Below, piece by piece: positions 1 to 64,000 of a stretch of 64,000 bases of DNA. Numbering within the stretch: position 1 is the first letter of the stretch; every line of letters starts with the position of its first letter. The notes below the pieces were generated by a model. It saw only the letters and a list, made by a program, of their open reading frames with translations, searched no databases and had not been told where the DNA came from. The stretch comes from Deltaproteobacteria bacterium (GTDB taxonomy: Bacteria; Myxococcota_A; UBA796; GCA-2862545), in assembly GCA_007693595.1 (NCBI GenBank), contig REDI01000035.1, forward strand, positions 1 to 64,000. The letters are read 5' to 3'. The position numbers and the translations under genes were made by a program.

Positions 1-54
1 CTCAAGTCCAAGGCTCCCTGAGGATGCCTGCGATGTGAGCACGCGTAATGTCCC

Positions 55-97
55 GCGCGAACTGCGCCAACCGCGCGAACTGCGCGAACTGCGCGAC
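55..97. repeat. short imperfect CGCGAACTG repeats
   Basis: Three copies of a 9-bp unit CGCGAACTG, two of them in direct tandem and one separated by a degenerate copy, lie just beyond the 3' end of the LOG-family gene. I see no gene on either strand in positions 1-99. The repeat may be simple GC-rich drift, or the 3' tail of a feature cut by the window edge. Confidence 0.4.
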
Positions 98-99
98 GC

Positions 100-687
100 T
101 CAGGGCTGCACGACCCAGTCACCGAACTCGGGCACCTCGGCCTGCTCCAACCCGTCGATCAGGCCAGGTACGGTGTCGAAGGCGGGCAAGAGCGCGCGGT
201 GGGGGCCGCGGACGAAGCCCTCTGCGGCGGCGTGGTCCAGGAAGGCGATCAGTCGGTCAAAATACCCATGCACATTGAACAGAGCGCAGGGCTTTCGGTG
301 CACGTTGAGCTGGCTCCAGGTCACTGCCTCGAAGAGCTCGTCGAGGGTTCCGTACCCTCCAGGCAGCGCCACGAAGGCCGAGGAGAGCTCGGTCATGAGT
401 AGCTTTCGCTCGTGCATGGTCCGCACGATATGCAGCTCGCTCAGATCCAAGCGGCCGAGCTCGAGGCTCATGAGCTGCTCGGTGATAACCCCGATGACCT
501 CGCCTCCCGCCGAGAGAGCCCCACGAGCGGCCTCGCCCATGAGCCCGACATCGCCCCCTCCGTAGACCAGGCCGATCCCGCGCCGGGCGAGAGCCTGCCC
601 GAGCTGGTTGGCGGCGAGGCGATAGCGAGGGTGCACACCGTTGGACGAGCCGCAATACACGGCGATACGTTCGATCGTTCGAGTCAT
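100..687 (-). CDS. LOG family protein (TIGR00730-type nucleotide phosphoribohydrolase)
   Basis: This 195-residue protein is a Rossmann-fold member of the lysine decarboxylase-like LOG family, whose studied members cleave cytokinin riboside 5'-monophosphate or other nucleotide monophosphates to base and ribose phosphate. The N-terminus reads IAVYCGSS, a glycine-rich GLVYGGGDVGLMG segment follows, and the family signature PGGYGTLDE lies in the middle after MHERK. The start at 687 was chosen because it begins the conserved fold and is preceded by GGAG, whereas upstream in-frame sequence is low-complexity and overlaps the divergent gene at 797. The in vivo substrate cannot be told from sequence. 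Confidence 0.9.
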   Translation of the reverse strand: MTRTIERIAVYCGSSNGVHPRYRLAANQLGQALARRGIGLVYGGGDVGLMGEAARGALSAGGEVIGVITEQLMSLELGRLDLSELHIVRTMHERKLLMTELSSAFVALPGGYGTLDELFEAVTWSQLNVHRKPCALFNVHGYFDRLIAFLDHAAAEGFVRGPHRALLPAFDTVPGLIDGLEQAEVPEFGDWVVQP

Positions 688-796
688 GACGAGGCTCCAG
701 ACGGACTGGGCCGTTATCCCGCTGCCCCGTCGCCGCCACGCGGGCTCGACGAGCCCCTTCCCCTGACCTACGCGCCCACCTCGCCAAGGAGCTCCC

Positions 797-2269
797 GTGG
801 ACCACGACCCCCAAGATCTGCCCCGCCGCGTCCGGGAGGCCACCGAGCTGCTCGAGGCGATCCGCGACGACCGCGGACTGCTCTCGCATCTCGACAAGGA
901 GCTGCGGGTACGGCTGCTGAGGGCGGCGGGGCAGATCTCGCGGCCATCCAGCAAGGAGCGCCGAAAGCTACGCAAAGCCATGCATCGCAAGGAGCGGCAG
1001 GCCCGACGCGACCATGACGAGGCCCTGCTGGAGCGCACCGGGATCCGCCGAGGCCGCGCCACCGCGATCTTCGCGACCCCTCCCCGCGAAGCACCCCGAG
1101 CGCTGCAAGGCCCCCTCGACCCCGAGGCGGAGCTCCACCAGGGCCGGTCCTGCTACGTCTGCAAGGAGCGCTTCACCCAAGTCCACGCCTTCTACGACTC
1201 GATGTGCGTGGGCTGCGGCGACGAGAACCTCCACTTCCGGCACCTGAGCGCCGATCTCTCGGGGCGCACCGCGCTGCTCACCGGGGGGAGGGTCAAGATC
1301 GGCTACCACGCCGGCATCAAGCTGCTGCGCGCCGGCTGCCGCCTGATCGTCACCACGCGTTTCCCCGCCGACGCCGCCCGACGCTACGCCGCCGAGGAAG
1401 ACGCCGAGGCGTGGATGGATCGCCTGACGATCCACGGCCTCGACCTGCGCAGCTCCCCCCAGGTCGAAGCCTTCTGCCAACGGCTCCTCCGCGAAGAGGA
1501 ACGGCTCGACTTCCTCCTCAACAACGCCTGCCAGACCGTCCGCCGACCACCAGGGTTCTACGCGCACCTCATGCAGGCCGAGCGAGAGCCCCAGGCCCTC
1601 CCCCCGATGGCCCAGCGTTCGCTCGCGGGCCCAGCCCAGACCCCCGCCCTCGAGCCTCTGCGCGCCCCGAGCTCCGCCGAGCTGAGCCAGATCGCGCTGC
1701 TCCCCGAGGATCTGCTCCACGGTCCGCAGATCTTCCCCAAAGGCCAGCTCGACGCCGATCTTCAGCAGGTCGACCGCCGCGCCATCAACTCCTGGCGCCT
1801 CTTCGCCCACGAGGTCCCCACCCTCGAGCTTCTCGAGGTGCATCTGGTCAACGCGGTCGCCCCGTTCATCCTCAACGCGCGGCTCAAGCCCCTCATGGAG
1901 CGCAGCCCGGAGCGCGACAAGCACATCGTCAACGTCTCAGCGATGGAGGGCCAGTTCTATCGTACCTTCAAGACGGCCCAGCACCCCCACACCAACATGG
2001 CCAAGGCCAGCCTCAACATGCTGACCCGCACCTCTGCCCCCGACTACGTGCGCAGCGGGATCCACATGAACAGCGTCGATACCGGCTGGATCACCGATGA
2101 AGATCCCGAGGCCCTCGCCCAGGCCAAACGCGAGGAGCACCGCTTCCACCCGCCCCTCGACGTCGTCGACGGCGCCGCCCGCATCGTTCACCCCATCTTC
2201 GTCGGCCACACCACCGGCGAGCACCCCTGGGGGCAGTTCCTCAAGGACTACCGCCCGACCCCCTGGTAG
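797..2269 (+). CDS. SDR-like oxidoreductase with N-terminal zinc-ribbon motif
   Basis: A 490-residue protein starting at GTG with AAGGAG 5 bases upstream. The first 110 residues are basic and probably helical. A C-x2-C-x14-C-x2-C motif follows (Cys 119, 122, 137, 140), a probable zinc ribbon. A Rossmann short-chain dehydrogenase domain begins at about residue 155 with TGGRVKIG, the coenzyme loop, and then NNA. A catalytic-type Ser is at 381 (VNVSA), but the YxxxK position reads TNMAK (399-403), so the usual catalytic Tyr is Thr. Residues 240-350 form a long insertion relative to ordinary SDRs of about 250 residues. Cofactor binding is likely; substrate and catalytic competence are unknown. 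Confidence 0.8.
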   Translation: MDHDPQDLPRRVREATELLEAIRDDRGLLSHLDKELRVRLLRAAGQISRPSSKERRKLRKAMHRKERQARRDHDEALLERTGIRRGRATAIFATPPREAPRALQGPLDPEAELHQGRSCYVCKERFTQVHAFYDSMCVGCGDENLHFRHLSADLSGRTALLTGGRVKIGYHAGIKLLRAGCRLIVTTRFPADAARRYAAEEDAEAWMDRLTIHGLDLRSSPQVEAFCQRLLREEERLDFLLNNACQTVRRPPGFYAHLMQAEREPQALPPMAQRSLAGPAQTPALEPLRAPSSAELSQIALLPEDLLHGPQIFPKGQLDADLQQVDRRAINSWRLFAHEVPTLELLEVHLVNAVAPFILNARLKPLMERSPERDKHIVNVSAMEGQFYRTFKTAQHPHTNMAKASLNMLTRTSAPDYVRSGIHMNSVDTGWITDEDPEALAQAKREEHRFHPPLDVVDGAARIVHPIFVGHTTGEHPWGQFLKDYRPTPW

Positions 2270-2345
2270 CCGCGCTGGAGGGTGAGGCGTGGCCTCGCGC
2301 CTCTGGCCTCGATAGGCTCCGCCCCTGCCCGACCCCGGAGACCCC

Positions 2346-3983
2346 ATGAGCGTCGTCACCCGCTTCGCCCCCTCACCCACCGGCTCCCTGCACGTCGGCG
2401 GCGCACGCACCGCGCTCTACTGCCTGCTGCACGCCCGTCACTTCGACGGCACCTTCCTCCTTCGAATCGAAGACACCGATCGCGCCCGATCCACCGTCGA
2501 GTCCACCGTCGGGATCCTGCGGGATCTGGCCTGGCTGGGGCTGGAGTGGGACGAGGGCCCGGGAAAGGATCGCGGCCATGGCCCGTACTTTCAGTCCGAG
2601 CGCCTGCACTTGTATGGACCCTACTTCGACCAGCTCCTCGCCGAGGGGCACGCCTACGAAGCCTTCGACACCCGCGAAGAGCTCCAAGCCGCCCGCGAAG
2701 CCGCGCTCGCCACCAAGCAGGACTTCCGCTACCGAGACCCCGGCCTGAGCCCCGAGCAGATCGAAGCCTTCAAAGCCGAGGGCCGCCCCTCTGTCCTGCG
2801 CTTGCGCGCTCCTGATCACGCGATCCGGGTGCACGACGAGGTCCTGGGCGAGGTCGTCACCAACGCGACCCACCTCGAAGACATCGTGATCCGCAAAGCC
2901 GACGGCTACCCGACCTACCACTTCGGCGTCGTCATCGACGACACGCTCATGAAGGTCACCTTGGTCATGCGCGGCCAAGAGCACCTGCTCAACACGCCCA
3001 AGCACCTCGGCCTCTACCAGGCGCTGGGCTGGGAGCCCCCTGCCTACGCGCACCTCCCGCTCATCTTCAACCCCCAGGGCAGCAAGATGAGCAAGCGCGA
3101 CAAGGCCCGGCACGCCCGCGCCGAGGCCCGCAAGGCCCTCAAGGAGCGCGGCGAAGACATCCCCACCATGGCCGCCCGGATCGGCGTCGAGCCCGCCGAG
3201 CTGCAGGACTTCATGAAGAAGAAGAGCGACAGCATCCCCACGAGCGAGGCCATCGCCAGCGACCTAGGGCTAGAGCTGCCCATGATCGAGGTCATGGACT
3301 TCCGTCGGGCCGGCTACCTGCCCGAAGCCCTGAACAACTACCTGGCCTTGCTCGGCTGGAACCCCGGTCCCGATCCGACGACCGGCGAGGAGCGCGAGAT
3401 CTTCAGCCTCGACGAGCTCATCGAGCGCTGGGATCTGGCGCGCGTTGGCAAGACCTCCGCCCGTTTCGATCCCGAGAAGCTGCGCTGGATGAACGGCGAG
3501 TACCTGCGCAGTCTGCCCGACGAGGTGCTCTCGGTGCGGCTAGAGCAGTGGCTCGAGGTCTGCGACAGCGCGCTGCCGGATCTCCCGCGCACGCTGCGAC
3601 GGGCGGTGATCACCCTCTATCGCCCTCGCGCCAACACCTTCTGCGAGCTCGAGGCCGCCGCACGCTGGATGTGGACCCCGCCCACCGACTACAACCCCAA
3701 GGCGGTCAAGAAGTGGATCCGGCGCGGGGAGGGGCTCCAGAACCTTCGTGCGGCCCGAGCGGTCCTCGATCGCTGCCCCTGGACCGAAGACGCGCTCGAA
3801 GAAGCGCTGACCGGGCTGGCCCAGCGCCGCGAGGTGAAGCTCGGCTTCGTGGCTCAGCCCATTCGGATCGCGCTCTCGGGCGATGCCGCGACCCCAGGCT
3901 TGTGGGAGGTCCTGGTCGCCCTCGACCGGACGGATGTGATCGCGAGGATCGATCGCTGCCTCGAAGCGCTGGAGGCCCCTTGA
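2346..3983 (+). CDS. gltX: glutamate--tRNA ligase
   Basis: A class I aminoacyl-tRNA synthetase that charges tRNA-Glu in the cytoplasm. The HIGH-type motif is in PSPTGSLHVGGART at residues 9-22 and the KMSKR loop is at about residue 245. It is 545 residues, longer than the 471 of the E. coli enzyme, mostly because a charged segment of roughly 55 residues sits between KMSKR and the conserved GYLPEALNNYL helix. The C-terminal anticodon-binding part is also divergent. The stop codon overlaps the TTG start of the following phosphatase gene, so the two are probably co-transcribed. Discrimination between tRNA-Glu and tRNA-Gln cannot be judged from the sequence. Confidence 0.95.
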   Translation: MSVVTRFAPSPTGSLHVGGARTALYCLLHARHFDGTFLLRIEDTDRARSTVESTVGILRDLAWLGLEWDEGPGKDRGHGPYFQSERLHLYGPYFDQLLAEGHAYEAFDTREELQAAREAALATKQDFRYRDPGLSPEQIEAFKAEGRPSVLRLRAPDHAIRVHDEVLGEVVTNATHLEDIVIRKADGYPTYHFGVVIDDTLMKVTLVMRGQEHLLNTPKHLGLYQALGWEPPAYAHLPLIFNPQGSKMSKRDKARHARAEARKALKERGEDIPTMAARIGVEPAELQDFMKKKSDSIPTSEAIASDLGLELPMIEVMDFRRAGYLPEALNNYLALLGWNPGPDPTTGEEREIFSLDELIERWDLARVGKTSARFDPEKLRWMNGEYLRSLPDEVLSVRLEQWLEVCDSALPDLPRTLRRAVITLYRPRANTFCELEAAARWMWTPPTDYNPKAVKKWIRRGEGLQNLRAARAVLDRCPWTEDALEEALTGLAQRREVKLGFVAQPIRIALSGDAATPGLWEVLVALDRTDVIARIDRCLEALEAP

Positions 3984-5374
3984 AGCCCACCCGCCGCGAC
4001 CTGCTCAAGGGACTCGCGGGCGTCGGGGTCGGCGCCGCGATGCTCCCTGGCTGTGGCCCGATGCAAGGGCGGCGCGCCTGGCCACGACGCCCCTGGAGCC
4101 CCTCGCAGACGCTCGATCCCGAGCGGTTTCCCCTCGGCGCTCAGGCGGGCGAGCCCGGCGCCGATCGGCTCTACGCTGTCTCGAAGGTGCTCGCCGAAGG
4201 CCCGATCGAGGTCCACTATGCGCTGTGGCGGGGCGGGGGCTGGAGGGCCCAGGAGCCGATCGTGGCCGAGCACGACGAGCACGGACCCTTCGTGCGCGCG
4301 TGGCTGAGGGACCTGCCGGCCGACACCTCGGTGGCCTTGTGCTTCGTCAGCCAAGACGGGGCCCGCTCCGCGGTGGCCCAAGGGCGCACCTGTCTGCCCG
4401 AGGGCCAGGGCGGCTCGATCCGGCTCATCGTCAACGCCTGCGATCACCGAGGCGGTCGCCCCCTGACCGCGCTGAGCAACGCCCTCGCCTTCGACGCGGT
4501 CGACGCCCACGTCCACCTGGGCGACGCCGCCTACTGCGATGGCTCCTTCACGGTCGAGGAGTTCGGCGCGATCTGGCAGAGCACCCTCGAGCTTCAAGGC
4601 TATCAAGACCTCTTCTCGCACTGTGCAGGGATCTACATCTGGGATGACCACGAGGTCGACAACAACTGGGAATATGGCGAGATCTCGCCAGAGCTGATCG
4701 ACAACGCCCGCATCGCCATGCACCAGCACGTCGCCTTGCCGCGCAACCCCGACCACCCCGATCGCCTGTGGCGCTCGGTCCGCTTCGGCGACGTGGCGGA
4801 GCTCTTCATGCTCGACTGCCGAGGCGAGCGGGATCGCCCCAATGGTCAGTACGTCTCCGAGGCCCAGCTCGAGTGGCTGATGGACGGCCTGTCCCGATCC
4901 ACCGCCACCTGGAAGCTCATCGGCAACAGCGTGCCCATGGGCAACCTGCCCGGCGTCTATCGAACGACCATCCTGCACGAAGACAACTGGATGGGCCACG
5001 GCGGGGGCGAGCAGCGCCGACGCCTCATCGAGCACATCGTCGAGAACGCGATCGAAGGCGTCTTCGTTCTCTCGGGCGACTATCACCAGCCCTCACTGAC
5101 GCGCCTCGAGCCCTCCGGTCCCGGCTACCACATCTGGGAGATCATCAGCGGCCCCGGAGGCAGCGGGCCCAACCCCATCGGTCGGCTCATGTCCACCGAT
5201 GACCAGATCGTCTACCTCGACGCGGTCCGCAACATCTTCGTCATGGACTTCGACAGTGAAGGATTCGTCCGCGCGCGGGTTGTCGATGTCGATCTCAAGG
5301 TGCGCCTCGACGCGACGCTGAACACCCAGGGCGAGCTCCTGGAGCTCGAGAGCCACCGCGTCATCGACGACTGA
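3980..5374 (+). CDS. PhoD-like alkaline phosphatase, Tat-exported lipoprotein
   Basis: A metallophosphatase of the PhoD family, predicted to hydrolyse phosphate mono- or diesters outside the cytoplasm. The start is the TTG that overlaps the gltX stop (TTGA), with GGAGG 4 bases upstream. It gives a 464-residue protein whose N-terminus carries the twin-arginine motif RRDLLKG at residues 5-11 and a lipobox-like LPGC at 22-25. Metal-binding motifs of the family are visible: HLGDAAYCDG, WDDHEVDNNWEYGE and the C-terminal LSGDYHQ. The longer reading frame upstream is only the shadow of gltX. A bacterial PhoD uses iron and calcium; that is family knowledge, not seen here. Confidence 0.88.
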   Translation: MKPTRRDLLKGLAGVGVGAAMLPGCGPMQGRRAWPRRPWSPSQTLDPERFPLGAQAGEPGADRLYAVSKVLAEGPIEVHYALWRGGGWRAQEPIVAEHDEHGPFVRAWLRDLPADTSVALCFVSQDGARSAVAQGRTCLPEGQGGSIRLIVNACDHRGGRPLTALSNALAFDAVDAHVHLGDAAYCDGSFTVEEFGAIWQSTLELQGYQDLFSHCAGIYIWDDHEVDNNWEYGEISPELIDNARIAMHQHVALPRNPDHPDRLWRSVRFGDVAELFMLDCRGERDRPNGQYVSEAQLEWLMDGLSRSTATWKLIGNSVPMGNLPGVYRTTILHEDNWMGHGGGEQRRRLIEHIVENAIEGVFVLSGDYHQPSLTRLEPSGPGYHIWEIISGPGGSGPNPIGRLMSTDDQIVYLDAVRNIFVMDFDSEGFVRARVVDVDLKVRLDATLNTQGELLELESHRVIDD

Positions 5375-5424
5375 CTCGCTCTATCGAACGTCGACCGAGC
5401 CCCTCGCGGGGACGCGGGGGCCCC

Positions 5425-8400
5425 CTACAGCCTGCGAGCCTTCCGCCGCCGAAGGGTGAGCAGCGCGGCGATCGAGAGCAAACCCCAGCCCGTGGGGGCG
5501 CCCAGCGCGCTACAGCCCAAGCCGAAGCCGCGATCGTCGACCTGCGCGGGGGGGTGGCGCGCTTCGAAGTTCGAGCCCGGATCGAGGAAGTTCGGGATCC
5601 CGTTGCCGGTGTTGTCGTCGGTGCCTTCGGCGATGTCGAGGGCCCCATCGCCGTCGCTGTCGATGTCGAGGCAGTCGGGGGCGCCATCGCCGTCGGTGTC
5701 GGGGAGTTGCCCCCCCGGACACTCGTTCGCGGTCGGGATCGTGTCGCCATCGTCGTCGGGATCGCGGAAGTCAGGGATGCCGTCGCCGTCGGTGTCGCGA
5801 GGAGCGGAGGGGTTGGCGCCCGCCTCCCAGGCATCGGACAGGCCGTCGCCGTCGCTGTCGGTGTCGAGGGCGTCGATCAGGCCATCGCCGTCGGAGTCGA
5901 AGGGGCTGAGCTGCCCCTCGTGGGTCGTGATGTCCCCCCACTCGACGCCATCGGGGATGCCGTCGCCGTCGGAGTCGCGCCGGAGGGGGTCGCTGCCCTC
6001 GCGCTCTTCGTAGTAATCCAGCACGCCGTCCCCATCGGTGTCGGTGTCGACGGAGCCATCGCAGTTGTTGTCGATGCCGTCTAGGATCTCGGGGGCACCT
6101 GGGTACACGGCGGGCTCGGTGTCGTCGCAGTCGAGTGGCTCATCGAGCACGCCCTCGGGCCAGGCCCCCGCCGGTCGGTCCCCGATGCTGAGGCCCTGCC
6201 AGCTGCTTCGGAGGATCCCAGGGTAGGTGTCGCTGTCGACATCGACCTGATCGAAGCCGTCGCAGTTCTGATCGATCCGATCGTAGGGGATCTCATGCGC
6301 GCCGGGGTTAATGGCCGGATCGGTGTCGTCGCAGTCGCCATCAGGCACCGAGGCCAGCGCCAAGCTGGGGGCCTCGCAGGCGATATCGCCCGGCCCAGAC
6401 TCGGTGATCTCGTCGGTGCGGAAGTTGTCGCCATCGAGGTCCTCAAAGCAGAGTTCGGTCCCCGAACAGCTCTGATCGATCCCGTCACCGACCACCTCTT
6501 CGGCGCCCGGGTAGACGGTGGGGTCGTCGTCGTCACAGTCGCCATCGGGCGCGGTGGCGGGGGCCACGCCGTCGCCGGCGCAGGCGAAGTCGCCCGGCGC
6601 AGACTCCCGAAGCTCCTCGGTGCGGAAGCCGTCGCCATCGCCATCTTCGTAACAGGTCTCCGTGCCGGTGCAGTTCTGATCGACGCCATCGCCAACGATG
6701 ACCTCGGCCCCGGGGTAGATGGCCGGGTCGGTGTCGTCGCAGTCGGCGGGCTGCCCCCAGAGCTCGGGATCGAGGAGCACCGTGCCCTCGCTGTCGGTCC
6801 ACCGTGCCATGAAGCCATCGCCGTCGACATCGACGTCGAGCCCGTCGCAGTCCTGATCGATCCCGTCGAACGCGATCTCGAGCGCGCCAGGGTAGACGGT
6901 GGGGTCGTTATCGTCGCAGTCCGTCCCCCCGGCCTCGACGGCGATGAAGCCGTCGCCGTCGGCGTCGTCGCTGTCGGTCAGTCCACAGTCCTGCTCCACG
7001 CCATCGTAGAAGATCTGCTCAGCGCCCAGGCTGACCGTCGCGTCCTCGTCGTCGCAGTCCGTGCCCCCCGCCTCGATGGCGACAAAACCGTCGCCGTCGA
7101 CGTCGATGAGGTCGTCGAGGGAACAGCTCTCGTCGACGCCGTTGTACGGGACCTCGTCGGCCCCAGGGAAGATCGACGGCTCCGTGTCGTTGCAGTCGCC
7201 CTGGGCGATGCTGAAGCCGTCCGAGTCGCGATCCTCGAAGATCTGATACCCGTACAAGATGTTGGCCTGGTGGGCGCCGACACTCGAAGACTCTGCCGTG
7301 AGGTCGAGATCCAGACAGTCGATGTCGGGGTTGGCGAAGTCGCTGAAGGACTCCATAAAGTCGCCGAGCTGGCCGTCTTGCAGCCCAAAGAAGGGCTCCG
7401 GGCCTACATCGAAGACGTAGGTCTCGTCGACGAAGAGGTCGACGTCGCCGCCGCTCACGGCGATGGCGTAGTCCGACACCTCTTGGAAGATGTTCTGACC
7501 GAAGAAGAGTTCTACCGAGCGGAAGAAGCCGCCGACAAGGCCTCCCCCTCCCATAGGGGCGGTGTTCCGGTAGAAGGTGTTGTAGGTGAAGCCCCAGCCC
7601 ACGAAGCCTTGAGCGCTCGCGTCGACCGAGTCGAGCTGGAGCGCGCCTCCGCCCTGGGTGGCCGAGTTCCCGGCGAAGGCCGAGCCATAGAAGAACCCCG
7701 CACTCTCGCTCCAGAGGAAGTCGAGCGCCCCCCCCCTCTGCGCTTCGTTCGCACAGTAGACGTTCATCCCGAGCTGCTGAATCCTTCCGAACTCGGAAAA
7801 CATAGCACCACCGCCAATCTCAGCCTGATTCTCAACGAATCGGTTTCTCTCGAACAGGGCGCTCATGGCGACGCCGTAGATCGCGCCGCCGGAGCGTGCG
7901 GTGTTTCGGATGAGATCGGAGCTGTAGATCTCGAAGGGGACCCCCGACCCGAGAGGAGAAGAGCCATCTCCGTAGCGGATCGCCCCCCCCATCCGTGCCT
8001 GGTTGCTCTCGAAGCGGCTCCCCGTGATCCTCGTCGCGTGGCTGGTGGTGTCGCGGTACAGGGCCCCACCGTCCTCCAAGGCTTCATTCCGCTCAAAGGT
8101 GCAGCCCGTAATCGTGACCTCCGCATTGCTCACCGCGTAGATGGCCCCTCCCCACATGGACTCATGATCCAGGAACGTCGAGCCTCGAACCTCGAGCTCC
8201 GCGCTCAGATCCACATAGACGCCACCCCCTCGCTCCTCCGCGCCGTTGCCTTCGAAGTGCGCCCCGCGGATGGTCGCGTCGCCGCGGGAGCCGATCGCCC
8301 CGCCGTGAATGGCCATGTGGTCTTCGAAGCGCCCCCCGATGACCCAGAGAGCCCCCGAGGCCTCGACATAGACCCCACCCCCTTCGTTGCCGGCCGCGTT

Positions 8401-9426
8401 GGACCGCAGGTGGACATCGAGGAGCGAGAGCTCCTGGGTGGTCGCGATCGCTCCGCCCCGCGACTCCGCTTCGTTGGCTTCGAGCGTGCCACCGCTCACT
8501 TCAAGGGCGGCGGCCGACGAGATCGCCCCTCCGTCGCCCTCGGTCGCGCGACTGCCATGGATGTCGACGCCTCGGAGCGTCATCGGACTCTGCGCGGAGA
8601 TGGCGCCGCCGCTCGGGGCCAGATGCTCGCGGAGCTCGGACCGTTCGATGGTGACCTGCGCGCCCAGCCCTTCGTCGGTCCACAGAAAGCCCCCCTCCTG
8701 GAAGGCCCGATCCTCGCGCGCGCGCAACCCCCGGAAGCTGATGGCTTCGAGCGGACCTCGCAAGCCGAACGCGCCCCCCCGTTCGGCTTGATTGCCCGTG
8801 GTCCGGATCGCGCGCGCGGAGATGGAGCCCCCTTCGACGAAGACCGCGCCCCCTGACTCCGCTTGGTTGCGCTCGAACTCGACGTCGAGCAAGGTCAGCT
8901 CACCCGATGCGCTGTAGATCGCGCCGCCCTCGCCCCCGGCGATGTTCTCGTGAAAGGACGAACCGACCACTTCGAGCAGCCCACCGGACTGGCGGATCGC
9001 GGCGCCGCCTTCGGAGGCCCCGTCGACCGACAGGCCTTCGAAGTGCATCCCTGCCATCCGCACGTCCGCATCGCTCAGATCAGCGCCTCGACCCAGGTCG
9101 TGTCGGAGCTCGAGGCCCGAGAGCTTGAGCGACCCGCCCGTGACCTCGAGGGTCGGTCGAGTCGGGTCGTTGCACCTCAGGGTGGGGCGGGCGCCCCCGA
9201 AGGCCGACCCGAGGATCTGGAGTTGTCGATCGGCGAGGACCAGACACTCCTCGTAGACCCGCTGATCGATCACGACGATCGTCGCTCCGTCCTCGGCGGC
9301 GTGGATCGCGGCCTGCAGCGAGGTGACGTCGGCTTCGCTCCCGGTGCCGACCTTGATGAGAGGCGAGCCGGCGAAGGCCGGGCAAACCAGGGCGAGGCCA
9401 ACGATGGCTGAGCCCAGCCTGGGCAT
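5425..9426 (-). CDS. giant surface protein: beta-helix, MopE repeats, TSP3 repeats, MYXO-CTERM-like tail
   Basis: A 1333-residue exported protein. An N-terminal signal peptide (hydrophobic, ending PAFAG) is followed by about 700 residues rich in GGAI/GGAV turns, typical of right-handed beta-helix or polymorphic outer-membrane protein repeats. Residues 740-1105 hold seven repeats of the pattern DCDD-x-DP-x-x-YPGA with a closing Cys, the MopE-type metal-binding motif. Residues 1115-1290 are DxDGDG thrombospondin type 3 calcium-binding repeats. The tail has a GCS motif, a hydrophobic stretch and RRRKARR, matching the MYXO-CTERM sorting signal. The start has GGAGG 8 bases upstream. It is likely anchored at the cell surface; adhesion or matrix function is inference. 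Confidence 0.88.
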   Translation of the reverse strand: MPRLGSAIVGLALVCPAFAGSPLIKVGTGSEADVTSLQAAIHAAEDGATIVVIDQRVYEECLVLADRQLQILGSAFGGARPTLRCNDPTRPTLEVTGGSLKLSGLELRHDLGRGADLSDADVRMAGMHFEGLSVDGASEGGAAIRQSGGLLEVVGSSFHENIAGGEGGAIYSASGELTLLDVEFERNQAESGGAVFVEGGSISARAIRTTGNQAERGGAFGLRGPLEAISFRGLRAREDRAFQEGGFLWTDEGLGAQVTIERSELREHLAPSGGAISAQSPMTLRGVDIHGSRATEGDGGAISSAAALEVSGGTLEANEAESRGGAIATTQELSLLDVHLRSNAAGNEGGGVYVEASGALWVIGGRFEDHMAIHGGAIGSRGDATIRGAHFEGNGAEERGGGVYVDLSAELEVRGSTFLDHESMWGGAIYAVSNAEVTITGCTFERNEALEDGGALYRDTTSHATRITGSRFESNQARMGGAIRYGDGSSPLGSGVPFEIYSSDLIRNTARSGGAIYGVAMSALFERNRFVENQAEIGGGAMFSEFGRIQQLGMNVYCANEAQRGGALDFLWSESAGFFYGSAFAGNSATQGGGALQLDSVDASAQGFVGWGFTYNTFYRNTAPMGGGGLVGGFFRSVELFFGQNIFQEVSDYAIAVSGGDVDLFVDETYVFDVGPEPFFGLQDGQLGDFMESFSDFANPDIDCLDLDLTAESSSVGAHQANILYGYQIFEDRDSDGFSIAQGDCNDTEPSIFPGADEVPYNGVDESCSLDDLIDVDGDGFVAIEAGGTDCDDEDATVSLGAEQIFYDGVEQDCGLTDSDDADGDGFIAVEAGGTDCDDNDPTVYPGALEIAFDGIDQDCDGLDVDVDGDGFMARWTDSEGTVLLDPELWGQPADCDDTDPAIYPGAEVIVGDGVDQNCTGTETCYEDGDGDGFRTEELRESAPGDFACAGDGVAPATAPDGDCDDDDPTVYPGAEEVVGDGIDQSCSGTELCFEDLDGDNFRTDEITESGPGDIACEAPSLALASVPDGDCDDTDPAINPGAHEIPYDRIDQNCDGFDQVDVDSDTYPGILRSSWQGLSIGDRPAGAWPEGVLDEPLDCDDTEPAVYPGAPEILDGIDNNCDGSVDTDTDGDGVLDYYEEREGSDPLRRDSDGDGIPDGVEWGDITTHEGQLSPFDSDGDGLIDALDTDSDGDGLSDAWEAGANPSAPRDTDGDGIPDFRDPDDDGDTIPTANECPGGQLPDTDGDGAPDCLDIDSDGDGALDIAEGTDDNTGNGIPNFLDPGSNFEARHPPAQVDDRGFGLGCSALGAPTGWGLLSIAALLTLRRRKARRL

Positions 9427-9456
9427 AGCGTCCTCCAAGGGCGGTGACCCTGTTCT

Positions 9457-9462
9457 AGTATA
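9457..9462 (-). promoter_or_regulatory. possible -10 element of the surface-protein gene
   Basis: On the minus strand this hexamer reads TATACT, five of six matches to TATAAT, 30 bases upstream of the start codon at 9426. No convincing -35 hexamer is seen 16-18 bases further up, although TTGACG lies 9 bases upstream, so the assignment is tentative. Confidence 0.35.
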
Positions 9463-9537
9463 CGCGCACGACGTCAAGGCCGCCGTGCGGGTCGCGCGAT
9501 TCGTGTGTGAACCTCGCTACCCACTGCGGCAGGTCCA

Positions 9538-9562
9538 GGCGCTCCCATCCACGAGGGGCGCC
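9538..9562 (-). terminator. possible transcription terminator hairpin after the EncFtn gene
   Basis: GGCGC and CCC pair with GGG and GCGCC across an 8-base loop, giving an 8-bp stem with one bulged base, about 50 bases beyond the EncFtn-like stop codon. No U-tract follows, so an intrinsic terminator is only possible. The rest of the gap 9463-9612 shows no open frame with a ribosome binding site. Confidence 0.3.
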
Positions 9563-9612
9563 CAGCGCACCAAGGCGGGGCCCAGCCCTAGGCCGCGACC
9601 CGAGGATCAGGC

Positions 9613-9900
9613 TCAGTGGTGGCTGAGATCCTTATCGGTAAAGAGGTACTCGCGGAGTTCTTTATCGAAGACTGGATCCCGCCGACGGATCCACTCCAGG
9701 GTCATCGCAGCGTGCTCCTTCTCTTCGTCGCGGTTGTGCTTGAGGATCTCGCGTAGCTCGGGATCCTTACAGGCATCCATGCGCTGATTGTACCAGTCAA
9801 CGGCCTCGAGCTCCTCCATGAGCGAGACGATGGCACGGTGGTAGTCTCGGGTCTCGTCCGTGAGCTCGCTCACGGGCTCGTGATAGCCTTCGTTGGACAT
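9613..9900 (-). CDS. encapsulated-ferritin-like (EncFtn) ferroxidase
   Basis: This 95-residue protein strongly resembles the encapsulated ferritin of Rhodospirillum rubrum: HRAIVS-x-MEELEAVDWY and NRDEEKEHAAMTLEW are shared. The ferroxidase residues of that family correspond to Glu30, Glu60 and His63, with Trp36 and Tyr37 beside the metal site. Such proteins form decamers that oxidise ferrous iron and normally act inside an encapsulin shell. Here the protein stops just after YLFTDKDLSHH, with no C-terminal encapsulin-targeting tail, and no encapsulin gene is in the window. AAAGGAG lies 6-7 bases before the ATG. It follows the AckA-PduL gene after a 46-bp AT-rich gap that may hold its own promoter. 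Confidence 0.9.
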   Translation of the reverse strand: MSNEGYHEPVSELTDETRDYHRAIVSLMEELEAVDWYNQRMDACKDPELREILKHNRDEEKEHAAMTLEWIRRRDPVFDKELREYLFTDKDLSHH

Positions 9901-9946
9901 GAGAACTCCTTTATTAGGTGTCTTGTTTATCGTAGAACGCCGAACA

Positions 9947-11761
9947 TTATGGCACGGGCGTATCGTAGAGAACCCGACGGCGACGTAAGCTCCCGCCGGC
10001 CTCGGCGCGCACCAGCTCGCCCGGCGTGCCCGAGTCGAGCTCCGCGGCGTTGGCCTCGTCGGTGTCGATGTGCATCTCGAGGGCGAAGCTGTTGTGGACG
10101 CGCACCAATACGTCGCCGAAGATCAAGCGACGCGGGCCTCCTCCGACCTCGACCTCGACGATGTCTCGGTCCTTCACGCCAAAGTCCTCGGCGTCTTGGG
10201 GGGTCATGTGGATATGGCGCCAGGCGCAGATCACCCCCTGCTTGAGCTCGAGCTTGCCGCGAGGGCCCCGCAGCGTGATCCCCGGCGTGCCGTCGAGATC
10301 ACCGCTCGCCCGTACAGGAGCGTCGATGCCCAGAAAGAACTCGTCGGTCCGCGCGACCTCGACCTGACAGGCGCGCCGAGTGGGCCCGAGCACCCGAACC
10401 CGCTCGATCGTGCGCCGAGGGCCGAGCAGATCGACGGTCTCTTCGCAGGCGAACTGGCCGGGCTGTGAGAGCGGGTTGCGCGGGGTGAGGGTGTGCCCCT
10501 TCCCGAAGAGGATCTCGACCGCTTCTTGGGTGAGGTGCACATGACGCGCGCTCACCGCGATGGGGATGGTGCGTGGCTGGCTGACCTTGTGGTGTCCGCT
10601 GGCGATCTTGGCGGCGTCGCGAGCGATGGCGAGAGACTCGTCGGTCGCGATGACCAAGACCTTGACCCGGCTGTGCCGGTGGCTGATCTCGGCGACGTCG
10701 TGCGCGTGGCTGACCTTGGCGTCGCGGTTGAGGTCATCGTCGAGGCGGACGCCGAGAAAGCCGAGCTTCGCACACGCCCGCTGCCGAACGATCGGGCTGT
10801 TCTGTCCGATGCCGGCGGTGAAGACCAAGACATCGAGCCCCGCCATGCTCGCCGCCATCGAGGCGATGGCCTGGGTCAGCCGGTGGGTGAAGACCTGGAT
10901 CGCCAGCCGCGCGGGATCGTCGCCCTGCTGCGAGCGCTCGAGGATGTCGCGCAGATCGCCCGAGGTGCCTGAGAGGCCGGCGAGCCCGCTGTGTCGATGA
11001 AGCTGCGCGTCGATCGCGTCAGGGCTGTAGCCGTGACGGAGGAGGTGAAGGATCACCCCTGGATCCAGATCCCCCGGCCGCGTGCCCATGACCAACCCTC
11101 CGAGCGGGGTGAGGCCCATGGTGGTCTCGACGCTCCGGCCGAGCTCGACCGCGCAGGCGCTCGAGCCATTGCCTAGATGGCAGGAGACGATGCGGAGATC
11201 GCGCACATCGGACTGAAGGTAGGTCGCCGCCCGACGGGTGACATGATGATGGCTCGGGCCGTGAAAGCCGTACTTGCGCAGCCCGGCGCCGCGCCGGAGC
11301 TCATGGGAGAGGGGATAGGTCCGCGCCCGGCGAGGCAAGCTGGCGTGAAAGGCCGTGTCGAAGACCGCGACGTGGGGGAGCTCGGGCAAGGCTTCGAGAG
11401 AGGCCTGGATGCCCGCCAGGTTGCCTGGCAGGTGCAGCGGCGCGAGCGGCACGAGGCCGCCCAAGGCGTCGAGCACGTCGCCCTCGATCAGGGTCGGTGC
11501 CGTGAAGGACTCCCCGCCATGCACGACGCGATGCCCCACCGCTTCGAGGGGGCCCGCCTGGATCAGCGCCGGCAGGACGGCCCGCAAGGCGCGTGCGTGA
11601 TCCGGCGCGTCGATGGATCGGCTCGTACCGCCTACATGCGCGACCGCGCCCGGCTGACCGACCCGCTCGACCAGCACGCTGAGCACCCGCGTACCATCCC
11701 CCGTGTGCAGGACATCGGCCTTGAGGCTCGAGCTGCCGCTGTTGATGACCAGGACCTTCAC
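9947..11761 (-). CDS. acetate/propionate kinase fused to PduL-type phosphotransacylase
   Basis: A 604-residue bifunctional protein. Residues 1-385 are an acetate kinase: INSGSSSLK at the N-terminus, VGHRVVHGGE, FDTAFH, KYGFHGPSHHHV, CHLGNGSS, MGTRPGDLDPG and FTAGIGQNSP. Residues about 400-604 are a PduL phosphate acyltransferase with the histidine motifs SARHVHL, WRHIHM and MHIDTDEANAA. Together the halves would interconvert acyl-CoA and acyl phosphate, then acyl phosphate and ADP with carboxylate and ATP. The start is GTG with GGAGG 4-5 bases upstream. Downstream of a sodium:solute symporter gene (63-bp gap) on the same strand, it could activate an imported short-chain acid or make ATP by overflow. 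No microcompartment-targeting extension is obvious. Confidence 0.92.
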   Translation of the reverse strand: MKVLVINSGSSSLKADVLHTGDGTRVLSVLVERVGQPGAVAHVGGTSRSIDAPDHARALRAVLPALIQAGPLEAVGHRVVHGGESFTAPTLIEGDVLDALGGLVPLAPLHLPGNLAGIQASLEALPELPHVAVFDTAFHASLPRRARTYPLSHELRRGAGLRKYGFHGPSHHHVTRRAATYLQSDVRDLRIVSCHLGNGSSACAVELGRSVETTMGLTPLGGLVMGTRPGDLDPGVILHLLRHGYSPDAIDAQLHRHSGLAGLSGTSGDLRDILERSQQGDDPARLAIQVFTHRLTQAIASMAASMAGLDVLVFTAGIGQNSPIVRQRACAKLGFLGVRLDDDLNRDAKVSHAHDVAEISHRHSRVKVLVIATDESLAIARDAAKIASGHHKVSQPRTIPIAVSARHVHLTQEAVEILFGKGHTLTPRNPLSQPGQFACEETVDLLGPRRTIERVRVLGPTRRACQVEVARTDEFFLGIDAPVRASGDLDGTPGITLRGPRGKLELKQGVICAWRHIHMTPQDAEDFGVKDRDIVEVEVGGGPRRLIFGDVLVRVHNSFALEMHIDTDEANAAELDSGTPGELVRAEAGGSLRRRRVLYDTPVP

Positions 11762-11824
11762 GATACCTCCTGCGTCCGCGGCGCTGGACTAACGCGGGCT
11801 CCCGGTCACACAAGCGGCGCGATG

Positions 11825-13921
11825 TCAGTACAACCGCTGCACAGCCAGGAGCGGCTGCCCCTCCCCGATCGCCGAGCGAGCCCTCGGCCCCAACGTGACG
11901 GTCGGCTCGTCGCCCTCGTCGACCCCCGCAACGACCACATGCGCGCTGCGCAGGCCTCCAAGCCAGAAGCGTCGATCGCTGACGTAGAGAAGATCCCCCT
12001 CGCCGGCGTGAATACGATCCGCGAGAGCGCTGCTGATCCGCGCCTCGGGGAGCTGCGCCTCGCCGCGGAAGGCCTCGTGGTCGACCGCGACCGGCCGGGC
12101 CGGCACGAAGGCGCTCTCGAGCTCCTCCCCCGCGCTGCCCTTGTACCGAGCCAGCGCGTCGGACATCGTGCCCCAGACATAGCCGCGAATGCTGTCGAGA
12201 GAGCGGGGCTGGGTGATCAGGGTCAGGCTCACCCCGATGGCGGCCGACACGGCCAGTCCGAAGAAGGCCCGCATGAACTTGTAGACCTTCGCACCCTCGA
12301 GCCAGCCGTCGCCCACCTCGACCATCGGTACCCCGTGAGCGAAGGGCGTGATCAGCCAGGGCCAGACGATCGAAGCGGCGATCGCCAGCGTCCCCCCCAC
12401 CATGGTCGCGACCGCCGCAACCGGGGTGGTGCGCTTCCAGAAGACCCCCATCAGCAAGGCGACGACCATCGGCGGCGTGATGGCAGCGGTAAAGGCGCCG
12501 TGAGCCTCGTAGATGGTGTCGAACATCGAAAAGACCGGGACGAGCGCCACCCCGATGATCGTGACCCCGATCGAGGTGAAGCGGGCGACCCGGAGCTGGG
12601 AGGCCTCGGATGCGCCGGGTCGGAGCGGCCGGTAGATGTCGTTCACGACGATCGCCGCGATCGCGGTGATGAGTGTATCGACCGTGGACATGAGCGCCGC
12701 GGTGAGCGCCGCCATGATCAGGCCGAAGATCCCGGGGCTCGCGAGGAGCTCCGCCGTCACGAAGAAGACCTCGCCCCCGTCCATATCCGCAGGCAAGATG
12801 CCCGCGGTCGCCAGCGCACGGCCCGCCCAGCCGCCCGAAGCGACCACGATCGCGGCGATCGGCATCAACACAATGAGGACCGCCACCGCCGCCTTGCGCC
12901 CCTCATTGACCGAGCGCGCAGCCATGAAGCGCATCAGGATCCCTTGATTGAGAAAGTAGAACATGGCAGAGTTGGCGATCGCGTCCTGCCAGAAGATCCC
13001 GACCGCCGGATAGGCCGGATCTTCGTTGAAGTGAGGAAAAGCCATGCGATGCGAGCGCGGCAGGTGCTCCCACAGGTCCACCACCCCGCCGAGCTGCACG
13101 GCGGCCAGCCCCAAGATCAGCAGCCCCGCCGCGAGCAGCATGACCCCCTGGAAGAGATCGGTCATGATGACGGAGGTCTGACCCCCGAAGGTTACGTAGA
13201 TTGCCGAGATCGTCGCGACCACCACCGCCGCAGTGAAGACGGGCCACCCGAGCAGGATGTGCAGCGCCTTACCCATCGTAAAGAGGTTCACCCCAATGTA
13301 TCCAACGAGGTAGACTAGGAGCAGCCCCGTGACGACCCGCCGGGCAAGCGGGTTGAAGCGGTGCTCGAAATACTCGGGAATAGAGGTCAGCCGCGAAAAG
13401 TAGAGCAGCGGCAGCCAACCGAAGAGCAAGAGCGGCAGCCAGAACCAGTCGTTGAGGTAGGTCTGCGTACTCGCGATCCCGTGGTTCCATGAGATCGAGC
13501 TATACTTCACGAAGGAGTACGACCCGATCGTGGTCGCGATCAGGCTGAAAGCGAGCAACCACCACGAGAACCGTTGCCCACCAAAAAAGAAGTCGCGGGT
13601 GTCTTTCTGGTTGCGACCAAACCAGGTTCCAATCGCGAGAATCGCAAGAAAGTACCCGATCATCACCCCGTAGTCGAGGGGGGTGCCAAGCATGTCCTTC
13701 GTCGGGCGCTCGCCCGTGAAGGGCTTAGGGGTCGCCTCGGTCATCGGGGCGTACTGAAGCCAGGACTGAAGGCCCGCGAAGAAGAGTAGCCCTCCGATCA
13801 GCGCGAGCAGCCAGACCAGACCTCGCCCCCTCAGCGAGACGTAGCCCTGACGCCAGGCGATGATCAGCCCGAAGACGAAGACGATCCCACCCAGGCCGTA
13901 CTGGTAGAGCAGCGGATCCAT
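11825..13921 (-). CDS. sodium:solute symporter family protein
   Basis: An SSS/SLC5-type secondary transporter of about 698 residues with some 13 hydrophobic helices. Family features include RDFFFGGQRFSWW near the N-terminus, the SIPEYFEHRFN segment, a YVTFGGQTSVIMTD stretch and STVDTLITA. A long soluble C-terminal tail of about 140 residues extends past the last helix. AGGAGG lies 8 bases before the ATG at 13921; an in-frame GTG at 13924 is an alternative. The substrate is not evident, but the neighbouring acyl-kinase fusion suggests a short-chain monocarboxylate such as acetate, propionate or lactate. That link is inference from position only. Confidence 0.87.
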   Translation of the reverse strand: MDPLLYQYGLGGIVFVFGLIIAWRQGYVSLRGRGLVWLLALIGGLLFFAGLQSWLQYAPMTEATPKPFTGERPTKDMLGTPLDYGVMIGYFLAILAIGTWFGRNQKDTRDFFFGGQRFSWWLLAFSLIATTIGSYSFVKYSSISWNHGIASTQTYLNDWFWLPLLLFGWLPLLYFSRLTSIPEYFEHRFNPLARRVVTGLLLVYLVGYIGVNLFTMGKALHILLGWPVFTAAVVVATISAIYVTFGGQTSVIMTDLFQGVMLLAAGLLILGLAAVQLGGVVDLWEHLPRSHRMAFPHFNEDPAYPAVGIFWQDAIANSAMFYFLNQGILMRFMAARSVNEGRKAAVAVLIVLMPIAAIVVASGGWAGRALATAGILPADMDGGEVFFVTAELLASPGIFGLIMAALTAALMSTVDTLITAIAAIVVNDIYRPLRPGASEASQLRVARFTSIGVTIIGVALVPVFSMFDTIYEAHGAFTAAITPPMVVALLMGVFWKRTTPVAAVATMVGGTLAIAASIVWPWLITPFAHGVPMVEVGDGWLEGAKVYKFMRAFFGLAVSAAIGVSLTLITQPRSLDSIRGYVWGTMSDALARYKGSAGEELESAFVPARPVAVDHEAFRGEAQLPEARISSALADRIHAGEGDLLYVSDRRFWLGGLRSAHVVVAGVDEGDEPTVTLGPRARSAIGEGQPLLAVQRLY

Positions 13922-13993
13922 CACGAGCGCCTCCTGCTGGATGGGAACTATGGCAAAGGCGACCGCGGGGCGCCAGGGCGCGGGGCGGAGCCT

Positions 13994-14746
13994 CTACCAC
14001 AGCCCGAGCAGCTTGGTGGCGCTGACCGCGACCACCACGACGAGCACCCATCGGAGGAAGGTGGCTCCAAAGCGAAGACTCGACTGTGCGCCGAGCACCG
14101 CACCCACCACGCCTCCAAGCCCCATGACGAGGCCTGGCCCCCAGGCGAGGAGATCGAACCACGCATAGAACAGCAGGGCGGGCACGGTATAGATCCCGAC
14201 CAACACGACCTTGAGGGCGTTGCTGCGGACGAGGTCCTCATCGGTGGCCCACACGATGCCCGCCAGCAAGAAGACCCCGATCCCCGCCTGCAGGAAGCCC
14301 CCGTACATCCCGAGCCCGAAGAAGATCAAGGGCGCGCTCCACACCACATAGGCCGGAGGCGGCCCGTCTCGCCCCTCGATCCATCGCTTCGGTCGCGCAA
14401 GGATCACGAGGAGCATGACCACCATCACCCCACCGATGATCCGGCGGAAGAGCACCTCGTCGAGGTCAATCGAGAGCCACACCCCGAGGAGAGCGCCCAG
14501 GATAAGGGGCAGCATCAGCCAACCGCCGAGGCCCGGTGGGAGCGCGCCCGCCTGGCGGTAGCGCAGCCCGGCCGTCCCGGACTGGAGCAGGACCGCCACT
14601 CGGTTGGTCGCGTTGGCCTCGACGGCGGGCAGGCCGAAGGCCATGAGCGCTGGCAGGGTCAAGAGCGACCCCCCTCCGGCCAGCGTGTTGATCAGACCCG
14701 CGAGCAGTCCGATGACGAAGAGGGCCGACGCGCCGAGCAGGTCCAT
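13994..14746 (-). CDS. TauE/SafE family sulfite-exporter-like permease
   Basis: A 250-residue membrane protein with about eight hydrophobic segments and the family's repeated pattern: GLLAGLINTLAGGGSLLTLPAL near the N-terminus and a degenerate GMYGGFLQAGIGVFLL repeat in the second half. Members move organic or sulfur anions such as sulfite or sulfoacetate; the substrate here is unknown. GGAGG lies 7 bases before the ATG. It is on the same strand as, and 69 bp upstream of, the symporter gene, so it may belong to the same transcript. Confidence 0.88.
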   Translation of the reverse strand: MDLLGASALFVIGLLAGLINTLAGGGSLLTLPALMAFGLPAVEANATNRVAVLLQSGTAGLRYRQAGALPPGLGGWLMLPLILGALLGVWLSIDLDEVLFRRIIGGVMVVMLLVILARPKRWIEGRDGPPPAYVVWSAPLIFFGLGMYGGFLQAGIGVFLLAGIVWATDEDLVRSNALKVVLVGIYTVPALLFYAWFDLLAWGPGLVMGLGGVVGAVLGAQSSLRFGATFLRWVLVVVVAVSATKLLGLW

Positions 14747-14809
14747 GTCGAGCCCTCCATCGTCGGGCGGTCCAGCAGGGCGAGCGACGGGAGGTGGAGG
14801 AAGAGCGCG

Positions 14810-14998
14810 CTACCGCATCTGCGTGATGCCAAAGCCCCCGGGGAGCTCCCAGAGCCCCAGGCGAAGGCGCTGAAGATCGCCCGACCCTGGCGCCGAGGAG
14901 CGCACCCGCCGACGCTGCGCCTTGACCAGCCGAAAGGCAGGCTCCAAGAGCGCCTCAGCGCGAACGGATCCCAGCGCTTTGGTGCGCGAGGTAGACAT
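14810..14998 (-). CDS. small basic hypothetical protein
   Basis: A 62-residue frame starting at an ATG with GGAG 8 bases upstream, ending 63 bp before the TauE-type gene on the same strand. It is arginine-rich (KAQRRRVRSS) with no hydrophobic segment. A longer in-frame version from 15028 or further upstream would overlap the divergent NhaC gene. I do not recognise it; the spacing and ribosome binding site make it plausible but it could be a chance frame in GC-rich DNA. Confidence 0.4.
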   Translation of the reverse strand: MSTSRTKALGSVRAEALLEPAFRLVKAQRRRVRSSAPGSGDLQRLRLGLWELPGGFGITQMR

Positions 14999-15041
14999 CG
15001 TGGACTCCAGTCGGGACGGCATAGACATAGTGTGACACGCT

Positions 15042-17069
15042 ATGGAGCAGCCCGCACCCCCCCTGCAGCGCCATGGGACACCCTTCGCCCTGCTTCCGCT
15101 TCCGAGGCCCGAGACCATCGTGGATCTGCCTACCCCCCTACCGCTCCTGCTCGCGCTCTCCCCCGCCCTGTTCGCGATCGGGGTGGCCCTCCTGACACAG
15201 AAGGTTGTGCCTTCCCTGCTTACCGGGATGTTCGTGGGGGCGGCTGTCGCACACCTCGAGGCGATCTTCAACGGCAAGGCCATCGAGGCCTTCGAGGCCC
15301 TGGGAGCCTACTTCGTCGAGGCGCTCATTCCGGGTCTGAGCCGCTTCGAGCTCTCGCTTCGCGGCGAGGGAGAGCACCTCGGGGGCTACGTCGAGGGCGA
15401 CCTGAGCGCCCTCGACACCTCGCACCTGCTCATCATCGCCTTCTCGCTCTGCGTCGCGGGCATGGTGGGGGTGCTGGGGCGCTCCGGAGGCACCCGCGCC
15501 ATGGTGCGCGTCATCGAGCGCTTCGCCCGCGGCCCACGGGGAGCGCAGGTGGCGGCGTGGCTCTCGGGGGGCCTGGTCTTCTTCGACGACTACGCCAACT
15601 GCCTCGTGGTCGGCAGCGCCATGGGTCCGATCTTCGACCGATTTCAGATTAGTCGGGCCAAGCTGGCCTTCATCGTGGACTGCACCGCGGCACCGATCGC
15701 GTCGATCGCGCTGATCTCGACCTGGGTCGGCTACGAGCTCGGCCTGATCAATACGGAGCTGAACAAGCTCGGCTCCGAGCACTCCGCGCTCGGGCTGTTC
15801 GTCGCGGCCTTGCCCTACGCCTTCTATGCGCTCACCGCCCTCACGATGGTCGGGGCGGTCGCGATCCTCGGGCGCGACTTCGGCCCGATGCTCCACGAAG
15901 AGCGACAGGCCCGCTCCCGCCCCCCGAAGGTCGACGAGGAGCCCCCGAGCCACCCGCTCATGGCGCTCGCCGCCCTCGTTCCCGTGCTGCTCTTGGTGGT
16001 GCTCACCCTGATCTTCCTCCTCCATGACGGGCGGACCCAGCTCGCCGAGCGAGGGCAGCTCGCGCAGGCCTCCACCCTCGAGGTCTTGGCGGCCGCCGAC
16101 CCCTTCCTCTCGCTGCTGTGGGGATCCTCCATCGCCCTGGCCATCGCCGCCCTGCTCGCCGTGTTCACCGGCGGGCTCGCGCTCTTTCGCGTCCCCGCCG
16201 CGGTCTGGGTCGGGATCAAGCCGGTCCTGGGTGCTCTCGTCGTGCTCTTTTTGGCTTGGGGACTCGGTAACGCCATGACCGATACCAAGGCTGCGGAGCA
16301 CCTCACCGAGCTGGTTCGACCCGCTGACCGCTTCGTCCACGCCGAGGGCGAGACCACGATCCCCTTCACCCTGACCGCCGCCACCCACCGCGCAGAGGTG
16401 ACGATCTTCAACCCCCAGGGCTTCGCGCTCCACAGCGAGCTGCTACGCGATCTGGACCCCGGAGAGCAGCGCTATACCTGGGACGGACGCTCCTCCCTCG
16501 GCGCCTCGGCCCCAGCGGGCCCTTATCGCCTCCAGGTGAAGGCCTACGAGGCAGACGGCACGCCGGTCGAGAGCGTGGTTCGCGGGCAAGATCGCTTCCC
16601 GGTCTGGCTGCTCCCCGCCGTCGTCTTCCTGGTGGCGGCAGCGACCGCCTTCGCGACGGGCACGAGTTTTGGCACGATGGCGATCCTCATCCCTCTGGTG
16701 ATCCCGCTCGGGTTCACCCTGCAAGGCGGGGAGGTCGGCCCCGTGATCCTCGGGAGCCTCGCCGCCGTGCTCTCGGGCTCGATCCTGGGGGATCACGCCT
16801 CGCCGATCTCGGACACCACCGTCCTCTCGGCCCTCGGTGCCGGGGTCGATCTGGTGCTGCACGTCAAGACCCAGCTCCCCTACGCGCTCACCGCCGGAAC
16901 CATCGCACTCCTCTTCGGCTTCATCCCCGCAGGGTGGGGGGTGAGCCCCTGGCTGCTGATCCCGCTGTGCTTGGTCACGACCGTGCTCACGGTGCGACTG
17001 GTCGGACAGCGGGTGAGCGGCCCAGCGCCTCCACCCTCCGAAGACGAGCTCGTGGTGGTCGAGCCGTAG
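15042..17069 (+). CDS. NhaC-type Na+/H+ antiporter with inserted FlgD-like domain
   Basis: A 675-residue membrane antiporter. Family motifs include SGGLVFFDDYANCLVVG, DCTAAPIASIALISTW and, near the C-terminus, GDHASPISDTTVLSALG. Between two transmembrane segments, residues about 433-517 form a soluble domain that matches FlgD-type Ig-like repeats: EVTIFNPQGF, a YTWDGRSS turn and PAGPYRLQV. Another extra loop lies at about 105-125. The first 26 residues lack a clear function, and GTG at 15120, which directly precedes the first hydrophobic segment, is a possible alternative start. The loop would face outside the cytoplasm if topology follows the family, so it may sense or contact an envelope partner. 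Confidence 0.87.
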   Translation: MEQPAPPLQRHGTPFALLPLPRPETIVDLPTPLPLLLALSPALFAIGVALLTQKVVPSLLTGMFVGAAVAHLEAIFNGKAIEAFEALGAYFVEALIPGLSRFELSLRGEGEHLGGYVEGDLSALDTSHLLIIAFSLCVAGMVGVLGRSGGTRAMVRVIERFARGPRGAQVAAWLSGGLVFFDDYANCLVVGSAMGPIFDRFQISRAKLAFIVDCTAAPIASIALISTWVGYELGLINTELNKLGSEHSALGLFVAALPYAFYALTALTMVGAVAILGRDFGPMLHEERQARSRPPKVDEEPPSHPLMALAALVPVLLLVVLTLIFLLHDGRTQLAERGQLAQASTLEVLAAADPFLSLLWGSSIALAIAALLAVFTGGLALFRVPAAVWVGIKPVLGALVVLFLAWGLGNAMTDTKAAEHLTELVRPADRFVHAEGETTIPFTLTAATHRAEVTIFNPQGFALHSELLRDLDPGEQRYTWDGRSSLGASAPAGPYRLQVKAYEADGTPVESVVRGQDRFPVWLLPAVVFLVAAATAFATGTSFGTMAILIPLVIPLGFTLQGGEVGPVILGSLAAVLSGSILGDHASPISDTTVLSALGAGVDLVLHVKTQLPYALTAGTIALLFGFIPAGWGVSPWLLIPLCLVTTVLTVRLVGQRVSGPAPPPSEDELVVVEP

Positions 17070-17080
17070 GCCCGTAGACC

Positions 17081-17752
17081 TCAGCGACGACGCCGGGTCG
17101 CGTTGGCCTCTCTCTCTTCTTGGATGCGCTTCTTGGTGGCGGCCCAGCGACAGATCGGACACTCCGTGAGGTCGTGATAGAGCGCGGGGCAGTGCTCACG
17201 ACCGAAGAAGATGATCTGGAGATGGAGCTTGTTCCAAGACTCTCTGGGAAAGATCGCCTTGAGGTCGCGCTCGGTCCCCGCCACATTCTTGGAGCGGGTC
17301 AGACCCCACCGACCCGCGAGGCGGTGGATGTGGGTGTCGACCGGGAAGGCCGGGTGCCCAAAGGCTTGGGCACGCACCACGCTGGCGGTCTTGTGGCCCA
17401 CCCCAGGCAAGGCCTCGAGCTCGCGCTCCGTCTCGGGCACCTGCCCCCCGTGGCGCTCGACCAGGAGCGCGCCCAGCTTCTTGAGGTTGCGCGCCTTGGT
17501 GTTCGCCAGGCCGATCTGTCGGATCAGGTGCTTGATCTGCACTTCGGGGAGCGCCGCCAGCGCCGCCGGATCCGGCGCAGCCCGAAAGAGCTCCGGCGTG
17601 ACCTCGTTGACCTTCTTGTCGGTGGTCTGGGCCGAGAGCAACACCGCGACCAGCAGGGTGAAGGGGTCGCGGTGATCGAGCGGCACCGGGGTGCGGGGGT
17701 AGAGGTCGTCTAAGATACGCTGGATGCGCCCAGCCTTCTCGGCGCGCCTCAA
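17081..17752 (-). CDS. nth: endonuclease III-like DNA glycosylase/AP lyase
   Basis: A base-excision repair enzyme that removes oxidised pyrimidines and cuts abasic sites. The helix-hairpin-helix LPGVGHKTASVV carries the catalytic Lys, and VDTHIHRL carries the catalytic Asp. The iron-sulfur loop is odd: only three Cys are present (C-x9-C-x2-C), where the E. coli enzyme has C-x6-C-x2-C-x5-C, so a standard 4Fe-4S cluster is doubtful. A TTG at 17752 was chosen, giving 223 residues and starting 4 bp after the stop of the upstream FG-GAP gene; a longer frame would overlap that gene. The 3' end lies 11 bp from the NhaC gene, convergently. Confidence 0.88.
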   Translation of the reverse strand: MRRAEKAGRIQRILDDLYPRTPVPLDHRDPFTLLVAVLLSAQTTDKKVNEVTPELFRAAPDPAALAALPEVQIKHLIRQIGLANTKARNLKKLGALLVERHGGQVPETERELEALPGVGHKTASVVRAQAFGHPAFPVDTHIHRLAGRWGLTRSKNVAGTERDLKAIFPRESWNKLHLQIIFFGREHCPALYHDLTECPICRWAATKKRIQEEREANATRRRR

Positions 17753-17756
17753 GCCC

Positions 17757-20048
17757 CTACTCGCACAGGCCGTCGAGGGAGATCTGGATCTCGTTGTTGT
17801 CCTCGTCGCACTCCTTGGCGCGGCCCCAGCCACTCGGGGTCAGGGCGGGGTCGTCGACTACCGCCACGAGCCGCTCGTAGGCGGACCAGCCCGAGACGTC
17901 GAAGACGATGCCCGGAGTCACGAAGCCAGGTGGCACGTTGATGCCCACCTCTTGCGTCTCGATGAGGGTGCGAGCGGATCCGTTTTCGCCGTAGAGCGAG
18001 ACCTCGATGGTGGGACCGACGGTGATGAAGGCCCCTTCGTTCTGGACCTGCACGACGACCTGGATGTCTCCGCAGTCCTCTTGACAGGGGGGCTCGGCCC
18101 GCAGCGAGAGGTTGGGCGCCGCCTTGGCCCCGAACTCACCCGGCGCCTGGTTGCGGAAGTCGTTGGTATCACCCGTGAAGTGGGGCAGGTAGTTGGGCGA
18201 ACTATAGCCGACCTGGCCTTCTTCACCCACATTGGTCACGTGATAGGCGTGCTGGTTCCAGACCATGCGGGAGCTGACCCAGTCATCGTCGGCCGCGCCG
18301 AGGACATAGATGCCGTAGTAGCCGGGCCACGACGGGATGTGAGCGTTCGGCACGATGATCTCGGCCTTACCGTCGCCATCGACGTCGGCCACGAGGGGAT
18401 ACTCGTGAATGGTCCAAGACTTGTGGTTGGTGTCTTCGAGGATGGTCTCGAAGCGCTCCCAGGGCTGGAGGGCGGAGTCGGTCTTGACCGAGTAGACGTA
18501 GAGCGCCCGCTCATCGGCGAAGACGATCTCGGAGCGGCCGTCGCCGTTGAAGTCGAAGATGGTCGAGCCGGTGGAGGCGCTGGACCAGTCGCGGGTAGGG
18601 GTCATCGCGAAGCGACGGAAGTTGCCCGAGTCGTCGAAGCGGAAGGCGCTGTACCAGCAAGCTCCAGCGACGCCGATCTCTTGGGTCCCATCGCCGGTCA
18701 TATCGCCGATCGTGGGCTGACCACCAAAGCTCGCACGGCCCCGATCACAGTCTTCGTGGCTAAAGCCCTGGGTGAGGTGCGGGTCGTCCCAGGGGTCGTT
18801 CGGGAGGCTGGCGATCTCGAGGCAGCGGGCCTGTCCCTGGGGGTCGTAGCGGGGAGAGCCGTGGTAGACCGAGACGTGGTTGTTGCCGGTGATCACGATC
18901 TCGGGCTCGCCCAGCTCATCGCCCGAAAAGCGCAACAGATCGGCGACCGCGGGGTAGCCATCGGTCGCGGGGACCCAGGCCCCGCCGTCGTAGCGGCCGA
19001 GCTCGCAGTAGGTGCCCCCGGTGTGGGTATAGATGTGGCGCCCCGCGACGATCTCCATGGTCGAGCCGTCGCCGTCGACGTCGTAGGGGAAGCTGTGGTA
19101 ACCGCTGTTCCAGTAGCCCTGACCACCCACGGTGGGGCGCCCGAACCAGCCACGCCCCGCGCCCGATGCCGCGTTCGGACCCGACCACTTGAAGCTGAGG
19201 TCGCCTTCGAGCACGTTGTTGCCGATGACGATGTCGACGTTTCCGTCGTTGTCGATGTCGCCGACGGCGGGGGCGTGAGCACCGCAGAAGTAGGTGGCCG
19301 TGCCTTCGTAGACCTTGTCGAGGACCAGCGAGACCTGAGAGCCGTCTTGCTCGACCTTGTAGATCGCGGGCCGACAGGTCGCCTCCCCTCCGAGCTCGGT
19401 CACCATGACCACCAGCTCGACGCCAGGATCGCCGTCGAGGTTGGCGACAGCCACCGTGCTGTGCTTGTAGGGGTGATAGGTGCGGGTGCCCAGGGCGCTG
19501 TTGGAGTGAGTGTAGCTCTGGGTGTAGACCTGCGCGTGGACGCGGGATCCGTCGCCCGAGAGCACACGGAGCACACCCCGCGTGTCGCCGGGGACATCCA
19601 AGCCGGAGCCCATGACGACGCCGATGTCGGGGGTGTCCTCGTTGTCGATGAAGCCGTCGCCGTTGTCGTCGGTCATCTGGGCGACGACGGGGATCTGCAT
19701 GACGCTCGTGAGCTCGGGCTCCAGCGTGTAGGACCACGCGGGGATGGCGCGGCCGGAGTAGGGATCGGTCATGGCCTGAGCCATGCTCCACTCGACCCGG
19801 AACTGGAGGGGCCCGCCCGAGGCTTCCGGAGCGAACGTGCAGTCGGGATCGGTCGCGACGCTGCCGGCGCCGGGGAGGTCGTCGCACAGGTCGTCGGAGT
19901 CGGTGTCGGTGTCGGTGTCGGAGCCGGTGTCGGTGGCCACGTCGGTTCCGGGGCCGCTGGGCCCGCGGTCCGCGCCATCGAGCTCGTTCGAGCAGGCTAC
20001 GAGCAGGAGTGCAAGGACAGAAGCGGAGGAAAGAACGTGACGATACAT
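17757..20048 (-). CDS. FG-GAP/VCBS-repeat lipoprotein with CARDB-like C-terminus
   Basis: A 763-residue exported lipoprotein. The signal peptide ends in the lipobox VACS at about residue 19, followed by an Asp/Thr-rich linker with an alternating DT run. Repeats such as DNGDGF, DIDNDGN, DFNGDGRSE and DVDGDGKAE are integrin-like FG-GAP calcium-binding blades forming a beta-propeller over residues 110-600. The last 150 residues, ending in DEDNNE, resemble a CARDB-type adhesion domain. GGAG precedes the ATG by 5-6 bases. It probably sits on the outer membrane and binds calcium; its ligand is unknown. Confidence 0.83.
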   Translation of the reverse strand: MYRHVLSSASVLALLLVACSNELDGADRGPSGPGTDVATDTGSDTDTDTDSDDLCDDLPGAGSVATDPDCTFAPEASGGPLQFRVEWSMAQAMTDPYSGRAIPAWSYTLEPELTSVMQIPVVAQMTDDNGDGFIDNEDTPDIGVVMGSGLDVPGDTRGVLRVLSGDGSRVHAQVYTQSYTHSNSALGTRTYHPYKHSTVAVANLDGDPGVELVVMVTELGGEATCRPAIYKVEQDGSQVSLVLDKVYEGTATYFCGAHAPAVGDIDNDGNVDIVIGNNVLEGDLSFKWSGPNAASGAGRGWFGRPTVGGQGYWNSGYHSFPYDVDGDGSTMEIVAGRHIYTHTGGTYCELGRYDGGAWVPATDGYPAVADLLRFSGDELGEPEIVITGNNHVSVYHGSPRYDPQGQARCLEIASLPNDPWDDPHLTQGFSHEDCDRGRASFGGQPTIGDMTGDGTQEIGVAGACWYSAFRFDDSGNFRRFAMTPTRDWSSASTGSTIFDFNGDGRSEIVFADERALYVYSVKTDSALQPWERFETILEDTNHKSWTIHEYPLVADVDGDGKAEIIVPNAHIPSWPGYYGIYVLGAADDDWVSSRMVWNQHAYHVTNVGEEGQVGYSSPNYLPHFTGDTNDFRNQAPGEFGAKAAPNLSLRAEPPCQEDCGDIQVVVQVQNEGAFITVGPTIEVSLYGENGSARTLIETQEVGINVPPGFVTPGIVFDVSGWSAYERLVAVVDDPALTPSGWGRAKECDEDNNEIQISLDGLCE

Positions 20049-20193
20049 GGGAGCTCCAAAATGGCCGAGAATCCACAGCCGACGGTTTATAGCCTCTCGA
20101 CAGGACCACTGTCAAGGATTCGTTGCCCAGGCTACGAAGCGCTCCGTGCCTCGACGTCGTCAGAGGTATAGACCGGCTGCTGGAGCCCCGACC

Positions 20194-21060
20194 ATGAACA
20201 CACCCTGCTCGCAATCCTCCCTCGACGCGCGGGAACCCTTGGCCGGCACTGCCTGCGCCCAGACCGTCCACTGGATCGGCCTCGAGTATCCTCGCCCTTG
20301 GCGCCCCAAGGGCGTCCTCGACACCGAGCTGCCGCCGCAGGTCGCGACGTGGCTCAGGGACCAGGCCTCGAGCCCCCAGACCCGACCCTTGCTGCTCCGA
20401 CAGCGGGGGCGGCGCGGCCGCGCGCTGATCTACGCCAATCTGAGTGTGGGCAAGGTCCACCGCTTCGAGCTCGACCGCTACCGCGATCTGCTCGACCTGC
20501 CCTGGGTCGCGCTGCGCGAAGGCACCACCGACCTCGGGCGCACCTCGGAGCGCCCGATCTTCGTCTGTACGCACAGCGCCCGCGACCACTGCTGCGGGCT
20601 GCATGGCGCAGGGGTGGCCCGAGCGCTGCATGCGCTCGCGCCGTCGCGGGTCTGGCAGTGTTCTCACCTCGGCGGGCATCGCTTTGCCGCCACCCTGGTC
20701 GCCTTGCCCCAAGGCCTTCACTTCGGCAGGGTGCGCGCAGCCCACGCCGAGCCCCTCCTCGCGGCGCTGGACGCCGATCGGCTCTTCGATCTGGACTGCG
20801 TGCGCGGTCGGGTGCAGCTCCGCCCCGAGGCTCAGGCCGCCGCGCTGCACCTTCGACGACGCCGGGGGCTGCTCGGCCTGAACGACGTCCAGATCACGAG
20901 CTGCGAGCCCTCGGGCGCTGGGTGCCTGGTCATCGCAAGGTGTCGCGCCGCGCCTCACCGTCTCCTGGTTCGGCGGATCGAGCTCGGCCCCAGCGCCCCT
21001 CCCTCGTGCGGTGCGGAGCCGGCAGCGGTCCGGCACTACCAGGTCCAGGAGCTCGAATAG
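20194..21060 (+). CDS. sucrase/ferredoxin-like family protein
   Basis: A 288-residue cytoplasmic protein of the sucrase/ferredoxin-like (Suc_Fer-like) group with a thioredoxin-fold iron-sulfur region. The signature VCTHSARDHCC and the following CSHLGGHRFAATLVALP are clear at about residues 123-170. In this family the cysteines and histidines bind a 2Fe-2S cluster; the biological role is not established in bacteria. The ATG at 20194 begins the conserved region and has TGGAG upstream; the frame opens earlier but that part overlaps the divergent FG-GAP gene promoter region. The stop is 70 bp before the next gene on the same strand. Confidence 0.82.
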   Translation: MNTPCSQSSLDAREPLAGTACAQTVHWIGLEYPRPWRPKGVLDTELPPQVATWLRDQASSPQTRPLLLRQRGRRGRALIYANLSVGKVHRFELDRYRDLLDLPWVALREGTTDLGRTSERPIFVCTHSARDHCCGLHGAGVARALHALAPSRVWQCSHLGGHRFAATLVALPQGLHFGRVRAAHAEPLLAALDADRLFDLDCVRGRVQLRPEAQAAALHLRRRRGLLGLNDVQITSCEPSGAGCLVIARCRAAPHRLLVRRIELGPSAPPSCGAEPAAVRHYQVQELE

Positions 21061-21130
21061 CGACCTCGGGTCGAGCGTCCCTGGAGCAGGTCGATCCGCC
21101 AACGCCCCACCGCTTCGCAAGGAGCTCCTC

Positions 21131-21694
21131 GTGTTCACCGCCCTCGCCCTGCTCTTCGCCCTCGCCCACGCCTCCCCCCTCGAGCCCACCTGCATCACGG
21201 CCTTCGGACAGACGGCCTGTGGCTACGACTGCCGCGCGGCCTATGGGCAGGTCCGGTGTGCGCCCACCCCCTATGGTCGATGCCACGCCGGCTTCGGCAC
21301 GCTGCGGTGCGGCCCGGAGTCCGTGGGGGACGTCGTACCGAGCCACTGGCCGAGAGCGACCTGCCGCGCCGCATACGGCGACGTCGCCTGCGGCTACAAC
21401 TGCGTCGCAGGCTTCGGCGAGGTCGCGTGCGCGGCCGCGCCTTGGGGGGCTTGCGTGGCGGGCTACGGGGGCGTGAGCTGTAGCGCGACCCGAAAGGCCG
21501 TGGTCGATGCCGAGCTGCTCGGGAGCTCGATCCCCCAAGCAACCTGTGTGCAAGGTTTTGGCCAGCGGGCCTGCGGTTGGAACTGCGTCGCGAGCCGGGG
21601 CACGGTGACCTGCGCCGACTCCCCATGGGACACCTGCGCGATCGACCTCCAAGGTCGAGCCCACTGCTCCTCCGGGGCGGCGGTGGTCCGGTAG
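21131..21694 (+). CDS. secreted protein with three CGYxC cysteine repeats
   Basis: A 187-residue protein starting at GTG with AAGGAG 6-7 bases upstream. A short signal peptide ends near AHAS. The mature part has three copies of a module that opens with CGYDC, CGYNC or CGWNC, then a G-x-V-x-C segment and a closing P-x-x-x-C, plus shorter C-x-x-x-FG repeats between them. The even cysteine spacing suggests disulfide-bonded repeats in the periplasm or outside. I do not recognise a named family with a known function. It may share a transcript with the sucrase/ferredoxin-like gene. Confidence 0.78.
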   Translation: MFTALALLFALAHASPLEPTCITAFGQTACGYDCRAAYGQVRCAPTPYGRCHAGFGTLRCGPESVGDVVPSHWPRATCRAAYGDVACGYNCVAGFGEVACAAAPWGACVAGYGGVSCSATRKAVVDAELLGSSIPQATCVQGFGQRACGWNCVASRGTVTCADSPWDTCAIDLQGRAHCSSGAAVVR

Positions 21695-21795
21695 GCTTCT
21701 CAGCCACCCCGTGAATCTCTCCTGGGCGCAGGTAGCACGCGGGCACGGTGGCCCCCGAAACCTGCTAGGGTAGACCGTACCGAGGGAGGTCGCCG

Positions 21796-23706
21796 CTGGG
21801 CTCGCCGAAGGAAACCGGCTCTATAGGGCGCTACCGGCTGGTAGACCGCATCGCTACCGGCGGAATGGCCGATGTCTTCCTGGCGATCGACCCGCAGGTG
21901 GGGGCACATCGTCCGATCGTGATCAAGCGCATCTTGCCACACCTCGCGCAGGATGAAAGCTTCATCCATATGTTTCTGCAAGAGGCGCGGATCGCGATGG
22001 CGATCGACCACCCGCACGTCGTGCGCATCCACCGCCTCTCGGAGCACAATGGGCTCCCTTACCTGGTCATGGACTACATCGACGGGCTCACCTTCCGACA
22101 GCTCTCGCGAGCTGCCGCCGAGGCCGGGCGCCTGCTCCCTCTCGCGGTGACCCTCGACCTGATGATGCAGGCCTGCACCGGAGCGCACGCGGTGCACCAG
22201 ACCGAGGTGGGGGAGCACCGCGAGATCGTCCACCGCGACCTGTGTCCACACAACCTGATCGTGGACCGGAGCGGCCACGTCGTGCTGCTAGACTTCGGGA
22301 TCGCCAAGGCGGCTCGGGGCATGGACACCACGCGGTCGGGGGTGTTGAAGGGCAAGACGTCCTACCTTGCCCCCGAGCAGGTCCGCGCCGAGGCCGTCGA
22401 CCGGCGCACCGACGTATGGGCGCTGTCGGTGGTGACCTGGGAGCTGCTGGCGGGTCGGCCCATGTTCGAAGGCCTGAGCGACCACGAGATCATGCAGCGC
22501 ATCACGCGCGGCCAGCTCCCAGACTTGCGGAGCTATCGGCCCGATCTGCCCGACAGCCTGATCGCGACCGTGCACCACAGCCTCCAGCTCCCCCCCGACA
22601 AGCGCTTCCCCAACGCTCACGCCCTTCGAGAAGCGCTGGCGAACACGGCTTCCCGCTACGACATCGTGCCCAGCCAGATCCGAACTGCCGACTACCTCAT
22701 GAGGCTCGAGGCCGGTGAGGCGCCCACCTCCACCACGGAGCCCACCCCGGTCCGGCCTCGCCAGCCGGCGCGGCGAACCGCCCTGAACCTCACGGTGATC
22801 ATGCTCTCGGCCTTCATCGCTGTCGGGGTCTTTCTGGTGAGCGTGCTGGTCGGAGCCCTCTTGCTCGCCCCCACCGCACCCCAGGGCGAGGCGGTCAGGA
22901 TCGTCTTCGCCCCTATCTTGCCTCCCGACGAACTCTCGGCCGAGCTCGAGCCCCTCCGCCTGGACCTCGAGCGGGAGCTCGAGAGGCCGGTCGGTTTCTT
23001 CGTCGCGCCAAACTACCGCACCACCGGCGCCCTCTTAGTACGCGAGAAGGCCGACTTCGCCGTCCTTCCCCCCTTGCTCTTCCTTCGGGTAGAGGCACGA
23101 ATGGGCGACGATCTCGAGGTGGTCGCCATGACGGAGATCGACAAGTCCATGGTGGTCGATGGCCTGATCATCGCGGGGGTCGATGTGCCGTGGGAGTCTC
23201 CCCAGAGCCTCCAAGGGCGCTCGCTGTGCTTGACCGATCCAACCAGCGCGACGGGCTACGGGCTGCCTCGACAGTGGATGGCCGATCACGGGATCGATCC
23301 CGACAAGGACCTCGCCTCGATCCACATGAGCGGGGACCACCACCAGGTGATCTCCGATGTCGCCAACGGGATCTGCGAGCTGGGAGCCGTCTACTCAGGC
23401 GCCCTCAAGAGCGCTGTCGATGCCGAGGTGCCCGCCCACCTCACCCGCCAGGTCGCGGTCACCGGCCACACCCCCAACGAGAGCATCTGTGCGGGGCCGC
23501 ACACCGATCCCGCCCTGGTCGAAGCGCTCCGCTCCGTCCTGCTCGCGTGGGACCCCCTCGACCGCCATGGGAGGCGAAACCTTGGCTCTCGACATCGCCT
23601 CAGCGGCTTCGTGCCCTTCGACAGCGAGTCCTACGATCCCCTGCGCCGAGCGCTGAAGATGATCGACGAGGCCGACGAGCCCGTCGAGATCCCCGAGGAC
23701 CTATGA
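21796..23706 (+). CDS. Ser/Thr protein kinase with extracellular PhnD-like sensor, CTG start
   Basis: A membrane receptor kinase of 636 residues. The kinase domain spans about 10-285: IGRYRLVDRIATGGMADVF (glycine loop), the ATP-site Lys in VIKRI, HRDLCPHN, DFGIAKA and LAPEQ. One transmembrane helix lies at about 328-357. Residues 365-620 resemble the substrate-binding protein of phosphonate transporters (PhnD), so a phosphonate-like or other small ligand may be sensed outside. The first ATG, at 21865, lies after the glycine loop has begun and would cut it. No ATG, GTG or TTG lies in frame between the upstream stop and 21865, but CTG at 21796 has GGAGG 6 bases upstream. The stop overlaps the next start (ATGA). 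Confidence 0.87.
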   Translation: MGSPKETGSIGRYRLVDRIATGGMADVFLAIDPQVGAHRPIVIKRILPHLAQDESFIHMFLQEARIAMAIDHPHVVRIHRLSEHNGLPYLVMDYIDGLTFRQLSRAAAEAGRLLPLAVTLDLMMQACTGAHAVHQTEVGEHREIVHRDLCPHNLIVDRSGHVVLLDFGIAKAARGMDTTRSGVLKGKTSYLAPEQVRAEAVDRRTDVWALSVVTWELLAGRPMFEGLSDHEIMQRITRGQLPDLRSYRPDLPDSLIATVHHSLQLPPDKRFPNAHALREALANTASRYDIVPSQIRTADYLMRLEAGEAPTSTTEPTPVRPRQPARRTALNLTVIMLSAFIAVGVFLVSVLVGALLLAPTAPQGEAVRIVFAPILPPDELSAELEPLRLDLERELERPVGFFVAPNYRTTGALLVREKADFAVLPPLLFLRVEARMGDDLEVVAMTEIDKSMVVDGLIIAGVDVPWESPQSLQGRSLCLTDPTSATGYGLPRQWMADHGIDPDKDLASIHMSGDHHQVISDVANGICELGAVYSGALKSAVDAEVPAHLTRQVAVTGHTPNESICAGPHTDPALVEALRSVLLAWDPLDRHGRRNLGSRHRLSGFVPFDSESYDPLRRALKMIDEADEPVEIPEDL

Positions 23707-24161
23707 CCCCAGCCCAGCAGCTCATCGAGACCCTAGCGCTCGCCTCGCACCCCGAAGGCGGGTTCTACCGTGAGATCCACCGGAGCACCTCGAGCACGGC
23801 GATCCTCTTCTTGCTGCCTGCGGGGCGACGGTCAGCCTTTCACGTCGTGCGTGGCAGCGAGGAGATCTGGCACTTCTACCAAGGGGACCCCCTGGAGCTG
23901 CACCTCCTGAGCCCCGAGGGGCACCAGCGCCTCGTACTCGACGCCCTCCACCGGATCGGCGTCGTTCCGCCCGACGTTTGGCAGGCGGCGGCCCCTCAGC
24001 CCTGCGAGCACAGCGCGGGCTACACCCTGTTGGGGTGCACCGTCTCCCCCCCCTTTCGCTTCGAACGCTTCGCGCTGGCAGCGCGCGGAGCGCTCCTCGA
24101 CGAGTACCCTGAGCACGCGGCACTGATCGAGCGCTTCACCCCGGCGGCACCCGCGACTTAG
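23703..24161 (+). CDS. DUF985 cupin-fold protein
   Basis: A 152-residue protein of the DUF985 cupin family. Conserved features are LASHPEGGFYREIHRS at the N-terminus, FHVVRGSEEIWHFYQGDPLELHLL and the C-terminal GCTVSPPFRFERFALA. Members are beta-barrels; some are annotated as epimerase-like or cell-surface sugar proteins but no activity is established. Its ATG overlaps the kinase stop codon, so it is translationally coupled to the receptor kinase and may act in the same response. Its stop overlaps the convergent ATP-grasp stop by 3 bp. Confidence 0.87.
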   Translation: MTPAQQLIETLALASHPEGGFYREIHRSTSSTAILFLLPAGRRSAFHVVRGSEEIWHFYQGDPLELHLLSPEGHQRLVLDALHRIGVVPPDVWQAAAPQPCEHSAGYTLLGCTVSPPFRFERFALAARGALLDEYPEHAALIERFTPAAPAT

Positions 24162-25375
24162 GACGCGAAGAGCTGGATGTCTTGGGCGGCCTTGTTGGCG
24201 AGGGCGAGCAGGGTGTCTTCGTCGGGGTGGCGCAGGAGCAGAAAGCCGTCCGAGAGGAGGGCCTGGGTCCAGTCTCGGCGAGGTGTTCCGGGGCGGAGCA
24301 GCTCCTCGAAAGCCACGTGGGCGCCATGCTCCCTTAGGAAGTCGACCAGGCCTCGCACCTCGCGGATCCGCCCTCGACCCTGCGCCCGTTTGAAGATGAT
24401 CGCGGTCAGGTAGGGCTTATCGGGGCCGACCTGCACCTGGCCATGCACCACGGCACGCGCCCACTCCACGAAGAGATCCGCGGAAGACCCTACGTTCATT
24501 TGGTCCACCAGCCTCGCCCCGCCAGGACGGCAGCCAATCTCGCCAAACACCACCTCGCCCGCGCCGGTGCGGTACCACTCCATGTGGGTGTAGCCACGCT
24601 CCATGCCCAAGGCAGCGAGCACGCGTCGCCCCATGGTGACACCGGGCTTGAGCCTGGGATCGCTCAGGTCTCGGTAGGTGACGATGATCGGGCTGAGCCA
24701 CTCCTGAGATCGGGCGATGAGCGGTCGGGGAAGGTACTGGGAGACGTTCTCGTAGCGCGGCTCGCCATCGACACAGATCGTGTCGTAGGTGAACTCCTGC
24801 CCGTCGATGAAGGTCTCGCAGGAGGCCTCGACGACGTGACCCATGCGCGACAGGGCGCGCTCCAGCTCGTCGGGATCGTCGCAGCGATAGGTGCTGGCGC
24901 TGCCCGCGCCGTCGATGGGCTTGAGGATCAGGGGGTAGCCGATCTCGGCGGCGGCGGCGCGGGCCTGGTCGGCCGTCCTCACCCGCAAAGATTGGGGCAC
25001 CGGCACCCCCACGGCCGCCACGCGCTCCTTCATGAGCTGCTTGTCGCGAAAGCCTCGCACGGTGTCCACCGACATGCCTGACGCGCCGACGGCCTCGCGG
25101 ATCCGAGCCGCGGCGATCACCAGCGGCTCCCAGCAGGTCTCGACCCGCTCCGGACGGCGCCCCCCCAACCCGTCGAGGGTGCGTCGGACGACATCGTCCT
25201 CGTCGAGCAGCCGGGGCACCTGCAGGTAGGCCGACAGCGCCTCCTTCGCCTTGCGGGGGAGCGCGGACTTCGGCGTGTCGCCGACGCCGAGTACCGTCGC
25301 CCCCACCTCGCGCAGACCGAGGGCGAAGTCCTGCATCTCGACAGGGTGGACCGGGTTGAGGAAGACGACCAGCAT
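24158..25375 (-). CDS. ATP-grasp domain protein
   Basis: A 405-residue ATP-grasp enzyme that should join a carboxylate to an amine or thiol using ATP. The N-terminal pre-ATP domain begins LVVFLNP. The ATP-binding lid has YPLILKPIDGAGS at about residue 145, and metal-binding acidic residues lie in HMEWYRTGAGEVVFGEIGCRPGG. Its closest functional relatives cannot be named; similar proteins are found among peptide or amino-acid ligases and biotin carboxylase-like enzymes. It is a single gene, convergent with the DUF985 gene and divergent from the VOC gene, across a 119-bp spacer. Confidence 0.83.
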   Translation of the reverse strand: MLVVFLNPVHPVEMQDFALGLREVGATVLGVGDTPKSALPRKAKEALSAYLQVPRLLDEDDVVRRTLDGLGGRRPERVETCWEPLVIAAARIREAVGASGMSVDTVRGFRDKQLMKERVAAVGVPVPQSLRVRTADQARAAAAEIGYPLILKPIDGAGSASTYRCDDPDELERALSRMGHVVEASCETFIDGQEFTYDTICVDGEPRYENVSQYLPRPLIARSQEWLSPIIVTYRDLSDPRLKPGVTMGRRVLAALGMERGYTHMEWYRTGAGEVVFGEIGCRPGGARLVDQMNVGSSADLFVEWARAVVHGQVQVGPDKPYLTAIIFKRAQGRGRIREVRGLVDFLREHGAHVAFEELLRPGTPRRDWTQALLSDGFLLLRHPDEDTLLALANKAAQDIQLFAS

Positions 25376-25494
25376 GGCAACTCCACGGTGACGCGAGACG
25401 GTGCATCACACGCCCAGGGCTCGCTGGCGAGAGCGATCGTCGGCCGACCTCGTCTCCCTCGGGTTACAGCCTCCCCCCAGACCACGGAGAGATC

Positions 25495-26040
25495 ATGCTC
25501 AAGGGGATCCACCACGTCGCCTACCGCTGCCACGACGCCGCCGAGACGGTCGCTTTCTACAAGGAGGCCCTCGACATGGACTTTCAGCTCGCCATCTCCG
25601 AAGATCGGGTTCCCTCTACCCAAGAACCCCACCCCTATATGCACGTCTTCCTCGACGCGGGGCGCGGCAACGTGCTCGCCTTTTTCGAGCTGCCGACCCT
25701 GCCAGCGATGGGCCGCGACGAGAACACCCCAGAGTGGGTGCAGCACATCGCCTTCGAGGTCGAAGACCTGCCCACCCTGCTCGCCGCCCGAGAGCGCTTG
25801 GTCGGCATGGGGCTCGACGTGCTCGGCCCGACCGATCATGGGATCTTCAAGTCGATCTACTTCTTCGACCCCAACGGGCACCGGATCGAGCTGGCGGCCA
25901 ACGTAGGCACCCAAGACCAGCTCGACGAGCTGCACCGGATCGCCCCGAAGATGCTCCAGGACTGGAGCCGGAGCAAGCGCACCGTCCGGCACGCCGCCTG
26001 GCTGCACGACGGCCCTGACGAGGGCGAGCCCGAGCGCTGA
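25495..26040 (+). CDS. VOC superfamily (glyoxalase/dioxygenase-like) protein
   Basis: A 181-residue protein with the vicinal-oxygen-chelate fold. It begins LKGIHHVAYRC, with a putative metal His in HHV, a second His in QHIAFEV and a Glu in FFDPNGHRIELAA, the usual pattern of metal ligands in this superfamily. The C-terminal 35 residues extend past the fold. GGAGAG lies before the ATG. It could be a lactoylglutathione lyase-like enzyme or an extradiol-type enzyme; the substrate is unknown. Confidence 0.87.
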   Translation: MLKGIHHVAYRCHDAAETVAFYKEALDMDFQLAISEDRVPSTQEPHPYMHVFLDAGRGNVLAFFELPTLPAMGRDENTPEWVQHIAFEVEDLPTLLAARERLVGMGLDVLGPTDHGIFKSIYFFDPNGHRIELAANVGTQDQLDELHRIAPKMLQDWSRSKRTVRHAAWLHDGPDEGEPER

Positions 26041-26123
26041 GCCGTCCGCGTCAGCCGGAGCCGTTCGACGGCCCTGCAGGGTCCTCGAGCCACGGAGCGA
26101 GCCGGGGGCTCCCCTGCAGCCCG

Positions 26124-26465
26124 CTAGTTCAGCCAGCTAAAGTCTTCGACGAAGCGCCAGGTGCTCGAGAACGTCCGCCCCCCCCAAATAGCCGATGTCA
26201 GCGCGCAAGCCAGCCCACCCAAGACGCGACCCCCATTCGCCGCCCAGGTAGGAAAGAGCCGATCGTCGTCGAGCCGGCGGCGCATCACCACGGGCACCGT
26301 GAAGGTACTCACGGCCGCGATGTAGGTGAAGACGGTGAAGGTCCCGCACGGGTTGAAGAAGATAGAGACGCTCGCGACCACGACCGGCGCGAGTCCGTTG
26401 AGCCATAGCGCGCGGGTCGCGCGCTGGTAGATCATTTGGTCCACAGGATCCAAGGGCTCCGACAC
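26124..26465 (-). CDS. small membrane protein, unknown function
   Basis: A 113-residue protein starting at GTG with GAGGAGG about 8 bases upstream. Three hydrophobic stretches (about 22-40, 45-62 and 82-98) suggest a polytopic inner-membrane protein, ending in a Trp/Phe-rich tail. I do not recognise the family. It lies 84 bp after the MBL-fold gene on the same strand, and its 3' end is followed by a short GAGCC-GGG-GGCTC hairpin at 26097-26109. Confidence 0.65.
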   Translation of the reverse strand: MSEPLDPVDQMIYQRATRALWLNGLAPVVVASVSIFFNPCGTFTVFTYIAAVSTFTVPVVMRRRLDDDRLFPTWAANGGRVLGGLACALTSAIWGGRTFSSTWRFVEDFSWLN

Positions 26466-26549
26466 GGTCGCGCCTCCTCAAGCTGGAAGACGGCTGGAGG
26501 GTAGCACGACCACCAGCGACAAGATCGAGGTCTTGGAACCGTCTGAGGT

Positions 26550-27236
26550 TCAGGTGCCCGGCGCCCACCGCAGGCTGCGCCCCACCGGCAGCCCCCGCTC
26601 GCGCCGAAGGTAGCCGAGGAAAGGGTTGGTCTCGAGCTCCCGCTGCAGCGTGGTGACCGGGCCGTGCCCGCTGTGGACCCTCAGGTGACCTGGGAGCGCC
26701 AAGAGGCGGCGGAGGCTCTCGACCTGAAGCGCCGGATCGCTCATCGGAAAGTCGGTGCGACCTATCGAGCCTGCGAACAGGGTGTCGCCCACGATGATGT
26801 CGTGGTCGTCGTACCAGCAGCCCTGCCCCGGCGTGTGACCGGGGGTGGAGAGAAATCGCAGGGTGGTCTCGCCGAGCTGGACGGAGTCCCCATCGTCGAC
26901 GAAGTGGTCGATACGACCGAGCGGCAGGCGAGGCCCCCCGAGGCCGAAGAGCTGGGGCTGGATCGGCAGGGTCTCGAAGAGGGGCTGCTCCTTCCGGGGC
27001 ATGCTCGTGGGCACGTCCCACTCCTCTTGGAGCCAGGCCAGAGCGCCCGCATGATCGAGGTGGGCGTGGGTGAGCAGGATCCTCGTGATGTCCGGCGCGG
27101 GGCGGCGCGCCTTGAGCCGCTGGACCAGCTCGCGGGTCTCGCCGGTGTCGACGATCGCCGACTTCCCACTCGCCTCATCGGTCAGCAAGTAGGTGTTGAC
27201 CGAGAACGCGCCGACGGTAAAGCACTCGACCTTCAT
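26550..27236 (-). CDS. MBL-fold metallo-hydrolase (glyoxalase II-like)
   Basis: A 228-residue hydrolase of the metallo-beta-lactamase superfamily. Metal-binding motifs are THAHLDH at about residues 56-62, the GHTPGQ segment, VGDTLF with the bridging Asp, and SGHGPVT near the C-terminus. The protein resembles hydroxyacylglutathione hydrolase-like thioesterases but lacks the C-terminal glutathione-binding domain of GloB. GGAGG lies directly before the ATG. The substrate is probably a thioester, by family analogy. Confidence 0.9.
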   Translation of the reverse strand: MKVECFTVGAFSVNTYLLTDEASGKSAIVDTGETRELVQRLKARRPAPDITRILLTHAHLDHAGALAWLQEEWDVPTSMPRKEQPLFETLPIQPQLFGLGGPRLPLGRIDHFVDDGDSVQLGETTLRFLSTPGHTPGQGCWYDDHDIIVGDTLFAGSIGRTDFPMSDPALQVESLRRLLALPGHLRVHSGHGPVTTLQRELETNPFLGYLRRERGLPVGRSLRWAPGT

Positions 27237-27395
27237 GAGACCTCCGCGTCGGGGCTAACCGATACGGGAGGGCGGCGAGGCGGCCTGGAGGGCTGGTGGC
27301 GAGGCGACGGGGCAGCCCCCGTCGGCGCGAGCCCCACGAAGAGGCGACCCGACTCCAAACCTCACCCCGGCAGGAGCGTGACCGTCCCCCCAAAA

Positions 27396-27440
27396 GCCCC
27401 CTGGCGTCGAGGCCAAGGGGGGCATACAGGCCTATGCCCC
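27396..27440 (+). promoter_or_regulatory. overlapping alternative hairpins in a 250-bp leader
   Basis: In the 250-bp spacer 27237-27486 a perfect 8-bp stem GGGGCATA / TATGCCCC (27419-27426 with 27433-27440) lies 46 bases before the beta-propeller gene. Its left arm is also part of a second stem formed by GCCCCCTGG (27396-27404) with the CCAAGGGGGGC run (27413-27423), so the two structures exclude each other. It could be an attenuator-like leader or a protein-binding palindrome. The rest of the spacer is GC-rich with no supported frame. Confidence 0.35.
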
Positions 27441-27486
27441 GCGATCCGTTCGCGAGCGCGGCGCTCACGAAACCAAGGCGTGACCC

Positions 27487-28458
27487 ATGATCCTCGAGGC
27501 CTCCCTCGCCGAGCGGTGGCAGGCGCAGCTCGGACCTCTCCGGCCGCTGCACTTCACCGACGTCGACGCCACCCTCGACCTCCCCGGCCATGTGCGGGCG
27601 GGCAGCGGCTTGCGACGCTGGGGGGAGCGCGTCGTCATCGTGCAAGACGACGTCAACGCGCTGGCGATCCTCGACGAGCAGACCGGCACCGTCGCTCCCC
27701 TGCTCCTCCCCGAGGGTCCCAACGGAGGCCGCCGCTTTAGCGAACGGCGGGGCAATAAGGCCGACAAGATGGACCTCGAGGCGTGCGTGGTGCTCCCCGA
27801 TGGTCGACTGCTGGCCATCGGCTCCGGCTCGACCCCGGCGCGGGAGCACTTCGTCGTGGTCGACGCCGACCACCGCGTCACCCTCTTCGAGGGAGGCCCG
27901 CTCTTCGAGCACCTGCGCGCGACCCCTCCCTTCTCCGGGGCCGAGCTCAACGTCGAAGGAGCAGCGATCGTCGGGGCGCGCATCTACCTCTTTCAGCGTG
28001 GCAACGGCGCCCCGGTCGAGGGACGTGCGCCCACCAACGCCATCGGCGAGCTCGATCTCGGCACCTTGCTGCGCTGGCTCGACGGCGAGGGGGCGACGCC
28101 ACAGCTCCTCTCCGTTCGCAACGTCGACCTCGGCGTGGTCGATGGCGTGCCCTTCGGATTCACCGACGCAGCCCCCCTACCCGATGGCCGCATCGTCTTC
28201 CTCGCCGGGGCCGAAGACTCCCCCGACACCTACCACGACGGCGAGATCCTCGGCGCGCGAGTCGGTCTGATCGACGGCGAGCACGTGCGCGTCAGCGACA
28301 TCCGAGACGCGGCGGGCGCGGTGGCGCTCCTCAAGCTCGAGGGCATCGATCTCGTCGAGCATACGCCCACCGGCGGGTTTGAGCTGCTGGTCGTCACCGA
28401 CATGGACTGTCCCGACACCCCAGCCTCCATCGCCACGCTCCGCTGGGAGCCCCGCTGA
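27487..28458 (+). CDS. DUF6929-like beta-propeller protein
   Basis: A 323-residue protein without a signal peptide. The pattern KADKMDLEACVVLPDGRLLAIGSGS, then EHFVVVD and later FGFTDAAPLPDGRIVFLAG, fits the six-bladed propeller-like DUF6929 group of unknown function. Each repeated block ends in an aspartate-glycine turn and a hydrophobic strand. The family assignment is from memory of its pattern. It is a single gene with a long structured leader. Confidence 0.7.
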   Translation: MILEASLAERWQAQLGPLRPLHFTDVDATLDLPGHVRAGSGLRRWGERVVIVQDDVNALAILDEQTGTVAPLLLPEGPNGGRRFSERRGNKADKMDLEACVVLPDGRLLAIGSGSTPAREHFVVVDADHRVTLFEGGPLFEHLRATPPFSGAELNVEGAAIVGARIYLFQRGNGAPVEGRAPTNAIGELDLGTLLRWLDGEGATPQLLSVRNVDLGVVDGVPFGFTDAAPLPDGRIVFLAGAEDSPDTYHDGEILGARVGLIDGEHVRVSDIRDAAGAVALLKLEGIDLVEHTPTGGFELLVVTDMDCPDTPASIATLRWEPR

Positions 28459-28508
28459 TCGGGGCCGCGCTTCGAGCCCCAGCGCGACCCGCGGCTGTCG
28501 ATCACGGC

Positions 28509-29705
<1,197 letters not shown>

Positions 29706-29772
29706 GGTTTCCTCCTGTGCATCGCGGAGGGAGTATGGCCCGCCCTTCTTGTTTGGTCCATCGGAATATTTG

Positions 29773-29786
29773 GAACACAACTGTTC
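29773..29786. promoter_or_regulatory. inverted repeat, possible LysR operator
   Basis: GAAC-N6-GTTC lies in the 106-bp region between the divergent lipoprotein and LysR genes, just upstream of the TATAAA element. LysR-type proteins bind dyads of this kind in such divergent promoters; that it is the binding site is inference. Confidence 0.45.
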
Positions 29787-29796
29787 GGTTTCATGG

Positions 29797-29802
29797 TATA
29801 AA
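29797..29802 (+). promoter_or_regulatory. possible -10 element for the LysR gene
   Basis: TATAAA, ten bases before the ATG at 29812, matches five of six bases of TATAAT in an otherwise GC-rich genome. If used, the transcript would start very close to the start codon. No clear -35 is seen, which would fit an activator-dependent or autoregulated promoter. Confidence 0.35.
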
Positions 29803-29811
29803 CGAGAGACC

Positions 29812-30711
29812 ATGAACCTCCCCGTCGACAACGAGTCCCTTCGCTGCTTTCTTCGGGCCGCTGAGCGCCTACACTTTCGAGAGGCAGCCGAGCAGATCGG
29901 TCTGTCGCCCCCGGCGTTCAGCGATCGGATCCGGCGTCTCGAGGAGGACCTCGGCGCGCAGCTCTTTGAGCGCACCACCCGTCGCATCACCCTGACCCCG
30001 GCGGGCGCTCGGCTGGTTCCGGCGGCGCGTCGCACCCTCGAGGCGGCGGACCTCTGCCGTCGGGTGGTTCGCGCCTCGGCGGATCCCCTGCCCTACGCCC
30101 TGACCCTCGGCTCCCGCTTCGAGCTCGCGATGAGCTGGCTCGTGCCCGCGCTGCCCGCGCTGGCTCAGGCGGTGCCCGCGCGCACGATCCACCTCGCCCT
30201 GAGCACAGGCGCGGATCTCCTCAGCCGGACCGAGCGAGGCATGATCGACGCCATGATCTCGAGCCAACGCCTGAGCAGCGCTGCGGTCGACGATGCCCCC
30301 CTCCACGAAGAGCGCTACGCCTTGGTAGGCTCCCCCTCGCTGATCGCCGATCGGCCCCTCGATGAGCCGAGTCACGCGGCCGCCCACACCTTGCTCGACA
30401 CAACCTCCGAGCTTCCCTTGTTCCGGTACTTTCGCGACGCCCACCCTCGGGGGGAGGTCTGGGCCTTCGGGCGCATGCAGTTCCTGGGCGGGATCGGCCC
30501 GATCCGATCCCTGGTGCTGCAGGGTCTCGGCGTGGCCGTTCTCCCTCGCTACTACATCGAGCCCGATCTCTGCGAGGGCCGACTCACGGTGCTCCAGCCT
30601 CAGGTTGAGCTTGCCTCGGACCTCTTTCGGATGGTCTTTCGACGGGGCCACCCTCGCACCGAAGCGCTGCGGCAGCTCGCCGAAGAGCTCCGCGCCTACC
30701 CCCTGAGGTGA
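29812..30711 (+). CDS. LysR-family transcriptional regulator
   Basis: A 299-residue DNA-binding regulator. The N-terminal winged helix-turn-helix is clear: SLRCFLRAAERLHFREAA, the recognition helix region LSPPAFSDRIRRLEEDLG and ALFERTTR-type QLFERTTRRITLTPAG, over residues 9-66. The remainder is a periplasmic-binding-protein-like effector domain (about 90-299) containing GMIDAMISS and VLQGLGVAVLPRYY. The ATG at 29812 gives the family's normal length; the frame opens further upstream only through the repeat region. It is divergent from the lipoprotein gene at 29705. The effector is unknown. Confidence 0.92.
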   Translation: MNLPVDNESLRCFLRAAERLHFREAAEQIGLSPPAFSDRIRRLEEDLGAQLFERTTRRITLTPAGARLVPAARRTLEAADLCRRVVRASADPLPYALTLGSRFELAMSWLVPALPALAQAVPARTIHLALSTGADLLSRTERGMIDAMISSQRLSSAAVDDAPLHEERYALVGSPSLIADRPLDEPSHAAAHTLLDTTSELPLFRYFRDAHPRGEVWAFGRMQFLGGIGPIRSLVLQGLGVAVLPRYYIEPDLCEGRLTVLQPQVELASDLFRMVFRRGHPRTEALRQLAEELRAYPLR

Positions 30712-30865
30712 CCGAGGCCCACTCCTCGCAGGACCGCGGCTGCGGGACCTGGAGAGCGAGGTCCGCAGGCATGAGGATCCCATCGACCAGCCCCAAGGAT
30801 GTCGAGTCCAGCCGTCGCTGGCACGCGGACTGCACCACCGAGGCCCAACCCCCAGGAGGCCCTCC

Positions 30866-31006
30866 ATGGATCTGAACTGGTTCATCATTGGCATCAGCAT
30901 CTTCGCGATCGTGGGAACCGTCGCGCTGCCCATCGGGCTCGTCTATCTCTCGGTCAAGCGTCTTGGAACCCCGCCCGACGCCCAGACCGACGAGAGCGCT
31001 CCCTGA
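30866..31006 (+). CDS. 46-residue single-pass membrane protein
   Basis: An ATG preceded by CAGGAGG at 7 bases opens a 46-residue frame that reads DLNWFIIGISIFAIVGTVAL and continues as one hydrophobic helix (about residues 5-30), followed by a basic VKRLG and a polar Asp/Glu tail. The strong ribosome binding site, the clean amphipathic layout and a stop without overlap make it a likely real small protein. I know of no family. A positive cytoplasmic tail after the helix suggests N-out, C-in topology. Confidence 0.65.
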   Translation: MDLNWFIIGISIFAIVGTVALPIGLVYLSVKRLGTPPDAQTDESAP

Positions 31007-31007
31007 T

Positions 31008-31151
31008 CCACGATCCCGCTCTCCGTCCCCAGAGTGCCCCATCGCGCGACCTGAGCGCTTTGGCACACCCCCCTGTGGATCGTGGCCCGACCGCCGCGGC
31101 AGCCTCGTGAACCCTGGGGGTCGGGCCAGTCGCCGAGGCCACGAGGGCCTC
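31008..31151. promoter_or_regulatory. three inverted repeats in a 216-bp convergent spacer
   Basis: The gap 31007-31222 between the small membrane protein and the FMO stop has no supported frame but three perfect inverted repeats: CCACGATCC with GGATCGTGG (31008-31016 and 31077-31085), GGCCCGACC with GGTCGGGCC (31084-31092 and 31119-31127) and GAGGCC with GGCCTC (31135-31140 and 31146-31151). The first two share two bases, so they compete. Bidirectional termination is the simplest reading, though no U-tract is present. Confidence 0.4.
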
Positions 31152-31222
31152 CTCTCGATCTCGCGCCCTACCCTAAGGACGCGACGCCGACCTGCTCGGG
31201 AGCTCGTGACGGCGGAGAAAGG

Positions 31223-32530
31223 CTACTTCGCGGCTGCCACTTCGGCTTCGGGCGCAGGCCCCCTTGGACCCGCCTGACGCTCCAGGCGCTTGGCGATCCG
31301 GCGGAGGACAGGATCAAGCTTGTGGGCGCGCTTGAGCTGGCGCATCGCAGCGTGAGGATCGACGAGGTGGGTCGTAGGCGGCTTGAGGCGAGCGGCCTTG
31401 AGCACCCTGTAGAGCGGGACCTCGATCTCGGCCTGAAGCTGCACCCACCGGGCGAGCAGGGTCGCGCTCGGCCGCACGAGGGGGCCTAGCCCATAACGCG
31501 GCTGGAAAGCGCCAACCACGTAGAGATTCTCCGCTCCTGGCACGATCATGCCAGCGAGGACCTGGGGAGTCTTATGGTCGATCGGGACCGTGCCCTCGGG
31601 GAGGAAGGGAAAGCTCACTCGATACCCCGTCCCACACGCCACCAGGTCGAACCGCTCCTCGGTGCCGTCGGTGAACCGCACGAGGTCCCCTTCGACATGG
31701 GCCACGTCGGGCCTGGGGTGGAGCTTGCCGTGGCTGAGATAGTGGAAGACATCGTCGTTGATCGTAGGGTGTTCGTCGAAGATGCGATGATCAGGGGCCG
31801 GTAGACCGTAGCGCTCGTACGCGCCGAACTTGAGCCGCACGATCGCTTTGAGGGCGAGGCGCTGGGACCAGATCGGCATGAGGGGATGGATCATCTCGAC
31901 GGTGGGGATCCCCAAGAAGGACTTGGGCAGGAAGTGGTAGCCACGGCGCAGGCTCCACGCCGCGAAGCTTCCCACCCGAGCCGCTTCAGAGGCCAGGTCA
32001 CACCCCGAGTTACCGCCCCCGATGACCAGCACCCGCTTGCCCTTGAGCTGGTCGGGGCGCTTGTACTCCTTGCTGTGAAGGACCTCACCGGAGAACTCTT
32101 GAGCCCAGTCGGGCAGAATGCGGTCCCAGTGGTGACCGTTGCACACGATGAGCCCCGCGTAGACGTGCTCCCCGCGCGAGGTGCGCACCCTCCACGCCCC
32201 GCTTGACGTCGGCTCGCAGGACAGCACCTCCTCGTTGAAGCGGATCCGCTCTGTGAGGCCGAAGTGCTCGGCGAAGGCTTCGTAATAGGCGCACATCTGC
32301 GCAGCACTCGGAAAGTCGGGGTAGTGCTCCGGCATGGGCCAGTCAGGATACTCTGTGGTCTTGCGCGAGCTGATGATGTGGGCGGTCTGATAGACGCCGT
32401 GCGCCCAGTTCCCGCCCACGTGGTCGGTCGCCTCGACGTGTTCGTAGGCGATGCCCTTCTCGGCGAGGGCCTTGGCCACGGCGAGGCCCACGGGGCCTGC
32501 ACCGACGAGGAGGTGGGGACGTAAGATCAT
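31223..32530 (-). CDS. flavin-containing monooxygenase-like protein
   Basis: A 435-residue FAD- and NADPH-dependent oxygenase. The N-terminal VGAGPVGLA binds FAD, the FMO signature F-x-G-x3-H-x3-Y is present as FSGEVLHSKEY at about 165-175, and VIGGGNSGCDLA is the NADP site. A long basic C-terminal tail ends in Ala/Lys. Such enzymes oxygenate ketones (Baeyer-Villiger) or soft nucleophiles. The ATG overlaps the stop of the upstream SDR gene (ATGA), so it is the third gene of a tight operon under a TetR-type divergent promoter. Substrate likely lipid-like by analogy with other TetR-FMO-SDR clusters, an inference. Confidence 0.87.
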   Translation of the reverse strand: MILRPHLLVGAGPVGLAVAKALAEKGIAYEHVEATDHVGGNWAHGVYQTAHIISSRKTTEYPDWPMPEHYPDFPSAAQMCAYYEAFAEHFGLTERIRFNEEVLSCEPTSSGAWRVRTSRGEHVYAGLIVCNGHHWDRILPDWAQEFSGEVLHSKEYKRPDQLKGKRVLVIGGGNSGCDLASEAARVGSFAAWSLRRGYHFLPKSFLGIPTVEMIHPLMPIWSQRLALKAIVRLKFGAYERYGLPAPDHRIFDEHPTINDDVFHYLSHGKLHPRPDVAHVEGDLVRFTDGTEERFDLVACGTGYRVSFPFLPEGTVPIDHKTPQVLAGMIVPGAENLYVVGAFQPRYGLGPLVRPSATLLARWVQLQAEIEVPLYRVLKAARLKPPTTHLVDPHAAMRQLKRAHKLDPVLRRIAKRLERQAGPRGPAPEAEVAAAK

Positions 32531-33366
32531 GACATCACTCCAGCGATGCGTTGGGCGCGCCGCGCCATCGCGCGGCGAATGGGGCGCGAGACGACCTCGG
32601 GCAGGGCCCGCAAGAGGCGTAGGGCGTGGGCCTCGGGGAAGACCGAGACCACGAGCCGCCCAGAACGCATGGCCGAGAGCGCGGCCTGAACGACTTGATC
32701 GGGGCTGCGCCCGTTCTTGAAGAGGCGGCTGGCTCGCTTGCGATCGCGCTCGGGGGTCGCGCTGGCGATCCGCGCGTCGTCGAGGATGCGGGTCGGGACG
32801 AAGCCCGGACAGAGCACGTGGACCTGGACCGCCGTGGCCTGAAGCTCCGCATCGAGGACCTCGGAGAGGCCGAGCACCCCGTGCTTGGTGACCGAGTACG
32901 CACCGATCCCGGGCGAGCCGATGTAAGCGCTGGCCGAAGCGAGGTTGATGACGTGCGCCTCGTCGCCGTGGGCGATCATTCCGGGCAAGAAAGCCTGGCA
33001 GCCATGGACCACGCCGTGCAGGTTCACGTCGACCACCCACTTCCAGTCTTCGGGAGGGGTGTCGAGCACCCGACCCGCGGTGGCGACCCCCGCGTTGTTG
33101 ACGAGCACGTGCACCGGGCCGTGGTCGGAGACGGTGGCGGCGAGCTCGCGCATGGCGGCGGCGTCGCGCACATCCACCGCGAAGGTGTGCACCGTCGACC
33201 CCACAGACCGCGCCTCGACCGCGACGGGCTCGAGGCGATCCTCGGCGATGTCGCACAGCACCAGATCCGCCCCAAGACGCGCGAACTTCAAGGCGAAGGC
33301 TCGACCGATCCCCGATCCTGCCCCCGTGATGACCACGCGACGACCCGTCCAGGACTGCTCAGGCAT
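32527..33366 (-). CDS. short-chain dehydrogenase/reductase
   Basis: A 279-residue SDR with all classical parts: TGAGSGIG coenzyme loop at about residues 15-22, DVRD, NNAG, catalytic Ser in INLASASAY and YSVTK. About 40 basic residues extend beyond the fold, with RRAMARRAQR at the end, which may help it sit at a membrane. GGAGG lies before the ATG at 33366, which overlaps the upstream hydrolase stop by 8 bp. It should oxidise or reduce the same substrate family handled by the FMO downstream. Confidence 0.92.
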   Translation of the reverse strand: MPEQSWTGRRVVITGAGSGIGRAFALKFARLGADLVLCDIAEDRLEPVAVEARSVGSTVHTFAVDVRDAAAMRELAATVSDHGPVHVLVNNAGVATAGRVLDTPPEDWKWVVDVNLHGVVHGCQAFLPGMIAHGDEAHVINLASASAYIGSPGIGAYSVTKHGVLGLSEVLDAELQATAVQVHVLCPGFVPTRILDDARIASATPERDRKRASRLFKNGRSPDQVVQAALSAMRSGRLVVSVFPEAHALRLLRALPEVVSRPIRRAMARRAQRIAGVMS

Positions 33367-34156
33367 GCAACCTCCCGATGGAGGCAAGGTAATCCGACGC
33401 GCTCGCGCCGTCGTCCACGTCGTCAGGGTGGAAGCCGGGCTTGAGGTAGCTCCACAGGGCCTCGCGCAAGACCTGCGCTCGACGGCGAAAGCGTTCTTTA
33501 TTCTTGGAGCGACGCTCTTTTCTGTCGATCCTCGGGAGGTCCTGTTCCTGGCGCATGAGGTGACGGGTCGCGCTGCGCCAGAAGAAGAGGAGCGTGAGCG
33601 TGGCCACGACCATGCCGAAGATCCGAACGGCGTACCCCCCGCCCACGGCCACGTAGACATCGTAGGCCACCGCGCGATGCTCGACCTCTTCGGCGGCGTG
33701 CCAGCGGAGCAGGTCCCGCATGGAGGGGTGTGCTGGATCGAGAAGATCGGTCTCGAGGGCAAGACGAGCGAACGACGCGGTGTAGTGCTCGAGCGCGGCG
33801 GTCGAGGCCAGCCGAACGATCGGTGGCACCGAGGGCTCGATCACCCGGTAGGCCAGCCACCGATACCACGTCATCCAGCTCTCGATCTCGAAGCCTTGGG
33901 ACTCGAGGGCGCGAAACTGACGCTCGTGCGCCGCGCCGTGCTGTCCTTCCTGGCCCGAAAAGGCCTGCACCGCCTCGCGCAGCCCAGGATCGTCGATCCG
34001 GTCGAGGTAGCGCCGGACGGAGCGGATGAAGAAGCGCTCGCCATCTGGAAAGACGAGATTCATGCCGTTGATGTAGTGGGTCATGACGGGATCACCGCCG
34101 TACCACCATCGAGGAAGCTCCGAGAAATCCTCTTCATATCGGCGGACGGGAAACAT
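33359..34156 (-). CDS. metal-dependent hydrolase-like protein (PF10118 type)
   Basis: A 265-residue protein of the predicted metal-dependent hydrolase group, with a ferritin-like arrangement of ligands: GQEGQHGAAHE at about 86-96 and HAAEEVEHRAVAYDV at about 165-180. A hydrophobic segment (about 188-207) and a basic stretch follow. The ATG at 34156 has AAGGAG 6 bases upstream and follows the operator; a longer frame to 34216 would run through the operators. It is the first gene of the operon with SDR and FMO. In similar clusters this gene often accompanies fatty-acid or sterol-like metabolism, which is context, not proof. Confidence 0.85.
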   Translation of the reverse strand: MFPVRRYEEDFSELPRWWYGGDPVMTHYINGMNLVFPDGERFFIRSVRRYLDRIDDPGLREAVQAFSGQEGQHGAAHERQFRALESQGFEIESWMTWYRWLAYRVIEPSVPPIVRLASTAALEHYTASFARLALETDLLDPAHPSMRDLLRWHAAEEVEHRAVAYDVYVAVGGGYAVRIFGMVVATLTLLFFWRSATRHLMRQEQDLPRIDRKERRSKNKERFRRRAQVLREALWSYLKPGFHPDDVDDGASASDYLASIGRLHA

Positions 34157-34167
34157 CTGCACTCCTT

Positions 34168-34184
34168 GTTGAACTCTATTCAAC
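34168..34184. promoter_or_regulatory. operator-like palindrome 1 (TetR)
   Basis: GTTGAA-N5-TTCAAC, a perfect 6-bp dyad, lies at the expected transcription start of the hydrolase-SDR-FMO operon. It shares the 10-mer CTTGTTGAAC with the second site 33 bp away, about three helical turns. Confidence 0.7.
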
Positions 34185-34187
34185 GAA

Positions 34188-34216
34188 AGCCTAGCCACTT
34201 GTTGAACGAAGGTCAA
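34188..34216 (-). promoter_or_regulatory. candidate promoter of the hydrolase-SDR-FMO operon
   Basis: On the minus strand TTGACC (34216-34211, five of six matches to the -35 consensus) is separated by 17 bases from TAGGCT (34193-34188, a weak -10). The -35 lies within operator 2 and operator 1 lies just downstream of the -10, the classic layout for repression by a divergent TetR protein. Confidence 0.55.
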
Positions 34217-34217
34217 C
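34201..34217. promoter_or_regulatory. operator-like palindrome 2 (TetR)
   Basis: GTTGA-N7-TCAAC has the same 17-bp span as the first palindrome, overlaps the candidate -35 box of the operon and lies 50 bp upstream of the TetR start. Repressor binding here would also affect tetR transcription. Confidence 0.65.
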
Positions 34218-34266
34218 TAGTTTTTCTAGGGTCCCACCCCCAGCGCGAACGGCGTACACTGGCACC

Positions 34267-34914
34267 ATGTCCAGCCGCCTCACCGTCGACGCCCGCCGCG
34301 CTCAGCTCCTGGAGCTGGGGCTGCGCCTGTTCTCGACCCGCGCCTACGATGACGTGAGCATCGACGAGATCGCCCGCGAGGCAGGCATCTCGAAGGGGCT
34401 CCTCTACCACTACTTCGGGGGTAAGAAGGCCTTTTATGTGGCGGTGGTGGCCTTGGCCGCCGGACACCTGCTCCAGGCGGTCGCTCCGAGCGTCAACCTC
34501 CCCCGCCCTGAGCGCGCCAGGATCGGCCTCGCGGCCTACTTCGACTTTGTCGAAGCCCGCGCTCCGGCCTTCTCGGCTCTCATGCGCGGCGGGCTCGGCG
34601 TCGATCCCGAAGTCGGCGGGATCGTGGACCGGACCCGGCGGGCCATCGTCGCCATGATCCTCGACGGGGCCGGACTGGCTGAGCCTCGCCCCGCCTTTCG
34701 CGTCGCCGCCCGCGCCTGGGTGGGGGCGGTCGAGGCCGCCAGCCTGGACTGGCTAGAACACCGCGACGTGCCCCGAGAAGAGCTGATCAGCCTGCTCGTC
34801 GCGGGGCTCGGAGGGATGCTCGCCCAAGCCGCCATGCTCGATCCCGAGGCCGGCGCCAGCCTGGACCTCTCGGCCCTCGCCGGGCTCTGGTCCGGCAAAG
34901 CCCTCACACCTTGA
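34267..34914 (+). CDS. TetR-family transcriptional repressor
   Basis: A 215-residue regulator. The N-terminal helix-turn-helix is typical: FSTRAYDDVSIDEIAREAGISKGLLYHYFGGKKAFYVAV across residues 22-60. The C-terminal ligand-binding domain is all-helical and rich in Ala and Leu. It is transcribed away from the hydrolase-SDR-FMO operon, and two 17-bp palindromes lie between them, so autoregulation and control of the operon are likely. The inducer is unknown. The ribosome binding site is weak. Confidence 0.9.
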   Translation: MSSRLTVDARRAQLLELGLRLFSTRAYDDVSIDEIAREAGISKGLLYHYFGGKKAFYVAVVALAAGHLLQAVAPSVNLPRPERARIGLAAYFDFVEARAPAFSALMRGGLGVDPEVGGIVDRTRRAIVAMILDGAGLAEPRPAFRVAARAWVGAVEAASLDWLEHRDVPREELISLLVAGLGGMLAQAAMLDPEAGASLDLSALAGLWSGKALTP

Positions 34915-34969
34915 CCGAGGTCCGCCTCGGTCTTGCGGGAGCAGAGTCCGGCCGCGCGCTACGTAGCGC

Positions 34970-34998
34970 TTGCTGGTGGTGCAAGGATCTGCTACGAT
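34970..34998 (+). promoter_or_regulatory. possible promoter of the 280-residue protein gene
   Basis: TTGCTG and TACGAT are separated by exactly 17 bases, 40 bases before the start codon at 35038. The -35 is poor, so this is tentative. Confidence 0.25.
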
Positions 34999-35037
34999 CC
35001 GAACGGGGCAGCTCTTCGCCCCACTGAGAGGATCTCT

Positions 35038-35880
35038 ATGAGCGGTCTACAACGACAGTCTACCAGCCCTTCCGTATCGCAGCACCACAACGAAGATCTC
35101 GCCATGTGCATGCCCGGCTCCGAAGTCGAGGCCTCCAACTCCGAGCAGGCCTCGGATCGTGAGTGGTGGAAGACGGCCCCCAAGCTCGAAGTCCCCTGGC
35201 CCCCCCTGGGCGATGACCAGAGCAAGGCCTCCTTCGAGTGGGACAACGGGCCCAGCGCCAACTGGACCTTTCCCGAGGTCTCCGTCCCCTCCGACGGGGC
35301 CGAGACCCTCTTCGAAGCTCCCCCGGTGCAGGTGCAGACCCCTGTCCCAGGCGTGGTCCTCGACCTCTTCGCCGAGGCCGAGTGGGGCCTGCGCTTCTCG
35401 GCTGGCGTCGGCTTCAGCCTTCAAAAGGAAGGCGATCGGTATACCGCGACGGGCCGGGGCCAGATCTCAGGCAAGGCGCTCGTCGCGATCAAAGGCGGGA
35501 TCGGAGTCGGTGCTGGCGGCGCTGGCGTCTCCATCGGCGTCTCGGGCAACCTCGAAGGCGCGGTCGAAGCCGAGCTGTCCGGTGCCGTAGAGCTCTCGCT
35601 CGTACACGACGGTCGCGGCTGGGCGGGCGAGTTCAAGACCCCGCTCGACTTCATGGCGGCGGTCAAGGTCACCCCTTCCGCGTCCCTCTACGTTCGCGTC
35701 TGGAAGTACCGCAAGGACCTCGCCACGCTCACCCTCGGGGAGTGGACCATCGCCCACGCAGGCATCTCCTGGACCCCAGGGGTGCGCTACGACGGGAGCG
35801 GTTTCAGCAACCTCACCGCGCGACCCACGGTGCGGGGTCCCGACTGGGGCGCCCCGCCCGAGGCCGAAGAAGCGGCCTGA
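35038..35880 (+). CDS. hypothetical protein with Gly-rich beta-strand region
   Basis: A 280-residue protein with GAGAGG before the ATG and no signal peptide. The first 100 residues are polar and Pro/Trp-rich. Residues about 110-195 alternate small and hydrophobic residues (GKALVAIKGGIGVGAGGAGVSI and following repeats of VE-x-ELSGAVELS), giving amphipathic strands like those of a barrel or a beta-solenoid. Cysteine is almost absent. I do not recognise the family. Similar Gly-rich strand regions occur in toxin or contractile-injection cargo proteins, but nothing nearby supports that role. Confidence 0.6.
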   Translation: MSGLQRQSTSPSVSQHHNEDLAMCMPGSEVEASNSEQASDREWWKTAPKLEVPWPPLGDDQSKASFEWDNGPSANWTFPEVSVPSDGAETLFEAPPVQVQTPVPGVVLDLFAEAEWGLRFSAGVGFSLQKEGDRYTATGRGQISGKALVAIKGGIGVGAGGAGVSIGVSGNLEGAVEAELSGAVELSLVHDGRGWAGEFKTPLDFMAAVKVTPSASLYVRVWKYRKDLATLTLGEWTIAHAGISWTPGVRYDGSGFSNLTARPTVRGPDWGAPPEAEEAA

Positions 35881-35932
35881 ACGGGTCTCATCGGGCCGAG
35901 CGAACCGTGCCGACCCGCTCTTCAGCGGCCTG

Positions 35933-37951
35933 CTAGAGCCAGCTCAGCAGCTCCCCGGCGTAGGTCGCCTCGACCACGGCGATCGCTCGAGAGGCATAGG
36001 ACGCGCGCTGCTCGGGCCAGACGCGGGCCATCCCGGCGAAGTGGCGGAGCCAGATCAGGTAGGTGGCCGCCACCAAGGCACGCCGAAGCGCGGGCTCCGA
36101 TCCGAGGAGCTGCTCGAGCTCGGGGACGTCGGTGCGAGACACCAGCCGACCCGTGTGGAAGAAGGCCTGCGCATCGACCCCCAGCCAGGCGATGGCGGAC
36201 GCGCGGTGCCAGAGGGGACTGCCGACCGTGATCGCGTCGGGCGGCAAGGCCCACCGAACGCGGCCATGGCCGAGGCAACACGCTCCAGGGTGCACCCCAT
36301 CGAGGACCAGACTCTCCCCGTCAAGCATGGGCTCTAGGGAGCCGATCCGCCAGCGAGCCAGCTCTATCCACCCCTCGACCCGCCGCTGGAGACCGACCGT
36401 GGGCTGGGTGGCTCCAAGGGCCGCGAGATCGGCGGGAAGATCCCCGTTGAAGATCGGTGGAGCCCTCGATGGAGCAGGTCTTGCGGGAGCGGTCGCCAGA
36501 TCGAGGAGCGCGGCTCGCGCCTCGTCGGAGGTCGCAAGTCGCAGGTCAGGGATCGGATCGGAGAGGCCCCACCCCCTCGCGGCGCGAGGGGAGGGGATCA
36601 CCTCGGGCGGCAGCTCGGGGGGGTCTGGCGAGCTCGGTCGCCGAAGGAGGATCGTGCCCCCCCGCGAAGGAACCAGGAGCGCGAGCGCGTGAGGAGGAGC
36701 GGGGCACACCTGATCGACCAGCGGACCGAGCTCGGAGAACTCGCTCCGGATGGCGTCGAGCTCGCGCGGGGTGAGCGGGAGGGCGACTCCCTGATCCGGG
36801 AGCGCCGCGCCCCGCTCGGGGCCCATGGCGAAGGGGAGCCGGTCCGGGTCGGGCAGCGGTCTCCCGTCCCGGAGCGCTTCGACGACGGGATCGGCGGAGC
36901 TCGGCTCGGTCGTCACGCCCAGGCCCCGACGGAGCGCCAGTTCTTGGCCGATCTCTAAGGCCATTCGTCGGAACCGCTCGTCGGAAGACGCGCTCAGCGC
37001 ACGGCAGGCCTGCGCCGCGCGATCGAGATCGCCGACCTGCACCGCGAGCTGAGCGACGTACTCCATGATCGGGTCGGCCCCTCGCTCAGGCAGGACCGCG
37101 AGGGCCTCGACGAGCTCGCCCCGCGCCTCGTGGACCCGCGCGAGGTTGACGGCGTGTCGACGATGGCCCGGTGCCTTGTCCAGAGCACACCGGAACGCTT
37201 CGGTCGCTCGCGTGAGATCCCGCTGCGACCACGCCACCATACCCAGCGCAGACCAGGTATTCGCCCCGCCGACACCCTGCCGGACTGCGGCTTCGAGGAG
37301 CGATCGCGCCCGGTCGTAGGCTCCCCCGCGCCCGAGCACATAGCCGAGCTCTGCGCCGATCCGCGCATCGTGGGGATCCTCGGCGAGGAGCTTCTCGAGC
37401 CAGGGGCGGGCAGACTCGGGCCGATCGTGATCGAGGTAGAAACGCGCGAGATCATGCCGAAGCCTCCGAGAAGAGGTGAGCGCGATGCCCATCTTGAGCA
37501 CCTGCTCCGCATCGTGCGCGCGGTCCGCGACCGCCAGACGAGAGGCCACGACCGACCAGGGGGCAGCCCACTGAGGCAGGATGATGCTGACGTCATCGAG
37601 CGCGTCGAGCAGCAGGATCAGGGGCGCTGGCTCGTCGACCAGCGGAAGGAGGAGCGCGACCGCCCGCTCCCAGCCCGAGGAGTCCGACAACGTCAGGGGC
37701 GAGGCAGAGGCCCAGGGCGCGTCGTCGCGCGGAGTCTGGATGACCACCCCGTGCAGCCGCGCCCGCGCCAGATCCGCGCCGTCCAGATCCGCCCCGCTCA
37801 AGTTCGCTCCCCGAAGATCCGCGCCGCAGAGCTTCGCGCCTCGAAGGTCCGCGCCGCGTAGATCCGCGAGGGCCAGGCTCGCACCGTACAGATCCGCTCC
37901 CTGGAGATTGGCCTCGGCGAGCCGAGCGCCGACGGGCGGATGCGGACTCAA
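35933..37951 (-). CDS. pentapeptide-repeat and TPR protein
   Basis: A 672-residue protein starting at a TTG that overlaps the preceding stop (TTGA). Residues 10-60 are pentapeptide repeats of the A(D/N)LxG type: ANLQGADLYGASL, then ADLRGADLRGAKL and so on, forming a right-handed quadrilateral helix. Residues about 145-330 have helical TPR-like repeats (ARFYLDHDRPESARPWLEKLL, AEAFRCALDKAPGHR). The last 250 residues are unassigned, with a helical tail ending AGELLSWL. No signal peptide or membrane segment is visible. It is the third gene of an operon with a lipoprotein and a helical-repeat protein; a role as scaffold is inference. Confidence 0.72.
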   Translation of the reverse strand: MSPHPPVGARLAEANLQGADLYGASLALADLRGADLRGAKLCGADLRGANLSGADLDGADLARARLHGVVIQTPRDDAPWASASPLTLSDSSGWERAVALLLPLVDEPAPLILLLDALDDVSIILPQWAAPWSVVASRLAVADRAHDAEQVLKMGIALTSSRRLRHDLARFYLDHDRPESARPWLEKLLAEDPHDARIGAELGYVLGRGGAYDRARSLLEAAVRQGVGGANTWSALGMVAWSQRDLTRATEAFRCALDKAPGHRRHAVNLARVHEARGELVEALAVLPERGADPIMEYVAQLAVQVGDLDRAAQACRALSASSDERFRRMALEIGQELALRRGLGVTTEPSSADPVVEALRDGRPLPDPDRLPFAMGPERGAALPDQGVALPLTPRELDAIRSEFSELGPLVDQVCPAPPHALALLVPSRGGTILLRRPSSPDPPELPPEVIPSPRAARGWGLSDPIPDLRLATSDEARAALLDLATAPARPAPSRAPPIFNGDLPADLAALGATQPTVGLQRRVEGWIELARWRIGSLEPMLDGESLVLDGVHPGACCLGHGRVRWALPPDAITVGSPLWHRASAIAWLGVDAQAFFHTGRLVSRTDVPELEQLLGSEPALRRALVAATYLIWLRHFAGMARVWPEQRASYASRAIAVVEATYAGELLSWL

Positions 37952-39597
37952 AGCCTGGCCCTGCCTTCGGGATCGTCGTGCTCTTCCCGCAGTCGGTCGG
38001 CCTGGGCGCTCAAGCCCGCCGCCCGGAGGAGCCGCTCCGCCTCGTTGAAGATGTGCTCGGTAAGGACGGGCTCGACTCCTGCGGCGCGCTGGGCCCTGAA
38101 GCGGAGCGCCGCACCTTGTGCGCGCAAGGCCGGGCTGCACCAGGGAAGCTCAAGGGCCTCGAGGAGCTCGAGGCAATGTCGCGGCCGCCCCTCCATCAGC
38201 TCGATCTGCGCACCGAGGAGGGAGGCCGCCTGCGCCATGGCGGGTTGGGCATCGACCAGGCCCTCGAGGCGCTGCCGTGCTTCGTCGGCCCGGCCAGCCA
38301 CCAAGGCGATGCGCGCCCCCTCGAGGGCCTGCAGGGCCCGGAGCTCCGCGCTCTGTAGCGACGCAGCGATCGCGCCGGAGTCGGCGAGGCGATCCCGAGC
38401 CTGGTCGATCCGACCGGCTAGTCGGAGGCCACGGGCGGCCTTGAGGTGCGCGAGCGCCGCGTGCTGGAGGAAGCCTCGGTCCTGCAGAGGGCGGGCCTGT
38501 GCGTCGACATAGGCGATCGCGCGTCCGGTTTGGCCAAGGTTCAGGTGCAGATCCGCACGCGCGACGTCGGCGAGCGCATGAACCCATGGTGGGAGGGTCG
38601 CTTCGAGGGCCTCGAGGTGCTCGAGTGCGCGAGCAGGGTCTCCGTCTGCGCCGAGGTGGCGGGCGTAGGCGACCTCGCACAAGGCCGCGAGGTCGGACCG
38701 GCTCGCCCCGTGGAGCAGGCTGACCGCCCGATCGGCCTGGGCACGCGCCTGCTCACGGGTGGCTGCGCGGGCGACTTCGTGCTGGAAGAGCTCGGCCACA
38801 AAGGGCAGGAGCAGCGGCTCCGCGAGGGCGGCGTCCAGCTCGGAGGGATCGAGGGAGAAACCTTGGCCGAAGAGGAGCGCCAAGCCGGCACGGGCCACAG
38901 GCGGGAGGTGGGGCTCCTGTGCGACTCGCACCGCCACGGCGCGAGCCTGCGTCGGCCGCCCCTGCCGAGCGTGGAGCCGCGAGGACGTGGCGCGCGCGAG
39001 GGCAGCCAGGGACCCGGACGGCGCGCCCGCGTCGAGCGGGAGGCTGTCGAGGAGCTCTCGCGCTCGGTGCAGATCGCCGAGGGCCTCGAAGGCGAGCGCT
39101 GCGTAGAGGCGGGCGGTGAGGGTTCCGTGGGGCTGCTGGTGGGTCGCGCTCGCCTGATCGAGCCGCTGCGATCGATCGAGTACCTTGTCCCAGTCGGCCA
39201 GAGACGCCCACATCCGCGTCGCGAGAGCGAGCCCCCGACCGAAGTGCTCTCGATCTCCGTAGTCGACGAACACCCCGAGGCCACGCTCGAGCTCGGTCAG
39301 CAAGGCGGAGCGACGATCGGGCAGGTCCCCCAGACACAGGGCTCGGTGAAGCTCGACGATCGCCGCACCATGCTCCCCCGCATCCCTCGCGAGAATCAGC
39401 ATCTTGGCCTTGTCGAAGGCACGGTCTGCGCGCTCGATCTCGCCCAGACCCGCCGCGGCCTGTCCGATCAGCAAGGCCAGCCCCGCGTCCTGCTCGGCCT
39501 CGGGCTCGGCAGCGAGGGCGCACACCTGCTGGAGGTGCCCTTCGGAGAGCAGCGAAGCCGCGCGCCGACACAACGCAGAAGGGTCTTCGGCGGGCAC
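37948..39597 (-). CDS. alpha-helical TPR-like repeat protein
   Basis: A 549-residue cytoplasmic protein with GTG start, 3 bp after the lipoprotein stop. It is almost entirely helical and rich in Ala, Leu, Arg and Glu, with repeated helix pairs such as GLGEIERADRAFDKAK, ALGDLHRARELLDSLP and EALEATLPPWVHALADVARADLHLNLGQTGRAIAYV that fit TPR or SEL1-like folds. There is no enzyme motif. Its stop overlaps the TTG start of the pentapeptide/TPR protein, so the two are made together and may form a complex. Confidence 0.7.
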   Translation of the reverse strand: MPAEDPSALCRRAASLLSEGHLQQVCALAAEPEAEQDAGLALLIGQAAAGLGEIERADRAFDKAKMLILARDAGEHGAAIVELHRALCLGDLPDRRSALLTELERGLGVFVDYGDREHFGRGLALATRMWASLADWDKVLDRSQRLDQASATHQQPHGTLTARLYAALAFEALGDLHRARELLDSLPLDAGAPSGSLAALARATSSRLHARQGRPTQARAVAVRVAQEPHLPPVARAGLALLFGQGFSLDPSELDAALAEPLLLPFVAELFQHEVARAATREQARAQADRAVSLLHGASRSDLAALCEVAYARHLGADGDPARALEHLEALEATLPPWVHALADVARADLHLNLGQTGRAIAYVDAQARPLQDRGFLQHAALAHLKAARGLRLAGRIDQARDRLADSGAIAASLQSAELRALQALEGARIALVAGRADEARQRLEGLVDAQPAMAQAASLLGAQIELMEGRPRHCLELLEALELPWCSPALRAQGAALRFRAQRAAGVEPVLTEHIFNEAERLLRAAGLSAQADRLREEHDDPEGRARL

Positions 39598-39600
39598 GCC

Positions 39601-40131
39601 CTACATGCCCTCGGGTGGAGCCCACTCGACCGACTGCCAGATCCCCATGGTGCCCGAGGAGGTCGGGGTGCTCAGGGTGGCGGTCAGGGCGGTGACCGGA
39701 TCGTCGGGGGAGTACGCCGCTTCGTAGCTGCGGCTGGTGACCTCCTTGCCGTCGACGCTCCAGGTCGCCTGCACCGTCAGCGTTCCGTCACGCCAGACCT
39801 CGACCTCGCCCTGACCCTGGGCCCCCGGGCCGATCGAAGGGATCTCGGCGGTGCGCTCGGCTTGGCCGTCGGCGCTCTTGGCGGTGAGGAGGCCCCGGAC
39901 CTCAAAGTCGCTGGTGTTGACGATGGTGACGGACTGACTTGCGGTCTTGGACATGGATGTTCCTTGGGTTTCAGGCGGAGGGGCTCGTTCGGCCGCCCCT
40001 GGGGGCGCATCGCTCGAAGCGGTCGACGCGGTTCGAGAGGCACAGCCCACTAGAAGGACGCTGAGCGCGACGACACCCACGGAGAGGACGCCCGAGGGGA
40101 GGACCGTTAGGGCAAGGGCTCGACGTGTCAT
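39601..40131 (-). CDS. lipoprotein, possible internal start
   Basis: A 176-residue lipoprotein with GGAGG before the ATG at 40131, a hydrophobic signal peptide and lipobox VGCAS at about residue 29-33. A Ser/Pro/Ala-rich linker follows to residue 60. The rest is a small beta-rich domain beginning SQSVTIVNTSDFEV. An internal ATG at 39954 has AAGGA 6 bases upstream and would give a 117-residue cytosolic form of only that domain. It is the first gene of the operon that continues to 35933. Function unknown. Confidence 0.7.
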   Translation of the reverse strand: MTRRALALTVLPSGVLSVGVVALSVLLVGCASRTASTASSDAPPGAAERAPPPETQGTSMSKTASQSVTIVNTSDFEVRGLLTAKSADGQAERTAEIPSIGPGAQGQGEVEVWRDGTLTVQATWSVDGKEVTSRSYEAAYSPDDPVTALTATLSTPTSSGTMGIWQSVEWAPPEGM

Positions 40132-40202
40132 TCGGCCTCCGGGTACGAGCGTAGATGTAGGGCACGAGGCGGCGAGGGTCAAGGCTCGCCGGGAGGAGCG
40201 GA

Positions 40203-40883
40203 ATGGACGACGAAGTACGTAGGATGATCCTGGTGGGGGTCGCCGGGCTCGGGGTGCTCGCGTTGGTCGGGGGCATCGGAGGCGTCAAGCTGCTGTGGAC
40301 CGCCCAGGAGCGCGCAGGCGTCGAGGCGCTGGCCGAGCACCTCGGGTGGGCCCATGTGCGCGACGAGGATGGCACATCCTGGCGGATGCGTGGGCAGGTG
40401 CAGGGGCGGGAGGTGATCGTCGACACCTCGCGACCCCAGAAGGGCTCGGCCAACAAGTATCGGCGCAGGCACCACACCCGTCTTCACACCGCGATCCGCT
40501 CCGACAGCGCGCTCTGGGTCGGCCCGAAGACCCCGCAGGGGATCGGCGCACAAGCCTTCGAGCTGGGCATGGTCGAGCTCGTCGGCGAGGACGCCGCCGA
40601 GGCCCTTCACCGAGGCGACCTCGTGTCCTTCGACGGGCCCTTCGGGGAGCGCTTCGAGGTCAGGGTGCTCGGCGACCCCTCGATCAGCCACCTCCTCACC
40701 GACAAGGTACAGACCGCGCTCGTCGCCGAGGCCGATCGGCATCTCGAAGGGGTGGCCGTCACCGTCCACGAAGGGCAGGTCCAGCTCTGGCTAGGCACGG
40801 ACCTTCGCCAGCGCGGCGAGGCCGAGGCCTTCATCCAGACGGGCCTCACGCTGATCGAGGGGGTGGTCGCGTCGGGCTTCTAG
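40203..40883 (+). CDS. membrane-anchored protein of unknown function
   Basis: A 226-residue protein with GGGAGGAG before the ATG. An N-terminal membrane anchor (about residues 8-32) precedes a soluble domain with the basic run KYRRRHHTR at about residue 85 and several alternating beta strands. It is divergent from the lipoprotein operon across 71 bp. I do not recognise a family. The domain would face the periplasm if the short N-terminus stays inside, as the charges suggest. Confidence 0.65.
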   Translation: MDDEVRRMILVGVAGLGVLALVGGIGGVKLLWTAQERAGVEALAEHLGWAHVRDEDGTSWRMRGQVQGREVIVDTSRPQKGSANKYRRRHHTRLHTAIRSDSALWVGPKTPQGIGAQAFELGMVELVGEDAAEALHRGDLVSFDGPFGERFEVRVLGDPSISHLLTDKVQTALVAEADRHLEGVAVTVHEGQVQLWLGTDLRQRGEAEAFIQTGLTLIEGVVASGF

Positions 40884-41020
40884 TGGTCGGATGCGAGTCT
40901 TCCCGTCCCCAGACGCGCCTCGTCCCGCCCAGGCCGAGCCTCCACGAACGCAGGGGTAGAGGGGCCGCCCATGTCGTGGCATGTTAGGGCCCGCCGCCTC
41001 GACCAGCCCCAGGACACGAC

Positions 41021-42742
41021 ATGACCCGCCTGACCCCTGCCCTACTCCTGCTCTTCCTCGCCGCCTGCGGCGAGAGGGACTGGAACGTCAACGCCAACGG
41101 GGGGGGTGGAATCAGTACGCCCGTGGTCGCGCTGAGTCCAGACCAGCCTCGCACGAACGACCGCATCATCGTCGAGATCCAAAACGAAGACGCGGTCCGC
41201 TACGTCTACAGCTGGACCCGCGACGGTCAGCCCGTCGCCGAGGCGACCAGCGACCTCGTCCAGCCCGATCTGACGGCGAAGGGGGAGCGCTGGGAGGTCC
41301 TCGTCACGGCCCACCGCGGAGAGGCTTCGAGCTCGCCGGGCAGCGCTGCCGTGACCATCCAGAACACCCCGCCCGAGGTCGAAATCCGGTGGGCCGACGA
41401 CAGCCCCACCGTGCTCGACGACCTCGAGGTCCTGGCCACCTCCACCGATCTCGATGAAGACCCCGTCCAGCTCAGCTACACGTGGACGGCGAACGGCACC
41501 CCCGTCGCGCACGCGGGCTCCGTCCTCCCTGCGGCTCAGACCACCATCGGCGACGTGTGGACCGTGACCGTCACCCCGAGCGATAACGAGGCTGCTGGGG
41601 AGTCCAAGACCCTCTCCACCGAGATCGGCAGCGCTGGCCCCTATGTCCTCAGCGTCACGCTCTCGCCCAACCCCGCCTACACCGACACCTCCGTCACGGT
41701 CTCCGCCGACGCCGTCCACCCGGACGACGAGCCCTTCACCTTGACCTATGCCTGGGAGATCAACGGCAGCTCCCACACGGCGAGCGGAGCCACCCTCAAC
41801 GCCTCCAACTTCGTCAAGGGCGACGTGCTCGTCGCCTCGGTCAGCGCGAACGACGGGGGCCGGGCGTCGCCCCCGGTCGCTTCCGATCCCCTCGTGATCG
41901 ACAACTCAGCCCCCGAACGCCCCGTTCCCCCAGTCATCACTCCCAGCTTTCCCAACTCCGAGTCCGACCTGACCTGTACCCTCGGCGCCGAGGTGCACGA
42001 CCCCGATGGCGATCCCCTCACCTACGAGTTTGCCTGGTTCCGAGGTGGTTCACTCTACAGCAGCCACGAGACCGCCGACACGAGCCACACCCTGCCCTTC
42101 TCCGCCACCTCCGAGGGCGACGTCTGGTACTGTCGCGTCCGCGCCATCGACGACGAGGGGCTGGACTCCTTGTGGAGCCCCGACAGCTTCTCCCGCGAGA
42201 TCCGCGCCATGGGGAGCGGATGCGTGGTGGTCGAAGACTGGGACAGCGGCAGCTGGGGCCCTGGCTGGACCAACACCTCTGGTACGATCTCGGCGGCTCA
42301 CGCCCACGATGGGGGGCTGGGAGTCAGCGATCCCGACTGGGCCAGGAACTTCACCGAGCCCTTCCAGACCGGCTTTCCCCCCGAGCGAATCCAGGTGTGG
42401 ACGCGCGGCGGGACAGGCCGCACCTACCTAGGCTTTCATGCGACCAGTGGCGGAGCGCGCTCCTTGGTGCTCGCCCAGAACACCAACGTGGTGATGTTCC
42501 AGAACAACAGCTCTTGGAGCTACACCAACCTCAGCTCTACGGCCTTTACGCCGGTGACAGGCCGCTGGTATTTGATGGAGGTCGAGTTCGAAGACACTCG
42601 GGCCATCGGCCGAGTCTACGACAGCGACGGAGCCTCGCTCCTGCGCGAGGTGACCCACGACTTCGGGCACTCTCTCGTCGGAGGGATCGCGCTGCGATCC
42701 TTTGGCGGGATCTCGATCGATAGCCTGACCATCTGCTACTGA
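41021..42742 (+). CDS. Ig/PKD-like repeat lipoprotein with lectin-like C-terminal domain
   Basis: A 573-residue lipoprotein. The signal peptide LLLLFLAACGE contains a lipobox at about residue 13-16. It is followed by a Gly-rich linker, then four Ig/PKD-like domains of about 85-95 residues separated by NTPP or NSAP motifs. The final 170 residues start at VVVEDWDSGSWGPGW and contain FHATSGGARSLVL and GRWYLMEVEFEDTRAIGRVYD, resembling a concanavalin-type sandwich. It is an outer-membrane or surface protein by its lipobox. A paralogue follows at 42853, so duplication is likely. Confidence 0.78.
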   Translation: MTRLTPALLLLFLAACGERDWNVNANGGGGISTPVVALSPDQPRTNDRIIVEIQNEDAVRYVYSWTRDGQPVAEATSDLVQPDLTAKGERWEVLVTAHRGEASSSPGSAAVTIQNTPPEVEIRWADDSPTVLDDLEVLATSTDLDEDPVQLSYTWTANGTPVAHAGSVLPAAQTTIGDVWTVTVTPSDNEAAGESKTLSTEIGSAGPYVLSVTLSPNPAYTDTSVTVSADAVHPDDEPFTLTYAWEINGSSHTASGATLNASNFVKGDVLVASVSANDGGRASPPVASDPLVIDNSAPERPVPPVITPSFPNSESDLTCTLGAEVHDPDGDPLTYEFAWFRGGSLYSSHETADTSHTLPFSATSEGDVWYCRVRAIDDEGLDSLWSPDSFSREIRAMGSGCVVVEDWDSGSWGPGWTNTSGTISAAHAHDGGLGVSDPDWARNFTEPFQTGFPPERIQVWTRGGTGRTYLGFHATSGGARSLVLAQNTNVVMFQNNSSWSYTNLSSTAFTPVTGRWYLMEVEFEDTRAIGRVYDSDGASLLREVTHDFGHSLVGGIALRSFGGISIDSLTICY

Positions 42743-42852
42743 GCCGGCGCAGCATCCGGTGTCGAGAGCTTTACGTATACATAGGTGTTGACATAGGCTA
42801 GACTTCTTGTCACGAGACGTCACAGCACCGGGCGTCTCTCGGCAGGTGCCCC
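42743..42852. promoter_or_regulatory. AT-rich spacer with TTGACA before the second Ig lipoprotein
   Basis: In this 110-bp spacer the stretch 42770-42810 is much more AT-rich than its surroundings and contains TTGACA at 42788-42793, a perfect -35 hexamer. No good -10 lies 16-18 bases downstream. A separate promoter for the second Ig lipoprotein, perhaps with an alternative sigma factor, is possible. Confidence 0.35.
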
Positions 42853-45462
42853 ATGAAGCTGATCTCTGCCCTCCCCTCTCTCTCCTTGCTCTTGCTGGCG
42901 ATGGCCTGCAACGACTACGGCCTGAGCGTGCAGCCACCGCCGGACGCGCCCTTGGTCGAGATCACGCCGGCCGAGCCGCAGACGGCGAACCGGCTGCGAG
43001 CCACGGTGGTCGATCCCGAGCCCAACCTGACCTACCTCTACGAGTGGTACCGAGATGGGCGCCACGTCGACGACATGAGCAGCGACACCGTCCCCTCAGA
43101 CCTCACGGCCAAGGGCGAGCTGTGGCAGGTGCAGGTGATCCCGATGGCGGGCAACCTCCAGGGATCGGTGGGCCGGGCCGAGGTCGAGATCTTCAACACG
43201 CCTCCGTCCCTCGAGGCGAGCTGGGCCAACCCCGCCCCGTCCCCCTACGAAGACCTCGTCGTCCTCACCACCACCTTCGACCCCGACGACGACCAGGTGA
43301 GCCTGAGCTTCGAGTGGTCGGTCGATGGGATCCCCCTCGATCACGACGCCCCCGACCTCAGCGCCGACGAGACCGTCCGCGGCCAGGTTTGGCAGGTGAC
43401 CGTCCGCAGCTACGACGGCGAAGAGAGCGGCGAGAGCGTGACCCTGAGTGCTGAGATCGGCAACACGCCCCCCGTGGTCGGCGACGTCACCCTCGGGCCT
43501 GATCCCGCCTTCACCGACACCTTGCTGGTCGCCCAAGCGCACGACGTCTACGATGCCGACGGAGACGAGGTCGAGCTGGCCTTCGACTGGTTCGTCGAGG
43601 GCTCCCTGGTGCAGACCGGGGCCGAGAGCACGCTGAGCGGCGACCACTTCATCAAGGGCGATCGCGTCTTCGTCGACGTCACCCCCTTCGATGGGGAGGC
43701 CATGGGGCCGACCGTACGCAGCCACGATCTCTTCATCTCGAACTCACCGCCCACCGTGAGCTCGGCCACGGTGAGCCCCTCGCCGGTCTACACCCTGACC
43801 CTCCCGAGCTGCTCCCCCGGCGCCTTCGTCGATGCAGACGGCGACCCCGAGGGCTACCGCTACGCCTGGACGGTGGACGGCGACGCCACAGCCGACACCG
43901 CGACCCTCTCGAGCGACACCTTCGTCCGAGGTCAGCGCCTACAGTGCACCCTGACCCCCTATGATGGCGAAGATGAAGGCCCGCCCGTCCCCTCCGACGA
44001 GGTCGTGGTCGCCAACACCCCGCCCGTGCTCGCCAGCGTCGCCATCGCGACGCCCAGCCCCCTGGCCGGTACAGAGCTAACCCTTACCCTGGGTCCAGCC
44101 TCCGACGACGACGAGGATCCGGTGACCTTCAGCTATGAGTGGTTCAACCACGGGGTCTCGACGGGACACACCGGGCCAACCTACAGCGGGATCGCCCATG
44201 GGGACGTGCTGCATGTCGTGGTCACCCCGCACGATCCCTTCGAGCCCGGCAGCCCCGTCTCCAGCGCGCCCGTCACCGTAGGAAACACCCCCCCCGAGAT
44301 CCACAGCTTGGTCCTGGGACCAAACCCTGCCACCACCGTCGACGCGATCACCGCCACGACCCACGCCACCGACGCCGACGGCCACGAGCTCTCCTACACC
44401 TACCAGTGGTTCGTCGACACCGTGGAGCAGCCCACCACCGCCGCCGTGCTCAGCCACACGGCCTTCGTCAAGCACCAGACCGTCTATGCCCAAGTCCGGG
44501 TGAGCGACGGACACGCCACGGTCGGCCCCTACACCTCAGCCCCGCTAACCATCTCCAACAGCCCGCCAAGCACGCCGCCTACGCCCAGCCTCACGCCGGT
44601 CGAGCCGTACGACGACGACAGCCTCGTCTGTACCATCCCGAGCGCCAGCACGGATCCCGACAGCGATCCGATCACCTACGATGTCCAGTTCTACCGCAAC
44701 GGCGCCCACTACAGCACCTACACGGGCATCTCCGGGCTGTCCTACAGCCTGCCCGCCTCTCACACCAGCGTCGAAGAGCTCTGGTCGTGCCGCTTCCGCG
44801 CCCGCGACGACGACGGCGCCACCTCGGGCTGGAGCGGGTTCAGCGCAGCTCAGATGATCATCAGCGATCTCTTCGGGGCGAACGTGCTGTACTTCACCGA
44901 CGACTTCTACGGGACCGACACTGTGCGAGAAGGCCTCGTTCAACTCGCCAGCGACGGCGTGATCGACCTGACGGTCGCGGGCAGCCGCGCGGCCGTGCGC
45001 GACGCCATCGACTTCGACCCGCCCGACATCCTCGTCTACTTCAACCAGATGAACGAGCTCCCCTTTGTCGACTCCATCTACCTGGAGTACTGGGCGCTCT
45101 ACGGAGAAGGCTTCGTCTTCGCCGACTGGCGGACCGACCCCTGGGTCTTCGACGCCATGGAGTCGCGCTACGCGAGCCGCATCAACCAGACCTCAGCAAC
45201 CTTCACCGACCCTCGGATCGCCGTCGGAGTGTCCAACCCGATCACGTTCAGCAACCCCAGCATCTACGCGGTCTTCACCATGGACCTTCAGCCTGTTCGG
45301 GGCGGGGTCTCGGCCTGCAACTTCGGGGCAGGCAACTCCTGCCTGGTGTTCGGTAACGGAGGACGTACCGCCAATGTTGGCTTCTTGAACGACACCATCT
45401 CCGTTTCAAACGGGCGCAACCTCACGCGCAACATCATGCAGGTCGTCATGGAGAGCCTCTAA
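42853..45462 (+). CDS. Ig/PKD-like repeat lipoprotein with GATase-like C-terminal domain
   Basis: An 869-residue paralogue of the preceding gene. The signal peptide ends in the lipobox AMAC at about residue 19. At least six Ig/PKD-like domains follow, each ending in NTPP or NSPP, with the recurring FxWxVDG and DxDGD motifs. The last 200 residues start with VLYFTDDFYGTDTVREGL and contain LVYFNQMNELPF and EGFVFADWRTD, resembling a flavodoxin- or class I glutamine-amidotransferase-like fold but without a visible catalytic triad. It precedes the polyphosphate-polymerase-like genes by 95 bp and may belong with them. Confidence 0.78.
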   Translation: MKLISALPSLSLLLLAMACNDYGLSVQPPPDAPLVEITPAEPQTANRLRATVVDPEPNLTYLYEWYRDGRHVDDMSSDTVPSDLTAKGELWQVQVIPMAGNLQGSVGRAEVEIFNTPPSLEASWANPAPSPYEDLVVLTTTFDPDDDQVSLSFEWSVDGIPLDHDAPDLSADETVRGQVWQVTVRSYDGEESGESVTLSAEIGNTPPVVGDVTLGPDPAFTDTLLVAQAHDVYDADGDEVELAFDWFVEGSLVQTGAESTLSGDHFIKGDRVFVDVTPFDGEAMGPTVRSHDLFISNSPPTVSSATVSPSPVYTLTLPSCSPGAFVDADGDPEGYRYAWTVDGDATADTATLSSDTFVRGQRLQCTLTPYDGEDEGPPVPSDEVVVANTPPVLASVAIATPSPLAGTELTLTLGPASDDDEDPVTFSYEWFNHGVSTGHTGPTYSGIAHGDVLHVVVTPHDPFEPGSPVSSAPVTVGNTPPEIHSLVLGPNPATTVDAITATTHATDADGHELSYTYQWFVDTVEQPTTAAVLSHTAFVKHQTVYAQVRVSDGHATVGPYTSAPLTISNSPPSTPPTPSLTPVEPYDDDSLVCTIPSASTDPDSDPITYDVQFYRNGAHYSTYTGISGLSYSLPASHTSVEELWSCRFRARDDDGATSGWSGFSAAQMIISDLFGANVLYFTDDFYGTDTVREGLVQLASDGVIDLTVAGSRAAVRDAIDFDPPDILVYFNQMNELPFVDSIYLEYWALYGEGFVFADWRTDPWVFDAMESRYASRINQTSATFTDPRIAVGVSNPITFSNPSIYAVFTMDLQPVRGGVSACNFGAGNSCLVFGNGGRTANVGFLNDTISVSNGRNLTRNIMQVVMESL

Positions 45463-45557
45463 CGTCACCTCGACGTTGCACCGCTGTTGCAGACTCGATA
45501 CCTCGCTGAGGTCCACGGGCGTTCATCGGCCGTCGCTCGTGCTGTCTGGAGCCCCCC

Positions 45558-46325
45558 CTGCCCTCGCTGAAGGCCCGCTACGAGTTCAAGTACCTGGTCT
45601 CCAAAGAGCAGGAAGCCTGGATCCGCGAGCTGGTGGCCATGTTCTGTGATCACGACCCCTACGGCGTCGACGGGCGGTACAAGATCTGGTCGCTCTACTT
45701 CGACACCTGGAACTGGCACCTCGCTCAGCAGACCGTCGAAGGGCAGCGTAACCGCTACAAAGTCCGCATGCGCACCTACCACATCCACCGCGACGCCGAC
45801 GTCTACTGCGAGATCAAGAGCCGGGTCGGGACCTCCATCCTCAAGCTCCGCGCCAAGGTCGACCGCGAGACCGCGGTCCGTATGGCGCGTGGGTCCACGC
45901 CGCCTGAAGGGGGGTACCTTACCCTTGAGCCTTCGCATCAGGCCGACCTGAACCGCTTTCGCGATCGGATCGATCTCACCGACCTGCGCCCTCGCATGTG
46001 GGTGGGATATACCCGGCAGGCCTGGCTGTCGCGCTACGGCGATGGCGCGCGCGTGACCTTCGACACCGAGGTCGTCTGCCAGGTTCCCGATGCGGAGCAG
46101 CCCTTCAGCGCGGCGCCGGGTGGGTGGAGGCCGGTGGTGCTCGACGGGGAGCAACAGATCGTGGAGCTCAAGTTTAACGGGGCCTTTCCCTTCTGGATGC
46201 AGCGGATCGTGCGGTCGATGGGGTTGCGCAGGATCAGTTGCTCGAAATACTTACAGAGCGCCCAGCAAGCTGGCGGTGTACCATGGGCAAAGATGGAGTG
46301 GAGTGAGCGATGGACGCTGTCCTGA
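45558..46325 (+). CDS. VTC-domain polyphosphate polymerase, CTG start
   Basis: A 255-residue VTC domain protein that should polymerise phosphate from ATP into polyphosphate on the cytoplasmic face of the membrane. The fold begins at once with RYEFKYLVSKEQ; KVRMRTY, CEIKSRVGTS and VELKFNG carry the conserved basic and acidic tunnel residues. The first GTG or ATG (45633, 45639) falls inside the fold and would remove the first strands. The only in-frame alternative after the upstream stop is CTG; the one at 45558 has TGGAG 6 bases upstream and includes all strands. It overlaps the DUF4956 gene by 16 bp. Confidence 0.85.
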   Translation: MPSLKARYEFKYLVSKEQEAWIRELVAMFCDHDPYGVDGRYKIWSLYFDTWNWHLAQQTVEGQRNRYKVRMRTYHIHRDADVYCEIKSRVGTSILKLRAKVDRETAVRMARGSTPPEGGYLTLEPSHQADLNRFRDRIDLTDLRPRMWVGYTRQAWLSRYGDGARVTFDTEVVCQVPDAEQPFSAAPGGWRPVVLDGEQQIVELKFNGAFPFWMQRIVRSMGLRRISCSKYLQSAQQAGGVPWAKMEWSERWTLS

Positions 46326-47002
46326 CCGGACTGTTCGCGCAACCCCCTGGAGCCGGGGTGGCGCTGTCCGATTTTCTGATCCGATTGCTGATCGCCGGGC
46401 TAGCCGGGCAGGCGCTCGGGTGGTTCTACGCCCGCTCTCACGGGATCCTCTCCTACAGCCAGAACCTCGTGCAGTCCTTGGTCATGCTGAGCATGGTGGT
46501 CTGCGTGATCATGGGCGTGGTGGGCGACAGCCTGGCGCGCGCCTTCGGCCTCGCGGCCGCCTTGGCGATCGTGCGCTTCCGGACCCCCATCAAAGATACC
46601 CGCGACACCACCTTCCTCTTCTTGTCCGTCGCAGTCGGGATGGCGGCGGGTGCAGGCCAGCTCGCCATCGCCCTGACCGCCACGGCCCTCATCGGTGCGA
46701 CCGCGATCTTCCTCCATTGGACAGCCTTCGGCAGCCGCTCGACCGAACAGGGTATGCTCCGCTTCATGCTGCTCGACGGCGAAGCCTCCCGCGATCAGGT
46801 CCACCAGGTCCTCCGCAAGCACTGCCGCTCCTTCCGGTTAGCAGCCTCGCGCCTCGCGGGCGCAGACGGGCCCGAAGAGCTGGTCTACGACCTCAACCTC
46901 AAGCGGGAGCTCGACGGCGATAAGCTCGTCCGCGAGCTGACCTCCACCGGGCTGGTCCAAGGGGTGAGCCTCTTGCCGGCCGCGCGCTCCGGGGAGTCCT
47001 GA
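46310..47002 (+). CDS. DUF4956 membrane protein
   Basis: A 230-residue membrane protein. The DUF4956 hallmark is clear: SYSQNLVQSLVML, then FGLAAALAIVRFRTPIKDTRDTTFLFLSVAVGMAAGAG over residues 80-125. Four transmembrane helices are predicted, followed by a cytoplasmic domain with a predicted basic-acidic pattern. DUF4956 genes usually accompany VTC-type genes, here overlapping by 16 bp. Function is unproven; a partner in the polymerase or export step is the usual suggestion. Confidence 0.9.
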   Translation: MDAVLTGLFAQPPGAGVALSDFLIRLLIAGLAGQALGWFYARSHGILSYSQNLVQSLVMLSMVVCVIMGVVGDSLARAFGLAAALAIVRFRTPIKDTRDTTFLFLSVAVGMAAGAGQLAIALTATALIGATAIFLHWTAFGSRSTEQGMLRFMLLDGEASRDQVHQVLRKHCRSFRLAASRLAGADGPEELVYDLNLKRELDGDKLVRELTSTGLVQGVSLLPAARSGES

Positions 47003-48009
47003 TGGACATCAGCCTCCGCCGCAAGATCGGGATCGGTCTCTGGGTCGTCGGTCTGGCCATCGCGGGCATTTACGCCTTTCGCGATCAAGCACGGGTCGAA
47101 GGGCCTGGGCTTGGGTTCGCGCCCACCGTGCAGCTCAGCGTCACCGAAGCCGCCAGGCTCGATCAGGTGGTCACCCCGCTGCACACCGCGGTCCAAGCCG
47201 GCGAGGTCGTCGCCCGGCTCGACGCGGCCCCCCTCCGTGAGGAGCGCGCCGTCGTCCACGCCCGGCTGCTCGCCGCCCAAGAACAGATGCGCCTCGACGC
47301 CGACAACGACATCCGCCGCCTCGCCGAGGGCTTCAACCGCGCCTTGAGTGAGCGGGTCGACGTACAGGTCCAGCTCGGCGCCGATCTCGCCGAGGCCGAT
47401 GCCCTGCGTGAGCTGATCGCGATCGAGCGGGCGCTGTTCCAGAAGGGCGCGGCCAGCGAACAAGCGGTGGCTGACTGGGATCGGCAGCTCCGCGTCGTCG
47501 AGGCCCGGATCCGCGAAGGTCGCAAGGCGCTGGACCAGCTCCGGCAGGCCGAGCTCTTGGCCACCGAGCGCATCGAGACCCGGCACGAGCCCGAGCTCTG
47601 GTCGTCGGTCCTCATCGAGAGCCGCGAGCTGGATCGACTCGACGCGATGATCAGCCGCACCGAGCTCCGCGCGGCGATCGACGGTCAAGTGACCTGGGTT
47701 CACTACCAACCTGGCGAGGTCGTTATCCCTGGAGAGCCGGTGGTCAGCGTGGCCCCCTTCTCGACTCAAGAGGTCGTGGGCTGGCTCCACCAAGACAAGG
47801 TGCGGGGGCTCCAGCCCGGCTCCAACGCCCAGGTGATCCGCACCAATGGCGAGCGGATCCCTGGCAAGCTCGTGTCGGTCGGCTCAGGCCCTCGCACCAT
47901 GCCGGAGCAGCTCTGGTACAACCCCCAGCGCCCCGAGGTCGCGGTGCCCGTCAAGATCGCGCTGCAAGGGGCCGTCGCTCCCAACGAGTCGGTCAGCGTC
48001 AGACTCTAG
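47002..48009 (+). CDS. HlyD-like membrane-fusion protein
   Basis: A 335-residue protein with an N-terminal membrane anchor (about residues 10-27), a beta strand and lipoyl-like half (VVTPLHTAVQAGEVVARLDAAPL), a long coiled-coil hairpin (about 75-185), the second lipoyl half (IDGQVTWVHYQPGEVVIPGEPVVSV) and a C-terminal beta-barrel. This is the layout of periplasmic adaptor proteins. Its ATG overlaps the DUF4956 stop (TGATG). No transporter ATPase or outer-membrane channel follows, so its partner may be DUF4956 or is encoded elsewhere. Confidence 0.85.
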   Translation: MDISLRRKIGIGLWVVGLAIAGIYAFRDQARVEGPGLGFAPTVQLSVTEAARLDQVVTPLHTAVQAGEVVARLDAAPLREERAVVHARLLAAQEQMRLDADNDIRRLAEGFNRALSERVDVQVQLGADLAEADALRELIAIERALFQKGAASEQAVADWDRQLRVVEARIREGRKALDQLRQAELLATERIETRHEPELWSSVLIESRELDRLDAMISRTELRAAIDGQVTWVHYQPGEVVIPGEPVVSVAPFSTQEVVGWLHQDKVRGLQPGSNAQVIRTNGERIPGKLVSVGSGPRTMPEQLWYNPQRPEVAVPVKIALQGAVAPNESVSVRL

Positions 48010-48072
48010 GTTTTGGCCGGCTAGCTCACCAGCCGACATCCCCCATCGGGCTACGACTCTCGCGGAGGCCCG

Positions 48073-52583
<4,511 letters not shown>

Positions 52584-52777
52584 GATGTACTCCGAGAGCT
52601 AATGCCTATCATCAGGCCTAAACAGCCTCCCATAGCGTCGCGAGTCCTACAAGTACAGACCTCGACCTTGCCCTCCCCATCACACACAGAGACGTTTCGT
52701 AATCCGAGAACCTTCGGCGCGAATGGCCCCTGGAGTCGCCCTCGAGGCTCGCGAGCGCCGAGGCGTTCCGATCCCCA

Positions 52778-54601
52778 CTAAGGCCTCGCCTCCGGGGATC
52801 TCTGAACGATGTCTAGCCGGAGCTCCCCCGCCGGGAGATCGAGGCTCACCATGCCTCGCGCCCCCTCGAGGCGCTCCCCATCGAGGAGCAGCTCCGTCCG
52901 GTCATCGGGCAAGAAGAGGCCCAGGCTCGGGATCGGCTGCTCGCTCGACAGGATGAGCGCGCCGTGATCTACCGTGAGCTTCACCTTGTCCACCAAGAGC
53001 ATGTGCCCTCCGATCTCACGGAGGCTTCCGACCCGGATCTCTCCGCGCTCCTGGCGTTGTTGAAGCTCGGCGAAGAGCGCGTCGGCCTCGGGGCTCAGGT
53101 CGAAGCCGCCAGGCACCTGATCGAGCAGGGTCCACGCCGCCGTTGGCCCTGCGGTCCGGTGGGTGTCGAGATAGGTGTGAGCGATGTGCAGCCCGCGCTC
53201 CTCGGCGAGACGATCGAGGGCTTCCACCCGGAAAGCCCTGAGAAACCTTGCCTTCGACATGGATCGCCAGAGGGAATGGAAGACCTGGAGATCTTCACCC
53301 AGGAGGGGGTGGCTGTGCAGGATGGGACGGATGGCGCCTGGGTCCCAAGGCGCCAGCAGGTTGAGATGCTCACCCGACTCGTCGAGATCGTAGCCCGCCC
53401 AGACGTACCGATACCCCTGCTCCTCCAGGGCCTCGCGGACGGCGTGGGGCCCCTCGATCAAGCCGCGGTTGGTGATCGCCTCACAGTTGGTGTTCGGCTG
53501 GTGGTCGATCCAGGTCTCAGGTCCGTAAGGGGCGAGCAGCGCCAAGCCCTCGCGCGTCTGCTGGGTGGTGTCGGTCCGCCCTGAGACGGAGTGCGGTCCG
53601 ATCTCGATCCCGTCGCGATGCAGCTCGTCGAGCAGGCTGCGGTACCGCGGGTCGTCGACCTGAGCCGGGTAGCCCCGTGCTCGGATCGGGAAGACCGACT
53701 TGGTCATCGAGAGCCCACGCCCAGCGAAGCCTCGACCCGAGCGGCGCGCCTCGAGGGGATCGGAGTAGCGCCCCTGGCCATACATGAGGGCCCCGAGTCG
53801 AGCGACATCGCTCTGATCGGCATGATCGGTGAACACGATGGCCGCCTTGTACGGAGCCGGGATGCGCGAGAGCACGGGGAGGCGACCCGGATCAGGGATC
53901 AGCTCGACCTCGGCGACCCAGGGCATCGAGCTAGGGATCGGCTGAGGACCTCGGTCGATCTTGGGAGGAAGGTCCTCGGCCCCCTCGACGCAATCCGACC
54001 AGAGGAACAGCGGCCGGCGTGCGGCCTCGTCCAGCACCAGCCGGACCTTGACCCTATCCTCGTCCGGCGTAACCCGCAGGCCTTGGGCCTGGGCGATCAA
54101 GGCGATCCCCGAGGTGCGGAGCAGCTGGGGGGTGAAGCGGCCGACGTCGGTCGGGTGTTCGGGGCTGACCCACCGGCTGGATCGATCGACCATCTCGAGC
54201 CCCTCGGAGGGCAAGGACAGCTCCACGCCGACCCCACGCACCAAGGTCGCCTTCGCGCCCCTGACCTCGGCGCGTAGGACCACGGGAGTGGAGGTCGTCG
54301 CCGTGAGCACAACCCTCGCCGGACCCGCCTCGACCGTAGCCGTCAGGCCATCGTCGGACGAGGCCCAGTCCTCGACCCTGACGCGGAGGGGTTCACCCTG
54401 TTCGAGCTGAAGGAACACCTGGAGGTTGAGCGCTACGGTGCGACGCTCGCTCCGAAAGACGGGGCGTCCGTCGATGAGGTCCAGGTGAGCCGCGGGAGGG
54501 GGCGCCTGAGGCTCCTCGGCCGTAAGCGATGGTTCCGACGCCGGATCCACGAGAGGATCGGAGGTGCAGGCCGCACCCAGCAGGGCGCCGCCGAGCGCCA
54601 T
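52778..54601 (-). CDS. polysaccharide-deacetylase-like lipoprotein
   Basis: A 607-residue protein whose N-terminus, MALGGALLGAACTSD, is a short hydrophobic segment with a lipobox (GAAC). The first 230 residues are beta-rich. At about residue 245 AAIVFTDHADQSDVARL and later GIEIGPHSVSGRT, DHQPNTN and HSHPLL give the Asp/His pattern of a NodB-like deacetylase fold. A beta-rich C-terminal domain follows. A TTG at 54784 with AAGGA upstream is in frame and would add 61 residues before the lipobox, an unusually long N-region; the start is therefore uncertain. Probable envelope enzyme acting on glycan. Confidence 0.7.
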   Translation of the reverse strand: MALGGALLGAACTSDPLVDPASEPSLTAEEPQAPPPAAHLDLIDGRPVFRSERRTVALNLQVFLQLEQGEPLRVRVEDWASSDDGLTATVEAGPARVVLTATTSTPVVLRAEVRGAKATLVRGVGVELSLPSEGLEMVDRSSRWVSPEHPTDVGRFTPQLLRTSGIALIAQAQGLRVTPDEDRVKVRLVLDEAARRPLFLWSDCVEGAEDLPPKIDRGPQPIPSSMPWVAEVELIPDPGRLPVLSRIPAPYKAAIVFTDHADQSDVARLGALMYGQGRYSDPLEARRSGRGFAGRGLSMTKSVFPIRARGYPAQVDDPRYRSLLDELHRDGIEIGPHSVSGRTDTTQQTREGLALLAPYGPETWIDHQPNTNCEAITNRGLIEGPHAVREALEEQGYRYVWAGYDLDESGEHLNLLAPWDPGAIRPILHSHPLLGEDLQVFHSLWRSMSKARFLRAFRVEALDRLAEERGLHIAHTYLDTHRTAGPTAAWTLLDQVPGGFDLSPEADALFAELQQRQERGEIRVGSLREIGGHMLLVDKVKLTVDHGALILSSEQPIPSLGLFLPDDRTELLLDGERLEGARGMVSLDLPAGELRLDIVQRSPEARP

Positions 54602-54834
54602 GCGCCCGAAGAGACCAGACAGCCGCGCAGGAGCGATCGCGTGGGGTCGCGAGGCCGGCGCGCCGGAGCGTGGCGCCGATCGAACCCAAGGGAGCGCGAT
54701 GGAACGGACGGATAGGGAGCGAGCGAGCGGCGAGGCGCGCAGGGAGCAGAGGGCGAGCGAAAAAACAGGATGGTTGGGAATCAATCGACACGTCCTTGCC
54801 AGCCGCCGGGGAGAAGGTGTAACACTACCGCTCG

Positions 54835-55317
54835 ATGCTACGCCTCCGCGATCTCTGCGCCGATGACACCCCCCACGCCGCCCAGCTCGTGGGCGCGCTG
54901 CCGCTGTACCAGCGATACGGCTACACGGCCCAGGCCGCGGAGCGAGATCTTCAGCGCGCCCTCGTCGATGGGCGGAGCCGGCTGCTCGCCGCCAGCTACC
55001 AAGGCGCCCTGGTGGGCTGCGTCTGGGCGATCGACCGAGGCGCCTTCGGGCGCTCCCTCTATGTACGCCTCGTCGCGGTCGACGGCACGCGCCACGGGCT
55101 CGGGATCGGACGGGCTATGATGGCGCACGTCGAGGCCTGGCCCGAGGCGCGCCGAGGCGTCGTCCTGCTCTGCTCGGCCGACAATCAGGACGCCCAGCGG
55201 TTCTACGAGCGCCTAAACTACCGCCGGGTCGGCGCCCTGCCTGAGTACGTCGGCCCCGGTCTCGACGAGCTGATCTACTACAAGGCTCACCAGCCCCCGA
55301 GCCCGAGCCCCGGTTGA
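54835..55317 (+). CDS. GNAT-family N-acetyltransferase
   Basis: A 160-residue acyltransferase with the CoA-binding motif A, RHGLGIGRAMMAHVE (about residues 86-100), preceded by the strand LYVRLVAVDG and followed by DNQDAQRFYERLNYRRVG. It should transfer an acetyl group from acetyl-CoA to an amine; the substrate is unknown. It is divergent from the deacetylase-like gene, and its last 31 bp overlap the convergent outer-membrane protein gene. Confidence 0.88.
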   Translation: MLRLRDLCADDTPHAAQLVGALPLYQRYGYTAQAAERDLQRALVDGRSRLLAASYQGALVGCVWAIDRGAFGRSLYVRLVAVDGTRHGLGIGRAMMAHVEAWPEARRGVVLLCSADNQDAQRFYERLNYRRVGALPEYVGPGLDELIYYKAHQPPSPSPG

Positions 55318-56354
55318 ACGCCCAGACCGCTCACGTCTACATGAGGGAGCAGGGTGAGGCGCAGGCCCAGCAGGGGGATCTCGAAGGTGGCGACATCGAG
55401 GCCAAGGGTGCCATGAACGCGGGTCCGATCATCACGAAGCCTTGGAGGATCGGTATAGGCGCCAGCGCGCACCCGCAGCCAGTACGGGATGACCTCGACC
55501 TCCCCTCCCAGGTGAACCGCCAGGCTGACCGGGGCGTCGAGACCTCGAGGCGCGGCGCGCGTCCAGTCCGACAGAGCGGTCGTGCCCCGCTGCGCTCCGA
55601 TCGCCACCAGATCGAGGGCCCCTAGGACGTAGGTCGGCATCGGTTCTCGATCCTGCGGGCGCAGCCCCCGCGATCGCTCGCCCCGAGCCACCGCTCCGCC
55701 GACCCCCAGTCGCCAGGGCTGGCTCACCGTCGAGACCTGCTCGGCCTCGACCCGCTGCCGCCAAGGGCTCTGCCCGGAGATCCCAAGTCGAACGCGGCTG
55801 TTCGGCACGACCCACCGCGCTCCACCCGCCAGGCTGGGGACGACCGTGGCGAGGTCCGGGCCCTCGGCGCCACGCAGCCGGGTCCTCACCGAGACCAGGC
55901 CGATCATCGCCCCGAGCTGAACCTGATCATCGGGAGAGGACCACCCACCGCCCGCCGCCACCTCGAAGGCGACGGTGCGACGCTCACTCGCTGCGTCGTT
56001 CAGGGTGCGCGTGCCCAGGGTGATCGCCCCTGCGCGTCCGTGCCGACCGAAGACGGCCCCCGCCTGAAGATCGAGCGTAGGCAGCGGCGCCCCGGCCAAG
56101 TCCTCGAGGTTGAGGCTACGCAGGTAAGGCACGACCCCGCCGGCGACAGCCATCCCGTCGACCATCCAGTCGTCGCGATCGTGCCCACGCGGGCGGACGG
56201 CGATGGCTGCGGGGTTGAGCGTCTGTGCCATCGCGCCTTCGGAGATCGCCCGAAAGGCACCCCCCATGCTCACCATCCGCGCTGAGCCGTGGGGGCTCTC
56301 CCGACTGACATCCACGTCGGAAGCGAAGGCAGCGAGAGAAAGCAGGAGCAGCAC
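55287..56354 (-). CDS. outer-membrane beta-barrel protein (PorV/FadL-like)
   Basis: A 355-residue exported protein starting at GTG with AGAGG upstream. A signal peptide (LLLLSLAAFA) is followed by GSARMVSMGGAFRAISEGAMAQTLNPAA, the motif that starts FadL-like or UPF0164/PorV barrels, and by repeated amphipathic strands up to the Gly-Trp end. The C-terminal GLGLGGW ends in an aromatic residue as expected for BAM-inserted barrels. Ligand or partner unknown. The 81-bp spacer to 56436 holds the divergent promoter region. Confidence 0.78.
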   Translation of the reverse strand: MLLLLSLAAFASDVDVSRESPHGSARMVSMGGAFRAISEGAMAQTLNPAAIAVRPRGHDRDDWMVDGMAVAGGVVPYLRSLNLEDLAGAPLPTLDLQAGAVFGRHGRAGAITLGTRTLNDAASERRTVAFEVAAGGGWSSPDDQVQLGAMIGLVSVRTRLRGAEGPDLATVVPSLAGGARWVVPNSRVRLGISGQSPWRQRVEAEQVSTVSQPWRLGVGGAVARGERSRGLRPQDREPMPTYVLGALDLVAIGAQRGTTALSDWTRAAPRGLDAPVSLAVHLGGEVEVIPYWLRVRAGAYTDPPRLRDDRTRVHGTLGLDVATFEIPLLGLRLTLLPHVDVSGLGVQPGLGLGGW

Positions 56355-56435
56355 GAGACCTCTCAGAGACGGCCCACCCGATGTTCGTCCCTATGCGGGC
56401 AGCCTCCCCTGCGCGACAGAGTTAAGAGGCCCCGC

Positions 56436-56813
56436 ATGAAGGCTCCCCTCAACGTCATCGGCACCCCGCTCAAGCCCTGCTCGCACGCCCCCCTCACCGG
56501 CTGGTTTCGAGATGGCTCCTGCAATACCGACGACAACGATCGGGGCTCCCACACCGTCGCAGCCCAGGTCACGCCCGACTTCCTACGCTTTCTTCAGCAA
56601 CAGGGCAACGACCTGGTCACCCCCGCACCGCAGCATGGCTTTCCGGGACTGAAGGCGGGGGATCGGTGGTGTGTCTGCGCCGGTTCCTGGTACCAGGCCT
56701 ACCGCGCGGGGGTCGCCTGCCCCGTCGACCTCGAAGCGACCCACGCGGCCGCGCTTCGATCCGTACCCCTAGAAGCTCTGATGGCCCACGCCCTGCCCTC
56801 GGTCGAAGCCTAG
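56436..56813 (+). CDS. DUF2237 family protein
   Basis: A 125-residue protein that fits DUF2237 well: NVIGTPLKPCSHAPLTGWFRDGSCNT at the start, VTPDFLRFLQQQGNDLVTP, FPGLKAGDRWCVCAGSW and a VDLEATHAAALRSVPLEAL tail. Three to four Cys are conserved in the family and may bind a metal. AAGAGG lies before the ATG at 56436. The function of the family is not established. Confidence 0.9.
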   Translation: MKAPLNVIGTPLKPCSHAPLTGWFRDGSCNTDDNDRGSHTVAAQVTPDFLRFLQQQGNDLVTPAPQHGFPGLKAGDRWCVCAGSWYQAYRAGVACPVDLEATHAAALRSVPLEALMAHALPSVEA

Positions 56814-56836
56814 CGAACGGTCGATCCTTGGTGCGA

Positions 56837-57469
56837 TCACTCCCCTGGAAGCTGCCCGAGCAGGCTCTCGTTGCTCATGAGCCCGTAGCGATGATCGCAC
56901 GACAGCCTGAGTCGCTCGTTGCCGTCGTCGTGCACGACGAGCTCCATCTTGACCGGATCCATGAGCCCGGTCGGCCCCTCTGCGTTGACGATCGTGAGCA
57001 CGGCGAGCAGGGGGGGCTCCATGACGGTGATGCGCTCGGTGACCTCTTCGGCACCTTCGAACCGGGCTCGGGTCATTCGAGCAGCTTCCGAGCCAGGTAT
57101 CGCGAGCTGGATACGCTCGGGCGTGCCGGCTCGGATCTGCAACGTCGAGCCCGAGCCCCCAGCCGCGCAGATCGAGAGGTGCCCCTCGTCGGCCAGGCTG
57201 CAGTGAAAGGCGATGGCGTCGGAGGCCCCGCAGAGCGGCGCGATGCGCGCTGGGACGGGCCCGGTGGGTGAGGAGGGGGTGTTCGGCAGCGCTCGAGGCC
57301 GCTCAGGCGCAGCAGCCTCGACGACGGGCGCGATCCTGTCGGGGCGCTGAGGCGATTCGGGGGCCAGCTCGTCGGAGAAGTCCCGACCCGCCGGGCCTCC
57401 GAGCCCACAGCAGCCCCAGGAGAGCTGAACGGCCAGGACGATGGCGTGGGGTCGCGACCAGGTGGGCAT
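56837..57469 (-). CDS. putative lipoprotein, unknown function
   Basis: A 210-residue protein with GGAG before the ATG at 57469. A signal peptide of about 18 residues ends in LSWGCC, a possible lipobox. A Pro/Ala/Glu-rich linker leads to a beta-rich domain with Cys pairs (LCGASDAIAFHC, CAAGGSG, CDHRYG). No family is recognised. The protein's 3' end is 23 bp from the DUF2237 stop, convergent. Confidence 0.65.
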   Translation of the reverse strand: MPTWSRPHAIVLAVQLSWGCCGLGGPAGRDFSDELAPESPQRPDRIAPVVEAAAPERPRALPNTPSSPTGPVPARIAPLCGASDAIAFHCSLADEGHLSICAAGGSGSTLQIRAGTPERIQLAIPGSEAARMTRARFEGAEEVTERITVMEPPLLAVLTIVNAEGPTGLMDPVKMELVVHDDGNERLRLSCDHRYGLMSNESLLGQLPGE

Positions 57470-57580
57470 GGTGGGCTCCGACAGCGCCGAAGCGCGGGCC
57501 CTCAAGACCTATCGGCTGTCGAAGGACCCTCCATCCTTCAAGGATCTCACAGTCCAACATGGGAGCGGTCTGCGACTCGC

Positions 57581-58267
57581 TCAGTCTTCGGGCAAGCGGC
57601 GGACCGGGCCCGGTGTGCCGGTCGGCGGGTTGAAGTCCCCGAAGAAGACCGAGATCTGAAGCCCGGTGGTGAACCAGATCCCCCCGCGCACGTTGGGCTG
57701 ATCCCCGCTGGGCAGGGTGTAGGTGGTGCTCGATGGCGTGTTGTACTGCGCGAAGACTCCAAGCTCATAGGCGCGGGTGTTGTCGCGCGCCATGCCGCTG
57801 ACCTGAACTCGGACGGGAAAGGTGTTGACCCGGAGCCGCTGATCGTCGGGCCCCCGAAAGCCGGTGGTCCCGAAGCCCGCGCCGCCACCCAGCATGAGGT
57901 CGAGCGCCTTGCCCTGAAAGGCGTAGTCGTAGGTGAAGAGGAAGTCCCAGGTGGTGCCCCGACGCCCCTGGCCCATGCCGAGCCCGATCATGGTGCCCCC
58001 GTCGAAGCCGATCCGATGGTGCCGGTCGATGTAGTACACGCCCCGCCCGCCGAGCATGAGGTCGTGGGGCATTTGAACGATGCCGTCGTCGGTCCGGGGT
58101 CCCGAGTCGGGATCGCCGTCGGCTAGGCGTGGCAACCGATTGGGGTAGCCCCCAGGCAGCACTTGGGTGCCGATCCTCGGCCCCAATCCCCACATCCATG
58201 TGTCGAGAGCCAGCGCCGGGGTGGTCAGCCCTGCAGCGAAAAGGGTGAGCAGCATGGGTCGAAGCAT
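57581..58267 (-). CDS. outer-membrane beta-barrel-like protein
   Basis: A 228-residue protein with GAGGAGG before the ATG. The signal peptide LLTLFAAGLTTPALA is cut near residue 20. The mature part has alternating aromatic and Gly-rich strands such as RGVYYIDRHHRIGFDGG and GTTWDFLFTYDYAFQG, fitting an 8- to 10-stranded barrel. It is divergent from the GbsR-type regulator with a 142-bp spacer and could share its control. A small inverted repeat, ATCCTT-C-AAGGAT at 57533-57545, lies beyond the 3' end. Confidence 0.75.
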   Translation of the reverse strand: MLRPMLLTLFAAGLTTPALALDTWMWGLGPRIGTQVLPGGYPNRLPRLADGDPDSGPRTDDGIVQMPHDLMLGGRGVYYIDRHHRIGFDGGTMIGLGMGQGRRGTTWDFLFTYDYAFQGKALDLMLGGGAGFGTTGFRGPDDQRLRVNTFPVRVQVSGMARDNTRAYELGVFAQYNTPSSTTYTLPSGDQPNVRGGIWFTTGLQISVFFGDFNPPTGTPGPVRRLPED

Positions 58268-58360
58268 CGGGCCTCCTCGACAGCGAGACTACCCCATCTG
58301 CGACAGCCATGCGATGCCCGCTCCAAAGAGTCGACCTCGGGGTACACGATCAGAGATTTT

Positions 58361-58388
58361 GAACTTGCGGGAACTTTCAGAAAGAACT
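58361..58388. promoter_or_regulatory. GAACTT direct repeats, possible GbsR operator
   Basis: GAACTT occurs at 58361-58366 and 58371-58376, exactly one helical turn apart, and GAACT again at 58384-58388, in the locally AT-rich stretch before the GbsR/MarR gene. A CTTT-CAG-AAAG dyad overlaps the second copy. An autoregulatory site is plausible. Confidence 0.45.
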
Positions 58389-58409
58389 AAAACTCAGGGA
58401 GAGGATCCC

Positions 58410-58889
58410 ATGAGCCAAGCGCCCTCCAATCTGGAACTCCGCCGCTTCATCGAAGAGATCGGCCTTGCCTTCTCGCTCGCGGGCGGGCCGCCCATGACCG
58501 GCCGCCTGCTCGGACACCTGCTGATCTGCGAGCCCGCCGAGCAGACAGCCGCCGAGCTCGCCGACGCCCTGCAAGCGAGCCGCGGATCGATCTCCACGAC
58601 CTCCAGGCAGCTCCTCCAGGCCGGCCTCATCGAGAAGGTGCCCAGGCCGGGCAGCCGCGCCATCGCCTACCGACTGCGCGACGACGCCTGGGAGCACATC
58701 CTCAAGGGTCGCGAAGCACACTTTCGCATCATCCGCCAGCGGGCTGAGCAGGGCTTGGCGCTCCTCGAGCACGCTCCGGCCGCTCGGCGCGCGCGGCTCC
58801 AGCGCTTCGTCGACTTCTACCGCTTCTTCGAGCAGGCCTTTCCCCGCCTGGTTCAAGAGTTCCTCGACACCCTGGAGAGCGAGTCATGA
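58410..58889 (+). CDS. GbsR/MarR-family transcriptional regulator
   Basis: A 159-residue winged-helix regulator. The DNA-binding part is at about residues 20-100: GRLLGHLLICEPAEQTAAELADALQASRGSISTTSRQLLQAGLIEKVPRPGSRAIAYRL. The C-terminal half is helical and probably dimerises. GGGAGAGG precedes the ATG. Its stop overlaps the ATG of the LolA-like gene (ATGA), so it heads the transport operon and probably controls it. In related GbsR proteins the ligand is a small molecule; unknown here. Confidence 0.88.
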   Translation: MSQAPSNLELRRFIEEIGLAFSLAGGPPMTGRLLGHLLICEPAEQTAAELADALQASRGSISTTSRQLLQAGLIEKVPRPGSRAIAYRLRDDAWEHILKGREAHFRIIRQRAEQGLALLEHAPAARRARLQRFVDFYRFFEQAFPRLVQEFLDTLESES

Positions 58890-59611
58890 TCGTCCCCTTC
58901 CTCGTCCTCGCCCTCGGCATGGCCAGCGAGCCCGAGCCCACCGTCGAAGAGCTCCTCCGCGGCACCGACGACCTCACCCGTGGCTCCCAGAGCACCGGCC
59001 GCGCCGAGATGCACGTCAAGACGCGACGCTATGAGCGCACCGTCGTCATGGACATGTGGTCCAAAGGCACGGATCGCACCTTGGTACGTATCGTCTCACC
59101 GGCTCGCGACGCGGGTATCACCACCCTCAAGGTCGAAGACAACCTCTGGAACTACCTCCCCCGCACCGACCGAACGGTGCGGGTGCCCGCCGGCATGATG
59201 TCGGGCTCATGGATGGGCAGCCACGTCACGAACGACGATCTGGTCAACGACTCGCGCCTCTCCGAAGACTACACCTACACCGTCAAAGAGCGGCCCGAAG
59301 GCGACGACGGGCGCTGGGTGATCGAGCTCTCGCCCACCGAGAGCGCGGCGGTGGTCTGGGGCAAGGTCGTCGCCACCCTCGGCGCGGACCGACTCCCCCG
59401 AGAGATCCGCTACTATGACGGCCGCGACGCCCTGGTGCGCACCATGACCTGGTCGGACGTCAAAGACTTCGGCGATCGCCGCATCCCCTCTCGCTTTCGG
59501 GTCCAACCCGCCGATCAGCCCGAAGAGTTCACCGAGTTCCGCTACCTCAAGCTCGACTTCGAAACCCCCGTCCCCGACCGCACCTTCTCCCTTCAGAGCC
59601 TCAAGAGGTAG
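58886..59611 (+). CDS. outer-membrane lipoprotein-sorting (LolA-like) protein
   Basis: A 241-residue periplasmic protein with a short signal peptide (MIVPFLVLALGMA). The rest is the half-barrel of LolA/LolB-like carriers: TGRAEMHVKTRRYERTVVMDMWSKG, RTLVRIVSPARDAGITTLKVEDNLWNYLPRTDRTVRVP and SWMGSHVTNDDLVNDSR. Such proteins carry lipids or lipoproteins between membranes. The next gene starts 3 bp after its stop. It most likely accepts cargo from the two permeases that follow. Confidence 0.88.
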   Translation: MIVPFLVLALGMASEPEPTVEELLRGTDDLTRGSQSTGRAEMHVKTRRYERTVVMDMWSKGTDRTLVRIVSPARDAGITTLKVEDNLWNYLPRTDRTVRVPAGMMSGSWMGSHVTNDDLVNDSRLSEDYTYTVKERPEGDDGRWVIELSPTESAAVVWGKVVATLGADRLPREIRYYDGRDALVRTMTWSDVKDFGDRRIPSRFRVQPADQPEEFTEFRYLKLDFETPVPDRTFSLQSLKR

Positions 59612-59613
59612 CC

Positions 59614-60900
59614 ATGCCGATCCTGCTGATCATGGCCTGGCGCAACCTCTGGCGGCACGGGCGCCGGAGCCTGCTCACCGCCTTGGCCATGGCGTTGGGC
59701 ATGGCCATGAGCATGTCGATCATCTCGATGTACGACGGCATGTTCGGGATCATGCGCACGTTGATGATCGATCAGCTCCTCGGACACGTCCAGATCACCC
59801 ACAGCGCCTTTCCGACCCGGCGGGGTCTCTACGACACGCTCCACCACGCCGACGAGCTGCTCTCGCGTCTCGACGCGCTGCCCCAGAGCCGGGGAGCGGT
59901 GGCGCGGGTCCACGGTCAGGCGCTCCTGGGCACCGAGCATCGCTCCGCCGGGGTCCGCCTGGTAGGGGTCGAGCCCTCGCGGGAGCTCGCCGTAACCAAG
60001 GTGCAGGACACGGTGCCCTCCTCCTTGCCGGGCGGCGTCGACCCCGGCCGCTTTTTGGCCGACGAACCCGCTCGCGAGATCGTGATCGGATACGATCTCG
60101 CGCGCGATCTACGGGTCGCCCTCGGCGATGAGCTCGTCGCGATCACCCAAGATGCCTACGGTGGCATCGGCAACGAGGTCTACACCATCGTCGGCCTCAC
60201 CCGAAGCGGGGACGAGGCGATGGACCGCGCAGGAGCCTGGCTGCACTTCTCGGATCTGCAGGCGCTGCTCGCCCTCGACGACCAGGTCCACGAGGTGCGC
60301 ATCCTCGCCGCCAGCGACGCCCAAGACGTCGTCGGAGGTCTGCTCGACGCCCTCCCCGGAGCCTTGCCCGACGGACTCATCCAAGACGACGACGCCACCG
60401 CCGCGATCTCCCCGTGGTGGGACATCGACCCCATGGCAGCACAGATGATGGAGATGCGCGGGATCGCGCAGTTCATGGTGCTCGTCGTGGTCTTCGGGCT
60501 GGTGGCGCTCGGAGTGATCAACACCATGCTCATGAGCGTGCTCGAGCGCACGCGGGAGCTCGGGGTGATCAAGGCCTTGGGGCTTCGCCCACGGGGGATC
60601 GTGTGGCTGGTGCTCTACGAGGCCCTGCTGCTCTCGCTGCTCGCGGCAGGGATCGGGACCCTCCTCGGGGCGGGACTCATCGCCTACCTGATGACCATCG
60701 GGATCCCCATGGACGTGGGCGAAGGCGAGGGGATCGGCTTCGGAGGTATCGTCTTTCCTTCGCGCTTGTATGGGGGGATCTCGGTCGAGGCCTTCGTCGA
60801 GCCGATCCTCGGCGTCGTCCTCAGCGCCTTGCTCGCCGCCCTGCTGCCAGCCCTGCGGGCCGCGCGCCTGCACCCCGTCGACGCCATCCGCGCGGAGTAG
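59614..60900 (+). CDS. FtsX-like ABC transporter permease 1 (LolC/E type)
   Basis: A 428-residue inner-membrane permease. An N-terminal helix (LLTALAMALGMAMSMSII) is followed by a periplasmic domain of about 230 residues and three C-terminal helices, the FtsX/MacB/LolCE layout. The coupling region NTMLMSVLERTRELGVIKALGLRPRG is characteristic. It starts 2 bp after the LolA-like stop. With the second permease and the ATPase it should form a heterodimeric transporter extracting a lipid or lipoprotein. Confidence 0.9.
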   Translation: MPILLIMAWRNLWRHGRRSLLTALAMALGMAMSMSIISMYDGMFGIMRTLMIDQLLGHVQITHSAFPTRRGLYDTLHHADELLSRLDALPQSRGAVARVHGQALLGTEHRSAGVRLVGVEPSRELAVTKVQDTVPSSLPGGVDPGRFLADEPAREIVIGYDLARDLRVALGDELVAITQDAYGGIGNEVYTIVGLTRSGDEAMDRAGAWLHFSDLQALLALDDQVHEVRILAASDAQDVVGGLLDALPGALPDGLIQDDDATAAISPWWDIDPMAAQMMEMRGIAQFMVLVVVFGLVALGVINTMLMSVLERTRELGVIKALGLRPRGIVWLVLYEALLLSLLAAGIGTLLGAGLIAYLMTIGIPMDVGEGEGIGFGGIVFPSRLYGGISVEAFVEPILGVVLSALLAALLPALRAARLHPVDAIRAE

Positions 60901-60903
60901 ATC

Positions 60904-62235
60904 ATGTGGCTGTTCACGCTCGCGCTCCGCAACCTCTTCCGCCACCGCAGCCGCACCCTGCTCACCGGCCTGGCGATCGCGGCCTCCTTCGCCTTGGTCG
61001 CGCTCCACATGCACTTTGAGTACGGCTCATGGAACCAACGGATCCGCGGTTCGGTCGAGGCGGTCAGCGGGCACCTGGTGGTGCAGCACCCCGATCGAGC
61101 CGACGATCCCCAGGTGGAGTACGTCGTCAGCCGATCCGCCGAGGTCTCGGGCGCTCTCCAGCGCACCTTCCCCGAAGCCCGTGTGCTCCGAAGAGCGCAA
61201 GTGGGCGGCTTGCTCGCCAGCCCGCGCAACACGAGCCCCCTCTTCGTCTCGGGGATCGAGCCCGATCGCGAGGCCCAGGTCACCCGGATCGACGATCTCT
61301 TCCAAGACGCCGACGCAGCGCGCGCCGCCCTCGACAGCGCCCCGGAGCCCACCCGCGAAGCGCTCCAGCGCGAGGCGGAGCGCGGCCTCGGATCCTGGCT
61401 TGAGCCCCAAGACTTGCGCGGGATCGTCATCGGCGCCCCGGTCGCCCGCACGCTCGAGGTCGAGCTCGGGGACCGGGTGGTCCTCATGGCCCAGGTAGGC
61501 GACGAGCTCCAGAGTATCCCCCTGGTGGTCCGCGGGATCTACAGTACGGGCATCGATCGGGCCGACGCGGTGGTGGCCTACACGACCCTCCAGGCTGTCC
61601 AGCCCTTGCTCGTCGATCCCAAGACCGGCGAGCCCGTCCCCGATCCAGCCCACCAGGTCGCGGTGCACTTCGAGCACGAGCGAGGCCTCGATGCCTTGGC
61701 GGCCCGCGCGGCCCAGGCCGTCGATCGCAGCGATCTCTCCACGCTGACTTGGCGACAGGCCATGCCCACCCTGCTCCGGCAGATGGAGGTCGACCGCAGC
61801 TTCGGGATCATCCTGCACGTCTTCATCGGCCTGATCGTGGTGGTGGTGATCTTCACCACCCTGCTCATGAGCGCCCTGGAGCGCACCCGCGAGATCGGAC
61901 TGCTCATGGCGCTGGGCATGCGCCCCAAGCACATCCGCGCCATGTTCTGGGCCGAGGCGGCCCTGCTGGGGCTCGGTGGCACCGTGGCAGGCTTCGTGCT
62001 CCACCTTCCCTTCTACGCTTTCTTGGCCTACGTCGGCATCGACCTCGGCGACATGATCGCCGGAAGCTCCGACATCGCAGGCGTGGTCTTCGATCCCGTG
62101 ATGCGGGCAGAGTTCGACCCCGACGCGCTCTTCTACTACGGACCCTTCACCTTCCTGCTCACCTTGCTGGCGTCGATCGGGCCTGCGTACAAGGCCTCGC
62201 GGCTCACGCCCGTCGACGCCATGCGACACACCTGA
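60904..62235 (+). CDS. FtsX-like ABC transporter permease 2 (LolC/E type)
   Basis: A 443-residue paralogue of the preceding permease with the same layout: N-terminal helix (TLLTGLAIAASFALVALHMHF), large periplasmic domain, then TTLLMSALERTREIGLLMALGMRPKHIRAMF and three helices. A longer periplasmic insert (about 125-165) distinguishes it. Starts 3 bp after permease 1. Two unlike permeases suggest a LolCE-like division of labour, one contacting the ATPase-driven extraction site and the other the carrier. Confidence 0.9.
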   Translation: MWLFTLALRNLFRHRSRTLLTGLAIAASFALVALHMHFEYGSWNQRIRGSVEAVSGHLVVQHPDRADDPQVEYVVSRSAEVSGALQRTFPEARVLRRAQVGGLLASPRNTSPLFVSGIEPDREAQVTRIDDLFQDADAARAALDSAPEPTREALQREAERGLGSWLEPQDLRGIVIGAPVARTLEVELGDRVVLMAQVGDELQSIPLVVRGIYSTGIDRADAVVAYTTLQAVQPLLVDPKTGEPVPDPAHQVAVHFEHERGLDALAARAAQAVDRSDLSTLTWRQAMPTLLRQMEVDRSFGIILHVFIGLIVVVVIFTTLLMSALERTREIGLLMALGMRPKHIRAMFWAEAALLGLGGTVAGFVLHLPFYAFLAYVGIDLGDMIAGSSDIAGVVFDPVMRAEFDPDALFYYGPFTFLLTLLASIGPAYKASRLTPVDAMRHT

Positions 62236-62245
62236 GAGGCCCGAG

Positions 62246-62929
62246 ATGCCGATCGTCACCGTACGCGGCCTCAGTCGTACCTACACCCGCGGCGAGCACA
62301 AGGTCCACGCGCTGCGCGAGGTCGATCTCGACATCGAGGCCGGCGAGTTCACCGCGCTCATGGGGCCCTCGGGCTCGGGCAAGACCACCCTGCTCAACCT
62401 CATCGGAGGCCTCGACGCCCCCACCGCCGGCTCCGTGGTGGTCGAGGGCACCGATCTGGCGCAGCTCAGCGCCGGGGCGCGGAGCGATCTGCGTCGCGAG
62501 CGGCTTGGGTTCGTCTTTCAGGCCTACAACCTGATCCCTGTGCTCTCCGCCGCCGAGAACGCGGAGTTCGTGCTCGCCCTGCGCGGCGTCCCGGCTGCCG
62601 AGCGACGGGAGCGGGCCCACGCGGTGCTCGCCCAGGTCGGCCTGAAGGGGCTCGAGGACCGCCGGCCCGGCCAGCTCTCGGGGGGCCAGCAGCAGCGGGT
62701 GGCGGTGGCGCGAGCCCTCGCGGGCAACCCAGCCGTGATCCTCGCCGACGAACCCACGGCGAACCTCGACAGCACCACCGGGCACGACCTCATCGAGCTC
62801 ATGCGCGAGCTCAACACCCGCGACGGAGCCACCTTCATCTTCGCCACCCACGATCCCAAGGTTCTCGACGCTGCCCGGCGGGTGATCCGGCTTGTCGACG
62901 GCGAGATCGACGAGGACAACCGCAAATGA
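62246..62929 (+). CDS. ABC transporter ATP-binding protein (LolD-like)
   Basis: A 227-residue ATPase with Walker A GPSGSGKTT at about 38-46, Q-loop in FVFQAYNLIPVLSAAENAEF, signature LSGGQQQRVAVARALAG, Walker B VILADEPTANLD and H-loop FATHDP. It belongs to the LolD/MacB ATPase class. It powers the two adjacent permeases. Its stop overlaps the start of the next gene (ATGA). Confidence 0.95.
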   Translation: MPIVTVRGLSRTYTRGEHKVHALREVDLDIEAGEFTALMGPSGSGKTTLLNLIGGLDAPTAGSVVVEGTDLAQLSAGARSDLRRERLGFVFQAYNLIPVLSAAENAEFVLALRGVPAAERRERAHAVLAQVGLKGLEDRRPGQLSGGQQQRVAVARALAGNPAVILADEPTANLDSTTGHDLIELMRELNTRDGATFIFATHDPKVLDAARRVIRLVDGEIDEDNRK

Positions 62930-64000
62930 TCCTGCTCTGGGCCACCTTGGCGCTGGCCGACGAGCCGCCCGCCGACGTGGCGCCCGACGAGCCCAAGGTC
63001 CGACTTCGGGCGAGCGGTCACGTCAAGACCTTCTCGATCGCCATCTTTCCCTTTGATCACCCTCTCCTCCCCGACGCACCCACCGGCCAGAACCTCCTCG
63101 ACGCCCGACTCAACGTGCAGGTCGACCTGGGCGAGCGAGTCGAGGTCCTCGCCGCACACCACGTCACGCCGACCTTCGGCGTGGCCGGCGGGATCCTCGT
63201 CGCCGACACCGGCGTCATGCCCATCGCCCCCGAGCTCCTCCCGCTGAGCTACAGCGCGGGTCCCGGTGAGGGGGGCAGCCTGAGCATGATGGGTCGGACC
63301 GACCGCTTGCGGGTCAAGTTCCACGGAGAGCGCTTCGATGTGGTGGTGGGTCGCCAGCCGATCTCCTTCGGGACGGGTCGATTCTTCACCCCGCTAGATC
63401 TGGTCAACCCCTTCACCCCCGCCACCATCGACACCGAATACAAGCCGGGCGTCGACGCGATCCGCCTCGATCTCTACCACGGCATGGCGAGCCGGCTGAC
63501 CCTCGTGACGAGCTGGGCGGGCGATCCGATCACCGAAGGGGGGGCGGTCGAGATCACCGACTTCGCCTCGGCGATCGCCGGTCAGTCCACGCTCGGCACG
63601 ACCGATCTCATGGCTTTGGCAGGGCTGATCCGGGGCGATGTGGTGCTCGGCGGCGGTGTCGAGGGCGCCCTGGGGCCGGTCTCGGTCTACGGCGACGCTG
63701 CCTTCACCCTCCCCTATGGCGACGAAGATCCCTTCGTGCGCGCCACCGTCGGCGCGAGTCATCGCTTCACCGAGCGCTTCATGCTCTCGGGCGAGGCCTA
63801 CCTTCAGACGATCGGGACGGCCTCCTCCGAGAACCTGCTCACCACCCTGCAGGGCGATCGCTTCGCCCGCGGAGAGCTGTGGCTCGCCGGGCTCGCCTAT
63901 GCGGGCCTGGCCGCCACCTTCGAGATCACCCCCTTGATCCACGTCGGCGCCGGATCCTTCTTGAACCTCACCGACGGCAGCGTGCTCGGCGCGCCGTCCC
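62926..64000 (+). CDS. porin-like outer-membrane protein, truncated by window end
   Basis: The ATG overlaps the LolD-like stop, and the frame stays open for at least 358 codons to the end of the window. A short signal peptide (MILLWATLALA) is followed by an Asp/Pro linker and amphipathic strands. RFDVVVGRQPISFGTGRFF and PLDLVNPFTPATIDTEYKPGVDAIRLDL resemble the strand pattern of large porins of the DUF1302 or alginate-export type. It would be the outer-membrane end of the cassette. The 3' part is missing, so its full size is unknown. Confidence 0.8.
   Translation, partial: MILLWATLALADEPPADVAPDEPKVRLRASGHVKTFSIAIFPFDHPLLPDAPTGQNLLDARLNVQVDLGERVEVLAAHHVTPTFGVAGGILVADTGVMPIAPELLPLSYSAGPGEGGSLSMMGRTDRLRVKFHGERFDVVVGRQPISFGTGRFFTPLDLVNPFTPATIDTEYKPGVDAIRLDLYHGMASRLTLVTSWAGDPITEGGAVEITDFASAIAGQSTLGTTDLMALAGLIRGDVVLGGGVEGALGPVSVYGDAAFTLPYGDEDPFVRATVGASHRFTERFMLSGEAYLQTIGTASSENLLTTLQGDRFARGELWLAGLAYAGLAATFEITPLIHVGAGSFLNLTDGSVLGAPS

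Follow-up and report, generated by a model that had tools for sequence, protein, structure and literature searches.

Where does translation of a receptor kinase gene begin when the first in-frame ATG lies within the glycine-rich loop of its kinase domain? This question is raised by a gene on the forward strand of the window, the whole 64,000-nucleotide stretch of DNA analysed here. The features on which it turns are the following.

21796-23706, forward strand: receptor Ser/Thr kinase gene, with a Pkinase domain (PF00069) at residues 13-272, a hydrophobic segment at about residues 312-340 and PF12974 at residues 369-613.
21785-21789, forward strand: Shine-Dalgarno sequence GGAGG (GGAGGT to 21790), six bases from CTG 21796; duplex with the anti-Shine-Dalgarno of -12.6 kcal/mol.
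21796-21798, forward strand: proposed kinase start codon CTG, from the sequence, an orthologue alignment and a start-codon scan.
21799-21864, forward strand: N-terminal codons and the greater part of the glycine-rich loop (GSPKETGSIGRYRLVDRIATGG), lost with a start at ATG 21865 according to an alignment of eight orthologues and the Pkinase model, which begins at residue 13.
21865-21867, forward strand: first in-frame ATG of the kinase, inside the glycine-rich loop.

Direct reading of the sequence bounds the kinase frame upstream by an in-frame TAG at 21766-21768 on the forward strand, from which the codons run TAG GGT AGA CCG TAC CGA GGG AGG TCG CCG CTG (21796) GGC TCG CCG AAG GAA ACC GGC TCT ATA GGG CGC TAC ... 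GGC GGA ATG (21865). An earlier note on this DNA had put the stop at 21772, a coordinate that corresponds to a TAG at 21771-21773 in another frame; its statement that no ATG, GTG or TTG lies between the stop and 21865 held, and none of these codons was found between 21749 and 21864 when all three forward frames were scanned. Further upstream, GTG 21711 runs to a stop at 21771 and GTG 21748, which is in the kinase frame, ends at TAG 21766. Since both hit stops, no simple frameshift yields a canonical start, and starts in alternate frames or reached by frameshift, of which the forward-frame scan found none, were rejected. Two one-mismatch codons were likewise set aside as implausible, AGG 21787 because it sits within the Shine-Dalgarno sequence and AAG 21808 because it lies 18 nt from it. 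As the sequence reads, CTG 21796 is the only plausible kinase start.

The encoded protein argues that the codons ahead of the ATG are needed. Numbered from CTG 21796, its first residues read L/M-G-S-P, as previously described, and the Pkinase match starts at residue 13. IGRYRLVDRIATGGMA, which precedes ATG 21865 (residue 24), aligned and was conserved in all eight orthologues; a start at the ATG would therefore drop most of the glycine-rich loop, and the claim that the loop begins before this codon is borne out by both the model and the alignment. K44, E63, the HRD motif at 146-148 and the DFG motif at 166-168 are invariant in the same alignment, so that the lysine, glutamate, HRD and DFG expected of a Ser/Thr kinase are all present and the catalytic residues are intact. 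A single hydrophobic segment, read from the sequence at about residues 312-340, is a putative membrane segment, and C-terminal to it lies PF12974, a PhnD-like phosphonate-binding domain (residues 369-613, E = 1.2e-37). This is the arrangement of a receptor kinase with a predicted PhnD-like sensor. Like the eukaryotic-like receptor Ser/Thr kinases of Myxococcota, orthologues from its own taxonomic family included, the gene encodes a Pkinase domain, what looks like a transmembrane segment and an extracytoplasmic domain, PF12974; the full two-domain architecture was found in several genomes of that family. The gene differs from these kinases in its start. The source genome (4.92 Mb in 97 contigs) gave 66 kinase-like matches, and among the 47 kinase genes recovered from it the gene at 21796 alone had no ATG, GTG or TTG either close to the glycine-rich loop or ahead of it. 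Three of 87 kinase genes from other genomes were flagged in the same way, but their N-termini are long extensions that begin further upstream.

The signals around the start were then considered. The GGAGG reported six bases ahead of CTG 21796 is present at 21785-21789, and a sequence check found no Shine-Dalgarno ahead of ATG 21865. With the loop codons and GGAGG both preceding this ATG, the view that the kinase fold and the ribosome binding site each call for the CTG is upheld. Across the genome itself, GGAGG at a spacing of 5-8 occurs ahead of 6.9% of clear canonical starts (n = 259) vs 0.53% of in-frame CTG codons inside genes (n = 7,123), giving a likelihood ratio of about 13 for CTG 21796 as a start from the Shine-Dalgarno alone. 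RNA folding around the start shows nothing unusual (z of 0.46 and -0.23). A consensus scan returned no sigma-70 promoter upstream of the kinase, and one element was noticed by inspection.

21763-21771, forward strand: possible extended -10 element, TGCTAGGGT.

If TGCTAGGGT is a -10 box, transcription could possibly start near 21778 and leave a leader of about 18 nt; as the consensus scan gave no promoter, this is put forward as a suggestion only.

The initiator fMet-tRNA, with its anticodon CAU, initiates at CUG via a first-position mismatch, as it does at GUG and UUG. At this gene the ribosome would bind GGAGG, a strong Shine-Dalgarno six bases ahead of the codon; the usual initiator would then pair with CUG in the same manner, and the protein would begin fMet-Gly-Ser-Pro. 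The steps that we infer are the use of the CTG in vivo, its decoding as methionine and an output lower than that of AUG; kinase output from the CTG is expected to lie below what an AUG would give, and its translation is probably weak.

In order to follow the start through related genomes, orthologues were sought by contig scans. A scan with the single protein returned no match, and one with an alignment recovered a same-genus record together with more distant kinases. The same-genus record, G001 (locus L015, contig CALATR010001126.1), comes from an independent assembly and was the sole same-genus orthologue compared; its kinase domain is 65% identical to that of the window. At the aligned site it reads GGAGG-CCCCCG-CTG, against GGAGG-TCGCCG-CTG in the window. 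In addition, a GTG without a Shine-Dalgarno lies in frame in G001, 21 nt ahead of the CTG, and for this reason the start of that gene is ambiguous. Comparison of the two sequences from residue 10 to ATG 21865 shows 13 base changes, of which 8 fall at third positions; over these 14 codons, 7 changes are synonymous and 3 conservative. Changes that are mostly synonymous or conservative indicate that the stretch ahead of the ATG is translated and under purifying selection. The alignment of homologues at the start, which the earlier note had proposed as a check, thus gives a mixed picture: G001 has the CTG at the aligned codon together with the upstream GTG, and more distant orthologues start with ATG, GTG or TTG and have N-termini of differing length. 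Separately, we observed that the kinase orthologues L021 (CTG), L010 and L011 (each ATC or CTG/TTG), from genomes G008, G020 and G011, may use near-cognate starts.

Judged on sequence and comparison, we put at roughly 90% the probability that the receptor Ser/Thr kinase is intact and that its translation truly begins at CTG 21796. The earlier note had left the choice between a used CTG and a sequence error, and the G001 alignment, the pattern of codon changes and the other CTG genes described below favour the former. An error would have turned an ATG, GTG or TTG into CTG at 21796, so that the position is right and the codon wrong. One changed base suffices for this, and the contig appears to be metagenome-assembled, judging from its relatives (those named are Deltaproteobacteria or Myxococcales MAGs) and from the contig count. 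Yet the independently assembled G001 has CTG at the aligned codon and, together with the synonymous pattern, this makes a sequencing error unlikely; the same pattern in other genes of the genome would moreover require that several separate errors had each produced a C in a start codon. We regard such an error as quite improbable. Still less probable is a true start upstream, for instance at GTG 21748, with TAG 21766 being itself an error, read through or skipped by a frameshift. That GTG is in the kinase frame and blocked only by this TAG, and G001 too has an upstream in-frame GTG, though at a place that does not align. However, an alignment of 21748-21796 with G001 gave no conserved reading, the Shine-Dalgarno at 21785-21789 would be wasted, and GTG 21711, the sole other upstream canonical codon, is closed by its stop. 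Least credible of all is translation from ATG 21865 into a pseudokinase or the product of a decayed gene, lacking the beginning of the kinase domain: this codon is the first in-frame ATG, GTG or TTG and the choice of a standard gene finder, but it has no Shine-Dalgarno, it removes most of a loop shared by 8/8 orthologues, the codons upstream of it are under purifying selection and the catalytic residues are intact.

The reading of CTG 21796 as the start led to the question of whether it stands alone. Elsewhere in the genome, CTG seems to be the start of no fewer than three further genes, among them one in the window. Candidate near-cognate starts are listed below, with coordinates on their own stretches where these lie outside the window.

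45558-46325 of the window, forward strand: VTC-domain gene with a CTG start, GGAG (45548-45551)-N6-CTG 45558.
L132, 11623-12576, forward strand: PALP-family gene, AAAGGAGG-TGTGCC-CTG (N6 spacing).
L109, 12133-13854, reverse strand: secreted-protein gene, start at 13854, CTGATC overlapping the upstream TGA.
L122, 7775-10051, reverse strand: receptor kinase gene after a glyS-like gene, likely CTG overlapping the stop of the latter.
L124, 12636-13178, forward strand: GNAT gene that appears to start at ATC, AGGAGG-N4-ATC.

The VTC gene is a clean case of agreement in start position among homologues: exactly at the residue of CTG 45558, five relatives (L145, L147, L148, L149 and L150) have ATG, GTG, GTG, ATG and ATG, and its own first canonical codon, GTG 45633, lies inside the domain. 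For the PALP gene, G001 shows CTG at the corresponding residue, with no ATG, GTG or TTG upstream of residue 17, and two further relatives are without a canonical start there (GGAGG-N5-CTG in L160, a CTGA overlap in L162). In the genome itself a GTG lies three codons downstream of the CTG, 15 nt from the Shine-Dalgarno, because of which the CTG is favoured and is not the sole option. The junction of the secreted-protein gene reads TTGATC in G001, GTGATC in G011 and CTGATC in G005. The kinase on L122 probably starts at CTG as well; its case is weaker because the starts in relatives lie about 11 codons deeper into the gene. The ATC start of the GNAT gene is well supported and appears to be shared by L153, one of the two G001 homologues, which reads GGAGG-N4-ATC, and neither gene has a canonical start. 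As a side observation, an exonuclease-WYL gene (L124, 6355-7206, forward strand) has GGGAGG-N6-ATC ahead of its first canonical codon, a GTG, and this ATC is a possible second start of its kind. An extended start for the reverse-strand window gene at 49736-52099 was rejected, as it clearly begins at ATG 51952.

We then estimated how frequent such starts are. A gene finder based on codon usage was applied to 846 kb, namely the window and 40 stretches picked around kinase genes, and yielded 649 genes. Four well-supported CTG starts and one probable one correspond to about 0.6-0.8%, a rough figure because the screen for CTG was non-exhaustive and the stretches are centred on kinases. A blind test on the 649 genes gave no enrichment of CTG downstream of a strong Shine-Dalgarno in genes lacking a canonical start (7 seen vs 8.1 expected). 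CTG starts must consequently be few, a Shine-Dalgarno ahead of a CTG proves little by itself, and the case for CTG rests on the orthologue comparison. Two other lines were discarded: NTGA stop-start overlaps, in which C is frequent but mostly as CTGATG or with a nearby ATG, are uninformative alone, and extension of coding potential as the sole criterion was often spurious.

A small share of this genome's genes would start at CTG, and rarely at ATC, as in Caulobacter. Near-cognate starts missed by annotation are also a likeness to Deinococcus deserti, a member of another phylum, in which Baudet and colleagues reportedly found non-canonical starts by proteomics in 2010. Ribosome profiling in Caulobacter crescentus (Schrader et al. 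2014, PMC4117421) assigned 0.7% of starts to CTG and 0.25% to other near-cognate codons; the earlier remark that bacteria rarely start at CTG is correct, though at about 0.7% of genes in Caulobacter it is not exceptional. This GC-rich Gram-negative bacterium resembles the present case in its proportion of CTG starts, and differs in that they were measured experimentally there, whereas those of the present myxobacterial MAG are deduced from its sequence and from relatives. Mycobacteria hardly use CTG, leadered CTG not being enriched as initiator (0.03%, PMC4633059), so CTG use varies between phyla. Enterobacterial infC is described as having a near-cognate ATT start missed by annotation pipelines (PMC3091656); the infC of the present genome was inspected for any oddity in its start or sequence and apparently uses TTG, and the kinase has CTG.

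It is rather doubtful that the starts have a regulatory purpose, that is, that this marine and groundwater myxobacterial family keeps CTG and ATC starts as a conserved expression brake, with receptor kinases and a few enzymes deliberately translated weakly or by initiation-factor levels. The CTG start of the kinase, while unusual, belongs to a known, under-annotated kind of near-cognate start. Pipelines restricted to ATG, GTG and TTG would annotate the kinase from ATG 21865, dropping its ATP-binding loop, and would take 25 residues off the VTC-domain protein encoded from 45558. With CTG starts in several genes of the genome, standard gene finders would clip the N-termini of those proteins, and comparing start positions across relatives exposes such starts without experiments. 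Set against the open-access literature, the evidence from relatives that a myxobacterial family has CTG starts at a low, steady rate, and one shared ATC start, would be mildly new. It suggests that a myxobacterial lineage has a CTG start level of roughly 0.6-0.8%, close to that of Caulobacter.
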